NCBI RefSeq assembly: GCF_003413745.1
Contig: NZ_QVID01000002.1
Location: 558,001-622,000, forward strand
DNA from: Marixanthomonas ophiurae
GTDB lineage: Bacteria; Bacteroidota; Bacteroidia; Flavobacteriales; Flavobacteriaceae
Reading direction: 5' to 3'
Length of the DNA: 64,000 nucleotides
In this document: positions 1 through 64,000 of the stretch, in pieces
How the letters are laid out: every line of letters begins with the position of its first letter
Position numbering within the stretch: the stretch's first letter is position 1
Notes under the pieces: generated by a model
Seen by the model: only the letters and a program-made list of their open reading frames with translations
The model's database searches: none
What the model was told of the DNA's origin: nothing
Position numbers and translations under genes: made by a program

Positions 1-70
1 TGTACCGTGTTGTATTTCATAAAGTTAAGCAACATAATCTACAAACGAAAGGAGTTTTATCCTGAAATTT

Positions 71-110
71 GACATAAAAAAACCCTTGCTGATAACAAGG
101 GTTTGATTTT
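71..110 (-). terminator. Rho-independent terminator of the outer-membrane protein gene
   Basis: Read on the minus strand there is a perfect 8-bp stem (arms 81-88 and 96-103, AACCCTTG/CAAGGGTT) with a 7-nt loop, followed by a run of seven T before position 74. It lies 23 bp past the stop of the minus-strand gene at 127-627, the usual place for an intrinsic terminator. Confidence 0.85.
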
Positions 111-126
111 CTATGCTTTTTACTGT

Positions 127-627
127 TTAGAATTGGTAGCGAACACCTAATGCAATGTCGAAATCTACATCGTCATTGTAGTCGCCAAATCCAAATTCAG
201 GTCTAAAGTCTAATGATAATAATAATGGAATATCAAAATTATATTCAATACCAATATCACCAGCTAGAAATACATAGGTTTCGGTATCATCAAACCTATC
301 ATCATCATTGTCAAAAAAGTCATCATCAAAATCTACTTGAGCAATACCAGCACCTGGACCAGCATACCAATTAAAGCCGCCGTCAATATTCCATACCCAT
401 TGGTATATACCTACGAGCTTATAAGCATCAAAATTATTATTGCTTCTCCAGCCTAAACCAAACTCAAGGCGGTTATTATCTCCTACAGCACGTTGGTAAT
501 TTATTTCGGTACCAAAACCATCACTGTCACCAAGGCGTAGTCCAATTGCGTTATCTGCAATTTCTTGTGCTTGTGCACTAAAAGAAAAGGCTCCAATAGC
601 TATTAAAATCAATACTAATTTTTTCAT
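127..627 (-). CDS. Outer-membrane beta-barrel protein, secreted, function unknown
   Basis: A 166-residue protein with a clear Sec signal peptide (residues 1-20, cut after SAQA). The mature part alternates polar and hydrophobic residues in the way of transmembrane beta-strands and ends in an aromatic residue (VRYQF), the usual C-terminal signature of a porin-like barrel. An Asp-rich stretch around residues 99-115 (DFDDDFFDNDDD) is probably a surface or periplasmic loop that could hold divalent cations; that is inference. The size fits an eight-stranded OmpA/OmpW-type barrel with no peptidoglycan domain. It stands alone, with its own -7 element and terminator. I do not recognise a specific family, so no substrate is proposed. 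Confidence 0.85.
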   Translation of the reverse strand: MKKLVLILIAIGAFSFSAQAQEIADNAIGLRLGDSDGFGTEINYQRAVGDNNRLEFGLGWRSNNNFDAYKLVGIYQWVWNIDGGFNWYAGPGAGIAQVDFDDDFFDNDDDRFDDTETYVFLAGDIGIEYNFDIPLLLSLDFRPEFGFGDYNDDVDFDIALGVRYQF

Positions 628-655
628 AATTGTTGTTTTATGTTTGTTAACTAAG

Positions 656-663
656 CAAATGTA
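656..663 (-). promoter_or_regulatory. Candidate -7 promoter element (TACATTTG) of the barrel gene
   Basis: TACATTTG on the minus strand, 28 bp before the ATG at 627, matches the Bacteroidota -7 consensus TAnnTTTG. No convincing -33 TTG is visible at the usual spacing. Two GTTAAC words flank it at 646-651 and 686-691. Confidence 0.45.
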
Positions 664-771
664 GGTTGATTATATACACGTATGTGTTAACGCGTTCCTA
701 ACTTTAAAAGTGTATTTTAGAAAGTTTTGTTAAAGAAGAAACACTCGTTTTTTTACATTTACATAAATACT

Positions 772-3690
772 ATGAAAAAAGAGTTTGCTTATTTTACGGC
801 CATTTTTGAAGGCGATTTTTACTATGATGATCTTCATAAATCAATTTATGCTACAGATGCTTCGGTGTATCGTAAACTTCCGCTAGCAGTGGCTTTTCCT
901 AAAACGGAATACGCGATTCAACAATTAATTGAATTTGCTCAAAAAAATAATACATCACTTATTCCACGAACAGCCGGAACCTCATTAGCAGGGCAATGTG
1001 TGGGCGATGGAATTGTCGTAGATGTTTCTAAATATTTTACTAATATCATTTCTGTTGATATCCAGAATAAAGCGGTAACCGTGCAACCGGGTGTTATTCG
1101 TGATGAATTAAATACTTATTTAAAGGAATACGACTTGTTTTTTGGGCCTAATACGTCAACATCCAATCGATGTATGATTGGCGGAATGGTAGGTAATAAC
1201 AGTAGCGGTACAACATCGATTCAATACGGAGTAACACGTGATAAAGTGTTGCAGTTAAAAACGATTCTGGCAAATGGTGAAAGGTCAGTCTTTAATTCAA
1301 TATCTAAAGAGAGATTTCTTCAGAAAACAAAAGAAAATACATTTGAAGGGGCAATTTATAAAACAATATATGCTGAATTAGCTTCAGAAGCAACTCGGAC
1401 TGAAATCAAAAGCCAATTTCCAAAAGCTGAAATACACCGTAGAAACACAGGATATGCAGTCGATGCATTAATCGATACCGAACTATTTGATGAGAATTCA
1501 GAGGAAAAGATAAACCTTTGTAAACTACTCTGCGGAAGTGAAGGAACCCTTGCCTTTACTACCGAAATCACGCTTCAGTTAGATGATTTACCGCCTCAAT
1601 ACACTGCCATGGTGGTGTCGCAATACAAAAGTCTGGAAAATTGTTTAAATGACGTTTCCGTAGCGATGCAGCACAATTTGCATACCTGCGAAATGATGGA
1701 CGATGTAATTTTGAATTGCACCAAAGACAGTAAAAAATATGAATCCTATCGCTTTTTCGTAGAAGGCGAACCTAAAGCCTTGCTACTGCTTGAATTAAAA
1801 GCTGATACAGTTAAAGATCTGGAACGCCAAACGGAGGCTTTGTTGCTTTCTCTTTCCACTTCAGGTTTAAGTTATACGATGCCTGTTTTAAAAGGGGGTG
1901 AAATCAATATGGCATTGGAGCTTCGAAAGGCAGGACTCGGACTCTTAGGCAATATGGTGGGCGACAAAAAAGCCGTGGCCTGTATTGAGGATACAGCAGT
2001 AGCGTTAGAAGATTTGCCTAGTTATATAGCTGACTTCACTGCGTTGATGCAGAAATATGATCAAAAAGCGGTGTATTATGCACACGCCGGAGCGGGAGAG
2101 TTGCATTTACGACCAATTTTAAATTTAAAAGATGGGGAAGGTGTTGCATATTTTAGAAAGATTACGAACGATGTTGCGATGCTTACTAAAAAATATAAAG
2201 GCTCTTTTTCAGGAGAACACGGCGACGGTATTGTTCGTGCCGAATTTCTAGAAATGCTTATCGGGGAGCAGAATTTTTCCCTTCTGAAGAAAATAAAACA
2301 AATATTCGATCCCAACAACATTTTCAACCCAGGTAAAATAACCGATGCTTGGAAGATGGACGAATCATTACGATATGAAATTGATCGAGCAGAACCGGAA
2401 GTAGAAACGATGTTAAACTTCTCAGACAGCGAAGGGATTCTTCGGTTAGTTGAAAAATGTAATGGTAGCGGTGATTGCCGGAAAACTGCTAAAACCGATG
2501 GAGCGATGTGCCCCAGTTATCACGTAACTAAAAATGAAAAAGACACGACCCGAGCCCGAGCCAATATGTTGCGGGAAGTGTTGACCAATAATACGGCAGC
2601 AAATAAATTTAACAGCAACGAATTAAAAGATGTTTTTGACTTATGCATTAGCTGCAAGGCCTGCGGAAATGAATGTCCCAGTAATGTGGATATGGCTACT
2701 GCAAAAGCTGAATTTTTATATCAATACAATAAAGCAAATGGCACTTCAATTTCCACCGAATTATTCGCAAAAAGCAGTCAGTTAAATAAAATGGGAGCAC
2801 GATTTCCAAGATTAACAAATGCTGTTTATAAAAATGGATTTACTTCAAAAATTTTAAAAAACATTAGTGGTGTAGCATCTGAAAGAAGCTTACCTTTTAT
2901 TTCAAGAAAAAGTTTTAGTAAAATATATCAATCAAAAGAAAATCAAATAACTACTAAAAACAAAGAAGTTATTTTATTTGTGGATGAATTCAGTAACTAT
3001 CTCGATGCTGAGATTGCTGAAGATGCGTTTGATTTACTAATTGGTTTAGGATATAAAGTGACGATTATAGATCATTTGGACAGTGCAAGGGCGTTGATAA
3101 GTAAAGGGTTTATAGAAGAAGCTAAAAAGGAGGTTGATAGCAATATTGATTATTTAAAAGATATCGTTTCAGAAGAAAAACCAATGTTGGGTATTGAGCC
3201 TTCCGCTATTTTGGGTTTTCGAGATGAATATCTCAGAATGGCAGATGATATCGCTTCAGCAAAAGTGCTTTCAATAAACTGTTTTTTACTAGAAGAATTT
3301 CTAGCTTCAGAAATAAAACTAGGGAATATAACCGCAACTCAATTTACTTCCGAAGCTAGACGCATTAAAATACATAATCATTGTCATCAAAAAGCATTGA
3401 GCAATCAAAAAATCACATTCGATCTATTGAATTTACCAAAAAACTACAAGCCGACTATCATACCCTCGGGTTGCTGTGGTATGGCGGGAAGTTTTGGGTA
3501 CGAAAAAGAACACTATGAAGTAAGTATGCAGATAGGCGAATTAAAACTATTTCCGGCGGTTAGAAAAGCTTCAAAAGATACTATCATTGCAGCCAATGGG
3601 ACGAGTTGTAGGCATCAAATAAAGGATGGAACTGGCGTGCAAGCATTACACCCAATTACTATTTTAAAAAGAGCACTTATTCATAAATAA
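772..3690 (+). CDS. FAD-binding and 4Fe-4S D-2-hydroxyacid dehydrogenase, YdiJ-like
   Basis: A fused dehydrogenase of 972 residues. The N-terminal half is a PCMH-type FAD-binding domain (PRTAGTSLAGQ near residue 60) followed by the FAD-oxidase C-terminal domain (HAGAGELHLRP and GEHGDGIVRAEFL). The C-terminal half has an Fe-S ferredoxin-like segment (CISCKACGNECP near residue 630) and a cysteine-rich CCG domain (PSGCCGMAGSFG near residue 900). This order is that of E. coli YdiJ, a D-2-hydroxyglutarate dehydrogenase, and of GlcD/GlpC fusions; D-lactate or D-2-hydroxyglutarate are the likely substrates, with electrons passed to the quinone pool or another carrier. The ATG at 772 is chosen; an in-frame TTG at 727 would add 15 residues without homology value. 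Its 3' end overlaps the convergent phosphoesterase gene by 14 bp. Confidence 0.9.
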   Translation: MKKEFAYFTAIFEGDFYYDDLHKSIYATDASVYRKLPLAVAFPKTEYAIQQLIEFAQKNNTSLIPRTAGTSLAGQCVGDGIVVDVSKYFTNIISVDIQNKAVTVQPGVIRDELNTYLKEYDLFFGPNTSTSNRCMIGGMVGNNSSGTTSIQYGVTRDKVLQLKTILANGERSVFNSISKERFLQKTKENTFEGAIYKTIYAELASEATRTEIKSQFPKAEIHRRNTGYAVDALIDTELFDENSEEKINLCKLLCGSEGTLAFTTEITLQLDDLPPQYTAMVVSQYKSLENCLNDVSVAMQHNLHTCEMMDDVILNCTKDSKKYESYRFFVEGEPKALLLLELKADTVKDLERQTEALLLSLSTSGLSYTMPVLKGGEINMALELRKAGLGLLGNMVGDKKAVACIEDTAVALEDLPSYIADFTALMQKYDQKAVYYAHAGAGELHLRPILNLKDGEGVAYFRKITNDVAMLTKKYKGSFSGEHGDGIVRAEFLEMLIGEQNFSLLKKIKQIFDPNNIFNPGKITDAWKMDESLRYEIDRAEPEVETMLNFSDSEGILRLVEKCNGSGDCRKTAKTDGAMCPSYHVTKNEKDTTRARANMLREVLTNNTAANKFNSNELKDVFDLCISCKACGNECPSNVDMATAKAEFLYQYNKANGTSISTELFAKSSQLNKMGARFPRLTNAVYKNGFTSKILKNISGVASERSLPFISRKSFSKIYQSKENQITTKNKEVILFVDEFSNYLDAEIAEDAFDLLIGLGYKVTIIDHLDSARALISKGFIEEAKKEVDSNIDYLKDIVSEEKPMLGIEPSAILGFRDEYLRMADDIASAKVLSINCFLLEEFLASEIKLGNITATQFTSEARRIKIHNHCHQKALSNQKITFDLLNLPKNYKPTIIPSGCCGMAGSFGYEKEHYEVSMQIGELKLFPAVRKASKDTIIAANGTSCRHQIKDGTGVQALHPITILKRALIHK

Positions 3691-4552
3691 AAGCTGATAG
3701 AAACTCAGGGTATGCTTCTGCATCATCGTCAATAATTTCATCGTAAACTGGCTTTAGAAATGGATTTTTTTCACCGTGTGTGTATAGCATCCAACGTTCG
3801 TTATTATACTCTAAAGCGGTTAAGTTTTCAATCCAATCGCCGCTATTTAAATAGATACAACTGCCTTTATTGTTTGTCACTTTTTTTATTATAGGCTGGT
3901 GTATATGACCACATGCCACAAAATTGTATCCCTCATCAATGGCAAGATCGGTTGCAGTGGTTTCAAAATCACTAATAAATTTAAGAGCTCCTTTTACACT
4001 ATTTTTTATTTTTTTTGAAAGCGAATATTTGTCTTTTCCAAATTTTGCTAAACAATGATTTACAAAACGGTTAAATAGGATAAGTAAATCATATCCCCAG
4101 CCACCTAATTTAGCAATCCATTTGGTGTGCTGTATAGAGGCATCAAACACATCACCGTGGAAAAACCAAGCTTTTTTTCCGTCGATATTTAAAATAAGTT
4201 TATCCAATATTTGAATATTCCCCATCTTAGTATCACTAAAACGGCGTAGCTTTTCATCGTGATTTCCAGTTAAATAATATACTTTGGTGCCCTTTGCAGC
4301 CAAAGCAATTATTTTTTTAATAACCTGTAAATGTGCTTTCGGAAAATATCGTTTTCTGAATTGCCAGATATCAATAATATCACCGTTTAAAATTAATTTC
4401 TTAGGCTTTACAGAATTCAAATAGTGTAACACTTCTTTGGCGTGGCAGCCATACGTACCCAAATGAATGTCTGATAATACAACGATTTCTACTTTTCTTT
4501 TCAAGATGTCAATTTGGAATACAAAGATTTTCAAATTTGCCAATATTCTCAT
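3677..4552 (-). CDS. Metallophosphoesterase, UDP-2,3-diacylglucosamine diphosphatase-like (LpxH family)
   Basis: A calcineurin-like phosphoesterase of up to 291 residues. All metal-binding blocks are present in order: SDIHLG, NGDIIDIW, GNHDEKLR, FHGDVFD and CGHIHQP. Members of this family in Bacteroidota are annotated as LpxH-like enzymes that cleave UDP-2,3-diacylglucosamine to lipid X in lipid A synthesis, at the inner face of the cytoplasmic membrane; the exact substrate here is inferred. The only ATG is at 4552, but it adds about 17 residues (rich in I, L, F) before the conserved start region KRKVEIVVLSD. A TTG codon directly before that motif (about position 4504) could be the true start. 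The gene is convergent with the YdiJ-like gene (14-bp overlap) and divergent from aroC. Confidence 0.85.
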   Translation of the reverse strand: MRILANLKIFVFQIDILKRKVEIVVLSDIHLGTYGCHAKEVLHYLNSVKPKKLILNGDIIDIWQFRKRYFPKAHLQVIKKIIALAAKGTKVYYLTGNHDEKLRRFSDTKMGNIQILDKLILNIDGKKAWFFHGDVFDASIQHTKWIAKLGGWGYDLLILFNRFVNHCLAKFGKDKYSLSKKIKNSVKGALKFISDFETTATDLAIDEGYNFVACGHIHQPIIKKVTNNKGSCIYLNSGDWIENLTALEYNNERWMLYTHGEKNPFLKPVYDEIIDDDAEAYPEFLSAFIYE

Positions 4553-4654
4553 TAAGACAATGTTACCAATAGTTGGTGAAATAGTTATGCGTTATACTTT
4601 GTGTTTTTAAACTATTAAGAAGAACGTTTATTTTTAAGTTTCAGTTGTAAGATT

Positions 4655-4662
4655 TACATTTG
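4655..4662 (+). promoter_or_regulatory. Candidate -7 promoter element (TACATTTG) of aroC
   Basis: TACATTTG, 13 bp before the aroC ATG, fits TAnnTTTG. A clear -33 element at the usual distance is not seen. Confidence 0.45.
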
Positions 4663-4675
4663 TTAAAAACAGAAT

Positions 4676-5740
4676 ATGGCTGGTAATTCCTTCGGAAACA
4701 TTTTTAAACTCATCACTTTTGGCGAATCGCACGGCGAAGCCTTAGGCGGAATTATTGATGGATGCCCAGCAGGGTTGTCAATAGATCTAGATGCTATTGA
4801 AGCAGAAATGCAACGCCGAAAACCAGGTCAATCTTCTATTGTTACGCAACGAAAAGAACCTGATACTGTAAAATTTCTCAGCGGTATTTTTAAAGGAAAA
4901 ACCACGGGAACACCTATTGGCTTTGTCATTGAGAATACCAACCAAAAGTCTAAAGACTACTCACATATAAAAGATACTTACCGACCGTCGCATGCAGACT
5001 ATACGTATGATAAAAAATACGGTAATCGTGATTATAGGGGAGGAGGCCGATCTTCAGCTCGCGAAACCGCTTGCAGGGTTGCAGCCGGTGCCATAGCCAA
5101 ACAGTTGTTAAAAAATGTTAAAATCACAGCTTACGTATCTTCTGTTGGCAAATTATCGCTTCAGAAAAAATATTCGGAAGTCAATTTCAATGAAATAGAA
5201 AATAATCCGGTTCGCTGTGCGGATAAGGGTATGGCTATAAAAATGGAAGCGTATATTAAAGAAATTAGAAAACAAGGTGATACCGTTGGAGGACAGATAA
5301 CGTGCGTCATTGAGAATATTCCTGTTGGTCTAGGCGAGCCTGTTTTTGATAAACTGCATGCCCAATTAGGCAAAGCGATGCTTTCCATAAACGCCGTGAA
5401 AGGCTTTGAATACGGCAGTGGCTTTGAAGGAACGAAAATGAAAGGAAGTGAACATAATGATTTGTTTAACAAAGACGGAAGCACTAAAACCAATTATAGC
5501 GGTGGTGTACAGGGAGGAATAAGCAATGGCGAGCCTATCTATTTTAATGTAGCCTTTAAACCTGTCGCCACAATTATGCAGAAACAACAAACCATTAACA
5601 GTGAAGGAGAGCAGGTTCACATGCAAGGTAAAGGGCGTCATGACCCTTGTGTAGTACCTCGTGCAGTGCCTATAGTAGAAGCGATGTCAGCATTAGTATT
5701 AGCTGATTTTTGGCTACTGAACAAACTCGCTAAACTCTAA
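4676..5740 (+). CDS. aroC: Chorismate synthase
   Basis: AroC converts 5-enolpyruvylshikimate-3-phosphate to chorismate, the last step of the shikimate pathway, using reduced FMN as a cofactor that is not consumed. The 354-residue length is normal. Family signatures are all visible: [18 protein letters not shown] near residue 16, RPSHADYTY with the following [19 protein letters not shown] near residues 105-140, and [18 protein letters not shown] near residue 320. The gene stands alone, not in an aro operon, with a -7-like element just in front. The transporter that follows 55 bp downstream may be co-transcribed, as no terminator lies between them. Confidence 0.97.
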
Positions 5741-5795
5741 AAGATTATCTGTATATTACGAAACATCAAAATAAAAGATCAATAGCATTACATAT

Positions 5796-7097
5796 ATGAA
5801 GAAACTGGCTTTACACTGGCAAATTTTATTAGGAATGGCACTTGGGGTTGTTTTCGCCCTTTTATTAACCAATTTTGGCTGGGGACCTGGTTTTATTGAA
5901 GATTGGGTAAAACCTTTCGGAACCATATTCATAAACGCCTTAAAGTTAATCGCCGTACCATTAATCCTTGCTTCTTTAATTAAGGGAGTTTCTGACTTAA
6001 AAGATATTTCCAGTCTATCGCAAATGGGGTTACGTACTATTATAACCTATGTAATTACTACGGTAATTGCCGTATCCATTGGATTGGGAGTTGTTAATTT
6101 GGTAAAACCAGGAAAGACTATTACTGAAGAAACTCGTTCTGAATTAGTGGAAGCGTACGGGGGTGAAGCTGAAATGAAACGACAGGATGCGCAGCGTCAA
6201 AAAGATGCAGGTCCATTACAAGCCTTGGAGGATTTAGTACCTGATAATATAATTGGGGCTTCTTCCAGTAACCGAAACATGCTTCAAGTAATATTCTTTG
6301 CTATTTTCTTTGGAATAGGATTGATATTAATTCCTGAAAAAACAGCAAAACCCGTAAAAGATTTTTTCGATGGCTTTAATGAAGTCATCCTCAAAATGAT
6401 TGATCTTATCATGTTAACCGCTCCCTATGGTGTTTTTGCTTTATTGGCAGCTTTAGTGGTGGAAGCCCCAAGTGCCGATCTTTTTGCGGCATTAGGAATG
6501 TATGCATTGTGTGTTGTTGGCGGACTAGCCTTAATGATTGGAGTATATATTTTATTGGTATGGACATTTACAAGACATACGCCAAAGAGTTTCCTTAACG
6601 GAATTGGCCCAGCTCAATTATTAGCATTCTCAACAAGCTCGAGTGCTGCAACCCTACCAGTGACTATGGAACGGGTAGAAGAACATTTAGGAGTAAAGCG
6701 TGAGGTAACCAGTTTTGTATTACCAATTGGAGCCACAATTAATATGGATGGAACCAGTTTATACCAAGCTGTAGCAGCTGTATTTATTGCACAAGCCTTT
6801 GGGATGGATCTTTCTTTTGGAACCCAACTAGGAATTATCGCAACCGCAACCTTGGCTTCTATAGGTTCTGCTGCCGTGCCAGGTGCTGGGATGGTGATGC
6901 TGGTAATTGTATTGGCACAAGCTGGAATTCCTGAAGCTGGTCTTGCACTAATTTTTGCCATTGATAGACCCTTAGATATGTGTCGTACCACGGTAAATGT
7001 TACAGGTGATGCTGCCGTTTCTATGATGGTTGCAAAGTCGCAAGGCAAATTAGGCGTTCCACAAGTCAAGGATTGGGATGATAATTATAAGAAATAG
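5796..7097 (+). CDS. Dicarboxylate/amino acid:cation symporter (DAACS family)
   Basis: A 433-residue inner-membrane symporter of the glutamate/aspartate/C4-dicarboxylate family (GltP, GltT, DctA relatives). The first hydrophobic segments begin near residue 8. Diagnostic blocks of the transport core are present: the serine-rich re-entrant loop STSSSAATLPVT near residue 280, the NMDGTSLY motif near residue 315 that builds the cation site, and DRPLDMCRTTVNVTGDA near residue 385, where the Asp and Arg bind the substrate amino and side-chain carboxyl groups. The Arg in this last block favours an acidic substrate such as glutamate, aspartate or a C4-dicarboxylate; the choice among these and between H+ and Na+ coupling cannot be made here. 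A charged insertion at residues 115-140 sits in a cytosolic or periplasmic loop. Confidence 0.93.
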   Translation: MKKLALHWQILLGMALGVVFALLLTNFGWGPGFIEDWVKPFGTIFINALKLIAVPLILASLIKGVSDLKDISSLSQMGLRTIITYVITTVIAVSIGLGVVNLVKPGKTITEETRSELVEAYGGEAEMKRQDAQRQKDAGPLQALEDLVPDNIIGASSSNRNMLQVIFFAIFFGIGLILIPEKTAKPVKDFFDGFNEVILKMIDLIMLTAPYGVFALLAALVVEAPSADLFAALGMYALCVVGGLALMIGVYILLVWTFTRHTPKSFLNGIGPAQLLAFSTSSSAATLPVTMERVEEHLGVKREVTSFVLPIGATINMDGTSLYQAVAAVFIAQAFGMDLSFGTQLGIIATATLASIGSAAVPGAGMVMLVIVLAQAGIPEAGLALIFAIDRPLDMCRTTVNVTGDAAVSMMVAKSQGKLGVPQVKDWDDNYKK

Positions 7098-7262
7098 TTT
7101 ATCACATTCAGTTATTTTAATAAGGAAAAGACTGTAACTTGCTAGTCTACAGGTTTTTTAAAGTGTTTTTTTATTAAAAAAATTGGAGAAATAAAACTTT
7201 TTTGTATATTTATATACTTCCCAGTAACTATATCCCAAAATTTACATGTAACCGAAAGTATG

Positions 7263-7288
7263 CTATGATTCATTTTAAAAAATCATAG
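7263..7288. promoter_or_regulatory. Perfect 8-bp inverted repeat abutting the start codon
   Basis: CTATGATT (7263-7270) and AATCATAG (7281-7288) are perfect inverted arms with a 10-nt loop, ending 2 bp before the ATG at 7291. In RNA the stem would cover the translation start region of the secreted protein; as DNA it could be an operator. Which of these applies is not known. Confidence 0.5.
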
Positions 7289-7290
7289 TT

Positions 7291-8088
7291 ATGAAGAAGT
7301 CTTTCCTAGTTACCGTTTTTAGCTTATTAACAAGTATTGTATCAGCTCAAGTGGGTATTGGTACAACTACTCCATCACCTGCATCTATGTTAGAGGTGAG
7401 TAGCACCGCAGATGGAGGGAATACCTATAGAGGGTTTATGCCGCCAAGGGTTGAAGATCAAACAGACCGAAATTTAATAAACGCTAGTTCTACAGACATC
7501 GGTCTTCTTGTTTTTGTAATGGAAACTGGAACATTAGAAATATGGAACGGCGTTAATTGGGAAACCATTTCTACATTAAACACTAATATTACTACATTAG
7601 CGGCTCAAGATTTTGATGGTAATCTAACTTGGGCTTATAGTTTAAACCCTACGGCTTATAACGTGGGAAATGATATTTGGGATGTAATAACCTCATTGGG
7701 AAGTGGCAATACTTCAGCGATTGATTTGGTCTCTGGAAACTTTTTAGGTTGTCGTGATCTGGATAATCCTAATGGAGGGGGAAACATGCAGCATGAAATC
7801 AGTTTTGTAAATGTCGATGTATCATCTTTAACAAATGTGAGAGTAGCTTTCGATTATGATATTTTTGAGTTTGACAATGGTGATGATGTACATTATGAAG
7901 TTTTTTATAACAATGTAGGTCAAGGAGTAGTAAACCTTATTAATGGTAATGCAGACCTTACTACTGAAGGAACCGAAATAATCAATGTTCCACCTTCTGC
8001 TGTAAATGTTAGGATAACGCTTTCAATTGAACAAGATGGAGACCTTGATTTTGCGGGCTTCGATAATTTTCGAGTCTACGGGCAGTAA
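7291..8088 (+). CDS. Secreted protein with Bacteroidota cell-surface N-terminal motif, function unknown
   Basis: A 265-residue exported protein. Residues 1-19 form a Sec signal peptide (cut after IVSA). The mature start, QVGIGTTTPSPASMLEVSS, is a motif widely seen at the N terminus of Bacteroidota secreted and cell-surface proteins of unknown role, followed by a segment of the type RGFMPPRV...NLINASSTDIGLLVFV that often accompanies it. The C-terminal half (about residues 145-265) is beta-rich with Asp/Asn clusters (FEFDNGDDVHYEVFYN, GDLDFAGFDNFRVYG) and resembles a carbohydrate-binding jelly roll, but I cannot assign a family. No T9SS sorting domain is visible. The gene is monocistronic in appearance: 193 bp of non-coding sequence lies before it and 88 bp after it. 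Confidence 0.8.
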   Translation: MKKSFLVTVFSLLTSIVSAQVGIGTTTPSPASMLEVSSTADGGNTYRGFMPPRVEDQTDRNLINASSTDIGLLVFVMETGTLEIWNGVNWETISTLNTNITTLAAQDFDGNLTWAYSLNPTAYNVGNDIWDVITSLGSGNTSAIDLVSGNFLGCRDLDNPNGGGNMQHEISFVNVDVSSLTNVRVAFDYDIFEFDNGDDVHYEVFYNNVGQGVVNLINGNADLTTEGTEIINVPPSAVNVRITLSIEQDGDLDFAGFDNFRVYGQ

Positions 8089-8176
8089 GCATATTGAAAT
8101 CACTATCTTTTATATTATTTCCTTTCAACTTACCACATAATTAGTATATTTAAAATACTAATTAAAATTGAACCTC

Positions 8177-9205
8177 ATGAACGTTTGCTTTATCATGTAT
8201 CCTTGGGATGAAATAGATCCTGAAAATGACTCAACCTTAGCATTAATAAAAGAATTTGCCAAGCGAGGCCACGGCATAGTCACGACAACGCCAGCTAATT
8301 TGACGATTCGCGATAGCGTTGCTTTTGCTTTTTCAAGATGTTTAAAGCGAAAAGATAAATTGCCTAAAGGACTAAAAGCGTTTCACAAAAATGCTGAGTT
8401 TTACGACGAGATGTTGCCTATGGCAGGTTTTGATGTAATCATCCTTCGTAGTAACCCTCCGTTAGATATGATTATGCTTAACTTTTTAGATTCCGTCAAG
8501 GATGATGTATTTATCATGAATGATCTCGATGGAATTCGCCGTGCAAATAATAAACTTTACACGGCTGTTTTTGAGGACGAAAACAACGAGATGATTCCGC
8601 GAACGCACGTAACCAAAAATAAACAATATCTAAAAAATATTATTAAAGAAGGCCCTGATCGTATGATTTTAAAACCTCTAAATGGTTTTGGAGGCTCCGG
8701 GGTGATTTTAATTGAAAAAAGTGCCATGAAGAGTATTAACTCTTTACTTGATTTTTATATAGACAATAAAGATGGAACTTCAAACTACGTAATTTTACAA
8801 GACTATATTGAAGGAGCCGATCAAGGCGATGTTCGTATTTTGCTGTTAAACGGCCAACCTATTGGTGCGATGCGACGTGTACCGGGTGATGAAGATCATA
8901 GAAGTAATGTAAGCGCTGGGGGTAGTGTACAAAAACATACGTTAAGTAAACAAGAAAAAGAACTATGCCGTCGTATTGGTCCTAAACTAGTGAAAGATGG
9001 ATTGTATTTTGTTGGTATCGATGTAATTGGCGGAAAGCTTGTTGAAGTAAATGTAATGTCTCCTGGCGGAATAACCTATATTAATAAAGTGTATAAAACG
9101 AAAGTACAAGAAAAAATCATCGATTTTGTAGAAGATAAGGTGTTAGAACGTGTTAGTGCTTTTGAACGCCGCCAAAAACTTCGTAAACATGTAAGTGATG
9201 CGTAA
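8177..9205 (+). CDS. GshB-like ATP-grasp ligase
   Basis: A 342-residue ATP-grasp enzyme closest in pattern to prokaryotic glutathione synthetase. Visible blocks: LKPLNGFGGSGVILIEKS (ATP-binding lysine and glycine loop, near residue 165), LQDYIEGADQGDVRILLLN, SNVSAGGSVQKHTLS, and FVGIDVIGGKLVEVNVMSPG, where Asp, Glu and Asn bind the metal ions. ATP-grasp ligases join a carboxylate to an amine through an acyl phosphate. No GshA is present and the two downstream genes are not glutathione genes, so a peptide or amino acid ligase with another substrate is at least as likely. An in-frame TTG at 8168 would add three residues; the ATG at 8177 is preferred. The stop overlaps the next ATG (TAATG), so translation is coupled. 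Confidence 0.88.
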   Translation: MNVCFIMYPWDEIDPENDSTLALIKEFAKRGHGIVTTTPANLTIRDSVAFAFSRCLKRKDKLPKGLKAFHKNAEFYDEMLPMAGFDVIILRSNPPLDMIMLNFLDSVKDDVFIMNDLDGIRRANNKLYTAVFEDENNEMIPRTHVTKNKQYLKNIIKEGPDRMILKPLNGFGGSGVILIEKSAMKSINSLLDFYIDNKDGTSNYVILQDYIEGADQGDVRILLLNGQPIGAMRRVPGDEDHRSNVSAGGSVQKHTLSKQEKELCRRIGPKLVKDGLYFVGIDVIGGKLVEVNVMSPGGITYINKVYKTKVQEKIIDFVEDKVLERVSAFERRQKLRKHVSDA

Positions 9206-10035
9206 TGGAAAGATTAGCTGTTTCAGAAATCATTAAAAAAATTGAGGCGGAAGCACCATTTGAAGCCGTCGCTGAAGATTACTCATTCACCTTAAAGATT
9301 GACGAATACGTGCCTTACGTTTGTGGTGCTGTGCACGATGGGCATCAATTTAGAAAAGAGTTATGGGAAAACTGTATTCATACGGAATATGAACGTTGGT
9401 TTGAAGAAGATCCTTGTACCAAAGAGTTTATAAAAACGCATCCTATTGTAATTGCTGGTTGCGATAGTAGGTTTGAATATGACCTGAATCGCGATCCAGA
9501 TAATGCGATATTCGATTTAGCTTGGGGGAAACAATTGTGGAAAGAACCTTTGAGCCCTTCAGAAAAAAAACAAAGCCTTGAAAAACATACTGAATTTTAT
9601 TCGGTAGTTCATGCCCTGATATCAAAACTAGAAGAAAAGTTCGGCACTATTGTGGTGTATGATATGCATAGCTATAATTGGCGTCGATGGGATAGGGAAG
9701 TGCCAGTAATTAATTTAGGCACTTCAAATGTTGACAATGATCGTTTTGGTGACTTAGTTGAAAGCTGGCGAAAATCTTTATCAGAATTACAATTGCCACA
9801 CGACATAAAAGCTACTTCAAAAATTAACGATACCTTTTTCGGAAATGGTTATTTTTTGAAATTCATCACCCAGAATTTTAAAAATACGTTAGTTTTGGCA
9901 ACTGAATTCAAGAAAATTTATTGTGACGAACTACGAGAATTGATCTACCCTGAAGTAGTTTCAGCCATTGAACAACAGCTTCAGCAGAAAGTTAAAGAAC
10001 ACGCTACGTTGTTTTACAATACGTTTAATAAATAA
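9205..10035 (+). CDS. N-formylglutamate amidohydrolase family protein
   Basis: A 276-residue member of the N-formylglutamate amidohydrolase (FGase, PF05013) fold, a zinc carboxypeptidase-like hydrolase. Motifs that match the family are VHDGHQFR near residue 40, GCDSRFEYDLNRDPDN near residue 85, and VYDMHSYNWRR near residue 150. The histidine-utilisation genes that normally accompany a true HutG are absent. It lies inside a three-gene unit with a GshB-like ligase (1-bp overlap) and a QEGLA metallopeptidase (1-bp gap), so its substrate is more likely the product or precursor of those enzymes, for instance a C-terminal or N-acyl glutamyl bond. That assignment is inference; the fold is well supported. 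Confidence 0.88.
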   Translation: MERLAVSEIIKKIEAEAPFEAVAEDYSFTLKIDEYVPYVCGAVHDGHQFRKELWENCIHTEYERWFEEDPCTKEFIKTHPIVIAGCDSRFEYDLNRDPDNAIFDLAWGKQLWKEPLSPSEKKQSLEKHTEFYSVVHALISKLEEKFGTIVVYDMHSYNWRRWDREVPVINLGTSNVDNDRFGDLVESWRKSLSELQLPHDIKATSKINDTFFGNGYFLKFITQNFKNTLVLATEFKKIYCDELRELIYPEVVSAIEQQLQQKVKEHATLFYNTFNK

Positions 10036-10036
10036 T

Positions 10037-11200
10037 ATGACGCATACACAAGCTATTATCGATTCATATCCCAATCTTTTCAGGATTGATTATAATTTGA
10101 ATAAACTGGTTCAAAAAATAGAGGTGTTGAACTTTGTTAACCCTATTAATATTGAACAAGAAAAGCGTAATTTCTTTTCTTCAAAATACAATGTAAACCC
10201 TAACTTTAAGTATCGAAAACTTGATTTTAATGCACACAAACTACAGCAAGAACTTTTTTCGCAAGATATTGATAGTATTAAAGATGAAGAGACCCGTGCT
10301 TTTTATAGAGAAGTAATTTATGATTATTCAGGGTTGGTTCAATGTGTGGAAACCGTAGGGCAAAAAGAGAAGTTTTATTTCAATTCGCTAAAATCATTTG
10401 GTACACCTACTGAAAAAGATGTTGATAATGCACGTTTTATTCTTCATTTTGAAGATGAAGCATATAATCAAGAAATGATTCCTGTGTTTAATGCTAACGA
10501 AGCAGCTGAATATTTTGAGGACTTTACCAAACAGTACGACTTTCAGTTCAACATTAAGCTTTCCAACAAGATTTCAGCTGCTGCTATGGTTTTAAATAAC
10601 AAGCAAACCTTAGTACTTAAAAAAAATCATCGTTTTAGCGCAAACCAATTAAAAGTATTAGCCAATCACGAAATAGGTGTACATCTGGTCACTACTTTTA
10701 ATAGTTTAAATCAGCCGCTTAAAATTTTCCACAATGGCTTTCCAAAAAACGTAGAAACACAAGAAGGATTAGCTGTTTTTAGCGAATACATGAGCGGATG
10801 TTTAACCCTATATCGTTTAAAAGAATTGAGCTACCGCGTGTTGGCGACCGATAGTTTACGAAAAGGTTTTAATTTTTGTGACACGTTCGATTTGTTACAC
10901 AATCAATACAAGCTCAAGAGGGAAGAGGCCTACAATATAACCCTGCGTGCTCATCGAGGAGGAGGTTTTACAAAAGATCACTTATACCTTACTGGTTTAA
11001 AGAAAGTGTATAGTCTGTATCAAAAAGAAGCTTCATTAGACAACCTTTTAGCAGGAAAAGTCACTTTAGAGAATGAATCTATAATTCAAAACTGGAAACA
11101 GGAAGGGTTGGCATACGAAAACAGGTATAAGAACTTTGCTTTTGATAATAACGAGAACACGAATTCCAAACTCGATTTTATTCTTCAGAATTTAAAATAA
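10037..11200 (+). CDS. QEGLA-motif DUF1704 / MATCAP-like metallopeptidase
   Basis: A 387-residue protein named in databases as 'flavohemoglobin expression-modulating QEGLA motif protein' (DUF1704). It has the zincin-like metal site HEIGVH at residues 211-216 and the name-giving QEGLA at 242-246, whose Glu243 is the likely third ligand. The family includes the animal MATCAP enzymes, which remove the C-terminal tyrosine of tubulin, so a carboxypeptidase-type activity is expected; the bacterial substrate is unknown. No signal peptide or membrane segment is seen, so it is cytosolic. The ATG at 10037 follows the previous stop by 1 bp; a longer reading from 9968 would overlap the upstream gene by 68 bp and is less likely. 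An oppositely oriented terminator begins at the stop codon. Confidence 0.88.
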   Translation: MTHTQAIIDSYPNLFRIDYNLNKLVQKIEVLNFVNPINIEQEKRNFFSSKYNVNPNFKYRKLDFNAHKLQQELFSQDIDSIKDEETRAFYREVIYDYSGLVQCVETVGQKEKFYFNSLKSFGTPTEKDVDNARFILHFEDEAYNQEMIPVFNANEAAEYFEDFTKQYDFQFNIKLSNKISAAAMVLNNKQTLVLKKNHRFSANQLKVLANHEIGVHLVTTFNSLNQPLKIFHNGFPKNVETQEGLAVFSEYMSGCLTLYRLKELSYRVLATDSLRKGFNFCDTFDLLHNQYKLKREEAYNITLRAHRGGGFTKDHLYLTGLKKVYSLYQKEASLDNLLAGKVTLENESIIQNWKQEGLAYENRYKNFAFDNNENTNSKLDFILQNLK

Positions 11201-11226
11201 AAAAAGCGGACAGTTTCCTGCCCGCT
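11194..11226 (-). terminator. Terminator of the large T9SS protein gene
   Basis: On the minus strand, AGCGGGCAG (11218-11226) pairs with CTGTCCGCT (11205-11213) with one mismatch, and is followed by T-rich sequence (11194-11204). It ends the gene at 11262-14141 and may also work on the plus strand at the end of the QEGLA gene. Confidence 0.75.
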
Positions 11227-11261
11227 CACCTAATTACATAGTAGCTAAACTATGAGAAACA

Positions 11262-14141
11262 TTACTGTTTAATAATTTTATAGGTTCCTGTTTCACCATT
11301 AACAACCACTTTTAAAATATAAGTACCGGCTGATAAGCTTGATATAGAAAGCTCAGATTTTGTATTTTCTATACTTTGATCAATCACTTTTTGCCCTAAT
11401 AGGTTATAAACCGTTGCACGCTCAATGGTTTCCGTAGCGTTTAAGTTTACAACACCTGTGGTTGGGTTAGGGAAGTAGGTAAATCCTTCGATTGTATTTT
11501 CGCTTGTACTTAATAATGTGCCGTCTATCTCTATATCGGTTGTACCGCCAGTATTTACTACAAATATGTAGTATGCTTGTCCGGCAGTAGTTGTAATAGA
11601 AGAAGACGTTGCTGGTGAGCATTGGTTGGTTCCTTGGTTTACCAATGTAAGGTCTGTTTCAGAAGCATTCTCATTGGGTGCTTCAAAGAACGTTACCACA
11701 CTTGTTCCTGCAGGATCTACAATGCTCGCTGTGGCTTCTCCATCTCCATTAGACACAAAGTTGTACCACACACCGTTGGCACCTTGAAGATTACACCCGG
11801 TTGGGTTACCCCCTTCAGTAGTTGCCGCTGGCATTGGCACTGCAGCATCACTGTAAGGAAAACCTATTTCGTCTACATCTATAGAGTTGGAAATCATATC
11901 ATTTGCTGGAGGAACGGGAGTACAATCTACAGTTAATGTAAAGTTTCCAGTATTGGTTCCAAATCCGTGTACTAAAATATAATAGGTTGTGTTTCCATCT
12001 CCTTGGAAATTTGCTTCAGATTGTAGCCCACAGGAATCATCATTATCGGTTTCACAAATTAAATTACCACAATCACCTGTGTAAACGGTTACTTTGGTAT
12101 CGTAATCTGAATCACAAAGCGAAACGGTATAATCTGTTACCAATCCACTATCGTCTGTAAAGGTATACCAAAGACCTGGTGCTGTAATATCTGTATTACA
12201 AACAGGAGCATCAACGTCTATTGTTGCGTCATCTGTTGATCCTGTAATGCTTTCGCCACAGCTAATTGGTAAAGCTCCACTACAAATATCGTTTTCGGGT
12301 AATTCTTCACAAGAAACCTCTAAGCTGAAATTTCCAGCTTCAGATTCAAATCCTTCAACCATAATATAGTAAGTTGAAATACCATCAGATACAAAAGAAA
12401 CTTCAGATTGCTCGCCACAAGAATCATCATTCATAGCGATTTCGTTTGTTAAGGTACAGTCTTCATAAACACGAAGAACAGAGTTAAAGTCTGTATTGTT
12501 ACATAGTGATATAGTTACCTCCTCTAAAGTACCATTACCTGTATAAGTGTAAAACTCATCAGGGGCAGCATTACCACCAGAGTCGGAATCAGAAACTGTT
12601 TCACCGTTTACCACATCGCCACAAGAAACCGCCACTGCATTTTCACAACTGTCGTTACCTGTGTTAATGGTAGAATAGCGAGAAACATAAATATCCCGGT
12701 TCCCGTTACTTGTTTGAACATCTTCTCCTGAAAAAGGATTTAAATCAACACTATCTTGAAACGCACCTATTGCTATTATTTGATCATTATCATTAAAAAG
12801 AACCTGTTGGTTACTTTCTGCACTTGAGCCACCAATGGTCCAGTGGTTTCTGTACACACCAGAAGTACTCAATTCTACCAAGAAGTTATCGCTATTTCCG
12901 TTTGAAGTAACAATAGCCTCTCCCGAACTACTATCAAAATCACTAGTTCCTATAAAATTTCCAGAAATGAATAAGCTTCCTGTTGGACCTTCAATAATAT
13001 CAAATATATTCTCTAAGTTTTCATTTCCTTCACCACCCGTAACATAAGAATAGTCGTAATTTCCATCGGTATCGAATTTTGAAAAGAACGCATCAAAATC
13101 ACCATTTGATGTTACGTTGTTTTCACCCGCAGTAGGATCGAGATCTACAGTGCCAGAAAACATTCCAGTAGCATAAATTCCAGATTGTAATACCTTAATG
13201 GTAGCTGGAATCTCTAATCCTGTACCACCAAAAGTTTGACCCCAAATATAATTTCCATCGATATCTACTTTTGTAATAAAAGCATCATCTGTTCCATTCG
13301 AAATATAATTGTCTACATCGGTACCAGTATCAAGGTCTACTTGATTTCTAAACCTACCTAAAACGAAAAGATCTTCATTGGCGTCGAATTCTATACTCTC
13401 TACTTCTACAATACCACCAGCCCCTTCATGCGTTTTTACCCACTGGTAATTACCGTCCGAATCAAGTTTTAGTAAAAATCCATCTGGTGTTTGTGAATCT
13501 GCAGAGAACAGGGTCACATCATTATTAGGGTCTGGGTCAAAATCAGCATATAAAAATGAACCGCCAATGTAAATATCCCCATTACTGTCTAAAGCTATGG
13601 TTTGTGCATCTTCGTTGATAGGTCCAAAGCCTGCTGGGTTGCTTATTTGTTTTGCCCATACAAACTCTTTATTGCTGTCTAATTTAATAACAAAAAGATC
13701 TCTACTTAGACCATTTGCTGGCTGTAATAAAGGAAATACATCTGGACCCGGATCAGCATCAAACGGATTGTTTGGGTTTGCTCCTTGAAAATACCCAGTA
13801 AGGTAGATGTTGTCGTCGGCATCGATTGCAACGTCAATAACGACATCGTCAAAACCACCGCCAAAGCCTAATACTCCGGTAGGGTTTCCGTCACTATCAT
13901 GTATAGCTAAATACCCATCTGCGTTACCACCAGCCCAGTTTATAGTGTTGGGGCCTAACGTAATAGATCCAGAATATAACCCAGGTGTATAAATATTCCC
14001 ATTGCTGTCAACAGCCGAATGGAACGAATTCTCGATACTCATATCCCCAAAAGTAGTGGTACCAAAATACTCTTGTGCTGATACCATACTGCTTACAAGC
14101 AATACTTGTAATAAAAGCACAGTTTTTGTAATTTTTTTCAT
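11262..14141 (-). CDS. Large secreted T9SS protein with SBBP-type propeller repeats and CBM/PPC-like domains
   Basis: A 959-residue exported protein. Residues 1-22 are a signal peptide (cut after MVSA). Residues 25-490 carry repeats of the SBBP/beta-propeller type, each with a DSNGDIYI- or DSDGNYQW-like strand and FDPDPNND or LDPTAGENN loops. Three Cys-containing beta modules follow (starting near residues 497, 617 and 745), each opening with a 'ND.C..A..ISCG' pattern as in pre-peptidase C-terminal modules. The last 80 residues (TYFPNPTTGVVNLN ... YILKVVVNGETG) are a type A T9SS sorting domain, so the protein is exported through the outer membrane and anchored or released. It has its own terminator. 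An adhesin or sensing role is possible but not shown. Confidence 0.9.
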   Translation of the reverse strand: MKKITKTVLLLQVLLVSSMVSAQEYFGTTTFGDMSIENSFHSAVDSNGNIYTPGLYSGSITLGPNTINWAGGNADGYLAIHDSDGNPTGVLGFGGGFDDVVIDVAIDADDNIYLTGYFQGANPNNPFDADPGPDVFPLLQPANGLSRDLFVIKLDSNKEFVWAKQISNPAGFGPINEDAQTIALDSNGDIYIGGSFLYADFDPDPNNDVTLFSADSQTPDGFLLKLDSDGNYQWVKTHEGAGGIVEVESIEFDANEDLFVLGRFRNQVDLDTGTDVDNYISNGTDDAFITKVDIDGNYIWGQTFGGTGLEIPATIKVLQSGIYATGMFSGTVDLDPTAGENNVTSNGDFDAFFSKFDTDGNYDYSYVTGGEGNENLENIFDIIEGPTGSLFISGNFIGTSDFDSSSGEAIVTSNGNSDNFLVELSTSGVYRNHWTIGGSSAESNQQVLFNDNDQIIAIGAFQDSVDLNPFSGEDVQTSNGNRDIYVSRYSTINTGNDSCENAVAVSCGDVVNGETVSDSDSGGNAAPDEFYTYTGNGTLEEVTISLCNNTDFNSVLRVYEDCTLTNEIAMNDDSCGEQSEVSFVSDGISTYYIMVEGFESEAGNFSLEVSCEELPENDICSGALPISCGESITGSTDDATIDVDAPVCNTDITAPGLWYTFTDDSGLVTDYTVSLCDSDYDTKVTVYTGDCGNLICETDNDDSCGLQSEANFQGDGNTTYYILVHGFGTNTGNFTLTVDCTPVPPANDMISNSIDVDEIGFPYSDAAVPMPAATTEGGNPTGCNLQGANGVWYNFVSNGDGEATASIVDPAGTSVVTFFEAPNENASETDLTLVNQGTNQCSPATSSSITTTAGQAYYIFVVNTGGTTDIEIDGTLLSTSENTIEGFTYFPNPTTGVVNLNATETIERATVYNLLGQKVIDQSIENTKSELSISSLSAGTYILKVVVNGETGTYKIIKQ

Positions 14142-14172
14142 AATTGTTTATTTGTAATTAATAATTGATTGT

Positions 14173-14868
14173 TTATTTAGTATTAAACTCCAGGCCTATT
14201 CCCCTTACACTTTCAATGGTAATGGAAGGATCGTCTTTTAAATATTTCCGTATCCGACTTATAAAAACATCCATGCTCCGACCCGAAAAGAAGTCTGTTT
14301 TATTCCAAACGTGCGATAAAATATCGTCACGGCGTATTAATTGATTACGATTGCTGTAGAGGTAATACAGCAATTTTGCTTCTTTGGCGGTAATTTTGTT
14401 GATGTTGCCATTTATTTTCAACTCTAAATTTTCAGTGTCAAAACTGTATTTGCCAATATATAGTTGTTTCTCTGCTGATTGGTTGGTTTGTAAAGTATTT
14501 TGTTGTTCGGTGCGTTTTATGATGTTTTTTATTCTGAATATTAACTCCTCGGCCTCAAAGGGTTTCACTATATAATCGTCAGCGCCTAACTTTAAGCCTT
14601 TCACTTTATCCTCTTTTGTTTTTCGTGCCGTCAAGAATAAAAACGGAACTTCAGGACTTATATCAATGATTTTTTTTGCGAGGGTAAATCCGTCCATAAC
14701 CGGCATCATAACATCGAGTATACATATATCAAATGTTCCATTTTTGAAGGCTTCAAAAGCTTCTTCACCGTTCATAGCCCAAGTAACCTCGAACTTATTG
14801 AGGGTCAGGTATTGTTTTAACATGGTGCCAAAATCTTGATCATCTTCTGCTAATAGAATATGTTTCAT
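14173..14868 (-). CDS. OmpR-family response regulator
   Basis: A 231-residue two-component response regulator. The receiver domain (1-120) has the acidic pocket EDD at residues 8-10, phospho-acceptor Asp52 in CILDVMMPVMDG, the Thr in LFLTARKTKEDK and the Lys in DDYIVKPF. The C-terminal 100 residues form a winged helix with the typical ending (RRDDILSHVWN ... RSMDVFISRIRKYL ... SVRGIGLEF), so it binds DNA. It is translated from the same transcript as the histidine kinase in front, with a 4-bp overlap. A GTTAAC direct repeat upstream of the kinase gene is a candidate binding site for autoregulation. Confidence 0.95.
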   Translation of the reverse strand: MKHILLAEDDQDFGTMLKQYLTLNKFEVTWAMNGEEAFEAFKNGTFDICILDVMMPVMDGFTLAKKIIDISPEVPFLFLTARKTKEDKVKGLKLGADDYIVKPFEAEELIFRIKNIIKRTEQQNTLQTNQSAEKQLYIGKYSFDTENLELKINGNINKITAKEAKLLYYLYSNRNQLIRRDDILSHVWNKTDFFSGRSMDVFISRIRKYLKDDPSITIESVRGIGLEFNTK

Positions 14869-16250
14869 GATACAATGGGTATTTTAATAATGAATGTAGC
14901 TCCTTTATCTGTTTCGCTTTTTACTGAAATAGTGCCCTCGTGCGCTTTTATTATCTGGCTGGTATAATACAAACCAAGACCTAAGCCTTTATAATTATGG
15001 GTGTTTTTTTCACTTATACGATAAAATTTATGGAAAATGTATTTTTGATATTTAGGGGAAATACCAATCCCGTTATCTTGGATGATAAACGTGTGTGTTG
15101 AATCTATTTTATCTATCGTATATGCTACTTTTAGCTTTGTACCACCATATTTAATGGCATTATTGAGCATATTAATAATAGCGGTGCTTAGATAAAATTT
15201 ATCAGCTATTATAGGTATTCCAGTACTCTCGACGTTTCTGTCAATGGTTATAGAAGGGGAAATAGTTAAACAATAATCATCTAACAGTTCCTTTAAAAAG
15301 GTACAGCCATTAAAAGCCTCGGTTGAAAGTTGAATTTGTTGATAGCCCAAACTGCTTTTTAAAACTTGGTCTATCAAGTTTTGAAGGCGAGTATTTTGTC
15401 TATCAATTATTTGAATGGCCTCCGAAGTCATTTCCTCATTCCCTTTTGCGTGTTCGCTAGTAAGCGTTTTTGTAGCAAGCGATAGGGTAGAGAGTGGTGT
15501 TTTGAGCTCGTGGGTAATGTTATTAATAAAATCGGTTTTTATTTCAGCAACTCGTTTTTGTTTCAATAAGTTTTGAATGGAATAATATAAAAGGCCCACT
15601 ACAAAAAGAAATAGCAAACTAGAAAGGATTAAAAGACCAGAAAGTTCTCTAATTATTAAACTGTTCCAGTTTGAAATATTCATGAAAATACTAGATTTGA
15701 AATCTAAATCAAAAACCTCAGAACTTTCATTATAAAAAACTTCATGGTCTTTTTGCCATGTGCTATTATTGATTAGCATGCCTTTTTGTTGTTGAAAATT
15801 TTCACCAAGGAGAATAATGGTATCGGTGCTTTTTTCAGGATATAGGGTTTCTACATTTCCGAGGCTGTCGGTGAGAGTGATAGAGGTTACAATTTTTTTG
15901 AACTGAATTTTATAATCATCATCAAATTGATTTAATCCTTTATTGAAGACGTCAAGAAAACCTGGGTTAATTTCTGTAGATTTTTTATCTAATAACTGAA
16001 GTATTTCCTGTTTTGAAATTTTCTGGTTTTTATATGCCTCAAGATGGTTTAAAAAATCGGTTCTGTACATCCAAGCAATTGAATCTACTGCCGGGGCAGT
16101 ATAAATCTTAGCAATAGCGTTACGAGCATCGATAGTAATTGTTTTTTGCTTTAACTCGTAGCTATTATAAATAAGGTAGCCTTGAATACCTATTAGGGCA
16201 ATCAAAGTAGATACTGAAAATAAAATTAATACCTTGGATTTTAGTTGCAT
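14865..16250 (-). CDS. Sensor histidine kinase
   Basis: A 461-residue inner-membrane kinase. One transmembrane helix lies at residues 5-27 and a second near 205-230, enclosing a periplasmic sensor domain of about 175 residues with no recognised fold. The cytosolic part has the HisKA block with the phosphorylated His (NNITHELKTPLSTL), then the ATP-binding lobe: N box NMLNNAIKYGG, G1 box QDNGIGI and G2 box GLGLGLYYTSQI. The start is set at the ATG at 16250, since the 13 residues before it in the longer reading look unlike a signal segment. It is the partner of the response regulator downstream. Signal unknown; no neighbouring gene points to one. Confidence 0.93.
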   Translation of the reverse strand: MQLKSKVLILFSVSTLIALIGIQGYLIYNSYELKQKTITIDARNAIAKIYTAPAVDSIAWMYRTDFLNHLEAYKNQKISKQEILQLLDKKSTEINPGFLDVFNKGLNQFDDDYKIQFKKIVTSITLTDSLGNVETLYPEKSTDTIILLGENFQQQKGMLINNSTWQKDHEVFYNESSEVFDLDFKSSIFMNISNWNSLIIRELSGLLILSSLLFLFVVGLLYYSIQNLLKQKRVAEIKTDFINNITHELKTPLSTLSLATKTLTSEHAKGNEEMTSEAIQIIDRQNTRLQNLIDQVLKSSLGYQQIQLSTEAFNGCTFLKELLDDYCLTISPSITIDRNVESTGIPIIADKFYLSTAIINMLNNAIKYGGTKLKVAYTIDKIDSTHTFIIQDNGIGISPKYQKYIFHKFYRISEKNTHNYKGLGLGLYYTSQIIKAHEGTISVKSETDKGATFIIKIPIVS

Positions 16251-16299
16251 ATCGTAAATATAGAAGGTTAGGCTACTAAATATATGCATAAAAACCTCC

Positions 16300-16316
16300 G
16301 TTAACTTATCGTTAAC
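16300..16316 (-). promoter_or_regulatory. Direct repeat GTTAAC-N5-GTTAAC upstream of the two-component operon
   Basis: Two GTTAAC words spaced at an 11-bp period lie 50 bp before the kinase ATG. OmpR/PhoB-type regulators bind tandem half-sites with a period of 10-11 bp, so this is a candidate autoregulatory site for the regulator encoded in the same operon. It is inferred from pattern and place only. Confidence 0.4.
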
Positions 16317-16347
16317 CTAAGATATTATTTCTAAAATGAACTGATTA

Positions 16348-16755
16348 TTACAAAAATTTAGCTTGCAATTCAGGGGTAGGAATCATACAACTTTCTCTTT
16401 TACCATACCATTTGTAACGGTTTTTGGCAATAAAGCTATAAACTGAATCTCTTATAAATTCTGGTAAGATGATAAAGACGTAGAGTAGTGGCCAGCCACC
16501 AGAAAGTTGTTTTGCAATACGAAGTGCTGCCGAAGATTTTTCATGATATTTTTCACCATCAATTAAAATAATGGAATCGGTTTTTGAAGTATCTATATTT
16601 AATTTAGAAATAAGTTGCTCTCCAACCTTACTTTGCAAAGCTGCAAACCGAAACACGTCGTTCTTGTCTCTTTTTATAGCAAATACAACCGAGCTATTGC
16701 AAAGATTGCAAACCCCGTCAAAGAGAATTATTTTATGTGTTTTATCTGAATTCAA
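16348..16755 (-). CDS. DCC-family thiol-disulfide oxidoreductase-like protein (DUF393)
   Basis: A 135-residue protein with the family signature DGVCNLCN at residues 14-21, giving the DxxCxxC pattern for which the family is named, and the later block FRFAALQSKVGE. The middle part (GGWPLLYVFIILPEFIRDSVYSFIAKNRYKWYGKRESC) is the conserved tail of these proteins. The two cysteines suggest thioredoxin-like redox activity, but no substrate is established for the family. It is 19 bp from the end of mutS2 and probably shares its transcript. Confidence 0.88.
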   Translation of the reverse strand: MNSDKTHKIILFDGVCNLCNSSVVFAIKRDKNDVFRFAALQSKVGEQLISKLNIDTSKTDSIILIDGEKYHEKSSAALRIAKQLSGGWPLLYVFIILPEFIRDSVYSFIAKNRYKWYGKRESCMIPTPELQAKFL

Positions 16756-16773
16756 TTAAAACCTTATTTATTA

Positions 16774-18963
16774 TCAAACTTTTTCCAACTCATCCAAACT
16801 TACATCTGCAGTGAACATACCGTAATTAACGATTGCTTTTTTCTTTTCAATCTTATCGATGGTTCCAATGGCTCGGCCGTCAATCATCCGCACACGATCA
16901 CCAAGCTTTAAGGTCACTTTCGGTTTTGGAGGTGGCGCTTTTTTGGCCTCTTCCTTTTCTTTCTTTTTACGTTTTCTAATTACAGCTACTTTTTGCTCTA
17001 ACTCTTGTTTTACTTCGTGCTTTTTAGCTTTTTCTTCTTTTTTAGCTTGTTTTTGTGCTTTACTGACTTTTTGTTTTTTAGGTTTTGGTTTTTTGCGTTT
17101 GCTATTTTCTTTTAAAACCATTTTAAAAAGCTCATCGAGTAATGGTTTTTTCTTTTTGTTGTTGAAGAATTTTTCAGCTAACGAATCTACCTTTTTACCT
17201 ATAGAAATCATTTTCTGGTTGCTATCATACAATTCTTGATAGCTTTCCAGTTTTTCTTGCACTTTGCTATTTATTTCTTCTAACTGTTTACTTTCTTCTC
17301 GTGCTTTCTGTTCTTCAGTCTTTAAGTTAGCCGAAGTTTCTCGAAGTTTCGAGCGCTCTTGTTGTAATTTGGCAATGGTTTTATCAAACCGAACTTTTCC
17401 GCGTTCAATTTTCTTTTTCGATTTATTAATCAAGCTATATGGAATGCCATTTTTCTGTGCTACTTCAAATGTAAAGGAGCTTCCAGCTTCCCCTAAATGC
17501 AATTGGTACAACGGCTCTAAGCTTCGGTTGTCAAACTGCATATTGGCATTGATGGCATGCGGTAGCTCACTCGCTAATACTTTTAAATTGGCATAATGTG
17601 TTGTAATAATCCCGAAGGCTTCTCGTTCGTAAAATACTTCTAAAAATGTTTCAGCTAAGGCTCCGCCTAATTCTGGATCACTTCCGGTACCAAATTCATC
17701 TATTAAAAAGAGGGTATTGTTGTTGCATTTTCGAAGGAATTGATTCATTTTTTTTAATCGGTAGCTATACGTGCTCAAATGGTTTTCGATAGATTGATTG
17801 TCGCCAATATCGGTTAAAATCCGATTAAAAAAACTAAACTCACTTAATGGATCTACTGGGACCAACAATCCACTTTGCAGCATAACCTGTAATAAGCCAA
17901 CAGTTTTAAGAGTGATGCTCTTTCCTCCGGCATTGGGGCCGCTGATTACGATAATACGCTTTTCAGGTTCCAAAGAAATAGTCTGTGGGAAGGTTTTCTC
18001 GTTCCGCTTTTTGTTAGCAACCCATAACAACGGGTGATAAGCGTTCTTTAAAAGTAAAAATTTATTTTCGGTCAAAACCGGTAAAACACCATTGATAGTG
18101 CGAGCATATTTTGCTTTTGCATACAAAACGTCAATCTTGGAGAGGTAGTTTTGGTATTGCTTTAGCAACTTTTTATATGGACGTACAAACTCAGTAAGCT
18201 GTTTTAAGATCCGTTTTATTTCTTCCTGCTCCTCGTAAATTAAATTGCTTAACTCATTAGCATACTCAAGGGTTTCTTGAGGTTCTATGTAAACAATACT
18301 TCCGGTTTTCGAATTTCCTAAAACGGCTCCTCGTATTTTCCGCCGGTACATGGCTTTTACCGCCAGCACTCTTCGGTTGTCCACAACTGTTTCTTTAATA
18401 TCGTCTAGATAGTCTGCTTGGGAGTATTGGCTCAGCGCTTTTGTAAAAGACGAGTTAATACGTCCTTTCATTTGATTTAACTGCCTGCGAATAGCTGCTA
18501 ACTCTTCAGAAGCTTCATTTTTAACATCGCCAAATCGGTCTATTTTTTTTTGAATTTCTTCAGAAATGCTCGAAGTGTAATCTACTTTTGAAGAAAAACG
18601 GTTTAGATAAACATAAAACTCTTCAAATTTCCTGAAGAATTTTAATAAATCAATTGTAGTATCGGTGACCGAACGAATTCTTCTAAAACTTGAAATTTCC
18701 AACACACTGTTCTCGATGCCTAAAAGTTGAAGAGCTTTGTCAATAGGTTCAAAATCGTGATTGGGAATGGGGCTGTCACTCTCAAATGAAGCGGTAAATT
18801 CTTTTACCCGATGCAGTTCCGGTGTGATTTTATCGGTGCTTTTAAACGGTTTAATCTTTAAAACCCGCTCGGTACCAGGTTCGGTAATGCAATTATTGGC
18901 TATTTGTTGCAAAACGGAAGGAAACTCTAAATCTTGCAATGTTTTTAAATCGATACGGACCAT
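16774..18963 (-). CDS. MutS2-type ATPase lacking the Smr nuclease domain
   Basis: A 729-residue MutS-family ATPase of the MutS2 branch. There is no N-terminal mismatch-recognition domain. A coiled-coil/lever region (about 130-290) precedes the ATPase: Walker A SGPNAGGKSITLKT near residue 345, Walker B FLIDEFGTGSDPELGGALAE, and the switch THYANLKVLA. After the ATPase come a long charged coiled coil (about 525-600) and a very Lys-rich linker (about 630-690). The C terminus (KLGDRVRMIDGRAIGTID) is a small KOW-like beta domain, and the Smr endonuclease domain that ends typical MutS2 is missing. MutS2 proteins act in recombination control or in rescue of collided ribosomes; without Smr a nuclease role is unlikely. 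It is divergent from ung with 51 bp between the starts. Confidence 0.9.
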   Translation of the reverse strand: MVRIDLKTLQDLEFPSVLQQIANNCITEPGTERVLKIKPFKSTDKITPELHRVKEFTASFESDSPIPNHDFEPIDKALQLLGIENSVLEISSFRRIRSVTDTTIDLLKFFRKFEEFYVYLNRFSSKVDYTSSISEEIQKKIDRFGDVKNEASEELAAIRRQLNQMKGRINSSFTKALSQYSQADYLDDIKETVVDNRRVLAVKAMYRRKIRGAVLGNSKTGSIVYIEPQETLEYANELSNLIYEEQEEIKRILKQLTEFVRPYKKLLKQYQNYLSKIDVLYAKAKYARTINGVLPVLTENKFLLLKNAYHPLLWVANKKRNEKTFPQTISLEPEKRIIVISGPNAGGKSITLKTVGLLQVMLQSGLLVPVDPLSEFSFFNRILTDIGDNQSIENHLSTYSYRLKKMNQFLRKCNNNTLFLIDEFGTGSDPELGGALAETFLEVFYEREAFGIITTHYANLKVLASELPHAINANMQFDNRSLEPLYQLHLGEAGSSFTFEVAQKNGIPYSLINKSKKKIERGKVRFDKTIAKLQQERSKLRETSANLKTEEQKAREESKQLEEINSKVQEKLESYQELYDSNQKMISIGKKVDSLAEKFFNNKKKKPLLDELFKMVLKENSKRKKPKPKKQKVSKAQKQAKKEEKAKKHEVKQELEQKVAVIRKRKKKEKEEAKKAPPPKPKVTLKLGDRVRMIDGRAIGTIDKIEKKKAIVNYGMFTADVSLDELEKV

Positions 18964-19014
18964 TCGCCTTTTATACTGTAATTTTACGTTTTATGGATTA
19001 CAAAAATACATATA

Positions 19015-19680
19015 ATGAAGGTAACAATTGAAGAAAGTTGGAAGCAGCAATTAGCCGATGAATTTGAGAAACCGTACTTCAAACAATTAAAAGATTTTGT
19101 AAAAAATGAATATGATAAAAACACCTGTTTTCCTCCCGGACAACAAATATTTTCTGCTTTTGACCACACACCTTTTAATGAAGTTAAAGTAGTAATATTA
19201 GGGCAAGATCCTTATCACGGAGTTGGACAAGCAAATGGTTTGTGTTTTTCAGTTGCGGATGGTATTGCAAAACCTCCCTCATTGGTTAATATTTTTAAAG
19301 AAATTGAAACTGATGTAAATATTTCGGTACCACCAAACGGGAATTTGGAACGGTGGGCAAATCAAGGGGTGTTATTATTAAATGCAACGTTGACAGTTAG
19401 AGCACATAAAGCTGGGAGTCATCAAAAAAAGGGATGGGAACAATTTACCAATGCCGTTATTTCAAAACTCTCTGAAAATAGGGAAGGACTCGTTTTTTTA
19501 TTATGGGGTGGTTATGCTAAGAAGAAAGGAGCAAAAATCGATACGGAGAAACATTTGGTGCTAACTAGTGGCCATCCGTCACCATTGAGTGCTAATAGAG
19601 GCTATTGGTTTGGGAATAAACATTTCAGTAAAACAAATTTGTATTTAGAAAAAGCTGGAAAAGAAAAAATTGAGTGGTAA
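19015..19680 (+). CDS. ung: Uracil-DNA glycosylase, family 1
   Basis: Removes uracil from DNA as the first step of base-excision repair. The 221-residue length is typical. The water-activating loop GQDPYHG holds Asp65 and His68, the following CFSVADGIAKPPSLVNIF is the Pro-rich and uracil-recognition part, and the Leu-intercalation loop HPSPLSA contains catalytic His187. All catalytic residues are present, so the enzyme should be active. It is transcribed away from mutS2 out of a 51-bp gap. A small membrane microprotein gene lies convergent just after it. Confidence 0.97.
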   Translation: MKVTIEESWKQQLADEFEKPYFKQLKDFVKNEYDKNTCFPPGQQIFSAFDHTPFNEVKVVILGQDPYHGVGQANGLCFSVADGIAKPPSLVNIFKEIETDVNISVPPNGNLERWANQGVLLLNATLTVRAHKAGSHQKKGWEQFTNAVISKLSENREGLVFLLWGGYAKKKGAKIDTEKHLVLTSGHPSPLSANRGYWFGNKHFSKTNLYLEKAGKEKIEW

Positions 19681-19740
19681 CCTAATATTGAATAGGCTAT
19701 CCTCAATTTGAAATAAATTTAAATTTTAGATCGAGTTATT

Positions 19741-19848
19741 TTACTCGTCTTTCGGTGTTTCGGGCTCAGCAACATCATTGCAGCTAAATTGCAGTAACAA
19801 GAAATTTGTTACTAATAGAGCCCCTAAAATGATTAGAAATGTGGTCAT
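19741..19848 (-). CDS. Small membrane protein, 35 residues
   Basis: An open frame with ATG at 19848 and TAA at 19741. The product starts MTTFLIILGALLVTNFLLLQF, one hydrophobic helix of about 20 residues, then SCNDVAEPETPKDE, a short acidic tail with one cysteine. A single-span topology with the tail on one face is clear. The shape (one helix plus charged tail) is like other flavobacterial microproteins, but I cannot name a family. It sits between ung and the substrate-binding protein gene in an otherwise non-coding 236-bp gap. Coding is supported by composition only; conservation would decide. Confidence 0.6.
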   Translation of the reverse strand: MTTFLIILGALLVTNFLLLQFSCNDVAEPETPKDE

Positions 19849-19916
19849 AGTGTTCTTACTTTACAATAGTAAGATGGACTACATTTAAAAAGGTTGCGTA
19901 AAAATATACTATTTTT

Positions 19917-20774
19917 TTAAGAAGATTTCCAAAGGATCTCTTCTGAAGGGATTTTTTTATCAATTAAATTTAATTCAATCAATTTTTCTTGAACACTTTT
20001 AAGCTCTTCTTCCGTGAGGTTTTCTTGGCTCCATTCGGTTAATGATAACCATTGCTGCACATCTTCTAATTTTTGATCATACCTATTAGATATCATAGTA
20101 TCTATAGACGGTATGTCTTTAAACTCTTTTGTAGTTTGGTTTATGGTTTCCAATATAGATGTAATAAGTTCACTATCTTTCTCTAAAATTTCATTTCTAA
20201 CAGCAATTACAAAGCATGGCCAGGGAGTAGGGCACTCGCCAACCAATCTAAACGGGCCATTATCTACGTAGGGTTTTGTGGTAAATTTTTCCCACATAAA
20301 ATAGTCGCCATTTCCCTCGGGAAGATTTTTTAAGGCACCATCTAAGTCTTGAATTACTTTAAATTCTAAGTCATCTTCGTAATCCCAACCTTGATTTTCA
20401 GCGTTTACATACGACATTAAGTGAGAACCCGATCCATAACGGCTTATAGCGGCTTCTGTTCCTTTTAAATCGGAAACCTTTTTATAATCTGAGTTTTCAG
20501 CAACATGAATTCCCCATAACAAAGGAGATTTTACAAACACTTGAACAATTTTTGAATCGTTTCCGTTTATAATATCACGAACAATACCTTCAGTTAAAAT
20601 TACAGCCATATCAATGCTGCCATCACGAAGGGCTTTACACATTTCACCGGTTCCGCCATAATAATCTTTCCAGCGAAGATTAATATTTTCGTCGTGATAC
20701 TTTTTGTCGCGAAGTGTTAAGTACCAAGGTAAATTAAAGTGTTCAGGTACACCACCTATGAGCAATTTTTTCAT
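19917..20774 (-). CDS. Substrate-binding-protein fold, without signal peptide
   Basis: A 285-residue protein with the type 2 periplasmic-binding fold of the NMT1/SsuA group: it opens with a beta strand and a ligand loop (IGGVPEHFNLPWYL), has GGTGEMCKALRDGSIDMAVI near residue 41, and SRYGSGSHLMSYV near residue 112, matching the two-lobe ligand cleft. No signal peptide or lipobox precedes it, so it should remain in the cytosol, and no ABC permease or ATPase is encoded nearby. The gene overlaps the nucleoside phosphorylase stop by 4 bp (ATGA), so the two are co-translated. A soluble ligand sensor or an enzyme of the THI5-like kind is possible; the function is not known. Confidence 0.8.
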   Translation of the reverse strand: MKKLLIGGVPEHFNLPWYLTLRDKKYHDENINLRWKDYYGGTGEMCKALRDGSIDMAVILTEGIVRDIINGNDSKIVQVFVKSPLLWGIHVAENSDYKKVSDLKGTEAAISRYGSGSHLMSYVNAENQGWDYEDDLEFKVIQDLDGALKNLPEGNGDYFMWEKFTTKPYVDNGPFRLVGECPTPWPCFVIAVRNEILEKDSELITSILETINQTTKEFKDIPSIDTMISNRYDQKLEDVQQWLSLTEWSQENLTEEELKSVQEKLIELNLIDKKIPSEEILWKSS

Positions 20775-21640
20775 CCCGTAATTGTTTCTAATGTCTTTAA
20801 AATAAGGTTTTCCACAGTCTGCTGTGGTGTTTGGCTAAATTCACCATTAGCTCTATTTGCCAAAATTGCGTTTAATGATATGGCTTTATGATTCAATAAA
20901 TGTGCCATCCCATAGATTCCAGAAGTTTCCATCTCAAGATTGGTAACTTTTTTATTATTAAATGAAAATGAAGCAATTTTGTCGTTTAGACCAGCGTCTT
21001 GTAATGAAAGGCGTAAGACTCTTCCTTGTGGGCCGTAGAAACCTACGTTGGTTGCTGTTACTCCTTTTATAAATTTTTCTTCGGAAAAAAATTTCAAAAG
21101 TGACGCATCTGCATTTACTACATACGGAGCTGATTTTTTAGCAGACCAATTAGTGTGTTGCATAAATGCTTCGGAAAAAGATTCATTTAAAAACGAAGTA
21201 TTTCCATAAAAATGAAGCAAATTGTCAAGACCTACAGCTGTTTCAGAAACTAAAAAACTATCCATAGGAATATCTGTTTGAATAGCTCCAGATGTACCCA
21301 CCCGAATTATAGTGAGTTGTGTATGGTTTTCTTTTATTGTTCGTGTTTCAAAATCAATATTGACCAAGGCGTCTAATTCATTGAAAACAATGTCAATATT
21401 ATCGGTACCAATCCCGGTTGAAATGACCGAAATTCGTTTGCCTTTATACGTACCCGTATGGGTTTTAAATTCTCTTTTATGAACATCGACCTCTAAGGCG
21501 TCAAAGTGCTTAGAAATGCTCTCCACCCGCTCGGGGTCGCCTACGGTTATGACGGTTTGGGCGAGGTCTTCAGGTCGTAGGTTAAGGTGATAAATACTAC
21601 CATCGGGGTTTAAGATTAATTCAGATTCTGCTATTCTCAT
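20771..21640 (-). CDS. Nucleoside phosphorylase, uridine phosphorylase-like
   Basis: A 289-residue member of the PNP/UDP phosphorylase family, which splits a nucleoside with phosphate into base and ribose-1-phosphate. Matching blocks: VITVGDPERVESIS (phosphate site) near residue 31, VISTGIGTDNIDIVFNELDAL near residue 73, VRVGTSGA-like IIRVGTSGAIQ, and NLEMETSGIYGMA near residue 235, with the Glu-Met-Glu motif that binds ribose. Substrate base is not decided by sequence. It is the third gene of a four-gene operon and overlaps both neighbours by 4 bp. Confidence 0.88.
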   Translation of the reverse strand: MRIAESELILNPDGSIYHLNLRPEDLAQTVITVGDPERVESISKHFDALEVDVHKREFKTHTGTYKGKRISVISTGIGTDNIDIVFNELDALVNIDFETRTIKENHTQLTIIRVGTSGAIQTDIPMDSFLVSETAVGLDNLLHFYGNTSFLNESFSEAFMQHTNWSAKKSAPYVVNADASLLKFFSEEKFIKGVTATNVGFYGPQGRVLRLSLQDAGLNDKIASFSFNNKKVTNLEMETSGIYGMAHLLNHKAISLNAILANRANGEFSQTPQQTVENLILKTLETITG

Positions 21641-21960
21641 CCACCTACACGTTTCACATTAAAGCCTTTATCTTGCAAATGCTCCATAATTTCTTTTCGG
21701 TAATCTCCTTGAATGATAATTTGTTCGTTTTTAAAACTACCGCCAACACCGAGCATTTTTTTTAATTCTTTAGCCAATTGTTTAAAATCACTTTGAGCAC
21801 CGGTATAATTATCAATAATGGTTATCGGTTTTCCGCGACGTTTCTCATATTTACAATGCAACGGATCATCTTGAAGCCAAACGTTTGATTTTTCTTCTTT
21901 GGGCTCTTCAGAAGGTTCGTGATCGGGAAATAAATCTTTTAATTGGTCTTGTAAATCCAT
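21637..21960 (-). CDS. SUI1/eIF1-like translation factor (YciH family)
   Basis: A 107-residue protein with the SUI1 fold: an acidic N-terminal tail (about 1-30) followed by KRRGKPITIIDNYTG, LKKMLGVGGSFKNEQIIIQG and a C-terminal helix HLQDKGFNVKRVGG. This is the pattern of E. coli YciH and eIF1, which act at the small ribosomal subunit in start-site fidelity. It is 3 bp from the oxygenase and overlaps the phosphorylase start by 4 bp. Confidence 0.9.
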   Translation of the reverse strand: MDLQDQLKDLFPDHEPSEEPKEEKSNVWLQDDPLHCKYEKRRGKPITIIDNYTGAQSDFKQLAKELKKMLGVGGSFKNEQIIIQGDYRKEIMEHLQDKGFNVKRVGG

Positions 21961-21963
21961 AAA

Positions 21964-22914
21964 TTATTCTTTAATCAACCCAATTTCTACTAACCGCTGG
22001 TGTAAAAATTCGCCTGCTGTAATATCTGGAAAAGCTTTTGGGTGTTCCTCATCTACACACGCATCTAAGCAATTTAATTTCATATCGCTGCGAGGGTGCA
22101 TAAAAAATGGAATACTGTATCGTGGGTTGTCCCAATCTTCTTTAGGAGGGTTTACAACTCTATGAATAGTAGAGCGTAATTTATTATTGGTGTGACGTTC
22201 TAACATATCGCCAACATTAATTACCAACTCGTCTTCTTGTGGAATAGCATCAATCCATTCACCGTCTTTTCTTAATACTTGCAGTCCTCCGGCCGAAGCT
22301 CCCATTAATAAGGTTATTAGGTTAATATCTCCGTGAGCTCCAGCTCGAACAGCACCTTTAGGTTCTTCGGTTATGGGTGGATAGTGGATAGGGCGTAAAA
22401 TACTATTTCCGTTAGTAGCCCATTTATCAAAATAAGTTTCTTCAATGCCTATATACAGTGCTAAAGCGCGAAGTACATAAATCCCTGTTTTTTCAAGCAT
22501 TCTGTAGGCTTCCATTCCGGTAGGGTTAAAATCAGGAAGTTCTTTTACTTCTACATTATCTGGATATTCTTCAGGCAAATCAGCTTCTGCATCAGGCTCC
22601 TGACCAAAATGCCAAAACTCTTTTAAATCACCTTCTTTTTTACCTTTTGCGTGTTCTTTTCCGAAGGAAACGTAACCACGTTGACCGCCTAGGCCTTCAA
22701 TTTCATATTTTTCTTTGTCTTCAACTGGTAAAGCGAAGAAAGCCTTAATTTCTTTGTAAAGATTTTCAACTAAATCATCACTTAAAAAATGATTTTTCAA
22801 AGACACAAAGCCTATTTCTTCATAAGCAGCACCAATTTCATCTACAAATTTTTGTTTTCTTTTTGGGTCATCAGACAAGAAGTCTGAAAGATCCACGCTA
22901 GGTATGTTATTCAT
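21964..22914 (-). CDS. Isopenicillin-N-synthase-like 2-oxoglutarate/Fe(II) oxygenase
   Basis: A 316-residue soluble dioxygenase. Residues 1-100 form the conserved DIOX_N part (DLSDFLS...YEEIGFVSLKNH). The iron triad is complete: His194 and Asp196 in GAHGDINLITLL and His251 in LRSTIHRVVNP; Arg265 and Ser267 in RYSIPFF would bind 2-oxoglutarate. Natural substrate unknown; homologues range from antibiotic to pyrimidine oxidations. It is first in the operon, with a doubled -7-like element 21 bp before its ATG, and is divergent from the E1 gene. Confidence 0.9.
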   Translation of the reverse strand: MNNIPSVDLSDFLSDDPKRKQKFVDEIGAAYEEIGFVSLKNHFLSDDLVENLYKEIKAFFALPVEDKEKYEIEGLGGQRGYVSFGKEHAKGKKEGDLKEFWHFGQEPDAEADLPEEYPDNVEVKELPDFNPTGMEAYRMLEKTGIYVLRALALYIGIEETYFDKWATNGNSILRPIHYPPITEEPKGAVRAGAHGDINLITLLMGASAGGLQVLRKDGEWIDAIPQEDELVINVGDMLERHTNNKLRSTIHRVVNPPKEDWDNPRYSIPFFMHPRSDMKLNCLDACVDEEHPKAFPDITAGEFLHQRLVEIGLIKE

Positions 22915-22934
22915 AAGATTTTATTTTCAAAATA

Positions 22935-22951
22935 CAAATATACCAAATATA
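22935..22951 (-). promoter_or_regulatory. Two tandem TATATTTG -7-like elements
   Basis: On the minus strand TATATTTG occurs at 22944-22951 and again at 22935-22942, 21-37 bp before the oxygenase ATG. Both match TAnnTTTG, so the operon could have two closely spaced start points. Confidence 0.45.
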
Positions 22952-23010
22952 GAGGTCATTTCCGAAGTTAAAAAAGTGAATTAAACGCTTTACTGAACAG
23001 CAATTTTTTC

Positions 23011-23018
23011 TACATTTG
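23011..23018 (+). promoter_or_regulatory. Candidate -7 promoter element (TACATTTG) of the E1 gene
   Basis: TACATTTG lies 19 bp before the ATG at 23038 and matches TAnnTTTG. Confidence 0.45.
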
Positions 23019-23037
23019 AAAGTACTAAAAACAAACT

Positions 23038-25044
23038 ATGAGTTCCGAAACTGCATCTACCGTTCAATTTAATTACGACCGTAGCACTATTGATGACAAT
23101 ACGTTAATTTCCTTATATAAAAGAATGCTGAAACCTCGATTAATAGAGGAAAAGATGCTCATTTTATTACGACAAGGTAAAATATCTAAATGGTTTAGCG
23201 GTATTGGGCAGGAAGCCATATCGGTAGGGATTACGGCGGTATTAGATAAGGAAGAATATATATTGCCGATGCACCGAAACTTAGGGGTGTTTACTACACG
23301 GGATATTCCTTTAAACCGTTTGTTTTCGCAATGGCAAGGAAAGGCCAATGGTTTTACAAAAGGACGCGATCGCAGCTTTCATTTTGGTACGCAAGAGTTT
23401 AAAATTGTGGGGATGATATCGCATTTAGGGCCCCAATTTGGCGTTGCCGACGGGATTGCTTTAGCGAACAAATTAAAAAACAACAAGCAAGTCTGCGCTG
23501 TATTTACAGGAGAGGGAGGAACGAGCGAAGGTGATATTCACGAATCGTTGAATGTCGCTTCTGTTTGGCAGTTACCTGTTTTATTCTGTATTGAAAACAA
23601 CGGTTATGGATTGTCCACGCCAACAAACGAACAATATAATTGTGAAAATTTGGCCGACCGTGGTAAAGGCTATGGGATGGAAGCCCATATTATCGAAGGG
23701 AATAACATCCTGGAAGTATATTCTAAAGTAAAAAACCTTGTTGAAGATATGCGGGAAAATCCGCGACCAATATTGCTAGAGTTTAAAACCTTTAGAATGC
23801 GCGGTCACGAAGAAGCAAGTGGTACTAAATACGTGCCTCAAGAATTGATGGATGAATGGGCAGCTAAAGATCCCTTGGAAAATTTTGCAGAATTTCTTCG
23901 GAATGAAAACATACTTACTGAAGACGAAAATATTCAGTTTAAACAAGAAATAATCTCCGAAATAAATGAGAATCTTGATTTGGCTTTTTCTGAAGAAGTA
24001 ATAACTTCAACTAAAAGTAATGAGTTAAATGATTTATATGAAAGCATTGAATATGAAGAAGTTAAAGAAAATTTAAATAAAGAAGAAATTCGATTGATTG
24101 ATGCCATTTCTCAAGGACTAAGACAATCTATGCAGCGGCATGATAATCTAGTAATAATGGGGCAAGACATTGCTGAATATGGTGGTGTTTTTAAAATAAC
24201 TGATGGTTTTGTAGATAAATTTGGTAAAGATCGTGTGCGTAATACTCCTATATGTGAGTCGGCGATAATTTCTGCAAGCATGGGACTTTCTATTAATGGG
24301 TATAAATCGGTTATGGAAATGCAGTTTGGTGATTTTGCTACTTCCGGGTTTAATCCTATCGTTAATTACTTGGCAAAAAGTCATTATCGTTGGAATCAAA
24401 AAGCGGATGTTGTGATTCGCATGCCTTGCGGAGCAGGAGTAGGAGCAGGACCTTTTCATAGCCAGACGAATGAAGCGTGGTTTACCCATACCCCTGGATT
24501 AAAAGTAGTGTATCCAGCTTTTCCATATGATGCCAAAGGATTATTAGCAACTGCCATTGAAGATCCAAATCCGGTGCTTTTCTTTGAACACAAAGCATTA
24601 TATAGAAGTATTCGCCAAGAAGTACCAACAGATTACTACACGTTACCCCTAGGTAAAGCTTCCTTACTAAGAGAAGGGAAGGATATTACCATCGTTACAT
24701 ACGGTGCGGGCGTGCATTGGACTTTGGAAACTTTAGATGAGATGCCAGCTATTTCAGCAGATTTAATTGATTTGCGTACGCTTTCCCCTTTAGATACTGA
24801 AGCTATTTTTGCTTCTGTAAAGAAAACAAATAAGGTTATTATTCTTCAAGAAGATTCTATGTTTGGTGGGTTGGCGTCAGATATTTCAGCGTTAATTTCT
24901 GAAAACTGTTTTGAGTATTTAGATGCTCCAATTAGGCGAGTAGCAAGTATGGAAACACCGGTGCCATTCGCTGCCAATCTTGAAAAACAGTACCTTCCAA
25001 AAGAACGCTTTAAAGAAGAATTGGCTTCTTTAGTAGCTTATTAA
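23038..25044 (+). CDS. Branched-chain 2-oxoacid dehydrogenase E1, fused alpha and beta subunits
   Basis: A 668-residue thiamine-diphosphate enzyme that decarboxylates 2-oxo acids from Val, Leu and Ile and passes the acyl group to the lipoyl domain of E2. Residues 1-330 are the alpha subunit, with the TPP-Mg motif GEGGTSEGDIHESLN near residue 158 and CIENNGYGLST. Residues 340-668 are the beta subunit, starting at LIDAISQGLRQSM and containing GQDIAEYGGVFKIT, NTPICESAIISASMG and the C-terminal transketolase-type domain (ILQEDSMFGGLAS). This one-chain form is common in Bacteroidota. The E2 and E3 genes are not in the window. The enzyme supplies branched acyl-CoA starters for iso-fatty acids, relevant to the lipid-type pathway 2 kb downstream, though no direct link is shown. 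Confidence 0.95.
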   Translation: MSSETASTVQFNYDRSTIDDNTLISLYKRMLKPRLIEEKMLILLRQGKISKWFSGIGQEAISVGITAVLDKEEYILPMHRNLGVFTTRDIPLNRLFSQWQGKANGFTKGRDRSFHFGTQEFKIVGMISHLGPQFGVADGIALANKLKNNKQVCAVFTGEGGTSEGDIHESLNVASVWQLPVLFCIENNGYGLSTPTNEQYNCENLADRGKGYGMEAHIIEGNNILEVYSKVKNLVEDMRENPRPILLEFKTFRMRGHEEASGTKYVPQELMDEWAAKDPLENFAEFLRNENILTEDENIQFKQEIISEINENLDLAFSEEVITSTKSNELNDLYESIEYEEVKENLNKEEIRLIDAISQGLRQSMQRHDNLVIMGQDIAEYGGVFKITDGFVDKFGKDRVRNTPICESAIISASMGLSINGYKSVMEMQFGDFATSGFNPIVNYLAKSHYRWNQKADVVIRMPCGAGVGAGPFHSQTNEAWFTHTPGLKVVYPAFPYDAKGLLATAIEDPNPVLFFEHKALYRSIRQEVPTDYYTLPLGKASLLREGKDITIVTYGAGVHWTLETLDEMPAISADLIDLRTLSPLDTEAIFASVKKTNKVIILQEDSMFGGLASDISALISENCFEYLDAPIRRVASMETPVPFAANLEKQYLPKERFKEELASLVAY

Positions 25045-25142
25045 AATGTTAACATTTGCTGTTAAACTTATTGTAAACATTCCATTTCAAGAATGATTGT
25101 TATGTACCTTAGTGATATACTAATCATTAAAACTTAAAAATT

Positions 25143-25304
25143 ATGGTACGTTGGATTGTTATTTTTCTAGTAATCGCATTAATTGCGGCAGTATTTGGAT
25201 TTGGTGGCATCGCAGAAGGTGCAACTGATATCGCAATGATTATTTTTTGGATATTTTTAGTACTACTTGTATTATCCTTATTATCTAGATTATTTAGAAG
25301 ATAG
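25143..25304 (+). CDS. DUF1328 small membrane protein
   Basis: A 53-residue microprotein with ATG at 25143 and TAG at 25302-25304. The product starts [20 protein letters not shown], then [18 protein letters not shown] and ends SLLSRLFRR. Two hydrophobic helices with the GFGGIA...GA...IA pattern between them identify the DUF1328 (YtjA-like) family, small inner-membrane proteins of unknown role often raised in stress. It is 98 bp after the E1 gene and 53 bp before the lipocalin-like gene. Confidence 0.9.
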
Positions 25305-25357
25305 ATTTTTTTTGACCTTATAATATTACTAACCTTTAAATTTAAAAATTACCAAGT

Positions 25358-25837
25358 ATGAAAAAACTTATTGTATTAGCTGTAGTGGCTATGACCGTAT
25401 TATCGTGCGGTACCCCCAAGACAGTTACAGAGTCACGTAAAATAATCAAAGGATATTGGGCCTTAGATAACATTTCTTATAGTGAATCCGGAGAATTTAA
25501 TGTTTCTTTATTAGGAGACACTTCAAAAGAATGTTTTGAAGGTAGTACATGGAGATTTATTCCTAACAATAATACAGGAGTTTACACTATAAATAACCCA
25601 GATTGCCCTACAGGAGATCGAAACTTTATTTTTACAATTCAGGAAATAGATCCTGCAACTGGATTATATGATTTCCTATTAAAACCAACCAATGCTAAGG
25701 GTAAATCTGCAGATGATGCAGGTTTCCGTTTACAATTGGCACAGTTAAATGAGTCATCTATGCGTTGGGAACAAACAGTTAACTTAGAAGGATCTCCTTT
25801 TACAATCAATATGAACTTTACTAAAATTAATGAATAA
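25358..25837 (+). CDS. Lipocalin-like lipoprotein
   Basis: A 159-residue lipoprotein: the signal peptide ends in a lipobox (TVLSC, Cys17), and the mature protein has the Bacteroidota lipocalin-like pattern, with a first strand IIKGYWALDNISYSESG and a later WRFIPNNNTGVYTI. Cargo or role unknown. Its TAA overlaps the ATG of the OmpA-like gene by 1 bp (TAATG), so the pair is translationally coupled, and both probably act in the envelope. Confidence 0.85.
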   Translation: MKKLIVLAVVAMTVLSCGTPKTVTESRKIIKGYWALDNISYSESGEFNVSLLGDTSKECFEGSTWRFIPNNNTGVYTINNPDCPTGDRNFIFTIQEIDPATGLYDFLLKPTNAKGKSADDAGFRLQLAQLNESSMRWEQTVNLEGSPFTINMNFTKINE

Positions 25838-26550
25838 TGAGACAAACACTTAAACAAATATCAATAATTGGCTTAACCGCTCTTTTTTTAACTGCATTCA
25901 CAAATTGTGAAGCTGTTAAAAATGCAAATAACAAACAGAAAGGTGCTGTAATTGGTGCTACTGGAGGAGCTGTTTTAGGAGCCATTTTAGGTAATAATAT
26001 TGGTAAAGGTGGTAATGGAGAATTAGGAGCCGTAATTGGTGGTGTTGCAGGAGGAGCTGCTGGAGTTATTATTGGTAATAAAATGGACAAACAAGCCCAG
26101 AAAATTGAAACTGAAATACCAGGAGCACAAGTAGAACGTGTGGACGATGGTATTGTAGTGACTTTTGATGAAAATAGTGGTGTATATTTTGATACTGAAA
26201 AGTATAACATTAATGCTGCATCACAAGCAACATTAGATAAATTGGCGAATGTATTACGTGAATACCCAGATACTGATGTATTAGTTGTTGGACATACTGA
26301 CAGCACAGGAGCTGAAGCGTATAACATGACATTATCAAAACAACGTGCACAATCTGTAACCAATTACTTTACGCAAACTAAAGGATTGGGTAACGGTAGG
26401 TTTACTACTAATTGGTTTGGAGAACAAACTCCAGTTGCCGATAACAGTACAGAAGCTGGTCGTGCTCAAAACCGTCGTGTAAATGTAGCGATTGTCCCTA
26501 ATGAAAAAATGGTGGACGATGCCGAACAGGAAGCACAAGGAGGAAATTAA
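25837..26550 (+). CDS. OmpA-family protein with glycine-zipper
   Basis: A 237-residue envelope protein. Residues 1-25 are a signal sequence ending near TNC, which may be a lipobox. Residues 38-85 form a glycine zipper (GAVIGATGGAVLGAILGNN and GAVIGGVAGGAAGVIIGN), as in YmgG/SlyB-like proteins, which can pack in the membrane. Residues 110-230 are the OmpA-like peptidoglycan-binding domain (YFDTEKYNINAASQ, VVGHTDSTGAEAYN, LSKQRAQSV, NRRVNVAIV), with the Asp and Arg that grip diaminopimelate. It should tie the membrane to the cell wall. A strong terminator follows. Confidence 0.93.
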   Translation: MRQTLKQISIIGLTALFLTAFTNCEAVKNANNKQKGAVIGATGGAVLGAILGNNIGKGGNGELGAVIGGVAGGAAGVIIGNKMDKQAQKIETEIPGAQVERVDDGIVVTFDENSGVYFDTEKYNINAASQATLDKLANVLREYPDTDVLVVGHTDSTGAEAYNMTLSKQRAQSVTNYFTQTKGLGNGRFTTNWFGEQTPVADNSTEAGRAQNRRVNVAIVPNEKMVDDAEQEAQGGN

Positions 26551-26576
26551 TAGTCCCAAACACTAATACACAATTA

Positions 26577-26608
26577 ATCCTGCTTTTATATAAAAGCAGG
26601 ATTTTTTT
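26577..26608 (+). terminator. Intrinsic terminator after the OmpA-family gene
   Basis: A perfect inverted repeat (ATCCTGCTTTTA with TAAAAGCAGGAT, 26577-26602) is followed by seven T. It separates the envelope genes from the polyketide operon that begins 33 bp later. Confidence 0.9.
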
Positions 26609-26640
26609 ATGTGAAAAATTCACGGTTTCTTTACGTAGTT

Positions 26641-27771
26641 ATGAAAAATAGAATTTATGATGTTATAATAATAGGAGGTGGTTTGGCTGGGCTAACTTGC
26701 GCTTTGCATCTTTCAAAACAAGGTATTGATGTTCTTTTAATAGAGAAGGATACTTTTCCAGATCATAAAGTTTGTGGCGAATATATTTCAAATGAAGTGT
26801 TGCCGTATTTAAACTCACTCGCTATTGATCCTTTAGCTGAAGGAGCTATATCTATTTCAAAACTTAAAATTTCAAATTATAACAATAAAGAAATAGAGAC
26901 TACATTGCCGTTGGGAGGCTTCGGAATGAGCCGTTATTATTTCGACAACTTGTTATTTAAAAAAGTAAAAGAAAAGTGTAAAGTCGTTTTTAAAACAGTC
27001 GAAAGTATTTCGTTTCAATCAGAAATATTCACAGTTACCACCCAAGATACCACCGAATATAAAGCAAAATATGTGGTAGGCGCTCACGGAAAACGATCGA
27101 ATATTGATAAAAAATTGAATCGAAAATTCAGTAAACAACAATCTCCTTGGTTGGCTGTGAAAGCTCACTACGACTACGAATTCCCATTAGATACTGTTGC
27201 CCTCCACACGTTTAAAGGTGGCTATTGTGGACTGTCAAAAACCGAAACGGGAGCTGTTAATGCATGTTATTTAACAACCTATACTTCTTTTAAAAAATAT
27301 AAAGGAATAGAAGATTTTCAGAAAAATAACTTGAGTAAAAATCCTAATTTAAAACAATTTTTTTCTGAAGCCACTCCGCTTTTCGATTCGCCATTAACAA
27401 TTGGTCAAATTTCTTTTCAACCCAAAAACCCGGTAGAAAATCATATTTTTATGATTGGTGATAGTGCTGGGTTAATCCATCCATTATGCGGAAACGGAAT
27501 GGCGATGGCCATTCACAGCGCAAAATTGTTTTCTGAATTATTTCTGAAACAACACACAACTAAAAAAATGAATAGAAGTAGTTTGGAGAAAGAATATGAA
27601 AAACACTGGAACAACACATTTTCAAACCGCTTAAAAACTGGACGATATATTCAAAAACTGCTTATGAATGAAACAACTGCCGGCATAGGGTTTTCTTTAT
27701 TAAATACATTTCCAAATATGCTGAATATGATCATAAGAAAAACTCACGGAAACCCGATACAGCATGCCTAA
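26641..27771 (+). CDS. FAD-dependent oxidoreductase, geranylgeranyl-reductase/aromatic-hydroxylase type
   Basis: A 376-residue flavoprotein, the first gene of the polyketide operon. It has the FAD Rossmann motif IIIGGGLAGLTCALHL at residues 9-24, the Glu-ending second strand (LLIEKD), GEYIS near residue 50, and the late GDSAGLIHPLCGNGMAMAI, which is the GD motif of group A monooxygenases and of geranylgeranyl reductases. In the polyketide setting it may hydroxylate a resorcinol or pyrone ring, as SrsC does in Streptomyces, or reduce a chain. An in-frame GTG at 26611 exists, but the ATG at 26641 gives the expected N terminus. It overlaps the methyltransferase gene by 8 bp. Confidence 0.85.
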   Translation: MKNRIYDVIIIGGGLAGLTCALHLSKQGIDVLLIEKDTFPDHKVCGEYISNEVLPYLNSLAIDPLAEGAISISKLKISNYNNKEIETTLPLGGFGMSRYYFDNLLFKKVKEKCKVVFKTVESISFQSEIFTVTTQDTTEYKAKYVVGAHGKRSNIDKKLNRKFSKQQSPWLAVKAHYDYEFPLDTVALHTFKGGYCGLSKTETGAVNACYLTTYTSFKKYKGIEDFQKNNLSKNPNLKQFFSEATPLFDSPLTIGQISFQPKNPVENHIFMIGDSAGLIHPLCGNGMAMAIHSAKLFSELFLKQHTTKKMNRSSLEKEYEKHWNNTFSNRLKTGRYIQKLLMNETTAGIGFSLLNTFPNMLNMIIRKTHGNPIQHA

Positions 27772-28480
27772 ATACGCCTCAAAACATCGCTCAACCGAAG
27801 TTGAAATTATGGATGATTTCAATTTGCAAGGCAAAGAAATGCAAGCCGTGTTGACCGATTTAAAAACTGTTAGTAACTTATTGGGTGGCGCAAACATAAC
27901 ATTAAAAGGAATTAAAAAGTTGTTGTCCAAAAGACTTAAAAACGAGGAAGTCACTATCATTGATGTAGGATGTGGAGACGGCGAAATGCTTCGGAAATGT
28001 GCTCACTTCGGAAAAAGAAATCAATATAATTTTAATCTAATTGGTCTTGATGCCAATCCTAATATAATTTCAGAAGCAAAGGAGCGGTCAAAGAGTTTTG
28101 AAAACCTTACTTTTAAAACACTTGATATTTTTTCAGCTGAACCTTTTCCAAAGGCAGATATAATACTGTGTAATTTGTTTTTGCATCATTTTAAAAATGC
28201 TGACATTGTAAGTATCCTAAAAAAATTAATAGAAGCTTCAAATATGGGAGTAGTGGTAAACGATCTTCATCGAAGCAAGTTGGCTTTTACGCTGTTTAAA
28301 GGATTTAGCAGTGTATTTTTAAAAACCAAAATTGCTCGCCACGATGGCTTGGTGTCGGTAGCAAGAGGATTTAAAAGAGAAGAACTGGATACTTTTTCAG
28401 AAGAAATAAACAATCAACAATCTCTAATTCGTTGGAAATGGGCTTTCCGCTATCAATGGATTTTAAAAAACAACCTATGA
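27764..28480 (+). CDS. SAM-dependent methyltransferase
   Basis: A 238-residue class I methyltransferase. The SAM site is clear: IIDVGCGDGEMLRKC (motif I) near residue 66, GLDANPNIISEA (motif II acidic end) and ILCNLFLHHF (motif IV-V) near residue 130. Its place directly before a type III polyketide synthase, with a 4-bp overlap (ATGA), suggests O- or C-methylation of the polyketide ring, as for SrsB and BpsB in other bacteria. The start could also be the Met at residue 16 (MDDFNLQG). Confidence 0.88.
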   Translation: MPKYASKHRSTEVEIMDDFNLQGKEMQAVLTDLKTVSNLLGGANITLKGIKKLLSKRLKNEEVTIIDVGCGDGEMLRKCAHFGKRNQYNFNLIGLDANPNIISEAKERSKSFENLTFKTLDIFSAEPFPKADIILCNLFLHHFKNADIVSILKKLIEASNMGVVVNDLHRSKLAFTLFKGFSSVFLKTKIARHDGLVSVARGFKREELDTFSEEINNQQSLIRWKWAFRYQWILKNNL

Positions 28481-29529
28481 GCGTAAAAATTAAATCGGTA
28501 GCTACGCAACTTCCCCCTTTTTCACAAACAACACAAGAAACATTGCCCCTTGTTAAGTTATGGTTAGAAGGCCAAGAATCACGTTTTCAGCGGAAAGTGA
28601 TTAAAATATTTGAAGGGGCGGGTGTAGATCGGCGATACTCAATTATGGATCCTGAACAGGTTTTTACGCATACCGATTTTGAGTCCAGAAACGAAATATA
28701 TGTACGTGAAGTAAAAAAACTAGGGAAACAATCCTTAGAGAAAGCCTTAAAAAAAGCTGACTGGAAACCAACGGACATCGATTATATTATCACTGTAAGT
28801 TGTACCGGTTTTATGATTCCTTCAGTCGATGCATATTTAATTAACGAATTGCAACTTCGGCAAGATGTGGTTCGGCTTCCCGTTACCGAAATGGGTTGTG
28901 CAGCAGGCGTATCAGGAATGATTTATGCTAAAAACTTTCTAAAAGCGAACCCCGGGAAACGAGCGGCTGTTATTGCGTTAGAAGCTCCTACGGCAACTTT
29001 TCAGTTAGATGATTATTCTATGGCGAATATTGTGAGTGCAGCCATTTTTGGGGATGGTGCGGCTTGTGTGTTGCTTTCTTCTAACCATGAAGATATGGGG
29101 CCTACGTTGTTAGATGAAGCCATGTATCATTTTTACGATGCCACAACATTAATGGGGTTTAAGCTGGTAAATACCGGGTTACAAATGATTTTAGATAAGC
29201 AAGTACCACAGACTATATCCGATCATTTTCCGAATATAGTACATCCATTTCTTGAAAAAAATAACAAAACCATTGAAGATGTAGACTATTTAATTTTCCA
29301 TCCTGGCGGAAAAAAAATTGTGCAAACAGTGGAAGAACTCTTCGGAAGTTTGGGAAAAAACATAGATGATACCAAAGAAGTCCTTAAATTGTATGGGAAT
29401 ATGAGTAGTGTTACCGTGCTTTTTGTATTGGAGCGGTTTTTAAATAAAAAGACAAATCCAGGTGATTTAGGCCTCATGTTAAGTTTCGGACCTGGTTTTT
29501 CAGCACAACGAATCCTCTTAGAATTTTAA
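28477..29529 (+). CDS. Type III polyketide synthase (chalcone/stilbene synthase family)
   Basis: A 350-residue homodimeric ketosynthase that extends an acyl starter with malonyl units without an ACP and closes the ring. The catalytic triad is intact: Cys141 (EMGCAAGVSGM), His275 (LIFHPGGKK) and Asn308 (LYGNMSSVTV). The conserved end, LSFGPGFSAQRILLEF, is typical. A fatty acyl starter would give an alkylresorcinol or alkylpyrone; the actual starter cannot be read from the sequence. The ATG at 28477 overlaps the stop of the methyltransferase; a longer reading from 28432 is not needed. The genes in front supply a methyltransferase and flavoprotein, and those after it give chain-building enzymes and an ACP. 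Confidence 0.95.
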   Translation: MSVKIKSVATQLPPFSQTTQETLPLVKLWLEGQESRFQRKVIKIFEGAGVDRRYSIMDPEQVFTHTDFESRNEIYVREVKKLGKQSLEKALKKADWKPTDIDYIITVSCTGFMIPSVDAYLINELQLRQDVVRLPVTEMGCAAGVSGMIYAKNFLKANPGKRAAVIALEAPTATFQLDDYSMANIVSAAIFGDGAACVLLSSNHEDMGPTLLDEAMYHFYDATTLMGFKLVNTGLQMILDKQVPQTISDHFPNIVHPFLEKNNKTIEDVDYLIFHPGGKKIVQTVEELFGSLGKNIDDTKEVLKLYGNMSSVTVLFVLERFLNKKTNPGDLGLMLSFGPGFSAQRILLEF

Positions 29530-29530
29530 T

Positions 29531-30307
29531 ATGAAAAAAGAATTTACCAATCAATGGGCTTTAATTTTAGGTGGCAGTAGTGGCTTAGGTCTTGCAACCG
29601 CACATAAGCTAGCAGCACACGGAATGAATATTTGCATTGTACACCGTACCCGAAAAAGCAATATGGCAGCATTAAATCGGGAGCTGAAAAAAATGAAGGA
29701 TACCGGTGTTGAAGTGATAGATTTTAATAAAGATGCCTTAAAAGAGGCAACTATTAAAATTGTACTTGGTTCCATACCTAAAAATAACTGTAAATTATTG
29801 TTGCATAGCATTGCCAAAGGAAGTTTAAAAACCATGCAAGCCGCACAGTTGAATATGCTTTCTATTACAGACCTTGATATAACGCTACACGGAATGGCCA
29901 CGAGTTGGTACGAGTGGACACAAGCATTGATTGCTAAAGAAATTTTTACTGAGAATGCTAGAAACATAGCTTTTACAAGTGAAGGGAATACAAGGGTTTG
30001 GCCGGGTTATGGTGCGGTTTCAGCTGCAAAAGCTACATTGGAAGCTTTAATGCGACAAATGGCAGTAGAATTGGCTCCACTAAACATTACTACCAATTGT
30101 ATTCAAGCTGGCACCACATTAACCCCTTCGTTTAAATTGATTCCCGGCAGTGAAACCCTTACTGAACAAGCTAAGAAACGAAGTCCATTTAATCGGTTAA
30201 CAGCTCCCGAAGATGTAGCAAATTCTGTTTATTTACTTTGTAAAAATGAGGCAAACTGGATCAACGGAACTGTACTTACAGTAGATGGAGGAGAAAGTCT
30301 ACAATAA
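29531..30307 (+). CDS. Short-chain dehydrogenase, enoyl-ACP reductase-like (FabI/FabL type)
   Basis: A 258-residue SDR with the dinucleotide motif GGSSGLGLA at residues 14-22. The active site is Tyr160-x6-Lys167 (GYGAVSAAK), the spacing of enoyl-ACP reductases, not the Tyr-x3-Lys of ketoreductases. The ending IPGSE...RLTAPEDVANSVYLL...NGTVLTVDGG is that of the whole family. So it likely reduces a double bond in an ACP-bound chain with NAD(P)H. It starts 1 bp after the synthase stop. No ketoreductase is found in the operon, so that step would have to come from FabG elsewhere or be skipped. Confidence 0.82.
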   Translation: MKKEFTNQWALILGGSSGLGLATAHKLAAHGMNICIVHRTRKSNMAALNRELKKMKDTGVEVIDFNKDALKEATIKIVLGSIPKNNCKLLLHSIAKGSLKTMQAAQLNMLSITDLDITLHGMATSWYEWTQALIAKEIFTENARNIAFTSEGNTRVWPGYGAVSAAKATLEALMRQMAVELAPLNITTNCIQAGTTLTPSFKLIPGSETLTEQAKKRSPFNRLTAPEDVANSVYLLCKNEANWINGTVLTVDGGESLQ

Positions 30308-30772
30308 ATGAATATGAAATTTGAAACCATATTAGAAGCCCTACCGTATCAAGAGCCTTTTTTATTTGTAGATGAGTTGACTTTCATTTCTGAAGAAAAA
30401 GCAGAGGGAAGTTATACATTTAGTCCAAACGAATACTTTTATGAAGGACATTTTAAAGAAATGGCCGTAACACCGGGTGTAATCTTAACTGAATGTATGG
30501 CACAAATTGGTGTGGTATGCCTTGGTATTTATTTACTTTCTAAAATAACTTCTGAAAATTCTTTTAAAAACTTACAAGTTGCATTAAGCAGTACAAATAT
30601 CGATTTTTTAAACCCAGTTTATCCTGGTGAAACAGTTACGGTAGTTTCTGAAAAAGAATATTTCCGATTTAATAAACTGAAATGTACCGTAAAAATGCTG
30701 AATAGTAAAGATGAAGTTGTTTGCAAAGGAACCATTAGTGGAATGATTAAAGTTTCAGAACATGAAGAATAG
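30308..30772 (+). CDS. 3-hydroxyacyl-ACP dehydratase, FabZ-like hotdog protein
   Basis: A 154-residue single hotdog protein. His48 (YFYEGHFKEM) and Glu62 (PGVILTECMAQIG) form the FabZ/FabA-type catalytic pair, including the PGV helix start. It should dehydrate 3-hydroxyacyl-ACP. It starts directly after the SDR stop and overlaps the ketosynthase gene by 11 bp. Its pairing with an enoyl reductase and a ketosynthase means a reduced chain is built within the operon. Confidence 0.88.
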   Translation: MNMKFETILEALPYQEPFLFVDELTFISEEKAEGSYTFSPNEYFYEGHFKEMAVTPGVILTECMAQIGVVCLGIYLLSKITSENSFKNLQVALSSTNIDFLNPVYPGETVTVVSEKEYFRFNKLKCTVKMLNSKDEVVCKGTISGMIKVSEHEE

Positions 30773-32036
30773 GGTAGTGGTTACAGGCCTTGGCGTGGTA
30801 GCTCCCAATGGAGTGAGAGTTTCAGAATTTACCAAATCAATTCAAAAAGGAGTTTCTGGGATTACATCTCATCCAAAATTAAAGGAATTGGGTTTTTCTT
30901 GCCAGATTGGAGGTGTTCCGACTATTTCAGAAGAAAAAATAAAAGAATATTTTACCGATCTTCAACTTAAGAACTTTAATAGTGACAACATTTTATATGG
31001 CGTCATTGCCGGAATGGATGCGCTAAAAGATGCTGGAATACGATCGGCAGCTAAAGAAGAGGAACCTTTGTGGGACTTGGGAATTATTTTTGGTTCAGGG
31101 AACAGTTCCGTAGAAAAATTTAGGGAATCGTTTTATAAAATTGACGATGGTAACGTTCGCCGATTGGGAAGCACTAGCGTTGCCCAGACTATGGCAAGTA
31201 GTGTGAGTGCGCATTTAGGAGGAATGATTGGTGCTGGAAACCGCGTTACGGGTAATGCTTCAGCTTGTGCCACCGGAACCGAAGCAATTGTAATGGGGTA
31301 TGAGCATATTTCTTCAGGAAAGGCAACTCAAATGCTTTGCGGAAGTAGCAACGATGGCGGCCCCTATGTTTGGGGTGGTTTTGATGCGATGCGAATATTA
31401 CCACATCGATACAATGAAAACCCTGCTGTTGCTTCTAGACCTATGAGTGATGATGCCAGCGGATTTGTCCCAGGCTGTGGAGCCGGGGCTTTGGTTTTAG
31501 AATCTTTAGAAAGCGCTAAAAAAAGAGAAGCAACCATCTATGCAGAAGTTTTAGGTGGTTCTGTAAATAGTGGCGGACAACGCGGAGCAGGCAGTATGAC
31601 AGCACCAAATAGTGTCGCTGTGCAACGATGCATTACTGAAAGCTTAAAACAGGCTGAAATTGACGCTTCGGAAATCGACTATATAAACGGACACTTAACA
31701 GCAACCGCAAAAGATTCGCTAGAAATACAAAATTGGAGCGAAGCGTTGGGAAGGAAAGGAGCAGACTTTCCATATATAAATTCTCTTAAAGGAATGACAG
31801 GGCATTGTTTAGCCGCAAGTGGTAGCATTGAAGCGGTTTCAACCATATTGCAACTACAGAAAGGTTTTGTGTTTCCGAATATAAATTGTGAAACCATACA
31901 TCCGGAAATTGAAAAAATGATTGCCTTAGAAAGAATTCCGAAAAAAGTAGTTAAAACGAATCTTCAAACTGCGATAAAAGCCAGTTTTGGGTTTGGTGAT
32001 GTAAATGCGTGTGTTATCTTTAGAAGAAAAAATTGA
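30762..32036 (+). CDS. Beta-ketoacyl-ACP synthase, FabF-like
   Basis: A 424-residue condensing enzyme (KAS II type). The triad is Cys169 (GNASACATGTEA), His311 (YINGHLTATAKDSLE) and His348 (GMTGHCLAASGS), in the order of elongating ketosynthases. The motif around His311 departs from the usual NAHGTST, reading NGHLTAT, as in several ketosynthases of secondary metabolism. It is likely a dedicated elongation enzyme rather than the housekeeping FabF. It overlaps the dehydratase by 11 bp and is followed 3 bp later by the ACP. Confidence 0.92.
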   Translation: MKNRVVVTGLGVVAPNGVRVSEFTKSIQKGVSGITSHPKLKELGFSCQIGGVPTISEEKIKEYFTDLQLKNFNSDNILYGVIAGMDALKDAGIRSAAKEEEPLWDLGIIFGSGNSSVEKFRESFYKIDDGNVRRLGSTSVAQTMASSVSAHLGGMIGAGNRVTGNASACATGTEAIVMGYEHISSGKATQMLCGSSNDGGPYVWGGFDAMRILPHRYNENPAVASRPMSDDASGFVPGCGAGALVLESLESAKKREATIYAEVLGGSVNSGGQRGAGSMTAPNSVAVQRCITESLKQAEIDASEIDYINGHLTATAKDSLEIQNWSEALGRKGADFPYINSLKGMTGHCLAASGSIEAVSTILQLQKGFVFPNINCETIHPEIEKMIALERIPKKVVKTNLQTAIKASFGFGDVNACVIFRRKN

Positions 32037-32039
32037 CCT

Positions 32040-32294
32040 ATGACCACTGATCAAATTTATGGAAAATTGCTCCCTATTGTAAAAACCTATTTACCAGAAG
32101 ATGTTTCAGAAGAAGAAATATCGCCCGATAAAGATCTTACAGGCGAATTGAATATTAATTCTGCCCATTTGGTAGATGTAGTTTTGGATGTAGAAGATGA
32201 ATTTGATGTAGAATTTGTTAATGCCGATATGGAAAACCTACGTACTATTAATGATGCGATTACTATTGTTAAGCAGAAATTGAATGCAAAGTAA
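32040..32294 (+). CDS. Acyl carrier protein
   Basis: An 84-residue acidic four-helix carrier protein. The phosphopantetheine site is Ser41 in GELNINSAHLVDVVL; the standard DSL triplet is NSA here, a variant also found in carrier proteins of secondary pathways. The remaining helix II pattern (DVEDEFDVEF) and helix III are typical. It is the last gene of the operon, followed by a terminator, and would carry the chain between the ketosynthase, dehydratase and reductase. A phosphopantetheinyl transferase is not in the window. Confidence 0.9.
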   Translation: MTTDQIYGKLLPIVKTYLPEDVSEEEISPDKDLTGELNINSAHLVDVVLDVEDEFDVEFVNADMENLRTINDAITIVKQKLNAK

Positions 32295-32303
32295 GTGGAA
32301 AAG

Positions 32304-32338
32304 AAAAAGCTGAAATTTTTTAAAAATTTCAGCTTTTT
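32304..32338. terminator. Bidirectional terminator between the ACP and the microprotein genes
   Basis: A long near-perfect dyad (AAAAAGCTGAAATTTTT then AAAAATTTCAGCTTTTT) ends in a T run on each strand. It lies 10 bp after the ACP stop on the plus strand and 24 bp after the stop of the convergent 44-residue microprotein on the minus strand, so it can serve both. Confidence 0.88.
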
Positions 32339-32361
32339 ACATTTCTTTCAACCTGATGGCT

Positions 32362-32496
32362 TTAGTAAGCGTAGCGGTTGGTTTCTTCAAAATAAGGATC
32401 TTCATAAGTATGGGTGTTTTCTCTAAAAGGGAAGAAGGAATGCTGTTTTCTAGCAGCACTTATCAGCCTTTTTCTAACGTTTCTCTGGATTTTCAT
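32362..32496 (-). CDS. Small basic protein, 44 residues
   Basis: An open frame with ATG at 32496 and TAA at 32362. The product begins MKIQRNVRKRLISAARKQHS (strongly basic) and ends with an aromatic, acidic half (YEDPYFEETNRYAY). It is not recognised. It is the last of three minus-strand microprotein frames that share similar 36-37-nt spacers, and the bidirectional terminator follows. The gap upstream (GTCATCATCAATC...) is like that between the two 28-residue frames, which suggests one transcript. Confidence 0.6.
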   Translation of the reverse strand: MKIQRNVRKRLISAARKQHSFFPFRENTHTYEDPYFEETNRYAY

Positions 32497-32532
32497 AGTA
32501 GTTGATTTTAATAGATTGATGATGACCTCAGC

Positions 32533-32619
32533 TTATCGGTACCTTCTTTTTTGGTTCCAAGCATAACTGTTTGAGTTCTGTAATCGTTCTGTAATTTGAT
32601 TGCTGTCTAATGTTCTCAT
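32533..32619 (-). CDS. 28-residue microprotein, copy 1
   Basis: An open frame with ATG at 32619 and TAA at 32533. The product starts MRTLDSNQITERLQNSNSYA and ends WNQKRRYR. Compared with copy 2 there are eight base differences: six are synonymous (Thr3, Glu11, Arg12, Asn22, Gln23, Arg26) and two change Thr10 to Ser and Gln14 to His. This is the pattern of selection on a protein. No signal or membrane helix is present; the tail is basic. No family is recognised. Confidence 0.75.
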   Translation of the reverse strand: MRTLDSNQITERLQNSNSYAWNQKRRYR

Positions 32620-32656
32620 GATAATTGGGTTTTATTTTATTGATAATGACTTCTGC

Positions 32657-32743
32657 TTATCGGTATCTTCTTTTCTGATTCCAAGCATAACTGTTTGAGT
32701 TGTGTAATCTCTCTGAAATTTGATTGCTGTCTAACGTTCTCAT
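32657..32743 (-). CDS. 28-residue microprotein, copy 2
   Basis: An open frame with ATG at 32743 and TAA at 32657, 92% identical to copy 1 at protein level (MRTLDSNQISERLHNSNSYA then WNQKRRYR). It is the first of the three frames on the minus strand; the leader would start in the AT-rich 32744-32860 stretch, where I see no sure promoter. Function unknown. Confidence 0.75.
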   Translation of the reverse strand: MRTLDSNQISERLHNSNSYAWNQKRRYR

Positions 32744-32965
32744 AATAAATAGTTTTTATCGGGTTATATAAAATAGACGATATACTATTCGTTTTGTTAC
32801 AGTACTATGTATTACAAAGTAGTAATTTAACACTTTTTTAACATGTAAAGATGAAAATACTATAAGCATGAATAAGTTTAGGAGTGTGAGTATTAACTTT
32901 TCAGAATTATAAGAAAGACTTTAAAATTATTCTCAAAAAATTCTTTTAAAACCCTTAAAAGGCCT

Positions 32966-32973
32966 TATTTTTG
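32966..32973 (+). promoter_or_regulatory. Candidate -7 promoter element (TATTTTTG) of the helicase gene
   Basis: TATTTTTG is 34 bp before the helicase ATG at 33008 and fits TAnnTTTG. The rest of the 264 bp between the microproteins (32744) and the helicase is AT-rich and otherwise empty to my eye. Confidence 0.4.
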
Positions 32974-33007
32974 CAACCTCATTTTTCAGAAAGGAATATA
33001 AATTACC

Positions 33008-34561
33008 ATGGCGAGCAACAATACTGTTTTAAAAGAAAAGAAGACTGATAAAGACCTGTATAACTACCAAAAGGGAGCTATAAGCAAGATTTTTAAGAGT
33101 TTTGAGGAAGCTCCAGAAGACTACCATCTTTTATATCAATTACCTACTGGTGGTGGTAAAACGGTTATTTTTTCTGAAATAGTTAGGGAGTACCTTCGTA
33201 CCCGAAACAAAAAAGTATTGGTATTAACACACCGGATTGAGCTTTGCAAGCAAACATCAAAAATGTTAACCGAATTTGGTGTGGTTAACAAAGTAATTAA
33301 CAGCACTGCCAATCTTGAGGACCAAGATCAATACAGCTGCTTTGTCGCAATGGTGGAAACCCTCAACAACCGCTTGCGAGATAATATGCTAGATATTTCG
33401 GATATTGGGTTGGTTATTATTGATGAAGCACACTACAACTCCTTTACCAAACTCTTTAAGTATTTTGACAAATCATTCTTATTAGGAGTTACAGCAACCC
33501 CATTAAGCTCTAATATTGAGCTTCCTATGAAAGATAATTATGATGAGCTTATTGTAGGGGAAAGTATCCCAGCCTTGATTGAAAATGAATTTTTGGCTCA
33601 AGCTCTTAATTACTCCTATAATGTAGGGCTTACTTCGCTCGTAGTAGGATCTAATGGAGATTATACTGTTCAATCTTCTGACGATTTATACACAGGAACC
33701 GACATGTTAAGTCGTTTGTTACAATCGTATGAAGAGCGTAGTAAAGGCAAAAAAACATTGATTTTCAACAATGGTATCAATACCTCACTGTATGTGTATG
33801 ATACCTTTAAGCGAGCCGGATATCCTGTTATGCATTTGGACAATACAGCTTCAAAAAAAGAACGTAAAATGATATTGAAATGGTTTAGGGAAACACCTGA
33901 TGCCATATTAACTTCTGTAAGTATTTTAACAACAGGGTTTGATGAACCTACAGTGGATACTATTATTTTAAATCGTGCTACACGTTCTTTGACCTTGTAT
34001 TACCAAATGATAGGTCGTGGATCCAGAATCACCAACAATAAATCTACCTTTAATGTAATCGATTTAGGGAACAATTTTCACCGTTTCGGTGCTTGGGGAG
34101 AAGATTTGGACTGGCAACGAATTTTTAAATCACCAAAATATTTTTTAGACAACTTAATAGATGATGAGGAACTAGAGAGTAGTTTTAAATATGAAATGCC
34201 CGATGAATTACGAGAACAATTCTCTAATTCTGAAGATGTATATTTTAATGTTAAAAGGGCTTATATAGAGTCGGTAAAAAATGGTGAATCAACTAAAGTT
34301 ATTTTAGAGCGTTCTATTGAGCATCACGCTAAAATATGTATTGAAAATAGTGAGGATGTGTTTGATGCACTAATTCTTGCTAAGGAATTAGGAGACGATA
34401 TAGACTATCGTATTGAACGATATACTAAATGTATTAGCAAGAGTACGCATAACTTTGTAAGCTGGTTAAAAAACGATTACAGGTTAAAGTTGCGTTCGTA
34501 TTTACGAGAAAATTTTGATCAAGTTTTTGAAGAAATTCACGGGTATCCACCTGAAGAATAA
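33008..34561 (+). CDS. DEAD/DEAH-box superfamily 2 helicase
   Basis: A 517-residue SF2 ATPase. Motifs in order: Walker A LPTGGGKTVIFSE near residue 45, LTHRIELC (Ia), IIDEAHYNSF (II, DEAH), GVTATPLSS (III), FNNGINTS (IV), TTGFDEPTVD (V) and YQMIGRGSRI (VI). It is of the RAD25/XPB-like or type I restriction helicase-like group with a helicase core and a 130-residue helical tail. No nuclease or methylase partner is encoded nearby, so a defence role is not supported. Function is open: RNA or DNA remodelling. Confidence 0.9.
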   Translation: MASNNTVLKEKKTDKDLYNYQKGAISKIFKSFEEAPEDYHLLYQLPTGGGKTVIFSEIVREYLRTRNKKVLVLTHRIELCKQTSKMLTEFGVVNKVINSTANLEDQDQYSCFVAMVETLNNRLRDNMLDISDIGLVIIDEAHYNSFTKLFKYFDKSFLLGVTATPLSSNIELPMKDNYDELIVGESIPALIENEFLAQALNYSYNVGLTSLVVGSNGDYTVQSSDDLYTGTDMLSRLLQSYEERSKGKKTLIFNNGINTSLYVYDTFKRAGYPVMHLDNTASKKERKMILKWFRETPDAILTSVSILTTGFDEPTVDTIILNRATRSLTLYYQMIGRGSRITNNKSTFNVIDLGNNFHRFGAWGEDLDWQRIFKSPKYFLDNLIDDEELESSFKYEMPDELREQFSNSEDVYFNVKRAYIESVKNGESTKVILERSIEHHAKICIENSEDVFDALILAKELGDDIDYRIERYTKCISKSTHNFVSWLKNDYRLKLRSYLRENFDQVFEEIHGYPPEE

Positions 34562-34568
34562 ATTAGTT

Positions 34569-35426
34569 TTACTGAAATGTCCAAGCAACAATTCTACTTT
34601 TTTTATTTCCTTGCGACATATCAATTATTTTATAAGTCGCATTTGCTTTCTTTAAGGACTTTTGTATCTTAGGTAGATTTTCACTTTTTGAAACCAAAGA
34701 CGTAAACCAACCAACCTGATTTTTAAAGTCTACACTTTGTTTAATCATTCTTTTTATAAAAAGTTTTTCTCCACCATTGCACCATAACTCATTTGCTTGT
34801 CCGCCAAAGTTTGAAGTTTTTGTTGCAGAATATCCTAAATTTTCCATTTTCTGCTTCGCTTTTTTAACCGCTTTTTCTTCTGAACTGTAAAAAGGAGGGT
34901 TGCACATAGAAAAATGATAATACTCATCTTTTTTTACAATGCCCTTAAAAATATTAGCATTATTTTTTTGGTGAAGTATTTCAATTTTGTTTTTTAAATC
35001 AGGAGTAGCTTCAATATTTTGTAAAGCAACTTTTACTGAATTTTCGTGTATATCGGAGCCTACCATATTCCAATTATAAAGGCGTGATCCTAAAATAGGG
35101 TAAATACAACTAGAACCTACTCCAATATCCAATCCAGTTATAGAACTTTCAGTACTATTTTCTGAGATCAAATCATGTAAATGGTGTATGTAATCTGCTC
35201 TACCCGGAATAGGTGGACAAAGGTAATCTTTCGGGATATGCCAATCTTGGATATTATAATCTCGTTTTAGTATCGCTTTGTTTAAATGAAAGACAGCTTC
35301 TCTATCGGAAAAATCTATTGTTTTAATACCATATCCATTAATAAAAATATGAGGAAATAATTCAGGATGAGATTCGCTTAAATCTGGAAAGTTATAGGAA
35401 CTGTTATGTTTGTTTTTTTGATGCAT
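34569..35426 (-). CDS. rlmF: 23S rRNA (adenine-1618-N6)-methyltransferase
   Basis: RlmF methylates A1618 of 23S rRNA with SAM. The 285-residue length and the pattern match the family: GLDIGVGSSCIYPILG near residue 98 binds SAM, and the N6-adenine catalytic motif is NPPF in SMCNPPFYSSEEKA near residue 175. The later block WCNGGEKLFIKRMI and the end SRIVAWTF are also RlmF-like. It is convergent with the helicase gene (7 bp between stops). Confidence 0.93.
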   Translation of the reverse strand: MHQKNKHNSSYNFPDLSESHPELFPHIFINGYGIKTIDFSDREAVFHLNKAILKRDYNIQDWHIPKDYLCPPIPGRADYIHHLHDLISENSTESSITGLDIGVGSSCIYPILGSRLYNWNMVGSDIHENSVKVALQNIEATPDLKNKIEILHQKNNANIFKGIVKKDEYYHFSMCNPPFYSSEEKAVKKAKQKMENLGYSATKTSNFGGQANELWCNGGEKLFIKRMIKQSVDFKNQVGWFTSLVSKSENLPKIQKSLKKANATYKIIDMSQGNKKSRIVAWTFQ

Positions 35427-35572
35427 TTTTTGGTTAGTTAGATTCTTTAAAATTAATATATGTTATAAAACTATGTAATACGTACAAACACTTACATATT
35501 TAGACAGCTATTTATTAACAAATTTTAACCAATCTAGAAGAGATTTATAATTTCAAATAGCTTTTTTAGCAT

Positions 35573-35580
35573 TATATTTG
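35573..35580 (+). promoter_or_regulatory. Candidate -7 promoter element (TATATTTG) of the VTT-family gene
   Basis: TATATTTG is 50 bp before the ATG at 35631 and fits TAnnTTTG. Confidence 0.4.
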
Positions 35581-35630
35581 CAGCGTTTAATAATAAAAGT
35601 GGCTATCTTATAAGACAAGGAAGACGATGT

Positions 35631-36248
35631 ATGGAAAAGACAGAGCAAAAAAAAGAAAGCGGTTTAAAGCGAATGCATAAATATTACAGTCTCACTGGGT
35701 TTTACTCTTTTGTAGGTAAAAGCTTAAAGAAAAGTATTATTCCTATACTTTTATTTGTAGGAGTATTATTTTTAGTGGATTGGCTATTAATTGACTTTAG
35801 TGCATTCTTTACTCACGTCACTGAAACGTATCCACCTATTAGTGTTTTATTGGTCTTTTTTGCCAGTGAAACCTTATTGGGATTAATTCCACCTGAAATT
35901 TTCATTGCTTGGTCAAGCAAAATGTCAGATCCTGTTATCTACTTATCTTTTCTAGCAGGTTTATCATACCTTGGCGGAATCTGTAGCTATTTTATTGGAA
36001 AGTGGATTTTACAAATTCCATCCGTATACCATTATGTTGAAGTTCGTATGAAAAAACATCTCAAAAATGTTCGTAAATGGGGAGGTTTTTTAATAGTAGT
36101 AGGTGCTTTATTACCCATTCCTTTTTCAATTACTAGTATGGCAGCTGGGACTATAAACTATAAGTTTACAAACTACTTATTGTTTGGATTATTACGCTTT
36201 GCTCGTTTTGCTATCTACGGAATTGCTATTTTCAGTCTTATGAAGTGA
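35631..36248 (+). CDS. VTT/DedA-like inner-membrane protein
   Basis: A 205-residue membrane protein with hydrophobic segments near residues 34-54, 70-90, 105-130, 150-170 and 180-200. The central region (FASETLLGLIPPEIFIAWSS ... SYFIGKWILQ) and the loop GALLPIPFSITSMAAGTINY match the VTT (SNARE-associated/DedA) family, whose members flip or move lipid carriers across the membrane. Substrate unknown. It precedes an MFS exporter by 55 bp. Confidence 0.8.
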   Translation: MEKTEQKKESGLKRMHKYYSLTGFYSFVGKSLKKSIIPILLFVGVLFLVDWLLIDFSAFFTHVTETYPPISVLLVFFASETLLGLIPPEIFIAWSSKMSDPVIYLSFLAGLSYLGGICSYFIGKWILQIPSVYHYVEVRMKKHLKNVRKWGGFLIVVGALLPIPFSITSMAAGTINYKFTNYLLFGLLRFARFAIYGIAIFSLMK

Positions 36249-36303
36249 TAGGCTTCTAAAAGAATAGTATTTTTGCTTAGACAGAAATACCCTTTTTTCT
36301 TTT

Positions 36304-37575
36304 ATGGCTAAAAACGACCCGTACGCAGCGTTACGCTACCGCGAATTCAATATTTTTTTACTACTTAGGTTTGCCATGGTTTTTGCTTGGACCATGCAGT
36401 TTGTCGTGATAGAATGGGAAGTCTATAGCATTACCAAGGACCCGCTTTCATTAGGGATTATTGGTTTAATGGAAGTAATTCCAGCAGTTTCCATGGCGTT
36501 ATTTGCTGGTCACGTAGTAGATCAAAAAGAAAAAAAAGGGTTACTTATAAAATGTATTATAGGATTTTCTATAGTTAGTTTGGGGTTGTTTTTAATTACT
36601 TGGCCACGTATTATTAGTGGTATGGCAACCAACACTGTCCTGTACTGTGTGTATTTCTTGGTTTTTCTTGGCGGACTTGTTCGTGCTTTTATCGGACCTA
36701 CTATTTTTTCACTCTTTTCATTATTAATTCCCAAAAAAGTATATCCCAACGCAGCTACTTGGAGCAGTTCTGTTTGGCAAGTAGGAGCTGTTTTAGGCCC
36801 TGCACTTGGTGGGTTTGCAATTCATTGGATTGGGGTGCATTGGTCTATGTGTTTTATCTTCGGACTTTCCTTGTTGGCATTAATCAGTTTATCTCAAATT
36901 CCGAAGAAACCAGTATTAAACCCAAATATTGGGGAACCCGTGATGAAAAGTTTAAAAGGAGGACTAAAATTTGTATTCAACAATAAAGTGATTCTTGGAG
37001 CATTAACCTTAGATATGATTGCTGTACTATTTGGTGGGGCAGTGGCGTTATTACCCATTTTTGCACAAGATATATTACACGTAGGTTCTGAAGGCTTCGG
37101 AATATTGCGAGCAGCGCCTGCAGTAGGAGCTGCTATTATTATGTTTACGTCGGCCTATTTTCCACTTAATAAAAACGCGGGGATGAAACTTCTAGCTGCA
37201 ATATTTGGTTTTGGCCTCTGTATTATTACATTCGGTCTTTCTACTTGGTTCTGGCTTTCGGTTTTTGCTCTATTTATGAGCGGGGTCACAGATGGAATTT
37301 CGATGATTATTCGTCAAACAATTTTACAATTAAAAACACCCGACGCTATGCGTGGTCGCGTAGCATCGGTTAATTCCATGTTTGTGGGGTCTTCTAACGA
37401 GTTAGGTGCTTTTGAAAGCGGGTTAACAGCTAAACTAATGGGAACCGTCACCGCTGTCGTGTTTGGAGGTTGTATGACGCTATTCACGGTTGTAGGTACC
37501 GGAGCATTACTCCCGAAGTTTAGAAAACTTGATTTGGAAGAAGACTTAAAAGAATACGAAAACGAAGAGGATTAA
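36304..37575 (+). CDS. MFS transporter, EntS-like
   Basis: A 423-residue major facilitator protein with about 12 hydrophobic segments. The start (DPYAALRYREFNIFLLLRF) and the motif A-like GHVVDQKEKKGLL near residue 68 match the MFS_3/EntS group of exporters, which includes the enterobactin exporter. The late motif KTPDAMRGRVASVNSMF is typical of this group. The iron-uptake operon 0.7 kb away makes a siderophore or metal-related cargo conceivable, but no siderophore synthesis genes are here. Its stop abuts, without a gap, the end of the convergent exbD gene. Confidence 0.9.
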   Translation: MAKNDPYAALRYREFNIFLLLRFAMVFAWTMQFVVIEWEVYSITKDPLSLGIIGLMEVIPAVSMALFAGHVVDQKEKKGLLIKCIIGFSIVSLGLFLITWPRIISGMATNTVLYCVYFLVFLGGLVRAFIGPTIFSLFSLLIPKKVYPNAATWSSSVWQVGAVLGPALGGFAIHWIGVHWSMCFIFGLSLLALISLSQIPKKPVLNPNIGEPVMKSLKGGLKFVFNNKVILGALTLDMIAVLFGGAVALLPIFAQDILHVGSEGFGILRAAPAVGAAIIMFTSAYFPLNKNAGMKLLAAIFGFGLCIITFGLSTWFWLSVFALFMSGVTDGISMIIRQTILQLKTPDAMRGRVASVNSMFVGSSNELGAFESGLTAKLMGTVTAVVFGGCMTLFTVVGTGALLPKFRKLDLEEDLKEYENEED

Positions 37576-38132
37576 TTATTTAATATCGGCTTCAGAAATA
37601 CGGAGCGGGTACGCTTGTTGCACCTGCTTGATCTCTTCTTCAGTAAGTTCGCCTTCCTCTTTTTTTAATACAGTTTCTACATACGCTTCGCGCAATTCGA
37701 GATAAGCTGCCGTTAATTCATTTTGTACTGTTATAAAAGCTTTATAAGGTGTTTTTGGATGCGTTTTTATTGAAATAGATGCTTTTTTGGGTTATCGGAA
37801 GCAGAAGCAATTTTATTCCCTTGGCAGTAGGTACATGTAGCATCACCATTATTATCTATAAAATTGGTAAGTACATTTTTCAAATCTTTATAGGAAGTAA
37901 TGGTTTCGTTCACAAATAATTCACCAGCTTTATTTATGTTGATACTTAAGAGATTTCGCTCGTTTATTTCAGTATCACATTTTTGTCCTGGTGGGCAGGG
38001 TTCAGGTATTTTTCGTAAAATTCCTTTATCATTAGGAATTGTTGTGGAAACTAAAAAGAAAATCAATAATAGGAAAGCAATATCGGCCATGCTTCCTGCA
38101 TTGACCTCGGGCATTTTATTTGAGTGTCTCAT
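37576..38132 (-). CDS. ExbD/TolR-type energy-transducing protein, split by a -1 frameshift
   Basis: ExbD works with ExbB and TonB to power TonB-dependent receptors with the proton-motive force. The zero frame starts at 38132 with the Asp-containing helix (NAGSMADIAFLLLIFFLVSTT) and would stop at 37767 after 121 residues. Codons 114-117 are at an A AAA AAG heptamer; a -1 shift there leads into a clean reading frame (ASISIKTHPKTPYKAFITVQ ... AYPLRISEADIK) that ends at 37576 and matches the rest of Bacteroidota ExbD, giving about 185 residues. So the annotated short frame is not the whole gene. Either the site is a real slip site, a one-base loss, or a base-calling error in the A run. No exbB or tonB is next to it. 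Confidence 0.8.
37782..37788 (-). other. Slippery heptamer A AAA AAG within exbD
   Basis: On the minus strand A AAA AAG sits exactly in the X XXY YYZ phase of the zero frame (CCA AAA AAG), the same heptamer used for -1 frameshifting in dnaX. The zero-frame stop comes 5 codons later. A weak hairpin (TTATAAA/TTTATAA, 37731-37747) starts 34 nt downstream, further than the usual 5-9 nt. Confidence 0.6.
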
Positions 38133-38229
38133 AACTGATGGATTTAATGTGTTAGTTACAAGAAAACTTCAAAAAAAGTGCCAGAGTCTTTTTTTAAGTC
38201 TTTAAATCTATTTTTTTAAGCAGTACAGC

Positions 38230-40284
38230 TTACTCATTTAGAAGACTTTGCTTAATCTCTTCTTTATTCCACCTAATAATATTTATAGCAAGAAATGTGT
38301 TAGCAAGCACCACCATCGCTAAAATAAGTAGTTCCGAAATATTAGAAGCTTCATAGAATATAGATCCTACAAAATGATATACATTAAATATACCAATTAC
38401 AAGTGCCCAACAGAAAGAAGTCCAACGAAACCACGATTTTTTCACTTCCAACGTAAGTAAAAAGAAAAGTAAAGCTAATCCTTCCAATCCTAAGCGCCAT
38501 AGGTGATGATTTAGTGGTACGTCGCCTGTAGCACCTTCAATCATTACAGATTCGTTATAATATACACCAAATAGACCGTAAATGTGGTGAACGATAAATC
38601 CGATTGCCAAGAAAAGCCATAACACAGCTGTTTTTGTTCTCATAAATTTTAATTTGTTTGTTGTTTTTGTTGAAGGGGTAAGCGATTGTTTAAAATCCTT
38701 TTTACGCCCTTGTAATAAAGTTGTATGTTCAGTATTGGTGACAGGGCGTTTCAGTTTTAAAACGATCCACAATGAAACGATACTCATTATAAGCCAAAAT
38801 AGATCTACACAGAAAATTTCATATTGGCCTTCAGCAAATGTTTTCCAGATCCAATTTCCAGAGGTAAGACCGTTCACAATTGGGATTAAGAACCCTAAAA
38901 TACTTCCAGACAATAAGGTGTACTTATTGGTTTTATAATTATCGCGCATAAAGCGAAATGCAGCAGCAACAGCAATCCAACCTAAAAAGTAAACAGCGTA
39001 TAAAATAGATTCTCGGGAAGAATCCATCGATCTCGGAAGTACCTTTGCAATAATAAAAGAGAAAGCGGTAATAGGGTACATGGTTAGGCAAATAGCCAAG
39101 TAAACATGTCCTACTTTTCTATTAAATAGCTTTTGTTCAATAGGCACATTCTTTTTGTGTCGAGCTTCCAGCCAAATTAATACCCCTGAAATAATTACAA
39201 AACAGGTTATCAAAGCCAAAACGAAATAAATAAACTTTAATGGCAAGCCGCCAAAATCTCCAAAATGAAGCCTGCGTACTGTTAATTCAACATCTTCTAA
39301 GTAATCGTTGTCATGTGGATTTTTCTCTGAAATTAGTTCTCCAGAAGCTACATCATAAACGGTACGCCCGTTTCCTAAAAACTTATCATCAGGATCTAGT
39401 AAACCATCCACTTGAAATTTCATGTTAGTGGCACCATAATTTCGAATATACACTTGAGCAGGTGTGAAGTTTTCCCACTTGCTAAGCGTTTTATCCATAA
39501 AAACGTTTAAGTCTGGAATGTTAGTAAACTCCTCTTTTTCTAGCTCGTAAGTCTTCGCCATAGGGCGGAGTTCTGCAATTGTTTTGTCTTGGTCATTATC
39601 GTAAATGAAATTGGCGGGCAGTAACACCAATGCTGAAAGACATAAAAAGCAACTGGTAACAGCAAATACAAATTGAAAGGGAAGACCAATCATACCTAAA
39701 ACAGTGTGTGCGTCGGTCCAAATGGTTTTCAATTTCTTTTTGGGCCTAAAGGTGTAAAAATTCTGAATAATCTTTTTCCAATGGACAATAACTCCGGTAA
39801 CAATGGCAAATAAAAAGAATAGGGCGATAAAACCAGAAATATAAATACCAATGACTGGTACTTGACTAAAAAAGTGAAGTCTATAAATTAATTCTCCAAT
39901 ACTATAAAAATCATAATATTCTGAATGACTGTAGTCTACAGCATCTAAAAAGAAGTAATACTTTTTGTTGTCATCGTTGACAATTGTGGTGTCTTGCGAC
40001 TTACTCAACAATACATACAATTTCTGTTTTGCATCTGGAGCAATCATTCTCACATCTCTTCCATAGAGATTAAAACCTTGCGCTTTAATACTATCAACTA
40101 CTCGATTATAATCAATTTTTTGAGCTTGTTCTATGTTTACAGAATCACCTTTTTCCCAAGCGGTGATTTCATCTTTTATCAATGCAAAAGCACCGGCAAA
40201 GAATATTATATACAAAGCAACACTAATAACAATACCGCTGACAGTATGAGTATGAAAAAAGATGTTGTAATTACGTTTGCTCAT
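38230..40284 (-). CDS. PepSY-associated transmembrane iron-reductase-like protein
   Basis: A 684-residue inner-membrane protein. A PepSY_TM unit begins at residue 12 (FFHTHTVSGIVISVALYIIFF) with further helices and periplasmic segments to about 390, including HxxxG/H-type pairs in helices that can bind haem. The later helices (about 395-520 and 560-680) form a second membrane part. The family (PiuB, FsrB-like) reduces or frees iron from imported siderophores. It is the last gene of an operon led by a TonB-dependent receptor, with 5 bp to the gene before it. Confidence 0.85.
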   Translation of the reverse strand: MSKRNYNIFFHTHTVSGIVISVALYIIFFAGAFALIKDEITAWEKGDSVNIEQAQKIDYNRVVDSIKAQGFNLYGRDVRMIAPDAKQKLYVLLSKSQDTTIVNDDNKKYYFFLDAVDYSHSEYYDFYSIGELIYRLHFFSQVPVIGIYISGFIALFFLFAIVTGVIVHWKKIIQNFYTFRPKKKLKTIWTDAHTVLGMIGLPFQFVFAVTSCFLCLSALVLLPANFIYDNDQDKTIAELRPMAKTYELEKEEFTNIPDLNVFMDKTLSKWENFTPAQVYIRNYGATNMKFQVDGLLDPDDKFLGNGRTVYDVASGELISEKNPHDNDYLEDVELTVRRLHFGDFGGLPLKFIYFVLALITCFVIISGVLIWLEARHKKNVPIEQKLFNRKVGHVYLAICLTMYPITAFSFIIAKVLPRSMDSSRESILYAVYFLGWIAVAAAFRFMRDNYKTNKYTLLSGSILGFLIPIVNGLTSGNWIWKTFAEGQYEIFCVDLFWLIMSIVSLWIVLKLKRPVTNTEHTTLLQGRKKDFKQSLTPSTKTTNKLKFMRTKTAVLWLFLAIGFIVHHIYGLFGVYYNESVMIEGATGDVPLNHHLWRLGLEGLALLFFLLTLEVKKSWFRWTSFCWALVIGIFNVYHFVGSIFYEASNISELLILAMVVLANTFLAINIIRWNKEEIKQSLLNE

Positions 40285-40289
40285 GAAAG

Positions 40290-40610
40290 TTAATTAATTG
40301 GATTGTACATTTTTCCGAAGTAAATAGCAATACTCAATAGGATACTTATACTTAAATAGATCGCCCATAATTTCCATCCATTTTTGGCCAAAAAGGATAA
40401 AATTATAATGGTAACCCACATTATATAAAGTGTAAAAACCGAAGTGATTAAAACAATTTCAGGCCTGGGTAACCAATAAGCCAATGCTATATGAAACAAA
40501 GCTGAAATGATATATCCTCCCAAAATACCTGCCGAAATTTTAGCAAATCGTTGCCAGGAAGACGTTGTTAAGTATTTTTTATTAGCTGGCATAGGCGAGA
40601 TATATTTCAA
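40290..40610 (-). CDS. DUF3649-like iron-uptake membrane protein
   Basis: A 106-residue protein with three hydrophobic segments (ISAGILGGYIISALFHIALAY, VLITSVFTLYIMWVTIIILSF and LWAIYLSISILLSIAIYFG). The first segment followed by LPRPEIVL is the pattern of DUF3649 proteins, which are found between siderophore receptors and PepSY proteins in many bacteria. The start may be the second Met (40592), which would reduce the overlap with the upstream gene from 29 to 11 bp. Confidence 0.65.
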   Translation of the reverse strand: MKYISPMPANKKYLTTSSWQRFAKISAGILGGYIISALFHIALAYWLPRPEIVLITSVFTLYIMWVTIIILSFLAKNGWKLWAIYLSISILLSIAIYFGKMYNPIN

Positions 40611-40923
40611 AAATAAAAGAAACGATAAAAATGACGCTCATTTGTTTATAATTAATAACCTGTAGTGGTACTAAAATAACCACAAGGCTCGCTACAATAG
40701 ATAGTATAATAAATTCTGAAATAATTCCTGAAGCAATACCCCAAACTAATGAAAGAGCTACAAAAGCAGCTATCAGTAAAATAAGTGCGGTGACTTTAAA
40801 AACTTGCTTGTTACTTAAAGCTAATTTTCTTTCAGGAACAGAAGTAGGAATGGCTGCTCTTTTTGAAGTTAAAAGAAGCATATAGAAACCTAAAACAGTA
40901 AGTAGTATTGTTAGCGTTATCAT
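40582..40923 (-). CDS. DUF3325-like iron-uptake membrane protein
   Basis: A 113-residue protein with hydrophobic segments at about residues 2-18, 43-60, 63-85 and 87-110. Its size, hydrophobic pattern and place (receptor, this gene, DUF3649-like gene, PepSY gene) match DUF3325 proteins of siderophore operons, whose role is unknown. Sequence similarity alone would not prove this. A strong stem-loop lies between the receptor stop and this start. Confidence 0.55.
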   Translation of the reverse strand: MITLTILLTVLGFYMLLLTSKRAAIPTSVPERKLALSNKQVFKVTALILLIAAFVALSLVWGIASGIISEFIILSIVASLVVILVPLQVINYKQMSVIFIVSFIFEIYLAYAS

Positions 40924-40937
40924 TTTATTTTTTTAAA

Positions 40938-40972
40938 AGCAATAACCCTGAACCATTTTCAGGGTTATTGCT
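40938..40972 (-). terminator. Intergenic stem-loop between receptor and downstream iron genes
   Basis: Perfect 15-bp arms (AGCAATAACCCTGAA and TTCAGGGTTATTGCT) with a 5-nt loop, then TTTT on the minus strand, 39 bp after the receptor stop and 14 bp before the next start. It can act as a partial terminator or a 3'-end stabiliser that lets the receptor be made in excess of the membrane proteins. Confidence 0.75.
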
Positions 40973-41011
40973 ACTTAACAAAAAATCAATCAAATATTCA
41001 ATAGTAATCTT

Positions 41012-43435
41012 TTAAAATTTATAGGTAAAGTTGGCATATAATGCACGTGGTGTTTGCGGTGTAATGGTTGTCCAACCTTTATAATATTCTTTATTGAAAA
41101 CGTTATTCAATTTTAATCCTATGCGGTATTTATCGGCTTGATAAAAAACAGAAGCGTTTGCAACTGTGTATTCAGGAAGTATAAATTGACCCGCAGATCC
41201 ATAATCTATAGTTACACGCTCACTCGCACCATTAAATCCAGCACCAAGACCAAAACCGTCTAAAGCACCTTCTTGAAATTCATAGTTCGCCCAAAGGTTA
41301 TAAAGCGTCTCAGGACCAGCCTCTACAGGACGTGTACCTAATAAAACAGGGTTGTCGTTTTTTATAATTTCACTATTATTATTACTGAAACCAGCTTTAA
41401 TATTCAATCCACTAACAGGATTTGCATTTACTTCAACTTCAAAACCTTTACTTTCTACTTCACCACCTTGAATTTTATTAAATGGAGAAGAAGGGTCGGT
41501 AATTACTTTGTCGGTAACATTAATATCATAATAACTAATAGTTGCATGCAAGCGGTTGTTAAAGAAGTTTGTTTTTACTCCAAACTCTAACTGGTTTGCT
41601 TGTTCAGGATCAAAAGACTTTAACGTCTGCGCGCCATCTTGTGGGTCACCTACTAAAGCAGGGGCTACGTTGGTAAAACCATTTTGGTAGTTAGCAAATA
41701 CTGAAATCACATCTTTTATAGGCTGGTATAACAACCCAAACTTTGGTGAGAACGTACTTTGGTCGTAATCATCATCTGGATTTGTAAGGTCACCTTCGTT
41801 ATCAAATACATCAAACCGAACGCCGGCCATAGCAGAAAGAGTAGGTGTTATATTTAAAACATCGGAAACATATGCACTGTACACATGTGTTTTAGACTTA
41901 ATGTTATTAACTGTTTGAGAAGCTAATGCATCATCTACACCAGCGGTAGTTAACGGGTATGAATCATCTTCAACCTCTTCAGTAAAAGGATCATCACCAA
42001 TTGTTTGTCCGTTGGGTCTCACATTTCCGTAGAAAGCATAGCCCGTACTATTATCTGTTACGGTTGAATTAAAATAATCAACACCTGCTACTACGCGATT
42101 CCTAAGGTTTCCTAGTTTAAAATCCCCGATAAAGTTTTGCTGAATATCGGTTGTGTTGGTCCGTGAGTTCTGTTTGTTGATCAAACGGCTAAAGGTAGTT
42201 CCTTCCAAAATTCCGTAGTCAAATAAGTAAGAGTAATATCCATCTGTTGACGTACTACTTTTTGAAAGAATGGTTTGTGACTGCCAAGTATCGGACAACT
42301 TATAATCCATCTCCACGCGGTAATTTGCTGAAGGATTTGTAAGTGTTAAGGCATTACTTGTAAACGATAACTTATTATTATAGTTAAGTTCGTCTAGATT
42401 TCCAGCTCTAGAGGGAGCTGAACGGTTTAAAAATAAGAAAGTTGGATTGGTTTGTTCGGCTTGAGTAATTTCGGCATAAAAAGAAAATGACAACCGATTG
42501 TTTACTTTATACGATAGGGAAGGAGCCACAAAAAATGATTTTCTGAAACCTGCATCTTGAAAACTATCTTCGGTAGAATAGGATGTATTTAAACGAAAAT
42601 AAATATTATTCTCTTTATCCAATGGTGTATTCAAATCAGCCGAAATCATATTTAATCCATACGTTCCAGAGGTAAATGAAACTTCCCCACCAAAACCAAT
42701 ATATGGTTTTTTGGTAACAACATTTATTAATCCACCATATGATGTTACTGTACTACCAAATAAAGTAGCTGAAGGACCTTTAATTACTTCAATACGTTCA
42801 ATATTAGCAGCGTTAATCGTACCATTAGTAATTCCTGGAACACCGTTTACCAATTGTGGTTGTACCGAAAATCCTCGTAAAGAATAGTATCCTGCACCGT
42901 CACCACCACGCCCTGTAGAAGACCATAATTTTTCAATACCGGTTGCATTTTTAAGGGCATCTTCAAAGTTGGTGGTTATTTGCGACTTCAGTAAATCGGT
43001 TGTAATTGTGCTGTATACCTGTGGGTTTTCAAGATCTTCTAATGGTAATTTTGAAACATAAGCTGTTTTTTTACGGGAGAACTTATTTCTACGCTCTCCA
43101 TTTACAACAACCTCTTGTAGAATTTCGTTTCCTTCATACATGATGATGGAAGGGATTTGCTTGGTTTCATTTTCTAAAAGGGTAACGGTTACTTCGTGGT
43201 TTTTAAAGCCTACATATGAAAAGTAAATGGTATGTGTTCCTTCAGAAATACCATCAATTTCAAAATGACCGTCCCTATCGGTTTGAGCGCCTTTCTGAGC
43301 GTTTTTCACAAAAACATTAACACCCAAAAGAGGCGTGTTGTTTGCATCTGTTACATTTCCTTCAATTTTTGCTGTTTGAGCAGTAGCGCCTGCAAATGCT
43401 AATAGAATTAAAATTAGGTGGGGTAATTTATACAT
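41012..43435 (-). CDS. TonB-dependent siderophore receptor
   Basis: An 807-residue outer-membrane receptor. Signal peptide 1-19 (cut near ATAQ); a carboxypeptidase-regulatory-like (CarbopepD_reg_2) domain at about 22-100 (GNVTDANNTPLLGVNVFVKN); the plug at 130-245 (TTDLLKSQITTNFEDALKNA, GGDGAGYYSLRGF, IERIEVIKGPSATLFG, YGGLINVVTKKP); and the beta-barrel to the C-terminal Phe (NVFNKEYYKGWT, YANFTYKF). The plug motifs and LRGF are those of FhuA/FpvA-type siderophore receptors. The operon partners favour ferric-siderophore import. A dyad 77 bp upstream may be an iron-response site. Confidence 0.94.
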   Translation of the reverse strand: MYKLPHLILILLAFAGATAQTAKIEGNVTDANNTPLLGVNVFVKNAQKGAQTDRDGHFEIDGISEGTHTIYFSYVGFKNHEVTVTLLENETKQIPSIIMYEGNEILQEVVVNGERRNKFSRKKTAYVSKLPLEDLENPQVYSTITTDLLKSQITTNFEDALKNATGIEKLWSSTGRGGDGAGYYSLRGFSVQPQLVNGVPGITNGTINAANIERIEVIKGPSATLFGSTVTSYGGLINVVTKKPYIGFGGEVSFTSGTYGLNMISADLNTPLDKENNIYFRLNTSYSTEDSFQDAGFRKSFFVAPSLSYKVNNRLSFSFYAEITQAEQTNPTFLFLNRSAPSRAGNLDELNYNNKLSFTSNALTLTNPSANYRVEMDYKLSDTWQSQTILSKSSTSTDGYYSYLFDYGILEGTTFSRLINKQNSRTNTTDIQQNFIGDFKLGNLRNRVVAGVDYFNSTVTDNSTGYAFYGNVRPNGQTIGDDPFTEEVEDDSYPLTTAGVDDALASQTVNNIKSKTHVYSAYVSDVLNITPTLSAMAGVRFDVFDNEGDLTNPDDDYDQSTFSPKFGLLYQPIKDVISVFANYQNGFTNVAPALVGDPQDGAQTLKSFDPEQANQLEFGVKTNFFNNRLHATISYYDINVTDKVITDPSSPFNKIQGGEVESKGFEVEVNANPVSGLNIKAGFSNNNSEIIKNDNPVLLGTRPVEAGPETLYNLWANYEFQEGALDGFGLGAGFNGASERVTIDYGSAGQFILPEYTVANASVFYQADKYRIGLKLNNVFNKEYYKGWTTITPQTPRALYANFTYKF

Positions 43436-43511
43436 TTATTGTTATTTAGACTTGATATAGATAGTTAATTTTGATGCAAAACTAATAACCCTTTTTGATA
43501 CTTCAAAAGTT

Positions 43512-43532
43512 TATTTAGATTAATTTTAAATA
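43512..43532. promoter_or_regulatory. AT-rich imperfect dyad upstream of the siderophore receptor
   Basis: A 21-bp imperfect palindrome starting TATTTAGAT and ending TTTTAAATA (8 of 10 arm positions pair). The half-site TTATTTAGA also occurs at 43442-43450, nearer the receptor ATG. Placed 77 bp before the receptor start, it is a candidate metal-regulator operator, for example for a Fur- or DtxR-type protein. Confidence 0.35.
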
Positions 43533-43649
43533 GAATAATTAGAGGTAGTTGTAGGTTGCTTTAAATTAAGTGTTTATACGTAAAAAAAATACTTAAAAGT
43601 GATTAGTTTCTAAAATAGGCTGTACATTCTTTTACCAGAATATAAAACG

Positions 43650-43657
43650 TACCTTTG
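43650..43657 (+). promoter_or_regulatory. Candidate -7 promoter element (TACCTTTG) of the DEAD-box gene
   Basis: TACCTTTG is 26 bp before the ATG at 43684 and fits TAnnTTTG. Confidence 0.45.
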
Positions 43658-43683
43658 CATCCTAAAACAATAGTAAACGCTAT

Positions 43684-44802
43684 ATGGCAACATTTCAACA
43701 AGTAGGAATTCAGAAAGAATTTATAAAGGCATTAAAAGAGTTAAATATTACAACTCCAACTGAAATTCAAGAAGCTGTCATTCCACTTTTATTAAAATCG
43801 AAAACCGATTTAGTAGGCTTAGCACAAACCGGTACAGGTAAAACAGCTGCTTACGGCCTACCATTACTACAAAATATTGAACCTTCAAAAGCAGTCGTGC
43901 AAGCATTAATTTTAGCGCCAACACGCGAGTTGGTACAACAAATTCAAAAGCAGCTTTTCAGGTTTACCAAATATGCTCCAGAAAAGATTTTTGCTGAAGG
44001 TGTATATGGCGGTGAAAAAATTGATATACAAATAAAAAGATTAAAACGCCCTACTCATATAATCGTGGCTACTCCAGGAAGGTTGATGGATTTAATGAAA
44101 CGAGGTGATGTTAGTTTGCAAACAATAAATACGCTTGTGTTAGATGAAGCTGATGAAATGTTGAGCATGGGCTTTAAGCAAGACCTCAATAAAATATTAG
44201 AACAAGCAAATAAGCAACGTAATACGTGGTTATTTTCAGCTACCATGCCTGAGGATATTAAAAAGATTGTCAAAACCTACATGGATGCCAATGCTGCGAA
44301 AATTGAAGTGAATAAGAATAGCTTGGTCAATGCTAATATTTCGCATTACTACATAAAAACCTCATTAAAAGAAAAAGTCGAAAACTTAATTCGCTTGATG
44401 GATACCTTAAAAGATGATCGAGGAATCATTTTTTGCCGTACCAAAGCAGGTACCCAAAAACTTACTGATATATTAAAAGAAGACGGTTTTTCAGTAGCTG
44501 CATTAGAAGGCGATATGCAACAAAAAGAACGCGATAAAGTAATGCGCGCCTTTAAAAAGGAAAATGTACAAATACTTATTTCTACAGATGTTTCCGCGAG
44601 AGGGATTGATGTAAACAACCTTGGGTTTGTAATTCATTACCAATTACCCGATCAACAAGAATATTACACACACCGAAGTGGGCGTACGGCAAGAGCAGGA
44701 AAAACAGGCTCTTCCATTGCGTTGATTTTACCAAGTGAATTGCAAGAGATTCACCAGTTACAGAAAACACTCGGTATAAAATTTAAAGAATCAATACTAT
44801 AA
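43684..44802 (+). CDS. DEAD-box RNA helicase
   Basis: A 372-residue RNA-dependent ATPase with the whole set of DEAD-box motifs: Q motif (GIQKEFIKALKELNITTPTE), I AQTGTGKTAAYGLP, Ia PTRELVQQ, II VLDEADEMLS, III FSATMP, IV IIFCRT, V STDVSARGIDV and VI HRSGRTARAGKTG. It has no extended C-terminal tail, unlike CsdA or most RhlE proteins, so it is a minimal core helicase of the RhlE/RhlB-like class, acting in RNA folding, ribosome assembly or decay. The DUF1456 gene follows by 6 bp and is probably co-transcribed. Confidence 0.94.
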   Translation: MATFQQVGIQKEFIKALKELNITTPTEIQEAVIPLLLKSKTDLVGLAQTGTGKTAAYGLPLLQNIEPSKAVVQALILAPTRELVQQIQKQLFRFTKYAPEKIFAEGVYGGEKIDIQIKRLKRPTHIIVATPGRLMDLMKRGDVSLQTINTLVLDEADEMLSMGFKQDLNKILEQANKQRNTWLFSATMPEDIKKIVKTYMDANAAKIEVNKNSLVNANISHYYIKTSLKEKVENLIRLMDTLKDDRGIIFCRTKAGTQKLTDILKEDGFSVAALEGDMQQKERDKVMRAFKKENVQILISTDVSARGIDVNNLGFVIHYQLPDQQEYYTHRSGRTARAGKTGSSIALILPSELQEIHQLQKTLGIKFKESIL

Positions 44803-44808
44803 AATAAT

Positions 44809-45063
44809 ATGGCTTTAACGAATAATGACATTATGAAAAAACTTCGCGTGGCACACAAGTTACGTGATGACGATATTGTAAAAATTTGTGCTTTGGTAGA
44901 CTTTAAGGTTTCAAAAAGTGAAATGGGCGCTATTTTCCGGAAGGAAGATCACCCAAAGTATATGGAGTGTGGCGATCAATTTCTTCGGAATTTTTTAAAC
45001 GGATTAGTTGTGCATCTTCGTGGCCCGATGCCACCGAAGAAAAAGAAAGAACCCTCAAAGTAA
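44809..45063 (+). CDS. Single-repeat DUF1456 protein
   Basis: An 84-residue protein that matches one repeat of DUF1456 (E. coli YehS has two): TNNDIMKKLRVAHKLRDDDI followed by MGAIFRKEDHPKY and FLRNFLNGLVVHLRG. It ends in a Lys-rich tail (PPKKKKEPSK), which suggests nucleic-acid binding. Function unknown. It lies between the helicase (6 bp) and the Crp-type gene (13 bp), so the three may share a transcript. Confidence 0.85.
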   Translation: MALTNNDIMKKLRVAHKLRDDDIVKICALVDFKVSKSEMGAIFRKEDHPKYMECGDQFLRNFLNGLVVHLRGPMPPKKKKEPSK

Positions 45064-45076
45064 AACAAGCTTTGTT

Positions 45077-45670
45077 ATGGAGTGTGAAACGTTTCAATCA
45101 TATTTAATGAATAGAGGAGTTACCGAAACACAATTTGATGAATTGGCTCCTTTTTTACGATCCGAAACGTTTTCAAAAGGGGAAATAGTGCTACAACAAG
45201 GTGAAACGTGCAAAGCGTCTATGTTTGTTGAAAAAGGCTTGCTTCGAGCCTACACGTTAGATGAAAACGGCAAAGAGCATATTGTTCAATTTGCTCCGGA
45301 AAATTGGTTTATTGGCGATAGAGGAAGCATCTATTTTAACGATCCTTCTTATTTTATTATTGATGTAATAGAGACTGCTGAAGTCGTGTTTGTAACAGAA
45401 GAATTTATTGAAAAGGCTTCAGAATTGAGTGCTTCTTTTAGAAAATTCAATAAAAAGCTACTTCATAATCACATTCAACAGCTACAAAAAAGAATTGATT
45501 TGCTGTTGGGTGCTTCCGCAGAAAAAAGGTATTTAAACTTCATTGAATTATACCCCGATTTACTATTTCGCGTGCCACAATGGATGATTGCTTCCTACTT
45601 GGGAATTACTCCTGAAAGCCTGAGCCGAGTGAGAAAATTGTTGGCCGATAAAAATTTTACACCTAATTAA
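45077..45670 (+). CDS. Crp/Fnr-family transcriptional regulator
   Basis: A 197-residue regulator. Residues 15-120 form the cyclic-nucleotide-binding-like beta roll (FSKGEIVLQQGETCKASMFV, GKEHIVQFAPENWFIGDRGS), and residues 145-195 the winged helix with the HTH VPQWMIASYLGITPESLSRV. Phosphate-binding residues for cAMP are not clear, so the ligand is uncertain. The start at 45077 (MECETFQSY) follows the DUF1456 stop by 13 bp; a longer frame from 45008 overlaps that gene. It converges on the pirin operon (21 bp between stops). Confidence 0.9.
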   Translation: MECETFQSYLMNRGVTETQFDELAPFLRSETFSKGEIVLQQGETCKASMFVEKGLLRAYTLDENGKEHIVQFAPENWFIGDRGSIYFNDPSYFIIDVIETAEVVFVTEEFIEKASELSASFRKFNKKLLHNHIQQLQKRIDLLLGASAEKRYLNFIELYPDLLFRVPQWMIASYLGITPESLSRVRKLLADKNFTPN

Positions 45671-45691
45671 TTAGATTCCACCATTTTTAAA

Positions 45692-46561
45692 TTATTCAGG
45701 TAAGGGTACAAAGTCAGTTTCTCTTGGTACTTTCGGAAATCGTTGCGCTTTCCAATCATCTCTGGCTTTTTGTATCGTTTCTTTTTCCGAAGCCACAAAA
45801 TTCCAGTGTATATGTCGTTCTTCAGGGAAAGGGTCGCCTCCAAAAATATATACGGTTGAATTTTCAGCCATTTCAAACTCGCATAAGGAGCTGTCTTTTG
45901 CTACCATTATTTGTTTGGGTTCATATATATTTCCTTCGCTGTAAACGGCACCTTCCAAAATATACAACCCGCTTTCACCAAATAAATCATTCCCTAAGGT
46001 TATTTTCTGTCGGGAGGTGTTTTTCAACTCGATAAAATACAAATTACTGTGTACTGGTACGGGTGATTTTTTCCCCAGTACTTCTCCGGCTATCAATTTA
46101 ATAGTTACCCCATTTTCAACCCATTCAGGAATATCCTTTTTATTAATATGATGAAACGAAGGTGCCGTTGCTTCTAGATTTTTAGGAAGGGCTACCCAAA
46201 TTTGTAATCCGTGTAGCGTTTTGTGTGTATTCCGAAGATAATCGGGCGTTCGCTCTGAATGTACGACTCCTTTTCCGGCCGTCATCCAATTAACGGCACC
46301 GGGTTTAATTTCTATTTCGGTTCCTAAACTATCCCTATGCATAATAGAACCTTCGAATAAATAGGTTAAGGTAGAAAGCCCAATATGCGGATGCGGCGGT
46401 ACATCAAGATTTTCTTTCTCGTTCATTACAGCAGGTCCCATGTGGTCTATAAAAGCAAAAGGCCCCACCATTCGCTTACTTCGGAAAGGAAGCAACCTGC
46501 CAACCATAAAATTACCGATGTTGGCAGCGCGTTCTGGAATAATGGTTTGTATGTTTGACAT
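45692..46561 (-). CDS. Pirin-family cupin protein
   Basis: A 289-residue bicupin. The N-terminal cupin contains the metal ligands of pirins: PPHPHIGLSTLTYLFEG (two His) and TAGKGVVHSERTPD (His and Glu). The C-terminal cupin has VHSNLYFIEL and FGGDPFPEERHIHWNFV, closing the fold. Pirins are Fe-binding proteins; some are quercetin dioxygenases, others bind transcription factors. It is the last gene in a four-gene minus-strand operon with a second pirin. Confidence 0.93.
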   Translation of the reverse strand: MSNIQTIIPERAANIGNFMVGRLLPFRSKRMVGPFAFIDHMGPAVMNEKENLDVPPHPHIGLSTLTYLFEGSIMHRDSLGTEIEIKPGAVNWMTAGKGVVHSERTPDYLRNTHKTLHGLQIWVALPKNLEATAPSFHHINKKDIPEWVENGVTIKLIAGEVLGKKSPVPVHSNLYFIELKNTSRQKITLGNDLFGESGLYILEGAVYSEGNIYEPKQIMVAKDSSLCEFEMAENSTVYIFGGDPFPEERHIHWNFVASEKETIQKARDDWKAQRFPKVPRETDFVPLPE

Positions 46562-46564
46562 AAG

Positions 46565-47494
46565 CTATATGTTTTCTAAAGAAGGAACTTCTAATTCATC
46601 AATATCCCAATTCGCCAGACTAGCTCCGGCGCGGTAAGCAGACTCCATAAAAGCCATTAACGCTTCTCTTGGGTTTATTTTTGTAAGAAGGTCGTTGTAT
46701 TTTAAAATAGCCATCGGACTTCCGTTGGCATCCATCCAAAAAGCACTATCAGGTTGTAAAGATTTTTTATCAACCCCTTCAGGTGCAGGATAAGTATAGG
46801 AATAAAAGGCAGGTTCTTTCATATTGTCATCTCCTGCCCAAAATCCGAAACTAATACATTCATGGGTGTACGCATCTTTGTCCGATATTCTCGCTTCTTT
46901 AGGCATAGGTGGCGCTTTTTTTCCTGAAAAGTGTGTAACTGCTATATCCATAGAGTGCCAGTAGACGTGAACTGGACAGGTTTTTCCGTAAAAGCGACCA
47001 CTAAACTCTTTAAACACGCCATCTACCCATTGAAAGGTTTTCCACAACTTGGTGATATAATCTTGGTTGTAATGATGGTACGTTGTTATTTCAGAAAAAG
47101 ACTCTTCAATACCCAAGTCATAAGGTTTTTCTACCATATTTACTGGAATACTAAAGTCGGAAAGGATTCCTAAAAGTTTTTTATAAAAGTCAGCTACGGT
47201 TAACCCTTCTTGAAGATCAAATTGCGCCGATTCCCCCTTACTTGTATCCACTTCTAACTTATGAGAAAGGATGTTTAATGTAATGGTAAAGGTGCTTTCT
47301 CCCGAATTATAGAAAACAGGCCCGGTTGTAAATCCTTTGGTATCTATATATTCGGTTATGTACCACCAATGATTTTTTCTATGGGATAATGATAACCGTA
47401 TTTTCCCTATTATTTGAAGAAATAAATGAAGGGTTAGCTTACTCTTTTCATTTCCGGTATATGGAAGTTGCTGTAAACGGGTTGCTGTTTTCAT
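46565..47494 (-). CDS. DUF5996 family protein
   Basis: A 309-residue cytosolic protein with the DUF5996 pattern: KIRLSLSHRKNHWWYITEYI near residue 31, FYKKLLGILSDFSIPVNMVE near residue 108, a His/Trp-rich stretch (FSGRFYGKTCPVHVYWHSMD), and SFGFWAGDDNMKEPAFYSYT near residue 215. Function unknown. It lies 3 bp before the first pirin and 35 bp after the second, which suggests one transcript. Confidence 0.85.
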   Translation of the reverse strand: MKTATRLQQLPYTGNEKSKLTLHLFLQIIGKIRLSLSHRKNHWWYITEYIDTKGFTTGPVFYNSGESTFTITLNILSHKLEVDTSKGESAQFDLQEGLTVADFYKKLLGILSDFSIPVNMVEKPYDLGIEESFSEITTYHHYNQDYITKLWKTFQWVDGVFKEFSGRFYGKTCPVHVYWHSMDIAVTHFSGKKAPPMPKEARISDKDAYTHECISFGFWAGDDNMKEPAFYSYTYPAPEGVDKKSLQPDSAFWMDANGSPMAILKYNDLLTKINPREALMAFMESAYRAGASLANWDIDELEVPSLENI

Positions 47495-47529
47495 ATCATT
47501 GCTTTTTTAAAGTTACTGAATTTTTGTTA

Positions 47530-48405
47530 CTATTCTAAATACCCAAACTTACCCATATTAAAATCATTGATTGCTTGCGTCAATTCTTCTCTAGTGTTCA
47601 TTACAAACGGGCCTTGAGCAGCGATGGGTTCTTTAATGGGTTCGCCGCTTAAAATTAATACCACAGCATCTTCCGAAGCTTCAACCGTAAACGTTTCGCC
47701 TTGATTTTCAAACAATACAAAATGATCGGTCGGTACTGTTTCTGATTCATTTACGGTTACGCTACCTTCAATAACCAATAGACAGGTGTTGTAGTTTTCA
47801 GGAAAAGTAAAGTCTGCAGTTCCGCTTTTGTTCAATCGAGCATTCATCATATGTACAGGAGTGAAAGTAGAGGCAGAGCCTTTAGTATCTTTATAGCTTC
47901 CTGCAATTACCTCAATAGTACCAGAATTATTAGGCAATTCATGGCTGTTGATTTCATCAGCAGAAAGCGCCTGGTATTTCGGTTTCGACATTTTATCCTT
48001 TGCGGGAAGGTTTACCCACAGTTGTACCATCTGAAAGTCTCCTCCGGCTTTACTGAATTCTTCTTCGTGGTATTCTTTATGTAACACACCAGAAGCTGCC
48101 GTCATCCATTGTACACCGCCTTCTCCAATTACACCGCCCCCACCGCTACTATCGTGATGGGCAACTTTACCTTTATACGCAATGGTCACCGTTTCAAATC
48201 CACGATGTGGATGCACGCCCACACCTCTTGGCGTATCAGTGGGAGGGAAGTAGAATTTGGAGTTGTAATCCAGCATGATAAACGGACTCATACGTTCCAT
48301 ATCCAATCTAAATCCACTGGGGATAAAGTTGTGTACTCGAAAACCGTCACCTACAAAATGAGGTGCTCTGGGTTCCGCTACTAATTCTATATTTTTTGTA
48401 CTCAT
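47530..48405 (-). CDS. Pirin-family cupin protein, second copy
   Basis: A 291-residue pirin. The metal set is VHPHRGFETVTIAYKG and TAASGVLHKEYHEEE (His, His, His, Glu). The last part has LILSGEPIKEPIAAQGPFVM, the typical conserved C-terminal motif of YhhW/YhaK-type pirins, some of which are quercetinases. It differs much from the other pirin in this operon, so the two were not formed by recent duplication. It is 2 bp after the GNAT gene. Confidence 0.93.
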   Translation of the reverse strand: MSTKNIELVAEPRAPHFVGDGFRVHNFIPSGFRLDMERMSPFIMLDYNSKFYFPPTDTPRGVGVHPHRGFETVTIAYKGKVAHHDSSGGGGVIGEGGVQWMTAASGVLHKEYHEEEFSKAGGDFQMVQLWVNLPAKDKMSKPKYQALSADEINSHELPNNSGTIEVIAGSYKDTKGSASTFTPVHMMNARLNKSGTADFTFPENYNTCLLVIEGSVTVNESETVPTDHFVLFENQGETFTVEASEDAVVLILSGEPIKEPIAAQGPFVMNTREELTQAINDFNMGKFGYLE

Positions 48406-48407
48406 AA

Positions 48408-48701
48408 CTATTCTTGTTTATTGTGAAATATTGAATTTTCCTGATATTCAGGATGCCTGTCAATGTAGCTTTTAATAAAAGGACAATATGGTTTTACTTT
48501 CAGATTGTGCTCAGCAGCATAGTCTAAAATGCCTTTTGCAATAAAAGTACCAACTCCTTTTCCGGAAAGCTCTTCTGGAACTTCAGTATGCGTAAAAGCA
48601 ATTTTGTCTTTATTGAGTTTGTAATCCGCAAAAGCCACTAAGCCTTCTATGTGAACTTCAAAACGGTTCTCTTTTTCGTTCTTAATTAATTGATAGTCCA
48701 T
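48408..48701 (-). CDS. GNAT-like N-acetyltransferase (YjdJ family)
   Basis: A 97-residue minimal GNAT protein. The acetyl-CoA loop is LSGKGVGTFIAKGILDYA near residue 45, and the conserved end LKVKPYCPFIKSYIDRHPEY is that of the short YjdJ/GTLF3B-like group. Substrate unknown. It is the first gene of the pirin operon, 2 bp before the second pirin. Confidence 0.9.
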   Translation of the reverse strand: MDYQLIKNEKENRFEVHIEGLVAFADYKLNKDKIAFTHTEVPEELSGKGVGTFIAKGILDYAAEHNLKVKPYCPFIKSYIDRHPEYQENSIFHNKQE

Positions 48702-48813
48702 AGTTTATTTGTTTTATTCAAAGATAAAGAAGGTTTTTAATTTGTACATTGATGTATGATAAGAAGTAATTTTGTAGATTTTATTAGAAAACAGTTGCAA
48801 GATATTTTTATTC

Positions 48814-48829
48814 ATCGTAATATTGCAAT
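48814..48829. promoter_or_regulatory. Candidate ArsR operator in front of arsR
   Basis: ATCGTA-ATAT-TGCAAT ends 15 bp before the arsR ATG and overlaps the perfect 12-bp palindrome ATATTGCAATAT (48820-48831). It shares the left half-site ATCGTA and the 4-bp spacing with the dyad at 49199-49214, as expected for two sites of one ArsR-type repressor. Confidence 0.5.
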
Positions 48830-48844
48830 ATAACAATTAATGTA

Positions 48845-49180
48845 ATGGGAATTACCAAATCTGAAATATTTACAGTACAGCAAAACCAACTGGCACAGTT
48901 TGCGAAAGCCTTTTCGCATCCTGCTAGAGTTGCTATTTTGCAGTACTTATTTAAAACGGAGAGTTGTGTATGTGGAAGCCTTGTAGACGAAATAGGGTTG
49001 GCACAGGCAACCATTTCTCAGCATTTAAAGGAATTAAAAAACTTGGGGCTTATACAAGGAACGGTAGAAGGTACCAGCGTTTGTTACTGTATCAATACAA
49101 CTGTTTGGGATGAAATGAAAGCGGTTTTAACTTCTTTTTTAAACCAAGATACAGATGTAGCTGAAGATAGTTGTTGCTAA
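48845..49180 (+). CDS. arsR: ArsR-family metalloregulator
   Basis: A 111-residue winged-helix repressor. The recognition helix is in IGLAQATISQHLKELKNLGL, and the metal site is CVCG in ESCVCGSLVDE, the ELCVCDL-like arsenite motif. A C-terminal Cys pair (EDSCC) may add to metal binding. It should release DNA when As(III) or Sb(III) binds. It is the first gene of the operon ending with acr3; a dyad overlaps its leader and another lies between it and the next gene. Confidence 0.93.
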   Translation: MGITKSEIFTVQQNQLAQFAKAFSHPARVAILQYLFKTESCVCGSLVDEIGLAQATISQHLKELKNLGLIQGTVEGTSVCYCINTTVWDEMKAVLTSFLNQDTDVAEDSCC

Positions 49181-49198
49181 AAAAATTTACATGAATCA

Positions 49199-49214
49199 AT
49201 CGTATTATTACGAT
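49199..49214. promoter_or_regulatory. Candidate ArsR operator in front of the DUF6428 gene
   Basis: ATCGTA-TTAT-TACGAT is a perfect 6-bp dyad with a 4-bp centre, 16 bp before the ATG at 49231. Its left half is the same as in the site in front of arsR, so the operon may have a second ArsR-controlled start or a second operator. Confidence 0.5.
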
Positions 49215-49230
49215 AATAAAACTATATACT

Positions 49231-49707
49231 ATGAAACTTTCTGAAATAAAAAACATTTTAAAACAATCTGAAACCATTGCATTTGAATTGCCTAATGGCT
49301 CTTTAGTACCGAATCACTTTCACGTAACCGAAGTAGGAAAAGTAACCAAAAACTTCATCGATTGTGGCGGCACAGTTAGAAATGAAGAAGTAGTTAATTT
49401 TCAACTTTGGGAAGCAGACGATTATGATCACCGTTTACATCCTGAAAAACTGGTAAATATTATTGAACTTTCTGAAAAAACGCTTCAGATAGATGATTCA
49501 TTAGAGATTGAAGTTGAATATCAAGGTGCTACCATCGGAAAATATGGATTGGATTTTAATGGAAGACACTTCACATTAACAACCAAGCAAACCGATTGTT
49601 TGGCAAAAGAGAACTGTGGAGTACCTGAAACTAAACAGAAAAAAAACCTTTCTGAATTAAAAGCAGAACCAGCAGCTTCATGTAGTCCTAATTCGGGTTG
49701 TTGCTAA
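49231..49707 (+). CDS. DUF6428 family protein with Cys-rich tail
   Basis: A 158-residue cytosolic protein of the DUF6428 type that occurs in arsenic operons of Bacteroidota. The body (LPNGSLVPNHFHVTEVGKVT near residue 20, LWEADDYDHRLHPEKL near residue 68) has several His residues. The C-terminal 35 residues carry Cys at TDCLAKENCG, ASCSP and the terminal GCC, a likely As(III) site. Function not established; a chaperone or detoxifying enzyme is possible. Confidence 0.85.
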   Translation: MKLSEIKNILKQSETIAFELPNGSLVPNHFHVTEVGKVTKNFIDCGGTVRNEEVVNFQLWEADDYDHRLHPEKLVNIIELSEKTLQIDDSLEIEVEYQGATIGKYGLDFNGRHFTLTTKQTDCLAKENCGVPETKQKKNLSELKAEPAASCSPNSGCC

Positions 49708-49715
49708 TTTAAAAA

Positions 49716-50489
49716 ATGAAAATAGCTTTATTTAGTGACATACATTCCAATCTACCAGCCTTAGAAGCCTTTTTTAAAGATGTTGAAAAGCAGGATGTTG
49801 ACGCCATGTATTGCCTTGGCGATTTAGTTGGCTACAACATTTGGCCAAATGAGGTAATCGAAGAAATTAAAAAAAGAAACATTCCTACCATTGCTGGGAA
49901 TTATGATTTTGGTATTGGTAGAAGCAGTGATGATTGTGGATGTGCTTATAAAACTGATGAAGAAAAAGCCAATGGGGCAGTTTCTATTTCTTTAACCAAT
50001 GAATTGGTGAACGACAAAAACAGAAAGTACCTACGCACGTTGCCTGCTCATATTAAATTAGAGTTTCAGTTGAATGACGATCAACTGAATGTGTTATTTG
50101 TCCATGGTAGTCCGCGTCGTATTAACGAATATCTATTTGAAGATAGGGCAGAAAAAAGCATGCTTCGTATTATGGAGCAAGCCGATGCAGATGTTATGTG
50201 TTTTGGACATACCCATAAACCATATCACAGAATCTTAGATGCTTCAACAGAAGATGAAGCTCATTTTAAGCATGCTATTAATATTGGCTCAGTTGGCAAA
50301 CCAAAAGATAGCGACAACAGGGGTGGTTATGTTTTATTAAATATAAATGAAGATGCTTCAATTAAAAACAAGGATACTATTTCAGTAGAATTTATAAGGT
50401 TTGATTACGATATTGAAAAAGCAGCAAAAGCAGTAGAAGAAAGTAGCTTGCCCAATGCGTATGCCGATAATTTAAGAAATGGCGAATAA
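49716..50489 (+). CDS. Metallophosphoesterase in the arsenite operon
   Basis: A 257-residue calcineurin-like phosphoesterase of the YfcE/MJ0936 group: FSDIHSN, CLGDLVGYNIWP, AGNYDFG, FVHGSPR, CFGHTHKP and NIGSVGKPKD, giving the full metal-binding set. A Cys-containing loop, SSDDCGCAYKTDEE near residue 70, is an insertion that could respond to arsenite. Natural substrate unknown. It follows DUF6428 by 8 bp and overlaps or touches the lipoyl-carrier gene. Confidence 0.88.
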   Translation: MKIALFSDIHSNLPALEAFFKDVEKQDVDAMYCLGDLVGYNIWPNEVIEEIKKRNIPTIAGNYDFGIGRSSDDCGCAYKTDEEKANGAVSISLTNELVNDKNRKYLRTLPAHIKLEFQLNDDQLNVLFVHGSPRRINEYLFEDRAEKSMLRIMEQADADVMCFGHTHKPYHRILDASTEDEAHFKHAINIGSVGKPKDSDNRGGYVLLNINEDASIKNKDTISVEFIRFDYDIEKAAKAVEESSLPNAYADNLRNGE

Positions 50490-50493
50490 AAAA

Positions 50494-50883
50494 ATGATTA
50501 TGAAATTACCTGAAAATTTAAAATATTCAAGAGAACATACTTGGATAAAGATAACCAATTCAATCGGTATTGTTGGTATAACAGATTTTGCACAACAGGA
50601 ATTGGGAGAAATCGTCTATGTAGATTTGCCTAATGTAGGAGATGAATTTGATCAAAACGAAGTGTTTGGTTCTGTGGAAGCTCTTAAAACCGTAAGCGAT
50701 TTATTTATACTTATTAAAGGAGAAGTTACAGAAATCCATGAAACGTTGAACGATACACCAAAGGCGGTGAATGACACACCTTATTCTGATGGTTGGATGA
50801 TAAAAATAAAGATTGACAATACAGAAGAACTGAATACCCTTCTCTCGGCTGAAGAATATCAAAATTTTATAGAAAAAAACTAA
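50494..50883 (+). CDS. GcvH-like lipoyl carrier protein in the arsenite operon
   Basis: A 129-residue protein of glycine-cleavage H type. The lipoyl-attachment lysine is Lys65 in [13 protein letters not shown], and the blocks [26 protein letters not shown] and [11 protein letters not shown] are as in GcvH. No gcvT or gcvP lies next to it, and it is flanked by a phosphoesterase and the arsenite pump. Lipoate is a well-known dithiol target of As(III), so a role in buffering, sensing or replacing damaged carrier is plausible, but unproven. The start could be the ATG at 50479 (11-bp overlap with the previous gene), 50494 or 50500; 50494 lies 4 bp after the previous stop. Confidence 0.88.
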
Positions 50884-50897
50884 AACGATTCAGAATA

Positions 50898-51935
50898 ATG
50901 AAAAAATTAAGCTTTTTAGACAACTATCTAACCCTATGGATTTTCATAGCCATGGCAATAGGAGTAGGGATTGGGTATTTTTACCCTTCCTTTCCTGAAG
51001 TGGTAGATTCCTTTAGCTCAGGGTCGACCAATATTCCCATCGCGATTGGGCTTATTGTGATGATGTACCCACCTTTGGCTAAAGTAAATTTTAGACTGTT
51101 GCCTAAAGTATTTAAGAATGTAAAAATACTTTCTATATCCTTGATCCTTAATTGGATCATCGGTCCTGTATTGATGTTTATTCTGGCAATCACCTTTTTA
51201 CAAGATTACCCTGAATATATGGTAGGGCTTATTCTTATTGGTCTTGCACGATGTATTGCAATGGTATTGGTATGGAACGATCTTGCAGAAGGAAGTAGCG
51301 AATACGGTGCCGGATTAGTTGCTTTAAACAGCATTTTTCAAGTATTTGCATATAGTTTTTATGCGTGGTTGTTTATAACGATACTACCACCATACTTCGG
51401 GTTTGAAGGAGCTATTGTCGATATTTCCATTGCTACTATTGCAGAAAGCGTCGCTATTTATCTAGGAATTCCATTTTTAATGGGAATTTTAAGTCGGCTA
51501 ATTTTAGTGAAAGCAAAGGGAGAAAAGTGGTACACAGAAACATTTATACCTACAATATCTCCGCTTACTTTAATCGCCTTACTATTTACAATTGTAGTAA
51601 TGTTTTCTCTAAAGGGAGAGCTAATTGTAGAAATACCTATGGACGTTGTAATCATTGCGGTTCCATTATTAATCTACTTTGCATTGATGTTTATAATTGG
51701 CTTCTTTTTCAGTAAAGCGATGGGAGCAGACTACGATAAAAACGCTGCTATTTCATTTACAGCTGCCGGAAACAACTTTGAACTTGCCATTGCGGTAGCT
51801 ATTGCCGTGTTCGGTCTTAATTCTGGGCAAGCGTTTGCAGGGGTTATCGGTCCGTTAGTTGAAGTACCGGCCTTAATTTTACTGGTTCGGGTTTCATTTT
51901 GGCTTCGGAAGAAATATTATCTTAAAACAGCTTAA
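50898..51935 (+). CDS. acr3: ACR3-family arsenite efflux transporter
   Basis: A 345-residue inner-membrane pump with about 10 helices that exports As(III) with the proton gradient. The conserved Cys is in [20 protein letters not shown] near residue 115, and the Glu in [20 protein letters not shown] near residue 295, both needed in ACR3 proteins. It is the last gene of the operon started by arsR. No arsC is found in the window. Confidence 0.95.
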
Positions 51936-52057
51936 CAGTTGTTCTTTTTAAATTTCTGAAAAATCATTTAAAAAGTTATCATTTCTATAACTATTAAATA
52001 TTCTAGAAAACCATATTTTGCAGGAGATACGTATACTTAAGAGTTATCCCCATAAAT

Positions 52058-55000
52058 TTGGAACAGAACAAAGAAAAAACAACTAATACACAGCCTAAAA
52101 GAAAGGCTCGAAAAAAGAAATACCGCATATTCCGACGCATTGCAAGAGTAATGTTAGGAATATTGGTATTTCTGCTATTACTTATTTTATTTATTAGAAG
52201 TCCGTGGGGGCAAGGTATTATTGTAGATAAAGTTGTTTCCTACGTTTCCGATAAAACGAATACGAAGGTTGAAATAGAAAAGCTTTTTATCACCTTTGAT
52301 GGTGACATTATGCTAAAAGGCTTATTTCTGGAAGACAAAAAAGGGGATACACTTGTCTACTCAAAATCATTGGAAGCAGATGTGCCACTTTGGCCCATCA
52401 TTCGCGGAAACGGGATTGGGTTAGAATCAGTCGATTGGGAAGGGTTACGCGCCAATATTATTCGTAAAGACTCTGTTGCGGGTTATAATTTTCAGTTTTT
52501 AATCGATGCCTTTGCTGCGGAGGATATTACCAGTGTTACAGCTGATACCACCTCGGCACCAATGAATATTATTATAGGTGATTTAAATTTTGAAGATTTT
52601 GATGTTGTTTACAATGATGCCGTTCTAGGTATTGATAGCCGTTTTATAGTGGGTGAACTAGAACTTGAAATGGAAAAAACCGATTTGGAAAACATGGATT
52701 TCAGAGCTTCCGATGGGGTTATTAAAAACAGTCGCATACAGTACGTTCAAAACCCAGTGCCTCCCGCGCCGCCTGCAGATGTTCCCCTACCTTTTTTAGC
52801 GATAGACGAACTGACTATTGAAAACGTCTTTGCAACCTATCAAGATCATGTTCAAGGTTTGAGCGCTGAAGTAGATTTAGTTGATTTCTATGCCGAAGTC
52901 CCTAAACTTGATTTGGCTAATCAAGATTTTGAAATAGGTACCTTGGAACTCAACAAATCCATTGTGGCAATTAATATGAAGTCGAATACAGAGGAAGCAG
53001 TTGTAAAAGAGGAAAACAATGGAGCGTCAGAAAGTGCTTCTTTATGGCCCAACCTTCTTGTTGCCATAGATGAAATTGATTTTTCCGAAAATAATATTAG
53101 TTATTCAATTGATGGCGCAGAGCCCGTTCAAGGGACTTTTAACGCCAATGCTATTTCTATATCGAATTTAGAACTACAAGCGTCAGACATTTCGTTGAAA
53201 AATAAAACAGCCAATCTAAACTTAGAAAAGCTCTCTTTTCAAGAAGCTTCAGGGAATTCAGTACACAAAGCTGAGGTCCGTCTTGTCGTTACCGATACCA
53301 ATATGAAAGTATCTGATCTTTCGATCGCAGCAAATAACAGTAGTCTTTCCGGAAACGCCACGCTTCAATACGCCAGTTTAAACTCGTTGATCGATTCCCC
53401 CGAAACAACAAAAGCGAACGTAAACATTCCCTCCTTTAAAGTGGCGTTACAAGATGTATTTCAATTTCAACCCGATTTAAAAAACAATGAATATCTAAAA
53501 ACGGCTAGTAAACGCCCTATTTCAGGAAACATTAATGCCAAGGGCGTATTAAGCGCTTTGCAAATTCCATCGGCAAGAGTCAATTGGGGGAAAACAACCT
53601 ATGTTTCAGCTACGGCAACCTTATACAATGTAACTGATCCTGAAAAACTGTCGTTCGATGTTCCTTCATTTATGGCCGAAACCGTTAAAAAAGATTTAGT
53701 TCAGTTTGTTTCAGAAGAAGAACTAGGCGTACAATTACCAAAAGACATACTATTAAAAGGAGTGGCTAGCGGAACCCCGGAAGATATTTCAGCCAATGCC
53801 AATGTAACTACTTCGCAGGGAGTCGCAACTTTAGAAGGAAATTTCAAAAATACGGACGAAATTGCATTCAATGCCGATTTCAACATACAGGAATACAACA
53901 TTGGCGAATTATTACAAGATGAACAATTTGGGAAACTATCGTTAACAGCTTCCGCGAAAGGAAAAGGAACAACCATCAACACCTTAGATGCAACCGCTGA
54001 AGTAGTGGTGGATAGTTTTCAACTAAATGACTATAAAATCAAGGATTTAAAAGTTTCCGGAAACGTAAAAAACGGAAAAGGAGATATTGTTTCAAAATAC
54101 AAGGATAAAAATCTGAATTTAGATTTAAACGCTTCCGTAGTGTTGGATTCTGTTGCGCCTGAAGCAAGTTTAGACCTTCATCTAATTGGTGCAGATCTAG
54201 AAGCACTGGGTATAATGGACCGTTATGTACGTGCTGGAATGCAGCTGAATGCCGATTTTGTGAGTGACGGGGACAGCTTTGACGTCATTTCGACTATTGG
54301 AGACGGTGTAATAGTTTATGATGATAAAAGCTATTTGTTAGGTAGTCTTTTGGCTACGGCGCATGTTAGTAGCGATACTACATCTATATGGGTGGATAAT
54401 AAAATGCTCAACCTAACCTTAGAGTCCAATACCGATCCACAACGATTTAGCACGGCTATTCAAAAACATATTGGAAGTTATTTTTCTAGAAAACCGATCG
54501 ATACTGATACGGTAAAAAATCCTGTAGATTTAACGGTAGAAGGAACCATCCGGCAATCGCCTGTTTTAAATGAAGTGTTTTTAGTTAATGTGAAAGACAT
54601 GGACACGATTGATTTATCGCTGGATTTTAAAGAAAAAGAACGAAGATTAACGGCAAATATCTTAGCCCCTCATATTAATTACGGCGGAAATGAATTGGAC
54701 AGTCTTAAGGTCTCGATGGAGACTAGTCAAGATAACTTCCGGTTTAACGCAGGCTTTAATGCAATTAATGCTGGGCCTTTGGCTATTCAGAAAACGGAAA
54801 TAAAAGGAAATAAGGATGGTGAAAAGCTATTGCTGGATTTTCTTTCGTATTATGAGGATGAAAAGTTAATCCAAATTCAATCTGAAATCACAGGAACCAG
54901 TGATAAACTTCGGTTTCATGTAAATCCAGATTCGTTGATTATTCAGAAAAAACCGTGGACGACACCTGCTACTAACGAAATGCTTTTAAGCGAATCTAAA

Positions 55001-57142
55001 ATTGAGTTTAATGAATTTCGTTTCAGTAGAAATAATCAGTCTTTAGAATTTACAGATAAGCTTCCCAATGAAAAAGATCACGTAGGGATTACATTTGAAA
55101 ATTTCAAATTAAGTGAATTTCTTAATTATTTAAACCCTGAAGAAACCTTAGCCACCGGAATTTTAAATGGTCAAGTGGTGTTTGAAGATATCTTTGGTAG
55201 CACGGGATTAGTGGCCGATGTCGCTATAAAACAACTCAGTTTGTTGGATGTAAATTTAGGTACACTAAGTGTAGATGCCGGTTCTACAGGTGGAAATTCG
55301 TACGATTTTAATGCTGCTTTAAAAGAAGGTGCTATCGATATGGATATAACAGGTGATTATGTAGCCACCACTGAAACTCCTAACTTAAACCTAGACATAG
55401 CGATCAACGAATTTAAAATGAAAGCCTTGGAAGGTTTTTCACAAGGGGAAATCACACAAGCTGATGGCAGTTTTTCAGGAGCGTTTACCTTAAATGGAAC
55501 GTTGGACGAGCCTGAATACAAAGGAAATATAGAATTTACTAATGCTGACTTTAAAATCGCAAAGCTAAATGCCGCTTTTACATTGGCAGACGAAGAATTG
55601 ACGGTTGATAACAAAGGACTTGCTATGGATAACTTCACCATAGCAGATGAAAACGGTAACACGTTTTCTGCATCCGGAAATGTGGGTACCGAAAATTTTA
55701 TAAATCCAACATTTGACCTACAATTAAAGGCGAAGAATTTTCAAGTACTAAATGCCACTGAAGATGATAATGACTTTCTTTACGGAATCGCAACTTTTGA
55801 TGCAGACGCCAAATTGACCGGCGACCTTCAAATCCCTGTATTGAAAGGTTCACTCACGGTGGGTTCTAACACCGATGTTACGTATATCATGCCTTCTGCT
55901 ACTGTGAACATAGAAGAACGCGATGGTGTTGTAATTTTTGTAAACCGGGAGAATCCGGATGCTATTTTAACCCGAACGGAAGAACAAACCGCTACAGTTA
56001 CTGGTTTTGATATTTCAGCAAACTTAAATATTGGGAAAGAAGCACAAGTGAAAATTATTATTGATCAGGAAACGGGCGATAACTTTCAAGTTTCAGGGGA
56101 AGGGGAATTTAACTTTACAATGAACCCAAATGGAAGAATGAACCTTAGTGGTGTATATGAAGTAACAGACGGCCATTATGAAATGAATTTATACAACTTA
56201 GTCAATCGAAAGTTCAAATTAGATCCGAGTAGCCGTATTACGTGGTCTGGTGACCCATTTGACGCTGAATTGGATGTTCGGGCTATCTACGATGTAGAAG
56301 CTTCCGCTTCGCCATTAATGGCTTCGCAAACCTCGGGAGCAGATCCTTCAATTAAAAACAAGTATCGGCAAGTTTTACCTTTTTACGTGTACTTAAATGT
56401 TGACGGCGAGTTGATGCAGCCTAAAATTTCGTTTAATTTAGATATGCCGGAAGATGAGCAAGGTTCGGTTGGCGGACAAGTGTATGGCCGTATCCAGCAG
56501 TTAAATCAGCAAGAAAACGAGCTGAATAAGCAAGTGTTTTCATTATTAGTATTGAATCGTTTTTACCCAGAGCCTGGTAGCGATGGCAGTAGAGGAGGAG
56601 CGGCGAGCATTGCACGCGATAACTTGAATGATGCACTGTCTGATCAACTAAATGTATTTTCAGATAAATTATTGGGCGATACTGGAGTGGAATTAGATTT
56701 TGGGTTAGACAGTTATACCGATTATCAAGGAAACTCTCCACAAGAGCGCACCCAATTGGACATCGCTGCTAGAAAGAAGTTATTCAATGATCGTCTTATC
56801 GTAAGTGTGGGTAGTGAAGTGGATATACAAGGCAGTAGTTCTACCGGTGAACCAGCCCCTCTAATTGGAAATGTAAGTTTAGAATATATTTTAACTGAAA
56901 ACGGGCGCTATCGTTTAAAAGGCTTCCGAAGAAATGAATTTGAAAATGTAATTGACGGGCAAACCATTGTAAGTGGTATTGCGCTTATTTTTACACAAGA
57001 ATTTAATGAGTTTAAAGATTTATGGGATGCGATGCTTCGGTCACAATCTCAAGATGAAGAAGATTCTGAAAAGGAAACTAAAGAAAAGGAGAAAGCGAAA
57101 AGAACCAAAGAAACCGAAGAAGAACAAAAAAATAATAAGTAA
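52058..57142 (+). CDS. tamB: TamB, inner-membrane-anchored translocation and assembly module protein
   Basis: A 1694-residue AsmA-like protein that spans the periplasm as a long beta-groove and helps move phospholipid and assemble outer-membrane proteins together with TamA/TamL. After a very basic cytosolic start there is one transmembrane helix (VMLGILVFLLLLILFI near residue 31), then mostly beta-sheet repeats, ending in the DUF490/TamB C-terminal domain (YDVEASASPLMASQ ... SLLVLNRFYPEP ... LTENGRYRLKGFRRN). A charged tail (DEEDSEKETKEKEKAKRTKE) closes it. The start codon is TTG: no ATG lies upstream in frame before stop, and the next Met is inside the first helix. The tamL gene follows by 5 bp. 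Confidence 0.92.
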   Translation: MEQNKEKTTNTQPKRKARKKKYRIFRRIARVMLGILVFLLLLILFIRSPWGQGIIVDKVVSYVSDKTNTKVEIEKLFITFDGDIMLKGLFLEDKKGDTLVYSKSLEADVPLWPIIRGNGIGLESVDWEGLRANIIRKDSVAGYNFQFLIDAFAAEDITSVTADTTSAPMNIIIGDLNFEDFDVVYNDAVLGIDSRFIVGELELEMEKTDLENMDFRASDGVIKNSRIQYVQNPVPPAPPADVPLPFLAIDELTIENVFATYQDHVQGLSAEVDLVDFYAEVPKLDLANQDFEIGTLELNKSIVAINMKSNTEEAVVKEENNGASESASLWPNLLVAIDEIDFSENNISYSIDGAEPVQGTFNANAISISNLELQASDISLKNKTANLNLEKLSFQEASGNSVHKAEVRLVVTDTNMKVSDLSIAANNSSLSGNATLQYASLNSLIDSPETTKANVNIPSFKVALQDVFQFQPDLKNNEYLKTASKRPISGNINAKGVLSALQIPSARVNWGKTTYVSATATLYNVTDPEKLSFDVPSFMAETVKKDLVQFVSEEELGVQLPKDILLKGVASGTPEDISANANVTTSQGVATLEGNFKNTDEIAFNADFNIQEYNIGELLQDEQFGKLSLTASAKGKGTTINTLDATAEVVVDSFQLNDYKIKDLKVSGNVKNGKGDIVSKYKDKNLNLDLNASVVLDSVAPEASLDLHLIGADLEALGIMDRYVRAGMQLNADFVSDGDSFDVISTIGDGVIVYDDKSYLLGSLLATAHVSSDTTSIWVDNKMLNLTLESNTDPQRFSTAIQKHIGSYFSRKPIDTDTVKNPVDLTVEGTIRQSPVLNEVFLVNVKDMDTIDLSLDFKEKERRLTANILAPHINYGGNELDSLKVSMETSQDNFRFNAGFNAINAGPLAIQKTEIKGNKDGEKLLLDFLSYYEDEKLIQIQSEITGTSDKLRFHVNPDSLIIQKKPWTTPATNEMLLSESKIEFNEFRFSRNNQSLEFTDKLPNEKDHVGITFENFKLSEFLNYLNPEETLATGILNGQVVFEDIFGSTGLVADVAIKQLSLLDVNLGTLSVDAGSTGGNSYDFNAALKEGAIDMDITGDYVATTETPNLNLDIAINEFKMKALEGFSQGEITQADGSFSGAFTLNGTLDEPEYKGNIEFTNADFKIAKLNAAFTLADEELTVDNKGLAMDNFTIADENGNTFSASGNVGTENFINPTFDLQLKAKNFQVLNATEDDNDFLYGIATFDADAKLTGDLQIPVLKGSLTVGSNTDVTYIMPSATVNIEERDGVVIFVNRENPDAILTRTEEQTATVTGFDISANLNIGKEAQVKIIIDQETGDNFQVSGEGEFNFTMNPNGRMNLSGVYEVTDGHYEMNLYNLVNRKFKLDPSSRITWSGDPFDAELDVRAIYDVEASASPLMASQTSGADPSIKNKYRQVLPFYVYLNVDGELMQPKISFNLDMPEDEQGSVGGQVYGRIQQLNQQENELNKQVFSLLVLNRFYPEPGSDGSRGGAASIARDNLNDALSDQLNVFSDKLLGDTGVELDFGLDSYTDYQGNSPQERTQLDIAARKKLFNDRLIVSVGSEVDIQGSSSTGEPAPLIGNVSLEYILTENGRYRLKGFRRNEFENVIDGQTIVSGIALIFTQEFNEFKDLWDAMLRSQSQDEEDSEKETKEKEKAKRTKETEEEQKNNK

Positions 57143-57147
57143 CGACA

Positions 57148-59436
57148 GTGAAAATATTTACAACATATAAGGGAGTAGGTGTATTACTATGCTTCATCCT
57201 ACTACTACAATCTTGTAGTGTAGAGAAATTTATTCCCGAAGGGGAACGGCTCTATACCGGTGGTGAAATAGAAATTAAGGCAGACTCTACTATTAATAAT
57301 CAAGCGCAATTAAAAACCGCTTTAGAAAATACCATGCGACCAGAACCTAATAAAAAGTTTCTAGGGATGTACCCTGGTCTCTACTATTACTACAAAGTGC
57401 AAGATTCTACACCTGGTTTTTTAAATAAATGGTTTTATAAACAAATAGGTGAAGAACCTGTTTATCAATCTGATGTGGAGCCGTATCAAGTTGAAGAAAT
57501 ATTATTAAATCGATTGGAAAACAGAGGATTTTTCTACAGTACGGCTAGTTCAGAATTTACTGAAAGCGAAAATAAACCAGAAGCTTCTATAAAATACACT
57601 GTAAACGTCCCCACACCCTACAGAATTGCAACGTATCAGCTAGACAGCTTGCCGCAACCTATTTACAGTGATATGCAACGTAGTGTGGCAACCACAAAAT
57701 TGACACCTGGGATGCGGTTCGATTTGTCAAATATGAAACTGGAACGTGAGCGTATTGATAACGAATTAAAAAAGAAGGGATACTATAATTTTAACCCGGG
57801 TTTCCTCATTTTTGAAAGTGATACCAATCAATATGACAATAAGAAATTTGATCTGTTTTTAAAGCTGAAAAAAGAAGTTCCTACAAAAGGTATTATTCCG
57901 TATAAAATTTCAAAAGTAAATATTTATCCTAATAATGATGTTCAGATCGATTCCGCAGCAATGGATACGGTTCGGTTTCAGGATAAAAACTACATACAAA
58001 AAGGAACCTTTTTTAAACCGAAATATTTAGACCCATTTGTAACTTTAGAAGAAGGAACATATTATAATCCCGAAACTTCTAGAAATACCGCGAGACGGTT
58101 GTCTACCATTGGTGCGTATAAATTTGTCAACATTCAGTATAAAGTGAAAGATTCTTCGGCAACCGATTCGTTAGGTATTTTAGAAGCCGACATCTACCTG
58201 TCACCGCTTAACAAACGTGCCATTCGAGCCGAGTTGCAAGCTGTAACAAAATCGAACAATTTTGCAGGACCACATTTAGCCTTAACCTTTAGCAATCGTA
58301 ATTTATTTAAAGGCGGCGAAACCTTAAACATTACAGCAAATGCTGGATATGAATTCCAAGCTGGCGGTGGTAGTAACAGTACTGGAAGAACCAGTTTGGA
58401 TTTAGGGTTAAAGACCGAACTTATTTTTCCACGGGTAATTTCACCTTTAAAAATTGATGATAATTTCTTTGAATATTCCATTCCGAAGACCAAAACCAGT
58501 ATTGGCGTTAATTATTTAAACCGAAGTAAGTTATACACCTTGCTTTCGGGTACCGCTTTATTCGGTTATTCTTGGCGAGCAAACCGCTATGTTACACACG
58601 ACATTAATCCAATATCTATTAACTACACCAAGCTTTCAAACACGACAGCTGAGTTTGATGCTATTTTAGAGGAAAACCCTTTTTTACAGCGTAGTTTTGA
58701 TCAAGAATTTATATCGGGATTGACGTATTCATTTACGTATAATGGGATGGTCGATACCCAAGATACCCATCAATTTTATTTGAATGCTACTTTAGATGTG
58801 GCCGGAAATTCCATTAGCTTATTTGGTCAGGTCGAAGAAGCAGGCGAACCCAAAACGTTTTTAGGGTTAGAATATGCGCAATACGCCAAAGCTGATATTG
58901 ATGGAAGGTACCATTTTAACTTCGGAAAAGAGCAAACCATCGCTACTCGGTTATTTGCAGGTTATGGGCATGCTTATGGAAACTCAGATGTGTTACCCTA
59001 TGTAAAGCAATATTTTTCTGGTGGCCCGTATAGTGTTCGGGCCTTTCAAATTCGCTCTTTAGGTCCTGGAACCTATGATGGGAGTGACACAGGAGATTCG
59101 TTTTTTGATCAAACCGGGAACATACGTTTAGAAGCCAATGTGGAATATCGTTTTCCATTATTTTCTTACTTGAAAGGAGCCGTATTTGCCGATGCTGGGA
59201 ATATTTGGAACTCAAAAGCAAATGATGCTTTGGACGGACAAGGTAAGTTTACTTCAAGTTTTATTTCTGAATTGGGTATGGGCGCAGGTATTGGTTTGCG
59301 TGTCGATATTCAGGGATTTGTACTTCGTTTCGACCTTGCTGCTCCATTTCACGACCCCTCATTGCCCGAAGGCGAACGCTTCGATTTTCAAGCTGATAAC
59401 CCCGTATTTAACTTTGCTATTGGGTATCCATTTTAA
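57148..59436 (+). CDS. tamL: TamL, lipoprotein TamA/BamA-family outer-membrane translocator
   Basis: A 762-residue Omp85-family protein. The signal peptide ends in a lipobox (LLQSC, Cys23), which marks the Bacteroidota lipidated form, TamL, rather than TamA. POTRA-like periplasmic parts follow (about 30-370), and the C-terminal beta-barrel has the L6 loop motif GGPYSVRAF near residue 630 and ends in Phe (FNFAIGYPF). It forms the outer-membrane end of the Tam complex with TamB, whose gene is 5 bp upstream. The start is GTG at 57148. The barrel reads through to a phospholipase gene 30 bp later. Confidence 0.93.
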   Translation: MKIFTTYKGVGVLLCFILLLQSCSVEKFIPEGERLYTGGEIEIKADSTINNQAQLKTALENTMRPEPNKKFLGMYPGLYYYYKVQDSTPGFLNKWFYKQIGEEPVYQSDVEPYQVEEILLNRLENRGFFYSTASSEFTESENKPEASIKYTVNVPTPYRIATYQLDSLPQPIYSDMQRSVATTKLTPGMRFDLSNMKLERERIDNELKKKGYYNFNPGFLIFESDTNQYDNKKFDLFLKLKKEVPTKGIIPYKISKVNIYPNNDVQIDSAAMDTVRFQDKNYIQKGTFFKPKYLDPFVTLEEGTYYNPETSRNTARRLSTIGAYKFVNIQYKVKDSSATDSLGILEADIYLSPLNKRAIRAELQAVTKSNNFAGPHLALTFSNRNLFKGGETLNITANAGYEFQAGGGSNSTGRTSLDLGLKTELIFPRVISPLKIDDNFFEYSIPKTKTSIGVNYLNRSKLYTLLSGTALFGYSWRANRYVTHDINPISINYTKLSNTTAEFDAILEENPFLQRSFDQEFISGLTYSFTYNGMVDTQDTHQFYLNATLDVAGNSISLFGQVEEAGEPKTFLGLEYAQYAKADIDGRYHFNFGKEQTIATRLFAGYGHAYGNSDVLPYVKQYFSGGPYSVRAFQIRSLGPGTYDGSDTGDSFFDQTGNIRLEANVEYRFPLFSYLKGAVFADAGNIWNSKANDALDGQGKFTSSFISELGMGAGIGLRVDIQGFVLRFDLAAPFHDPSLPEGERFDFQADNPVFNFAIGYPF

Positions 59437-59466
59437 CTTTATATTTATAACTAGTATTGAATTATT

Positions 59467-60477
59467 ATGAAATTAGTATTTCCGATTTTCTTCTTATTCT
59501 TAACAGTTAATGCTGTAGCACAGAAAAAGGAAGAGCAAGATTTTTCTGCTTTTAAAGATTATTACCCCATAGCGAAACGACCTTATTTATCAGGAGGTTT
59601 TGGGAATAATGAATATGAACAAATTCTATTCGATGCCAAACCAGTTGTATATTATGGGCTATATAATGACATTCGAAAATCCCTTAGCAGAGACAGCATT
59701 GTACGGGGCGATGCTTTTTATCTTAGCTTACAGCCGCAGTTACGGATGTATCAAGAAAACTCTAAACCGGTTAAAACACCGTCCTACAAAGCATTGATAG
59801 GCTGGCAATCCATATTAAGGACCAATAATAATAATTTTCTTACTATGGCTATTGAAACAGGGCATTATAGTAATGGACAAACCGGTGCTGCTTTTAGTAC
59901 CGAATTTGAAGATGAATCGGAAGAAGGGCAAGCCGCATATGAAGCCATTACAGATGATACCGACCTTTCAGCTATATTGAACCGTAAAAACGGAAACTTT
60001 TCTACTAATCTTTCTAGATTATCATTTAATTATCGGGTAAACCGTTTTGATGCAGAGAATAACCCGAAACGAATTCACTCGTATACATTTACCTATCAAT
60101 TGTACCACAACAATTTTATGGGTCTTTTTGACTTTGGAGGCTATAATTCAGAGGATATCAAACTATATGGCCGTCATCAGTTTGAGTTGGGGTACGAGTT
60201 TACGGACTATTACAAAAAGATGCGTTACACAATAGGGCAGGAGGTATTCTTACATTTGGGGTCGCACCCTTCAACCGAACCGTACCGATCTAAAACCTAT
60301 GGAATAGTATACCCTTGGGATACCGATTTAGGTTTTTTTGCTGATTTTACTTTTGGTTTTGATGATTATAACTATCGGTTTGTCGATAGTTTTCCGCGTT
60401 TTTCCATTGGTGTAACGTGGGATTGGTTTACACCTTTTGTGGTTAAACCTCCAAAAGTGGTTACTGATAAATCTTAA
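59467..60477 (+). CDS. pldA: Outer-membrane phospholipase A1
   Basis: A 336-residue outer-membrane enzyme of the PldA/OMPLA family. The signal peptide is residues 1-19 (cut after AVAQ or so). The active-site block is ETGHYSNGQTGAAF near residue 137, with the catalytic His and Ser (HxSNG), and the downstream NFSTNLSRLSFNYR region supplies the Asn-type partner. PldA becomes active when phospholipids reach the outer leaflet of the outer membrane and degrades them. It shares a unit with tamB and tamL (30 bp), both linked to phospholipid traffic. Confidence 0.88.
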   Translation: MKLVFPIFFLFLTVNAVAQKKEEQDFSAFKDYYPIAKRPYLSGGFGNNEYEQILFDAKPVVYYGLYNDIRKSLSRDSIVRGDAFYLSLQPQLRMYQENSKPVKTPSYKALIGWQSILRTNNNNFLTMAIETGHYSNGQTGAAFSTEFEDESEEGQAAYEAITDDTDLSAILNRKNGNFSTNLSRLSFNYRVNRFDAENNPKRIHSYTFTYQLYHNNFMGLFDFGGYNSEDIKLYGRHQFELGYEFTDYYKKMRYTIGQEVFLHLGSHPSTEPYRSKTYGIVYPWDTDLGFFADFTFGFDDYNYRFVDSFPRFSIGVTWDWFTPFVVKPPKVVTDKS

Positions 60478-60484
60478 TACTGCT

Positions 60485-60970
60485 TTAATCTACACAAGCC
60501 TTTTTTACCAACGGAAACTTAGCATCAAAAGTAAGCGAACTTGGGTTTTGAAATACTTGTGTAGCGTTTTTCAGTTCCATAGGGCCATAGCCTTGTAATA
60601 AGGTGTCGTTTTTAACTCTAAAAGCAACTTGTCGAACACTTTCTACCCCTTCCGATTCAAACGTATAATCGGCTAATAAAACATTGTTTTTGATGTAGCC
60701 TTTAAACCGGCCTGTGTTTTTATCTTTTTCAGCTAAAGCAAATAATAAAGTTCCAGTAATAGAATCTCCTTTCTCCATTACTTGTAATGAAATGGTGGAT
60801 TTATTATCGTTATAAACATAACACCCTTTCTGTAACCGTTTTGGTTTCTTTTTTTTAATTTGGGTTGCTTCTTTTTCTTTTGATGAAGAAGCTTCTTTTT
60901 TCTTTGTGTTACAGCCTATTACTATTAGAAATGTAATTAATAAGAATAAGGGTGTCTTTACGTAATTCAT
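60485..60970 (-). CDS. Small lipoprotein of unknown function
   Basis: A 161-residue protein with a signal peptide that ends in a lipobox (VIGC, Cys20). A very Lys-rich linker (about residues 22-45) leads to a beta-rich domain with two Cys (GCYVYN and KKACVD), possibly a disulfide. Its pattern resembles META/lipocalin-like envelope lipoproteins of Bacteroidota, but no family is certain. It converges on pldA (7 bp between stops). Confidence 0.75.
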   Translation of the reverse strand: MNYVKTPLFLLITFLIVIGCNTKKKEASSSKEKEATQIKKKKPKRLQKGCYVYNDNKSTISLQVMEKGDSITGTLLFALAEKDKNTGRFKGYIKNNVLLADYTFESEGVESVRQVAFRVKNDTLLQGYGPMELKNATQVFQNPSSLTFDAKFPLVKKACVD

Positions 60971-61062
60971 AGAGTTTAACTTTTGCTATTCTAAAAATAC
61001 AAGAATCATTATGTTTCAAACTGTAAATAAATCATAAAATTGAATCACATCTGTTTAAATAA

Positions 61063-61095
61063 AAAACCCGAAGGTAGTGTGCCTTCGGGTTTTTA
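61063..61095 (-). terminator. Terminator of the HYR-repeat protein gene
   Basis: A perfect 10-bp stem (AACCCGAAGG with CCTTCGGGTT, 7-nt loop) is flanked by A and T runs on both sides, 28 bp after the stop of the minus-strand gene that begins beyond the right edge. Confidence 0.88.
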
Positions 61096-61122
61096 ATATA
61101 AAAGTTAATAATAACTAGTTAC

Positions 61123-64000
61123 TTACTCTTTAATCAACTGTTTTGTAACAGAACCATTTTCGCTTTTAATCATTACTATATAAGTAGCACTTGACAGTTG
61201 ACTAATGTCAATTGCTTTTTGTGAGCCCATACCGGTAAGATTGATAGTACGAATTACTCGACCGGTCAAGTCATAGAATATCGCTTCTTTCAAGTTTACT
61301 TGCGATGGATTCCCAAGGGTTACTTGGTTGTTCGCTGGGTTAGGATACAATTGCACACTACCCAAATTATCCGTTCCATCAACACCTAAGATACTTTCTA
61401 CAGTTAACTCAAAGGTACAGGTACCGATGTTTCCGTACTCATCTTCCGCAGTAAGGGTAATGGTATGTATACCATCGCTTACTAATTCTCCAGCAGCAGG
61501 TTGTTGAGAAGTAATGGTTACATTACTTGTACAATTGTCAGTAGCCGATGCTTCACCTAATGCAAAGTAGTCTGGTACTTCATAGAATAAGTTTCCTTCC
61601 CCTGGATCTACTGTTTGGTCTGCAGGACACGTCACTACCGGTGCCATTATATCTACCACAGTCACCACTGCGTTACACGTGCTTAAGTTTCCGTTAACAT
61701 CGCTAACAAATACTTGAACAGTAACCGGTGTTCCAATATCAATACAATCAAACTCAGTAATATCTACTGCAGTAGTATCAATACCACAGGCATCATCGTT
61801 GCTTGCAATTACATCACCTGGTAATAGGGTAGCGGTACCATCTTCACCTAACTCAAGGGTAAAATCTGTACATACTAAATCTGGTGCTATGTTATCTTCT
61901 ACTGTTACCATAGCCGTACACGTTGCTGTGTTACCACTATTATCAGTAACCGTTAATTCCACAGTATTTACACCTACGTTTGAACAATCAAACGTGTCTA
62001 TATCTAAATCATAACTAGCAATGCCACAAGCATCGGTAGAACCACCGTCTACATCCATTCCTGTAATACTAACTGTTCCAGTAGCATCAAGCTGAACGGT
62101 AATATCTTGACAAACAACTTCAGGAGCGGTTATATCTTCAACAGTAACGATTGCTGTACAGGTTGAAACATTTCCGTTTACATCAGTTACGGTTAAAGTA
62201 ACATTGTTATCACCCACGTTAGAGCAATCAAAGGTATCTTGATCGATAGCAATAGAATCCACACCACAAGCATCGGTAGAGCCTCCGTCTAAATTAGCAG
62301 CTGTAATAGAAGCTGATCCAAATTCATCTAATTGAATGGTGATATTCTCACACACTGCAATAGGTGCTTCGTTGTCTTCTACTGTAATGTCAAACGTACA
62401 TAGGCTGGTATTTCCATTGGCATCGGTAGCAGTATATTCAACAGTCGATACTCCAACTGGGAACTGACTACCAGAAGGCAATCCACCCGTCTGGGCTACT
62501 GTTACTCCAGCACAGTTGTCTGTTGCTAATGCATCTGGGAAGTTTACCGTTGCAAAACAATCAGTTGGATCTGTACTTGCTAATATATCAGCAGGACATA
62601 CAATAGTAGGAGCGATAGAATCTTCAACAGTAACAGTAGTAGTACACGTAGAAGTATTTCCATTTACATCAGTTACGGTTAAGGTAACAGTATTATCTCC
62701 AACATTTGAACAATCAAAATCAGTAATATCTATACTAGTTGTATCAATTCCACAATTATCTGTAGAACCATCGTTGATATCAGAAGCTGTAATAGAAGCC
62801 TGTCCGTTGGCATCAAGTTCAACGGTAAAAGGTGCAGCACAATTAACTACCGGAGCAATATTATCTTCAACAGTTACTGTTGTTGTACAGGTATTGCTGT
62901 TTCCGTTTACATCGGTTACAGTTAATGTAACGGTGTTATCTCCAATGTTAGAACAATCAAAATCAGTAATATCTATACTAGTTGTATCAATTCCACAATT
63001 ATCTGTAGAACCATCGTTGATATCAGTAGCTGTAATAGAAGCCTGTCCGTTGGCATCAAGCTGAACGGTAAACGGAGCCACACAATTTGCTACAGGAGCT
63101 ATGTTGTCTTCTACGGTTACTGTAGTAGTACACGTGCTGCTGTTTCCGTTAACATCAGTTACAGTTAGAGTAACGGTATTATCTCCAATGTTAGAACAAT
63201 CAAAATCTGTTACATCAATCGCTGTTGTATCAATACTACAATTGTCAGTTGAGCCATCATTAATATCAGCAGCTGTAATAGAAGCTTGTCCGTTAGCATC
63301 AAGCTGAACGGTAAACGGAGCCACACAATTAGCTACAGGAGCTAAGTTGTCTTCTACGGTTACTGTTGTTGTACAGGTGCTACTGTTTCCGTTGACATCA
63401 GTTACAGTTAGAGTAACGGTATTATCTCCAACATTTGAACAATTAAAATCAGTAATATCAATACTAGTTGTATCAATTTCACAATTATCTGTAGAACTAT
63501 CATTAATATCAACAGCTGTAATAGAAGCTTGTCCGTTAGCATCAAGCTGAACGGTAAACGGAGCCACACAATTTGCTACAGGAGCTATGTTGTCTTCTAC
63601 GGTTACTGTAGTAGTACACGTGCTGCTGTTTCCGTTAACATCAGTTACAGTTAGAGTAACGGTATTATCTCCAACATTTGAACAATTAAAATCAGTAATA
63701 TCAATACTAGTTGTATCAATTTCACAATTATCTGTAGAACCATCGTTGATATCAGCAGCTGTAATAGAAGCCTGTCCGCTAGCATCTAGTTGAACCGTAA
63801 ATGGTGCTACACAATTAGCTGTTGGTGCTTCTGTATCATTTACAGTTACATCAAACGAACAGCTAGCTGTATTTCCACTGGCATCCGTTACTTCAAATGT
63901 ATTGGTGGTTGTTCCTAACGGGAATTCACTTCCACTAGCTAAACCAGCTATTTGGGTTACGGTAAGTGGGTTAGATTGATATTCAAATTCAACTCTACAA
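61123..64000 (-). CDS. Giant HYR-repeat secreted protein with T9SS sorting domain (5' part outside window)
   Basis: The frame is open from 61123 to the right edge, so only the C-terminal 959 residues are seen. They consist of tandem HYR/Ig-like modules of 80-90 residues, most with the pattern CVAPFTVQLDANGQASITA, NCGIDTTSIDITDFDCSN, GDNTVTLTVTDVNGNSSTC and TTTVTVEDNIAP. Two conserved Cys pairs per module probably form disulfides, and the many Asp residues may bind calcium. Several of the modules are nearly identical at DNA level. The end (LGSVQLYPNPANNQVTLGNP ... IVMIKSENGSVTKQLIKE) is a type A T9SS sorting domain, so the protein is placed on the cell surface. Such proteins are adhesin-like. 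An apparent GTG start at 63567 lies within a module and is not a true start. Confidence 0.9.
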   Translation of the reverse strand, partial: CRVEFEYQSNPLTVTQIAGLASGSEFPLGTTTNTFEVTDASGNTASCSFDVTVNDTEAPTANCVAPFTVQLDASGQASITAADINDGSTDNCEIDTTSIDITDFNCSNVGDNTVTLTVTDVNGNSSTCTTTVTVEDNIAPVANCVAPFTVQLDANGQASITAVDINDSSTDNCEIDTTSIDITDFNCSNVGDNTVTLTVTDVNGNSSTCTTTVTVEDNLAPVANCVAPFTVQLDANGQASITAADINDGSTDNCSIDTTAIDVTDFDCSNIGDNTVTLTVTDVNGNSSTCTTTVTVEDNIAPVANCVAPFTVQLDANGQASITATDINDGSTDNCGIDTTSIDITDFDCSNIGDNTVTLTVTDVNGNSNTCTTTVTVEDNIAPVVNCAAPFTVELDANGQASITASDINDGSTDNCGIDTTSIDITDFDCSNVGDNTVTLTVTDVNGNTSTCTTTVTVEDSIAPTIVCPADILASTDPTDCFATVNFPDALATDNCAGVTVAQTGGLPSGSQFPVGVSTVEYTATDANGNTSLCTFDITVEDNEAPIAVCENITIQLDEFGSASITAANLDGGSTDACGVDSIAIDQDTFDCSNVGDNNVTLTVTDVNGNVSTCTAIVTVEDITAPEVVCQDITVQLDATGTVSITGMDVDGGSTDACGIASYDLDIDTFDCSNVGVNTVELTVTDNSGNTATCTAMVTVEDNIAPDLVCTDFTLELGEDGTATLLPGDVIASNDDACGIDTTAVDITEFDCIDIGTPVTVQVFVSDVNGNLSTCNAVVTVVDIMAPVVTCPADQTVDPGEGNLFYEVPDYFALGEASATDNCTSNVTITSQQPAAGELVSDGIHTITLTAEDEYGNIGTCTFELTVESILGVDGTDNLGSVQLYPNPANNQVTLGNPSQVNLKEAIFYDLTGRVIRTINLTGMGSQKAIDISQLSSATYIVMIKSENGSVTKQLIKE
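62600..63830 (-). repeat. Tandem 243-bp (81-codon) repeats in the HYR protein
   Basis: The same word (tgaacggtaaa and its variants) recurs at 62818, 63061, 63304, 63547 and 63790, a strict 243-bp period. Adjacent units are nearly identical over long stretches, so they have arisen by recent unequal exchange or are being homogenised. The repeats keep the reading frame. Confidence 0.9.

Follow-up and report, generated by a model that had tools for sequence, protein, structure and literature searches.

A conserved bacterial unit of a GshB-like ligase, an N-formylglutamate-amidohydrolase-fold enzyme and a MATCAP-like carboxypeptidase that probably builds and dismantles a peptide-like compound

Described ligase/peptidase systems and layout of the locus

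A bacterial writer/eraser pair of the general kind considered here is already known: C-terminal glutamates are attached to ribosomal protein S6 by RimK and taken off again by RimB (PMC11957791). Like the locus described below, this RimABK system joins an ATP-grasp ligase that adds to a C-terminus with an operon-mate peptidase that removes residues; hybrid fusions occur in it, and the hydrolase influences poly-glutamate synthesis too (PMC11957791). The Rlo operon (ATP-grasp RloC, retropepsin RloA) also combines an ATP-grasp enzyme with a peptidase and has a link to hypo-osmotic stress (PMC12239564), but it includes a secreted retropepsin and an inactive-transglutaminase membrane protein and lacks both MATCAP and the amidohydrolase-fold enzyme found here. 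Finally, in the TTL/MATCAP (TMCP) cycle of tubulin tyrosination, an ATP-grasp ligase is opposed by a HExxxH gluzincin carboxypeptidase, whose MATCAP fold and motif are common to the bacterial peptidase of this work.

The locus analysed here encodes a GshB-like ATP-grasp ligase, an enzyme with the N-formylglutamate amidohydrolase fold (FGase) and a predicted MATCAP zinc carboxypeptidase (Table 1). It is set apart from RimK/RimB by the branch of its ligase (GshB), by the fold of its peptidase (a MATCAP zinc peptidase and no retropepsin, whereas RimB is a retropepsin-like aspartic protease) and by its FGase partner, which has no counterpart in RimABK. It differs from the tubulin cycle in that tubulin is absent, the ligase is not of the TTL type and the operon includes an amidohydrolase. 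The pairing of a ligase that extends a C-terminus with a neighbouring zinc carboxypeptidase agrees with a cycle of writing and erasing, or of building and dismantling, and the unit shows in what gene neighbourhood bacterial relatives of the MATCAP tubulin carboxypeptidases occur. Our literature search found no paper joining ATP-grasp with DUF1704 or N-formylglutamate, and one paper mentioning QEGLA; the amidoligase survey of Iyer et al. 2009 (Mol BioSyst) reportedly catalogued many ATP-grasp/peptidase neighbourhoods and may list the ligase-FGase-MATCAP unit.

The window, meaning the whole stretch of 64,000 nucleotides that was analysed, lies on contig C2 of a 3.3-Mb genome, whose closest named relative in our scan was Marixanthomonas spongiae (MATCAP 90% identity). 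Coordinates were re-checked on the sequence, confirming that the genes form one tight plus-strand unit, with the positions given in the initial annotation and the 1-bp overlap (TAATG, ligase/FGase) and 1-bp gap (FGase/MATCAP) that it had reported. These junctions leave no room for a precursor peptide gene, and none was found within the unit, which speaks against a graspetide RiPP locus. The ligase starts 88 bp after the upstream stop, and 61 bp separate the MATCAP stop from a convergent gene (11262-14141). On the minus strand, the hairpin in this interval has a T7 run after it; it would thus act as the terminator of the convergent gene and mark the end of the unit. A palindrome 5' of the ligase was ruled out as a conserved operator, being found in the window and in Marixanthomonas only.

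Table 1. Features of the locus (positions in the window) and the three ligase/MATCAP units of the same genome.
Feature	Position or locus	Strand	Details
GshB-like ATP-grasp ligase, type A, 342 aa	8177-9205	+	ATG 8177, TAA 9203-9205
N-formylglutamate-amidohydrolase-fold enzyme (FGase), 276 aa	9205-10035	+	ATG 9205, stop 10033-10035
Short MATCAP/DUF1704 (QEGLA) zinc carboxypeptidase, predicted, 387 aa	10037-11200	+	ATG 10037, stop ends 11200
Hairpin 3' of MATCAP stop	11204-11226		From sequence; fold -10.5 kcal/mol
Unit A	8177-11200	+	Ligase, FGase, short MATCAP
Unit B	L010		Long MATCAP 607 aa, ligase
Unit C	L011		Long MATCAP 612 aa, ligase, AstE/AspA

Families, folds and active sites

Pfam and NCBIfam agree with the families first assigned to the three products (GshB-like ligase, FGase fold, DUF1704 peptidase). 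The ligase matched PF02955 (E 9e-56) and PF02951 (E 1e-23) and belongs to NCBIfam subfamily PRK12458 (447 bits, cut-off 408), which bears the name "glutathione synthetase"; its top PDB match by sequence was E. coli GshB (1gsa, 5.9e-39). Its catalytic, ATP and Mg motifs were unvarying in 23 homologues, with the GshB core mostly kept. No TTL family appeared among its Pfam matches with E up to 1, and RimK models scored far under their cut-offs; the ligase is GshB-like rather than TTL-like.

The FGase matched PF05013 (E 2e-13, 51 bits vs a cut-off of 28.9), with the conserved motifs HDGH (44-47), SRFEYDLNR (88-96), DMHSYN (153-158) and TE (233-234) all intact. Its structure model (pLDDT 93.1) had the N-formylglutamate amidohydrolase 2q7s as top PDB match (E 9.6e-13) and M14 carboxypeptidases as further structural matches. 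It shares the M14-like amidohydrolase fold and the motif set with HutG, AstE and AspA. However, it differs from HutG in scoring far under the cut-off of the HutG deformylase model TIGR02017 (23.1 bits vs 278.75) and in having no hut gene beside it. FGase, AstE and AspA, as known relatives of this enzyme, act on N-acyl amino acids.

The MATCAP protein matched PF08014 (E 3e-98, 329 bits vs a cut-off of 27), with a zinc site formed by HEIGVH (211-216) and by E243 of QEGLA as third ligand. HEIGVH and the Glu of QEGLA are kept in all the short-type relatives; in the wider set HExxxH/QEG is retained, with H211, E212, H216 and E243 invariant. When its AlphaFold model (pLDDT 91.7) was compared by Foldseek, as the initial annotation had proposed, human MATCAP 7z5g was the best PDB match (E 1.3e-8, TM 0.59-0.68), followed by M32 carboxypeptidases; thus, the MATCAP likeness is real by sequence and by fold. 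Residues E212 and E243 correspond to E281 and E316 of human TMCP1/MATCAP, which are required in the human enzyme, and the latter deglutamylates too (PMC10499314). With 312 bits, the window protein lies under the cut-off of the TIGR02421 QEGLA equivalog (338.65), which is reached by the Photobacterium and Sinorhizobium members.

Conservation, paralogy and partial loss of the unit

The count of co-occurrence and gene order that had been suggested for the three families was run, and adjacency turned out to be near-universal for the PRK12458-type ligase, contrary to the rare adjacency that had been named at the outset as a refutation. Among 198 sampled Bacteroidota genomes, MATCAP was present in 12, and each of the 11 genomes with this ligase (counted above 390 bits) was one of these (hypergeometric ~3e-17, for genomes that are not independent of each other); the ligase genes so counted (15/15) all lie inside MATCAP clusters. 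The twelfth MATCAP genome (G186) has a single divergent copy that stands alone (L024), and there are standalone MATCAP subfamilies (L024, L124). Ligase, FGase and MATCAP follow each other in that order on one strand at 72 of the 80 named Flavobacteriaceae loci. The order is FGase-MATCAP-ligase on megaplasmids of Rhizobiales (Sinorhizobium meliloti pSymB, Shinella, Mesorhizobium, Pararhizobium, Aminobacter) and on a Roseateles-labelled plasmid, and in Photobacterium (L123, L125) the ligase is followed by one FGase-MATCAP fusion protein. A phage-borne MATCAP ("Pseudomonas phage Y1") was rejected, as the record around the match reads as bacterial DNA.

The window's genome contains exactly three MATCAP genes, each adjoining one of three strong GshB-like ligases (units A to C, Table 1). 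Across 30 operons, paralogues included, the correlation between the matrices of ligase and of MATCAP distances is r = 0.94, a value that partly reflects shared species history, although the three within-genome paralogous pairs fit the same pattern; none of 2000 shuffles reached it, and none went over 0.39. Judged from this correlation of sequence distances, the ligase and MATCAP partners have co-diverged, type matched to type. Together, the co-occurrence and the tree mirroring argue that the association is not due to chance. An NAGGN-like osmolyte system, considered for the asnB gene that adjoins unit C (L011), was rejected, as asnB was not seen beside the equivalent unit at L034.

The FGase belongs to the unit on a par with the other two enzymes, as indicated by the FGase-MATCAP fusions of two groups, one in Bacteroidota (L027) and one in Vibrionaceae (L115, L123, L125), and by the replacement of the FGase at L011 and L034, where an AstE/AspA-type amidohydrolase occupies its place; the genome carrying L034 (G053) has no FGase at all. 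Of the intact clusters with a ligase that were examined in detail, all but unit B contained an FGase or AstE gene, and the genome of unit B has an FGase in unit A. In addition, the long MATCAPs carry an N-terminal domain of about 240 residues without any Pfam match, which aligned with FGases by hhalign (94%, E 1.5e-7, with a broader FGase alignment; 53% with a narrower one of close FGases only) and yet lacks the FGase catalytic residues, so that it is probably a degenerate FGase. The fusion protein of Vibrio sp. HDW18, whose FGase domain shows DMYAYN in place of DMHSYN, looks like an intermediate toward such a domain, and the loss of the conserved His suggests that FGase catalysis may be dispensable in some lineages.

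Strict coupling fails in places. Seven genomes (four of Arenibacter, Maribacter flavus, Flagellimonas hadalis and Croceivirga radicis) retain, at the equivalent place, a MATCAP gene with an intact active site, while the PRK12458-type ligase and the FGase are absent genome-wide, which implies that MATCAP has some use without a writer. As relatives in Flagellimonas and Croceivirga keep the full trio, the ligase and the FGase were probably lost jointly, and more than once. The tie between ligase and FGase is at least as tight as that between ligase and MATCAP.

Possible functions of the unit

The three genes probably run a build-and-dismantle cycle on a peptide-like compound. In its specific form, to which we give a probability of about 0.5, the module would build and dismantle one small N-acylated or gamma-linked di- or tripeptide metabolite other than glutathione. 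Following GshB/RimK chemistry, the ligase would extend a small acceptor by an amino acid at its C-terminal carboxylate. MATCAP, to judge from its fold and active site, would take off the added C-terminal residue, and the FGase (AstE/AspA in unit C), from its fold and motifs, would hydrolyse the amide blocking the remaining acidic amino acid. Different paralogous units may act on related yet distinct peptides. A small peptide metabolite is preferred over a protein terminus because the relatives of the amidohydrolase act on N-acyl amino acids and because the unit has no accompanying target gene; the full membership of the FGase likewise favours a small peptide that is N-blocked or gamma-linked.

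The level of such a compound would be tuned to conditions, at least to salinity in Photobacterium. In an RNA-seq comparison of 1% vs 3% NaCl in P. damselae, A0J47_RS17020 ("glutathione synthase GshB") was up 38.4-fold and A0J47_RS17025 ("QEGLA motif protein") 27.5-fold, and the induction of the former was treated by the authors as glutathione synthesis (PMC10308900). These genes, whose adjacency we infer from their consecutive locus tags, are likely the equivalent ligase/MATCAP pair, in view of those tags, of their names and of the gene architecture at L123 and L125, two further Photobacterium records. Recognition of the module thus alters the reading of transcriptomes such as this one, where the salt-responsive "GshB" is among the strongest responses. 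It is a widespread module masked by the labels "glutathione synthetase", "N-formylglutamate amidohydrolase" and "flavohemoglobin expression-modulating", and its substrate can be searched for directly by genetics and metabolomics in Sinorhizobium meliloti, a tractable organism of the laboratory that carries the module on pSymB.

Alternatively, a cellular protein could receive a C-terminal amino acid from the ligase and lose it again to MATCAP, as in TTL/MATCAP or RimK/RimB, which we consider unlikely even though the fold and motifs of MATCAP match those of the human detyrosinase, the human enzyme needs the equivalent Glu residues and deglutamylates as well (PMC10499314), and bacteria have, in RimK/RimB, a proven pair of ATP-grasp enzyme and protease acting on a protein C-terminus (PMC11957791). 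Such a function leaves the FGase or AstE unexplained, a conserved target-protein gene was absent from the neighbourhoods inspected, and MATCAP occurs without the ligase in the seven genomes mentioned above. Moreover, dipeptides are the substrates of the known members of the GshB branch, to which the ligase belongs. Of the writer/eraser cycle put forward in the initial annotation, the conserved ligase/carboxypeptidase pairing fits, but the protein terminus as substrate is unsupported. A more detailed version of bacterial protein-terminus tagging, in which the GshB-like ligase would write and MATCAP erase a C-terminal residue while the FGase acted on an N-blocked acceptor, seems distinctly improbable; if true, the peptidase half of the machinery that detyrosinates tubulin would have its bacterial root in this tagging cycle.

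A one-way biosynthesis, in which MATCAP and the FGase would trim a precursor that the ligase then caps, giving a secreted or stored peptide and no cycle, would employ an identical gene set, and it is in line with the Rhizobiales operons, which place the hydrolases before the ligase, and with lineage-specific operon insertions (one gene rhodanese/MST-like, another TerB-like). However, neither a gene for a precursor peptide nor an exporter or any further gene of biosynthesis is conserved with the unit, and the hydrolases and the ligase are strongly co-conserved while further pathway genes are absent, which makes this function improbable.

Ordinary glutathione metabolism, with the ligase as glutathione synthetase and with FGase and MATCAP breaking down glutathione or its conjugates, is suggested by the name of PRK12458, by a PRK05246 glutathione-synthase score of 286.9, over the cut-off of 272, and by the likeness to E. 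coli GshB in fold, ATP site and most core residues. It is nonetheless very improbable, as the ligase scored under the TIGR01380 glutathione-synthase equivalog cut-off (244.7 vs 299), SPTC of E. coli GshB is replaced by SPGG or SPGA in 23/23 relatives, the ligase is always paired with MATCAP, and three ligase paralogues in one genome would be redundant. In addition, GshA of either class (PF04107, PF04262) is absent from the whole genome (99.75% complete), so that a recognisable source of gamma-Glu-Cys is wanting. The absence of glutathione genes, first noticed only for the vicinity of the locus, thus holds more broadly, and the case named at the outset as a refutation, in which GshA would be encoded elsewhere and the ligase would be an ordinary glutathione synthetase, does not apply to this genome.

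Lastly, an association due to shared regulation or history only, without a common substrate, can hardly be maintained, as it is largely refuted by the conservation of the unit across phyla with differing orders and flanks, duplicated, fused and tree-mirrored, even if aroC and a gene for an SDF Na+/dicarboxylate symporter show that genes may often adjoin the unit through synteny alone.

At the Aquimarina locus L066, these two genes are found side by side some 5 kb past the unit. The symporter, which is missing from the Aquimarina units and retained at the seven ligase-less loci, was rejected as a fourth member, as it tracks aroC rather than the unit. Apart from units A to C, the window's genome carries a separate RimK/RimB-like/AstE cluster (L012).

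Flanking and inserted genes

The inverted repeat upstream of the ligase gene (table) was common only to the window and Marixanthomonas, where it carries one change. In the Winogradskyella/Formosa/Psychroserpens group, the ligase and FGase genes are separated by a rhodanese gene, whose product carries the MST-like motif CGSGLTA, and a small TerB-like protein is also inserted there in 11 loci; these insertions suggest a sulfur or stress link. The Na+/dicarboxylate symporter precedes the unit in many relatives, but was rejected as its partner, as synteny ties it to aroC instead. The asnB-type asparagine synthase adjoining unit C is not kept beside the equivalent unit of another genome (L034).

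Coordinates of the features
Feature	Location	Remark
Perfect inverted repeat, ATTAGTAT-7-ATACTAAT	window 8140-8162	~14 bp upstream of ligase start
Rhodanese insertion	L028 10116-10937; L031 5370-6538	also 15/80 named Flavobacteriaceae loci
Na+/dicarboxylate symporter	window 5796-7097	upstream of unit
asnB-type asparagine synthase	L011 10315-11985	adjoins unit C
Further ATP-grasp/peptidase cluster	L012 6191-10054 (G000:C1 ~976-980 kb)	window's genome
Standalone MATCAP (~425 aa), no ligase	L024 7431-8705	Bacteroidota genome
Standalone MATCAP (~425 aa), no ligase	L124 5968-7248	Pseudoalteromonas megaplasmid

MATCAP genes without the ligase

Solitary MATCAP genes were found in L070, L073, L074, L096-L098, and L103, flanked by aroC-SDF on one side and by unrelated genes on the other, with probable joint loss of ligase and FGase in these genomes. 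The ~425-aa proteins of L024 and L124 (table) represent a MATCAP subfamily that stands alone. Another standalone MATCAP is encoded in an unverified record titled "Pseudomonas phage Y1" (L118, OQ572403.1), which is probably host DNA; its neighbours, macrodomain-like and AIM24-like proteins, look bacterial.

A further cluster in the same genome

The L012 cluster encodes an AstE/AspA-like protein, a RimK-like protein, a RimB-like retropepsin (63 bits against the RimB model, under the cut-off), an acetyltransferase, and another RimK-like protein.
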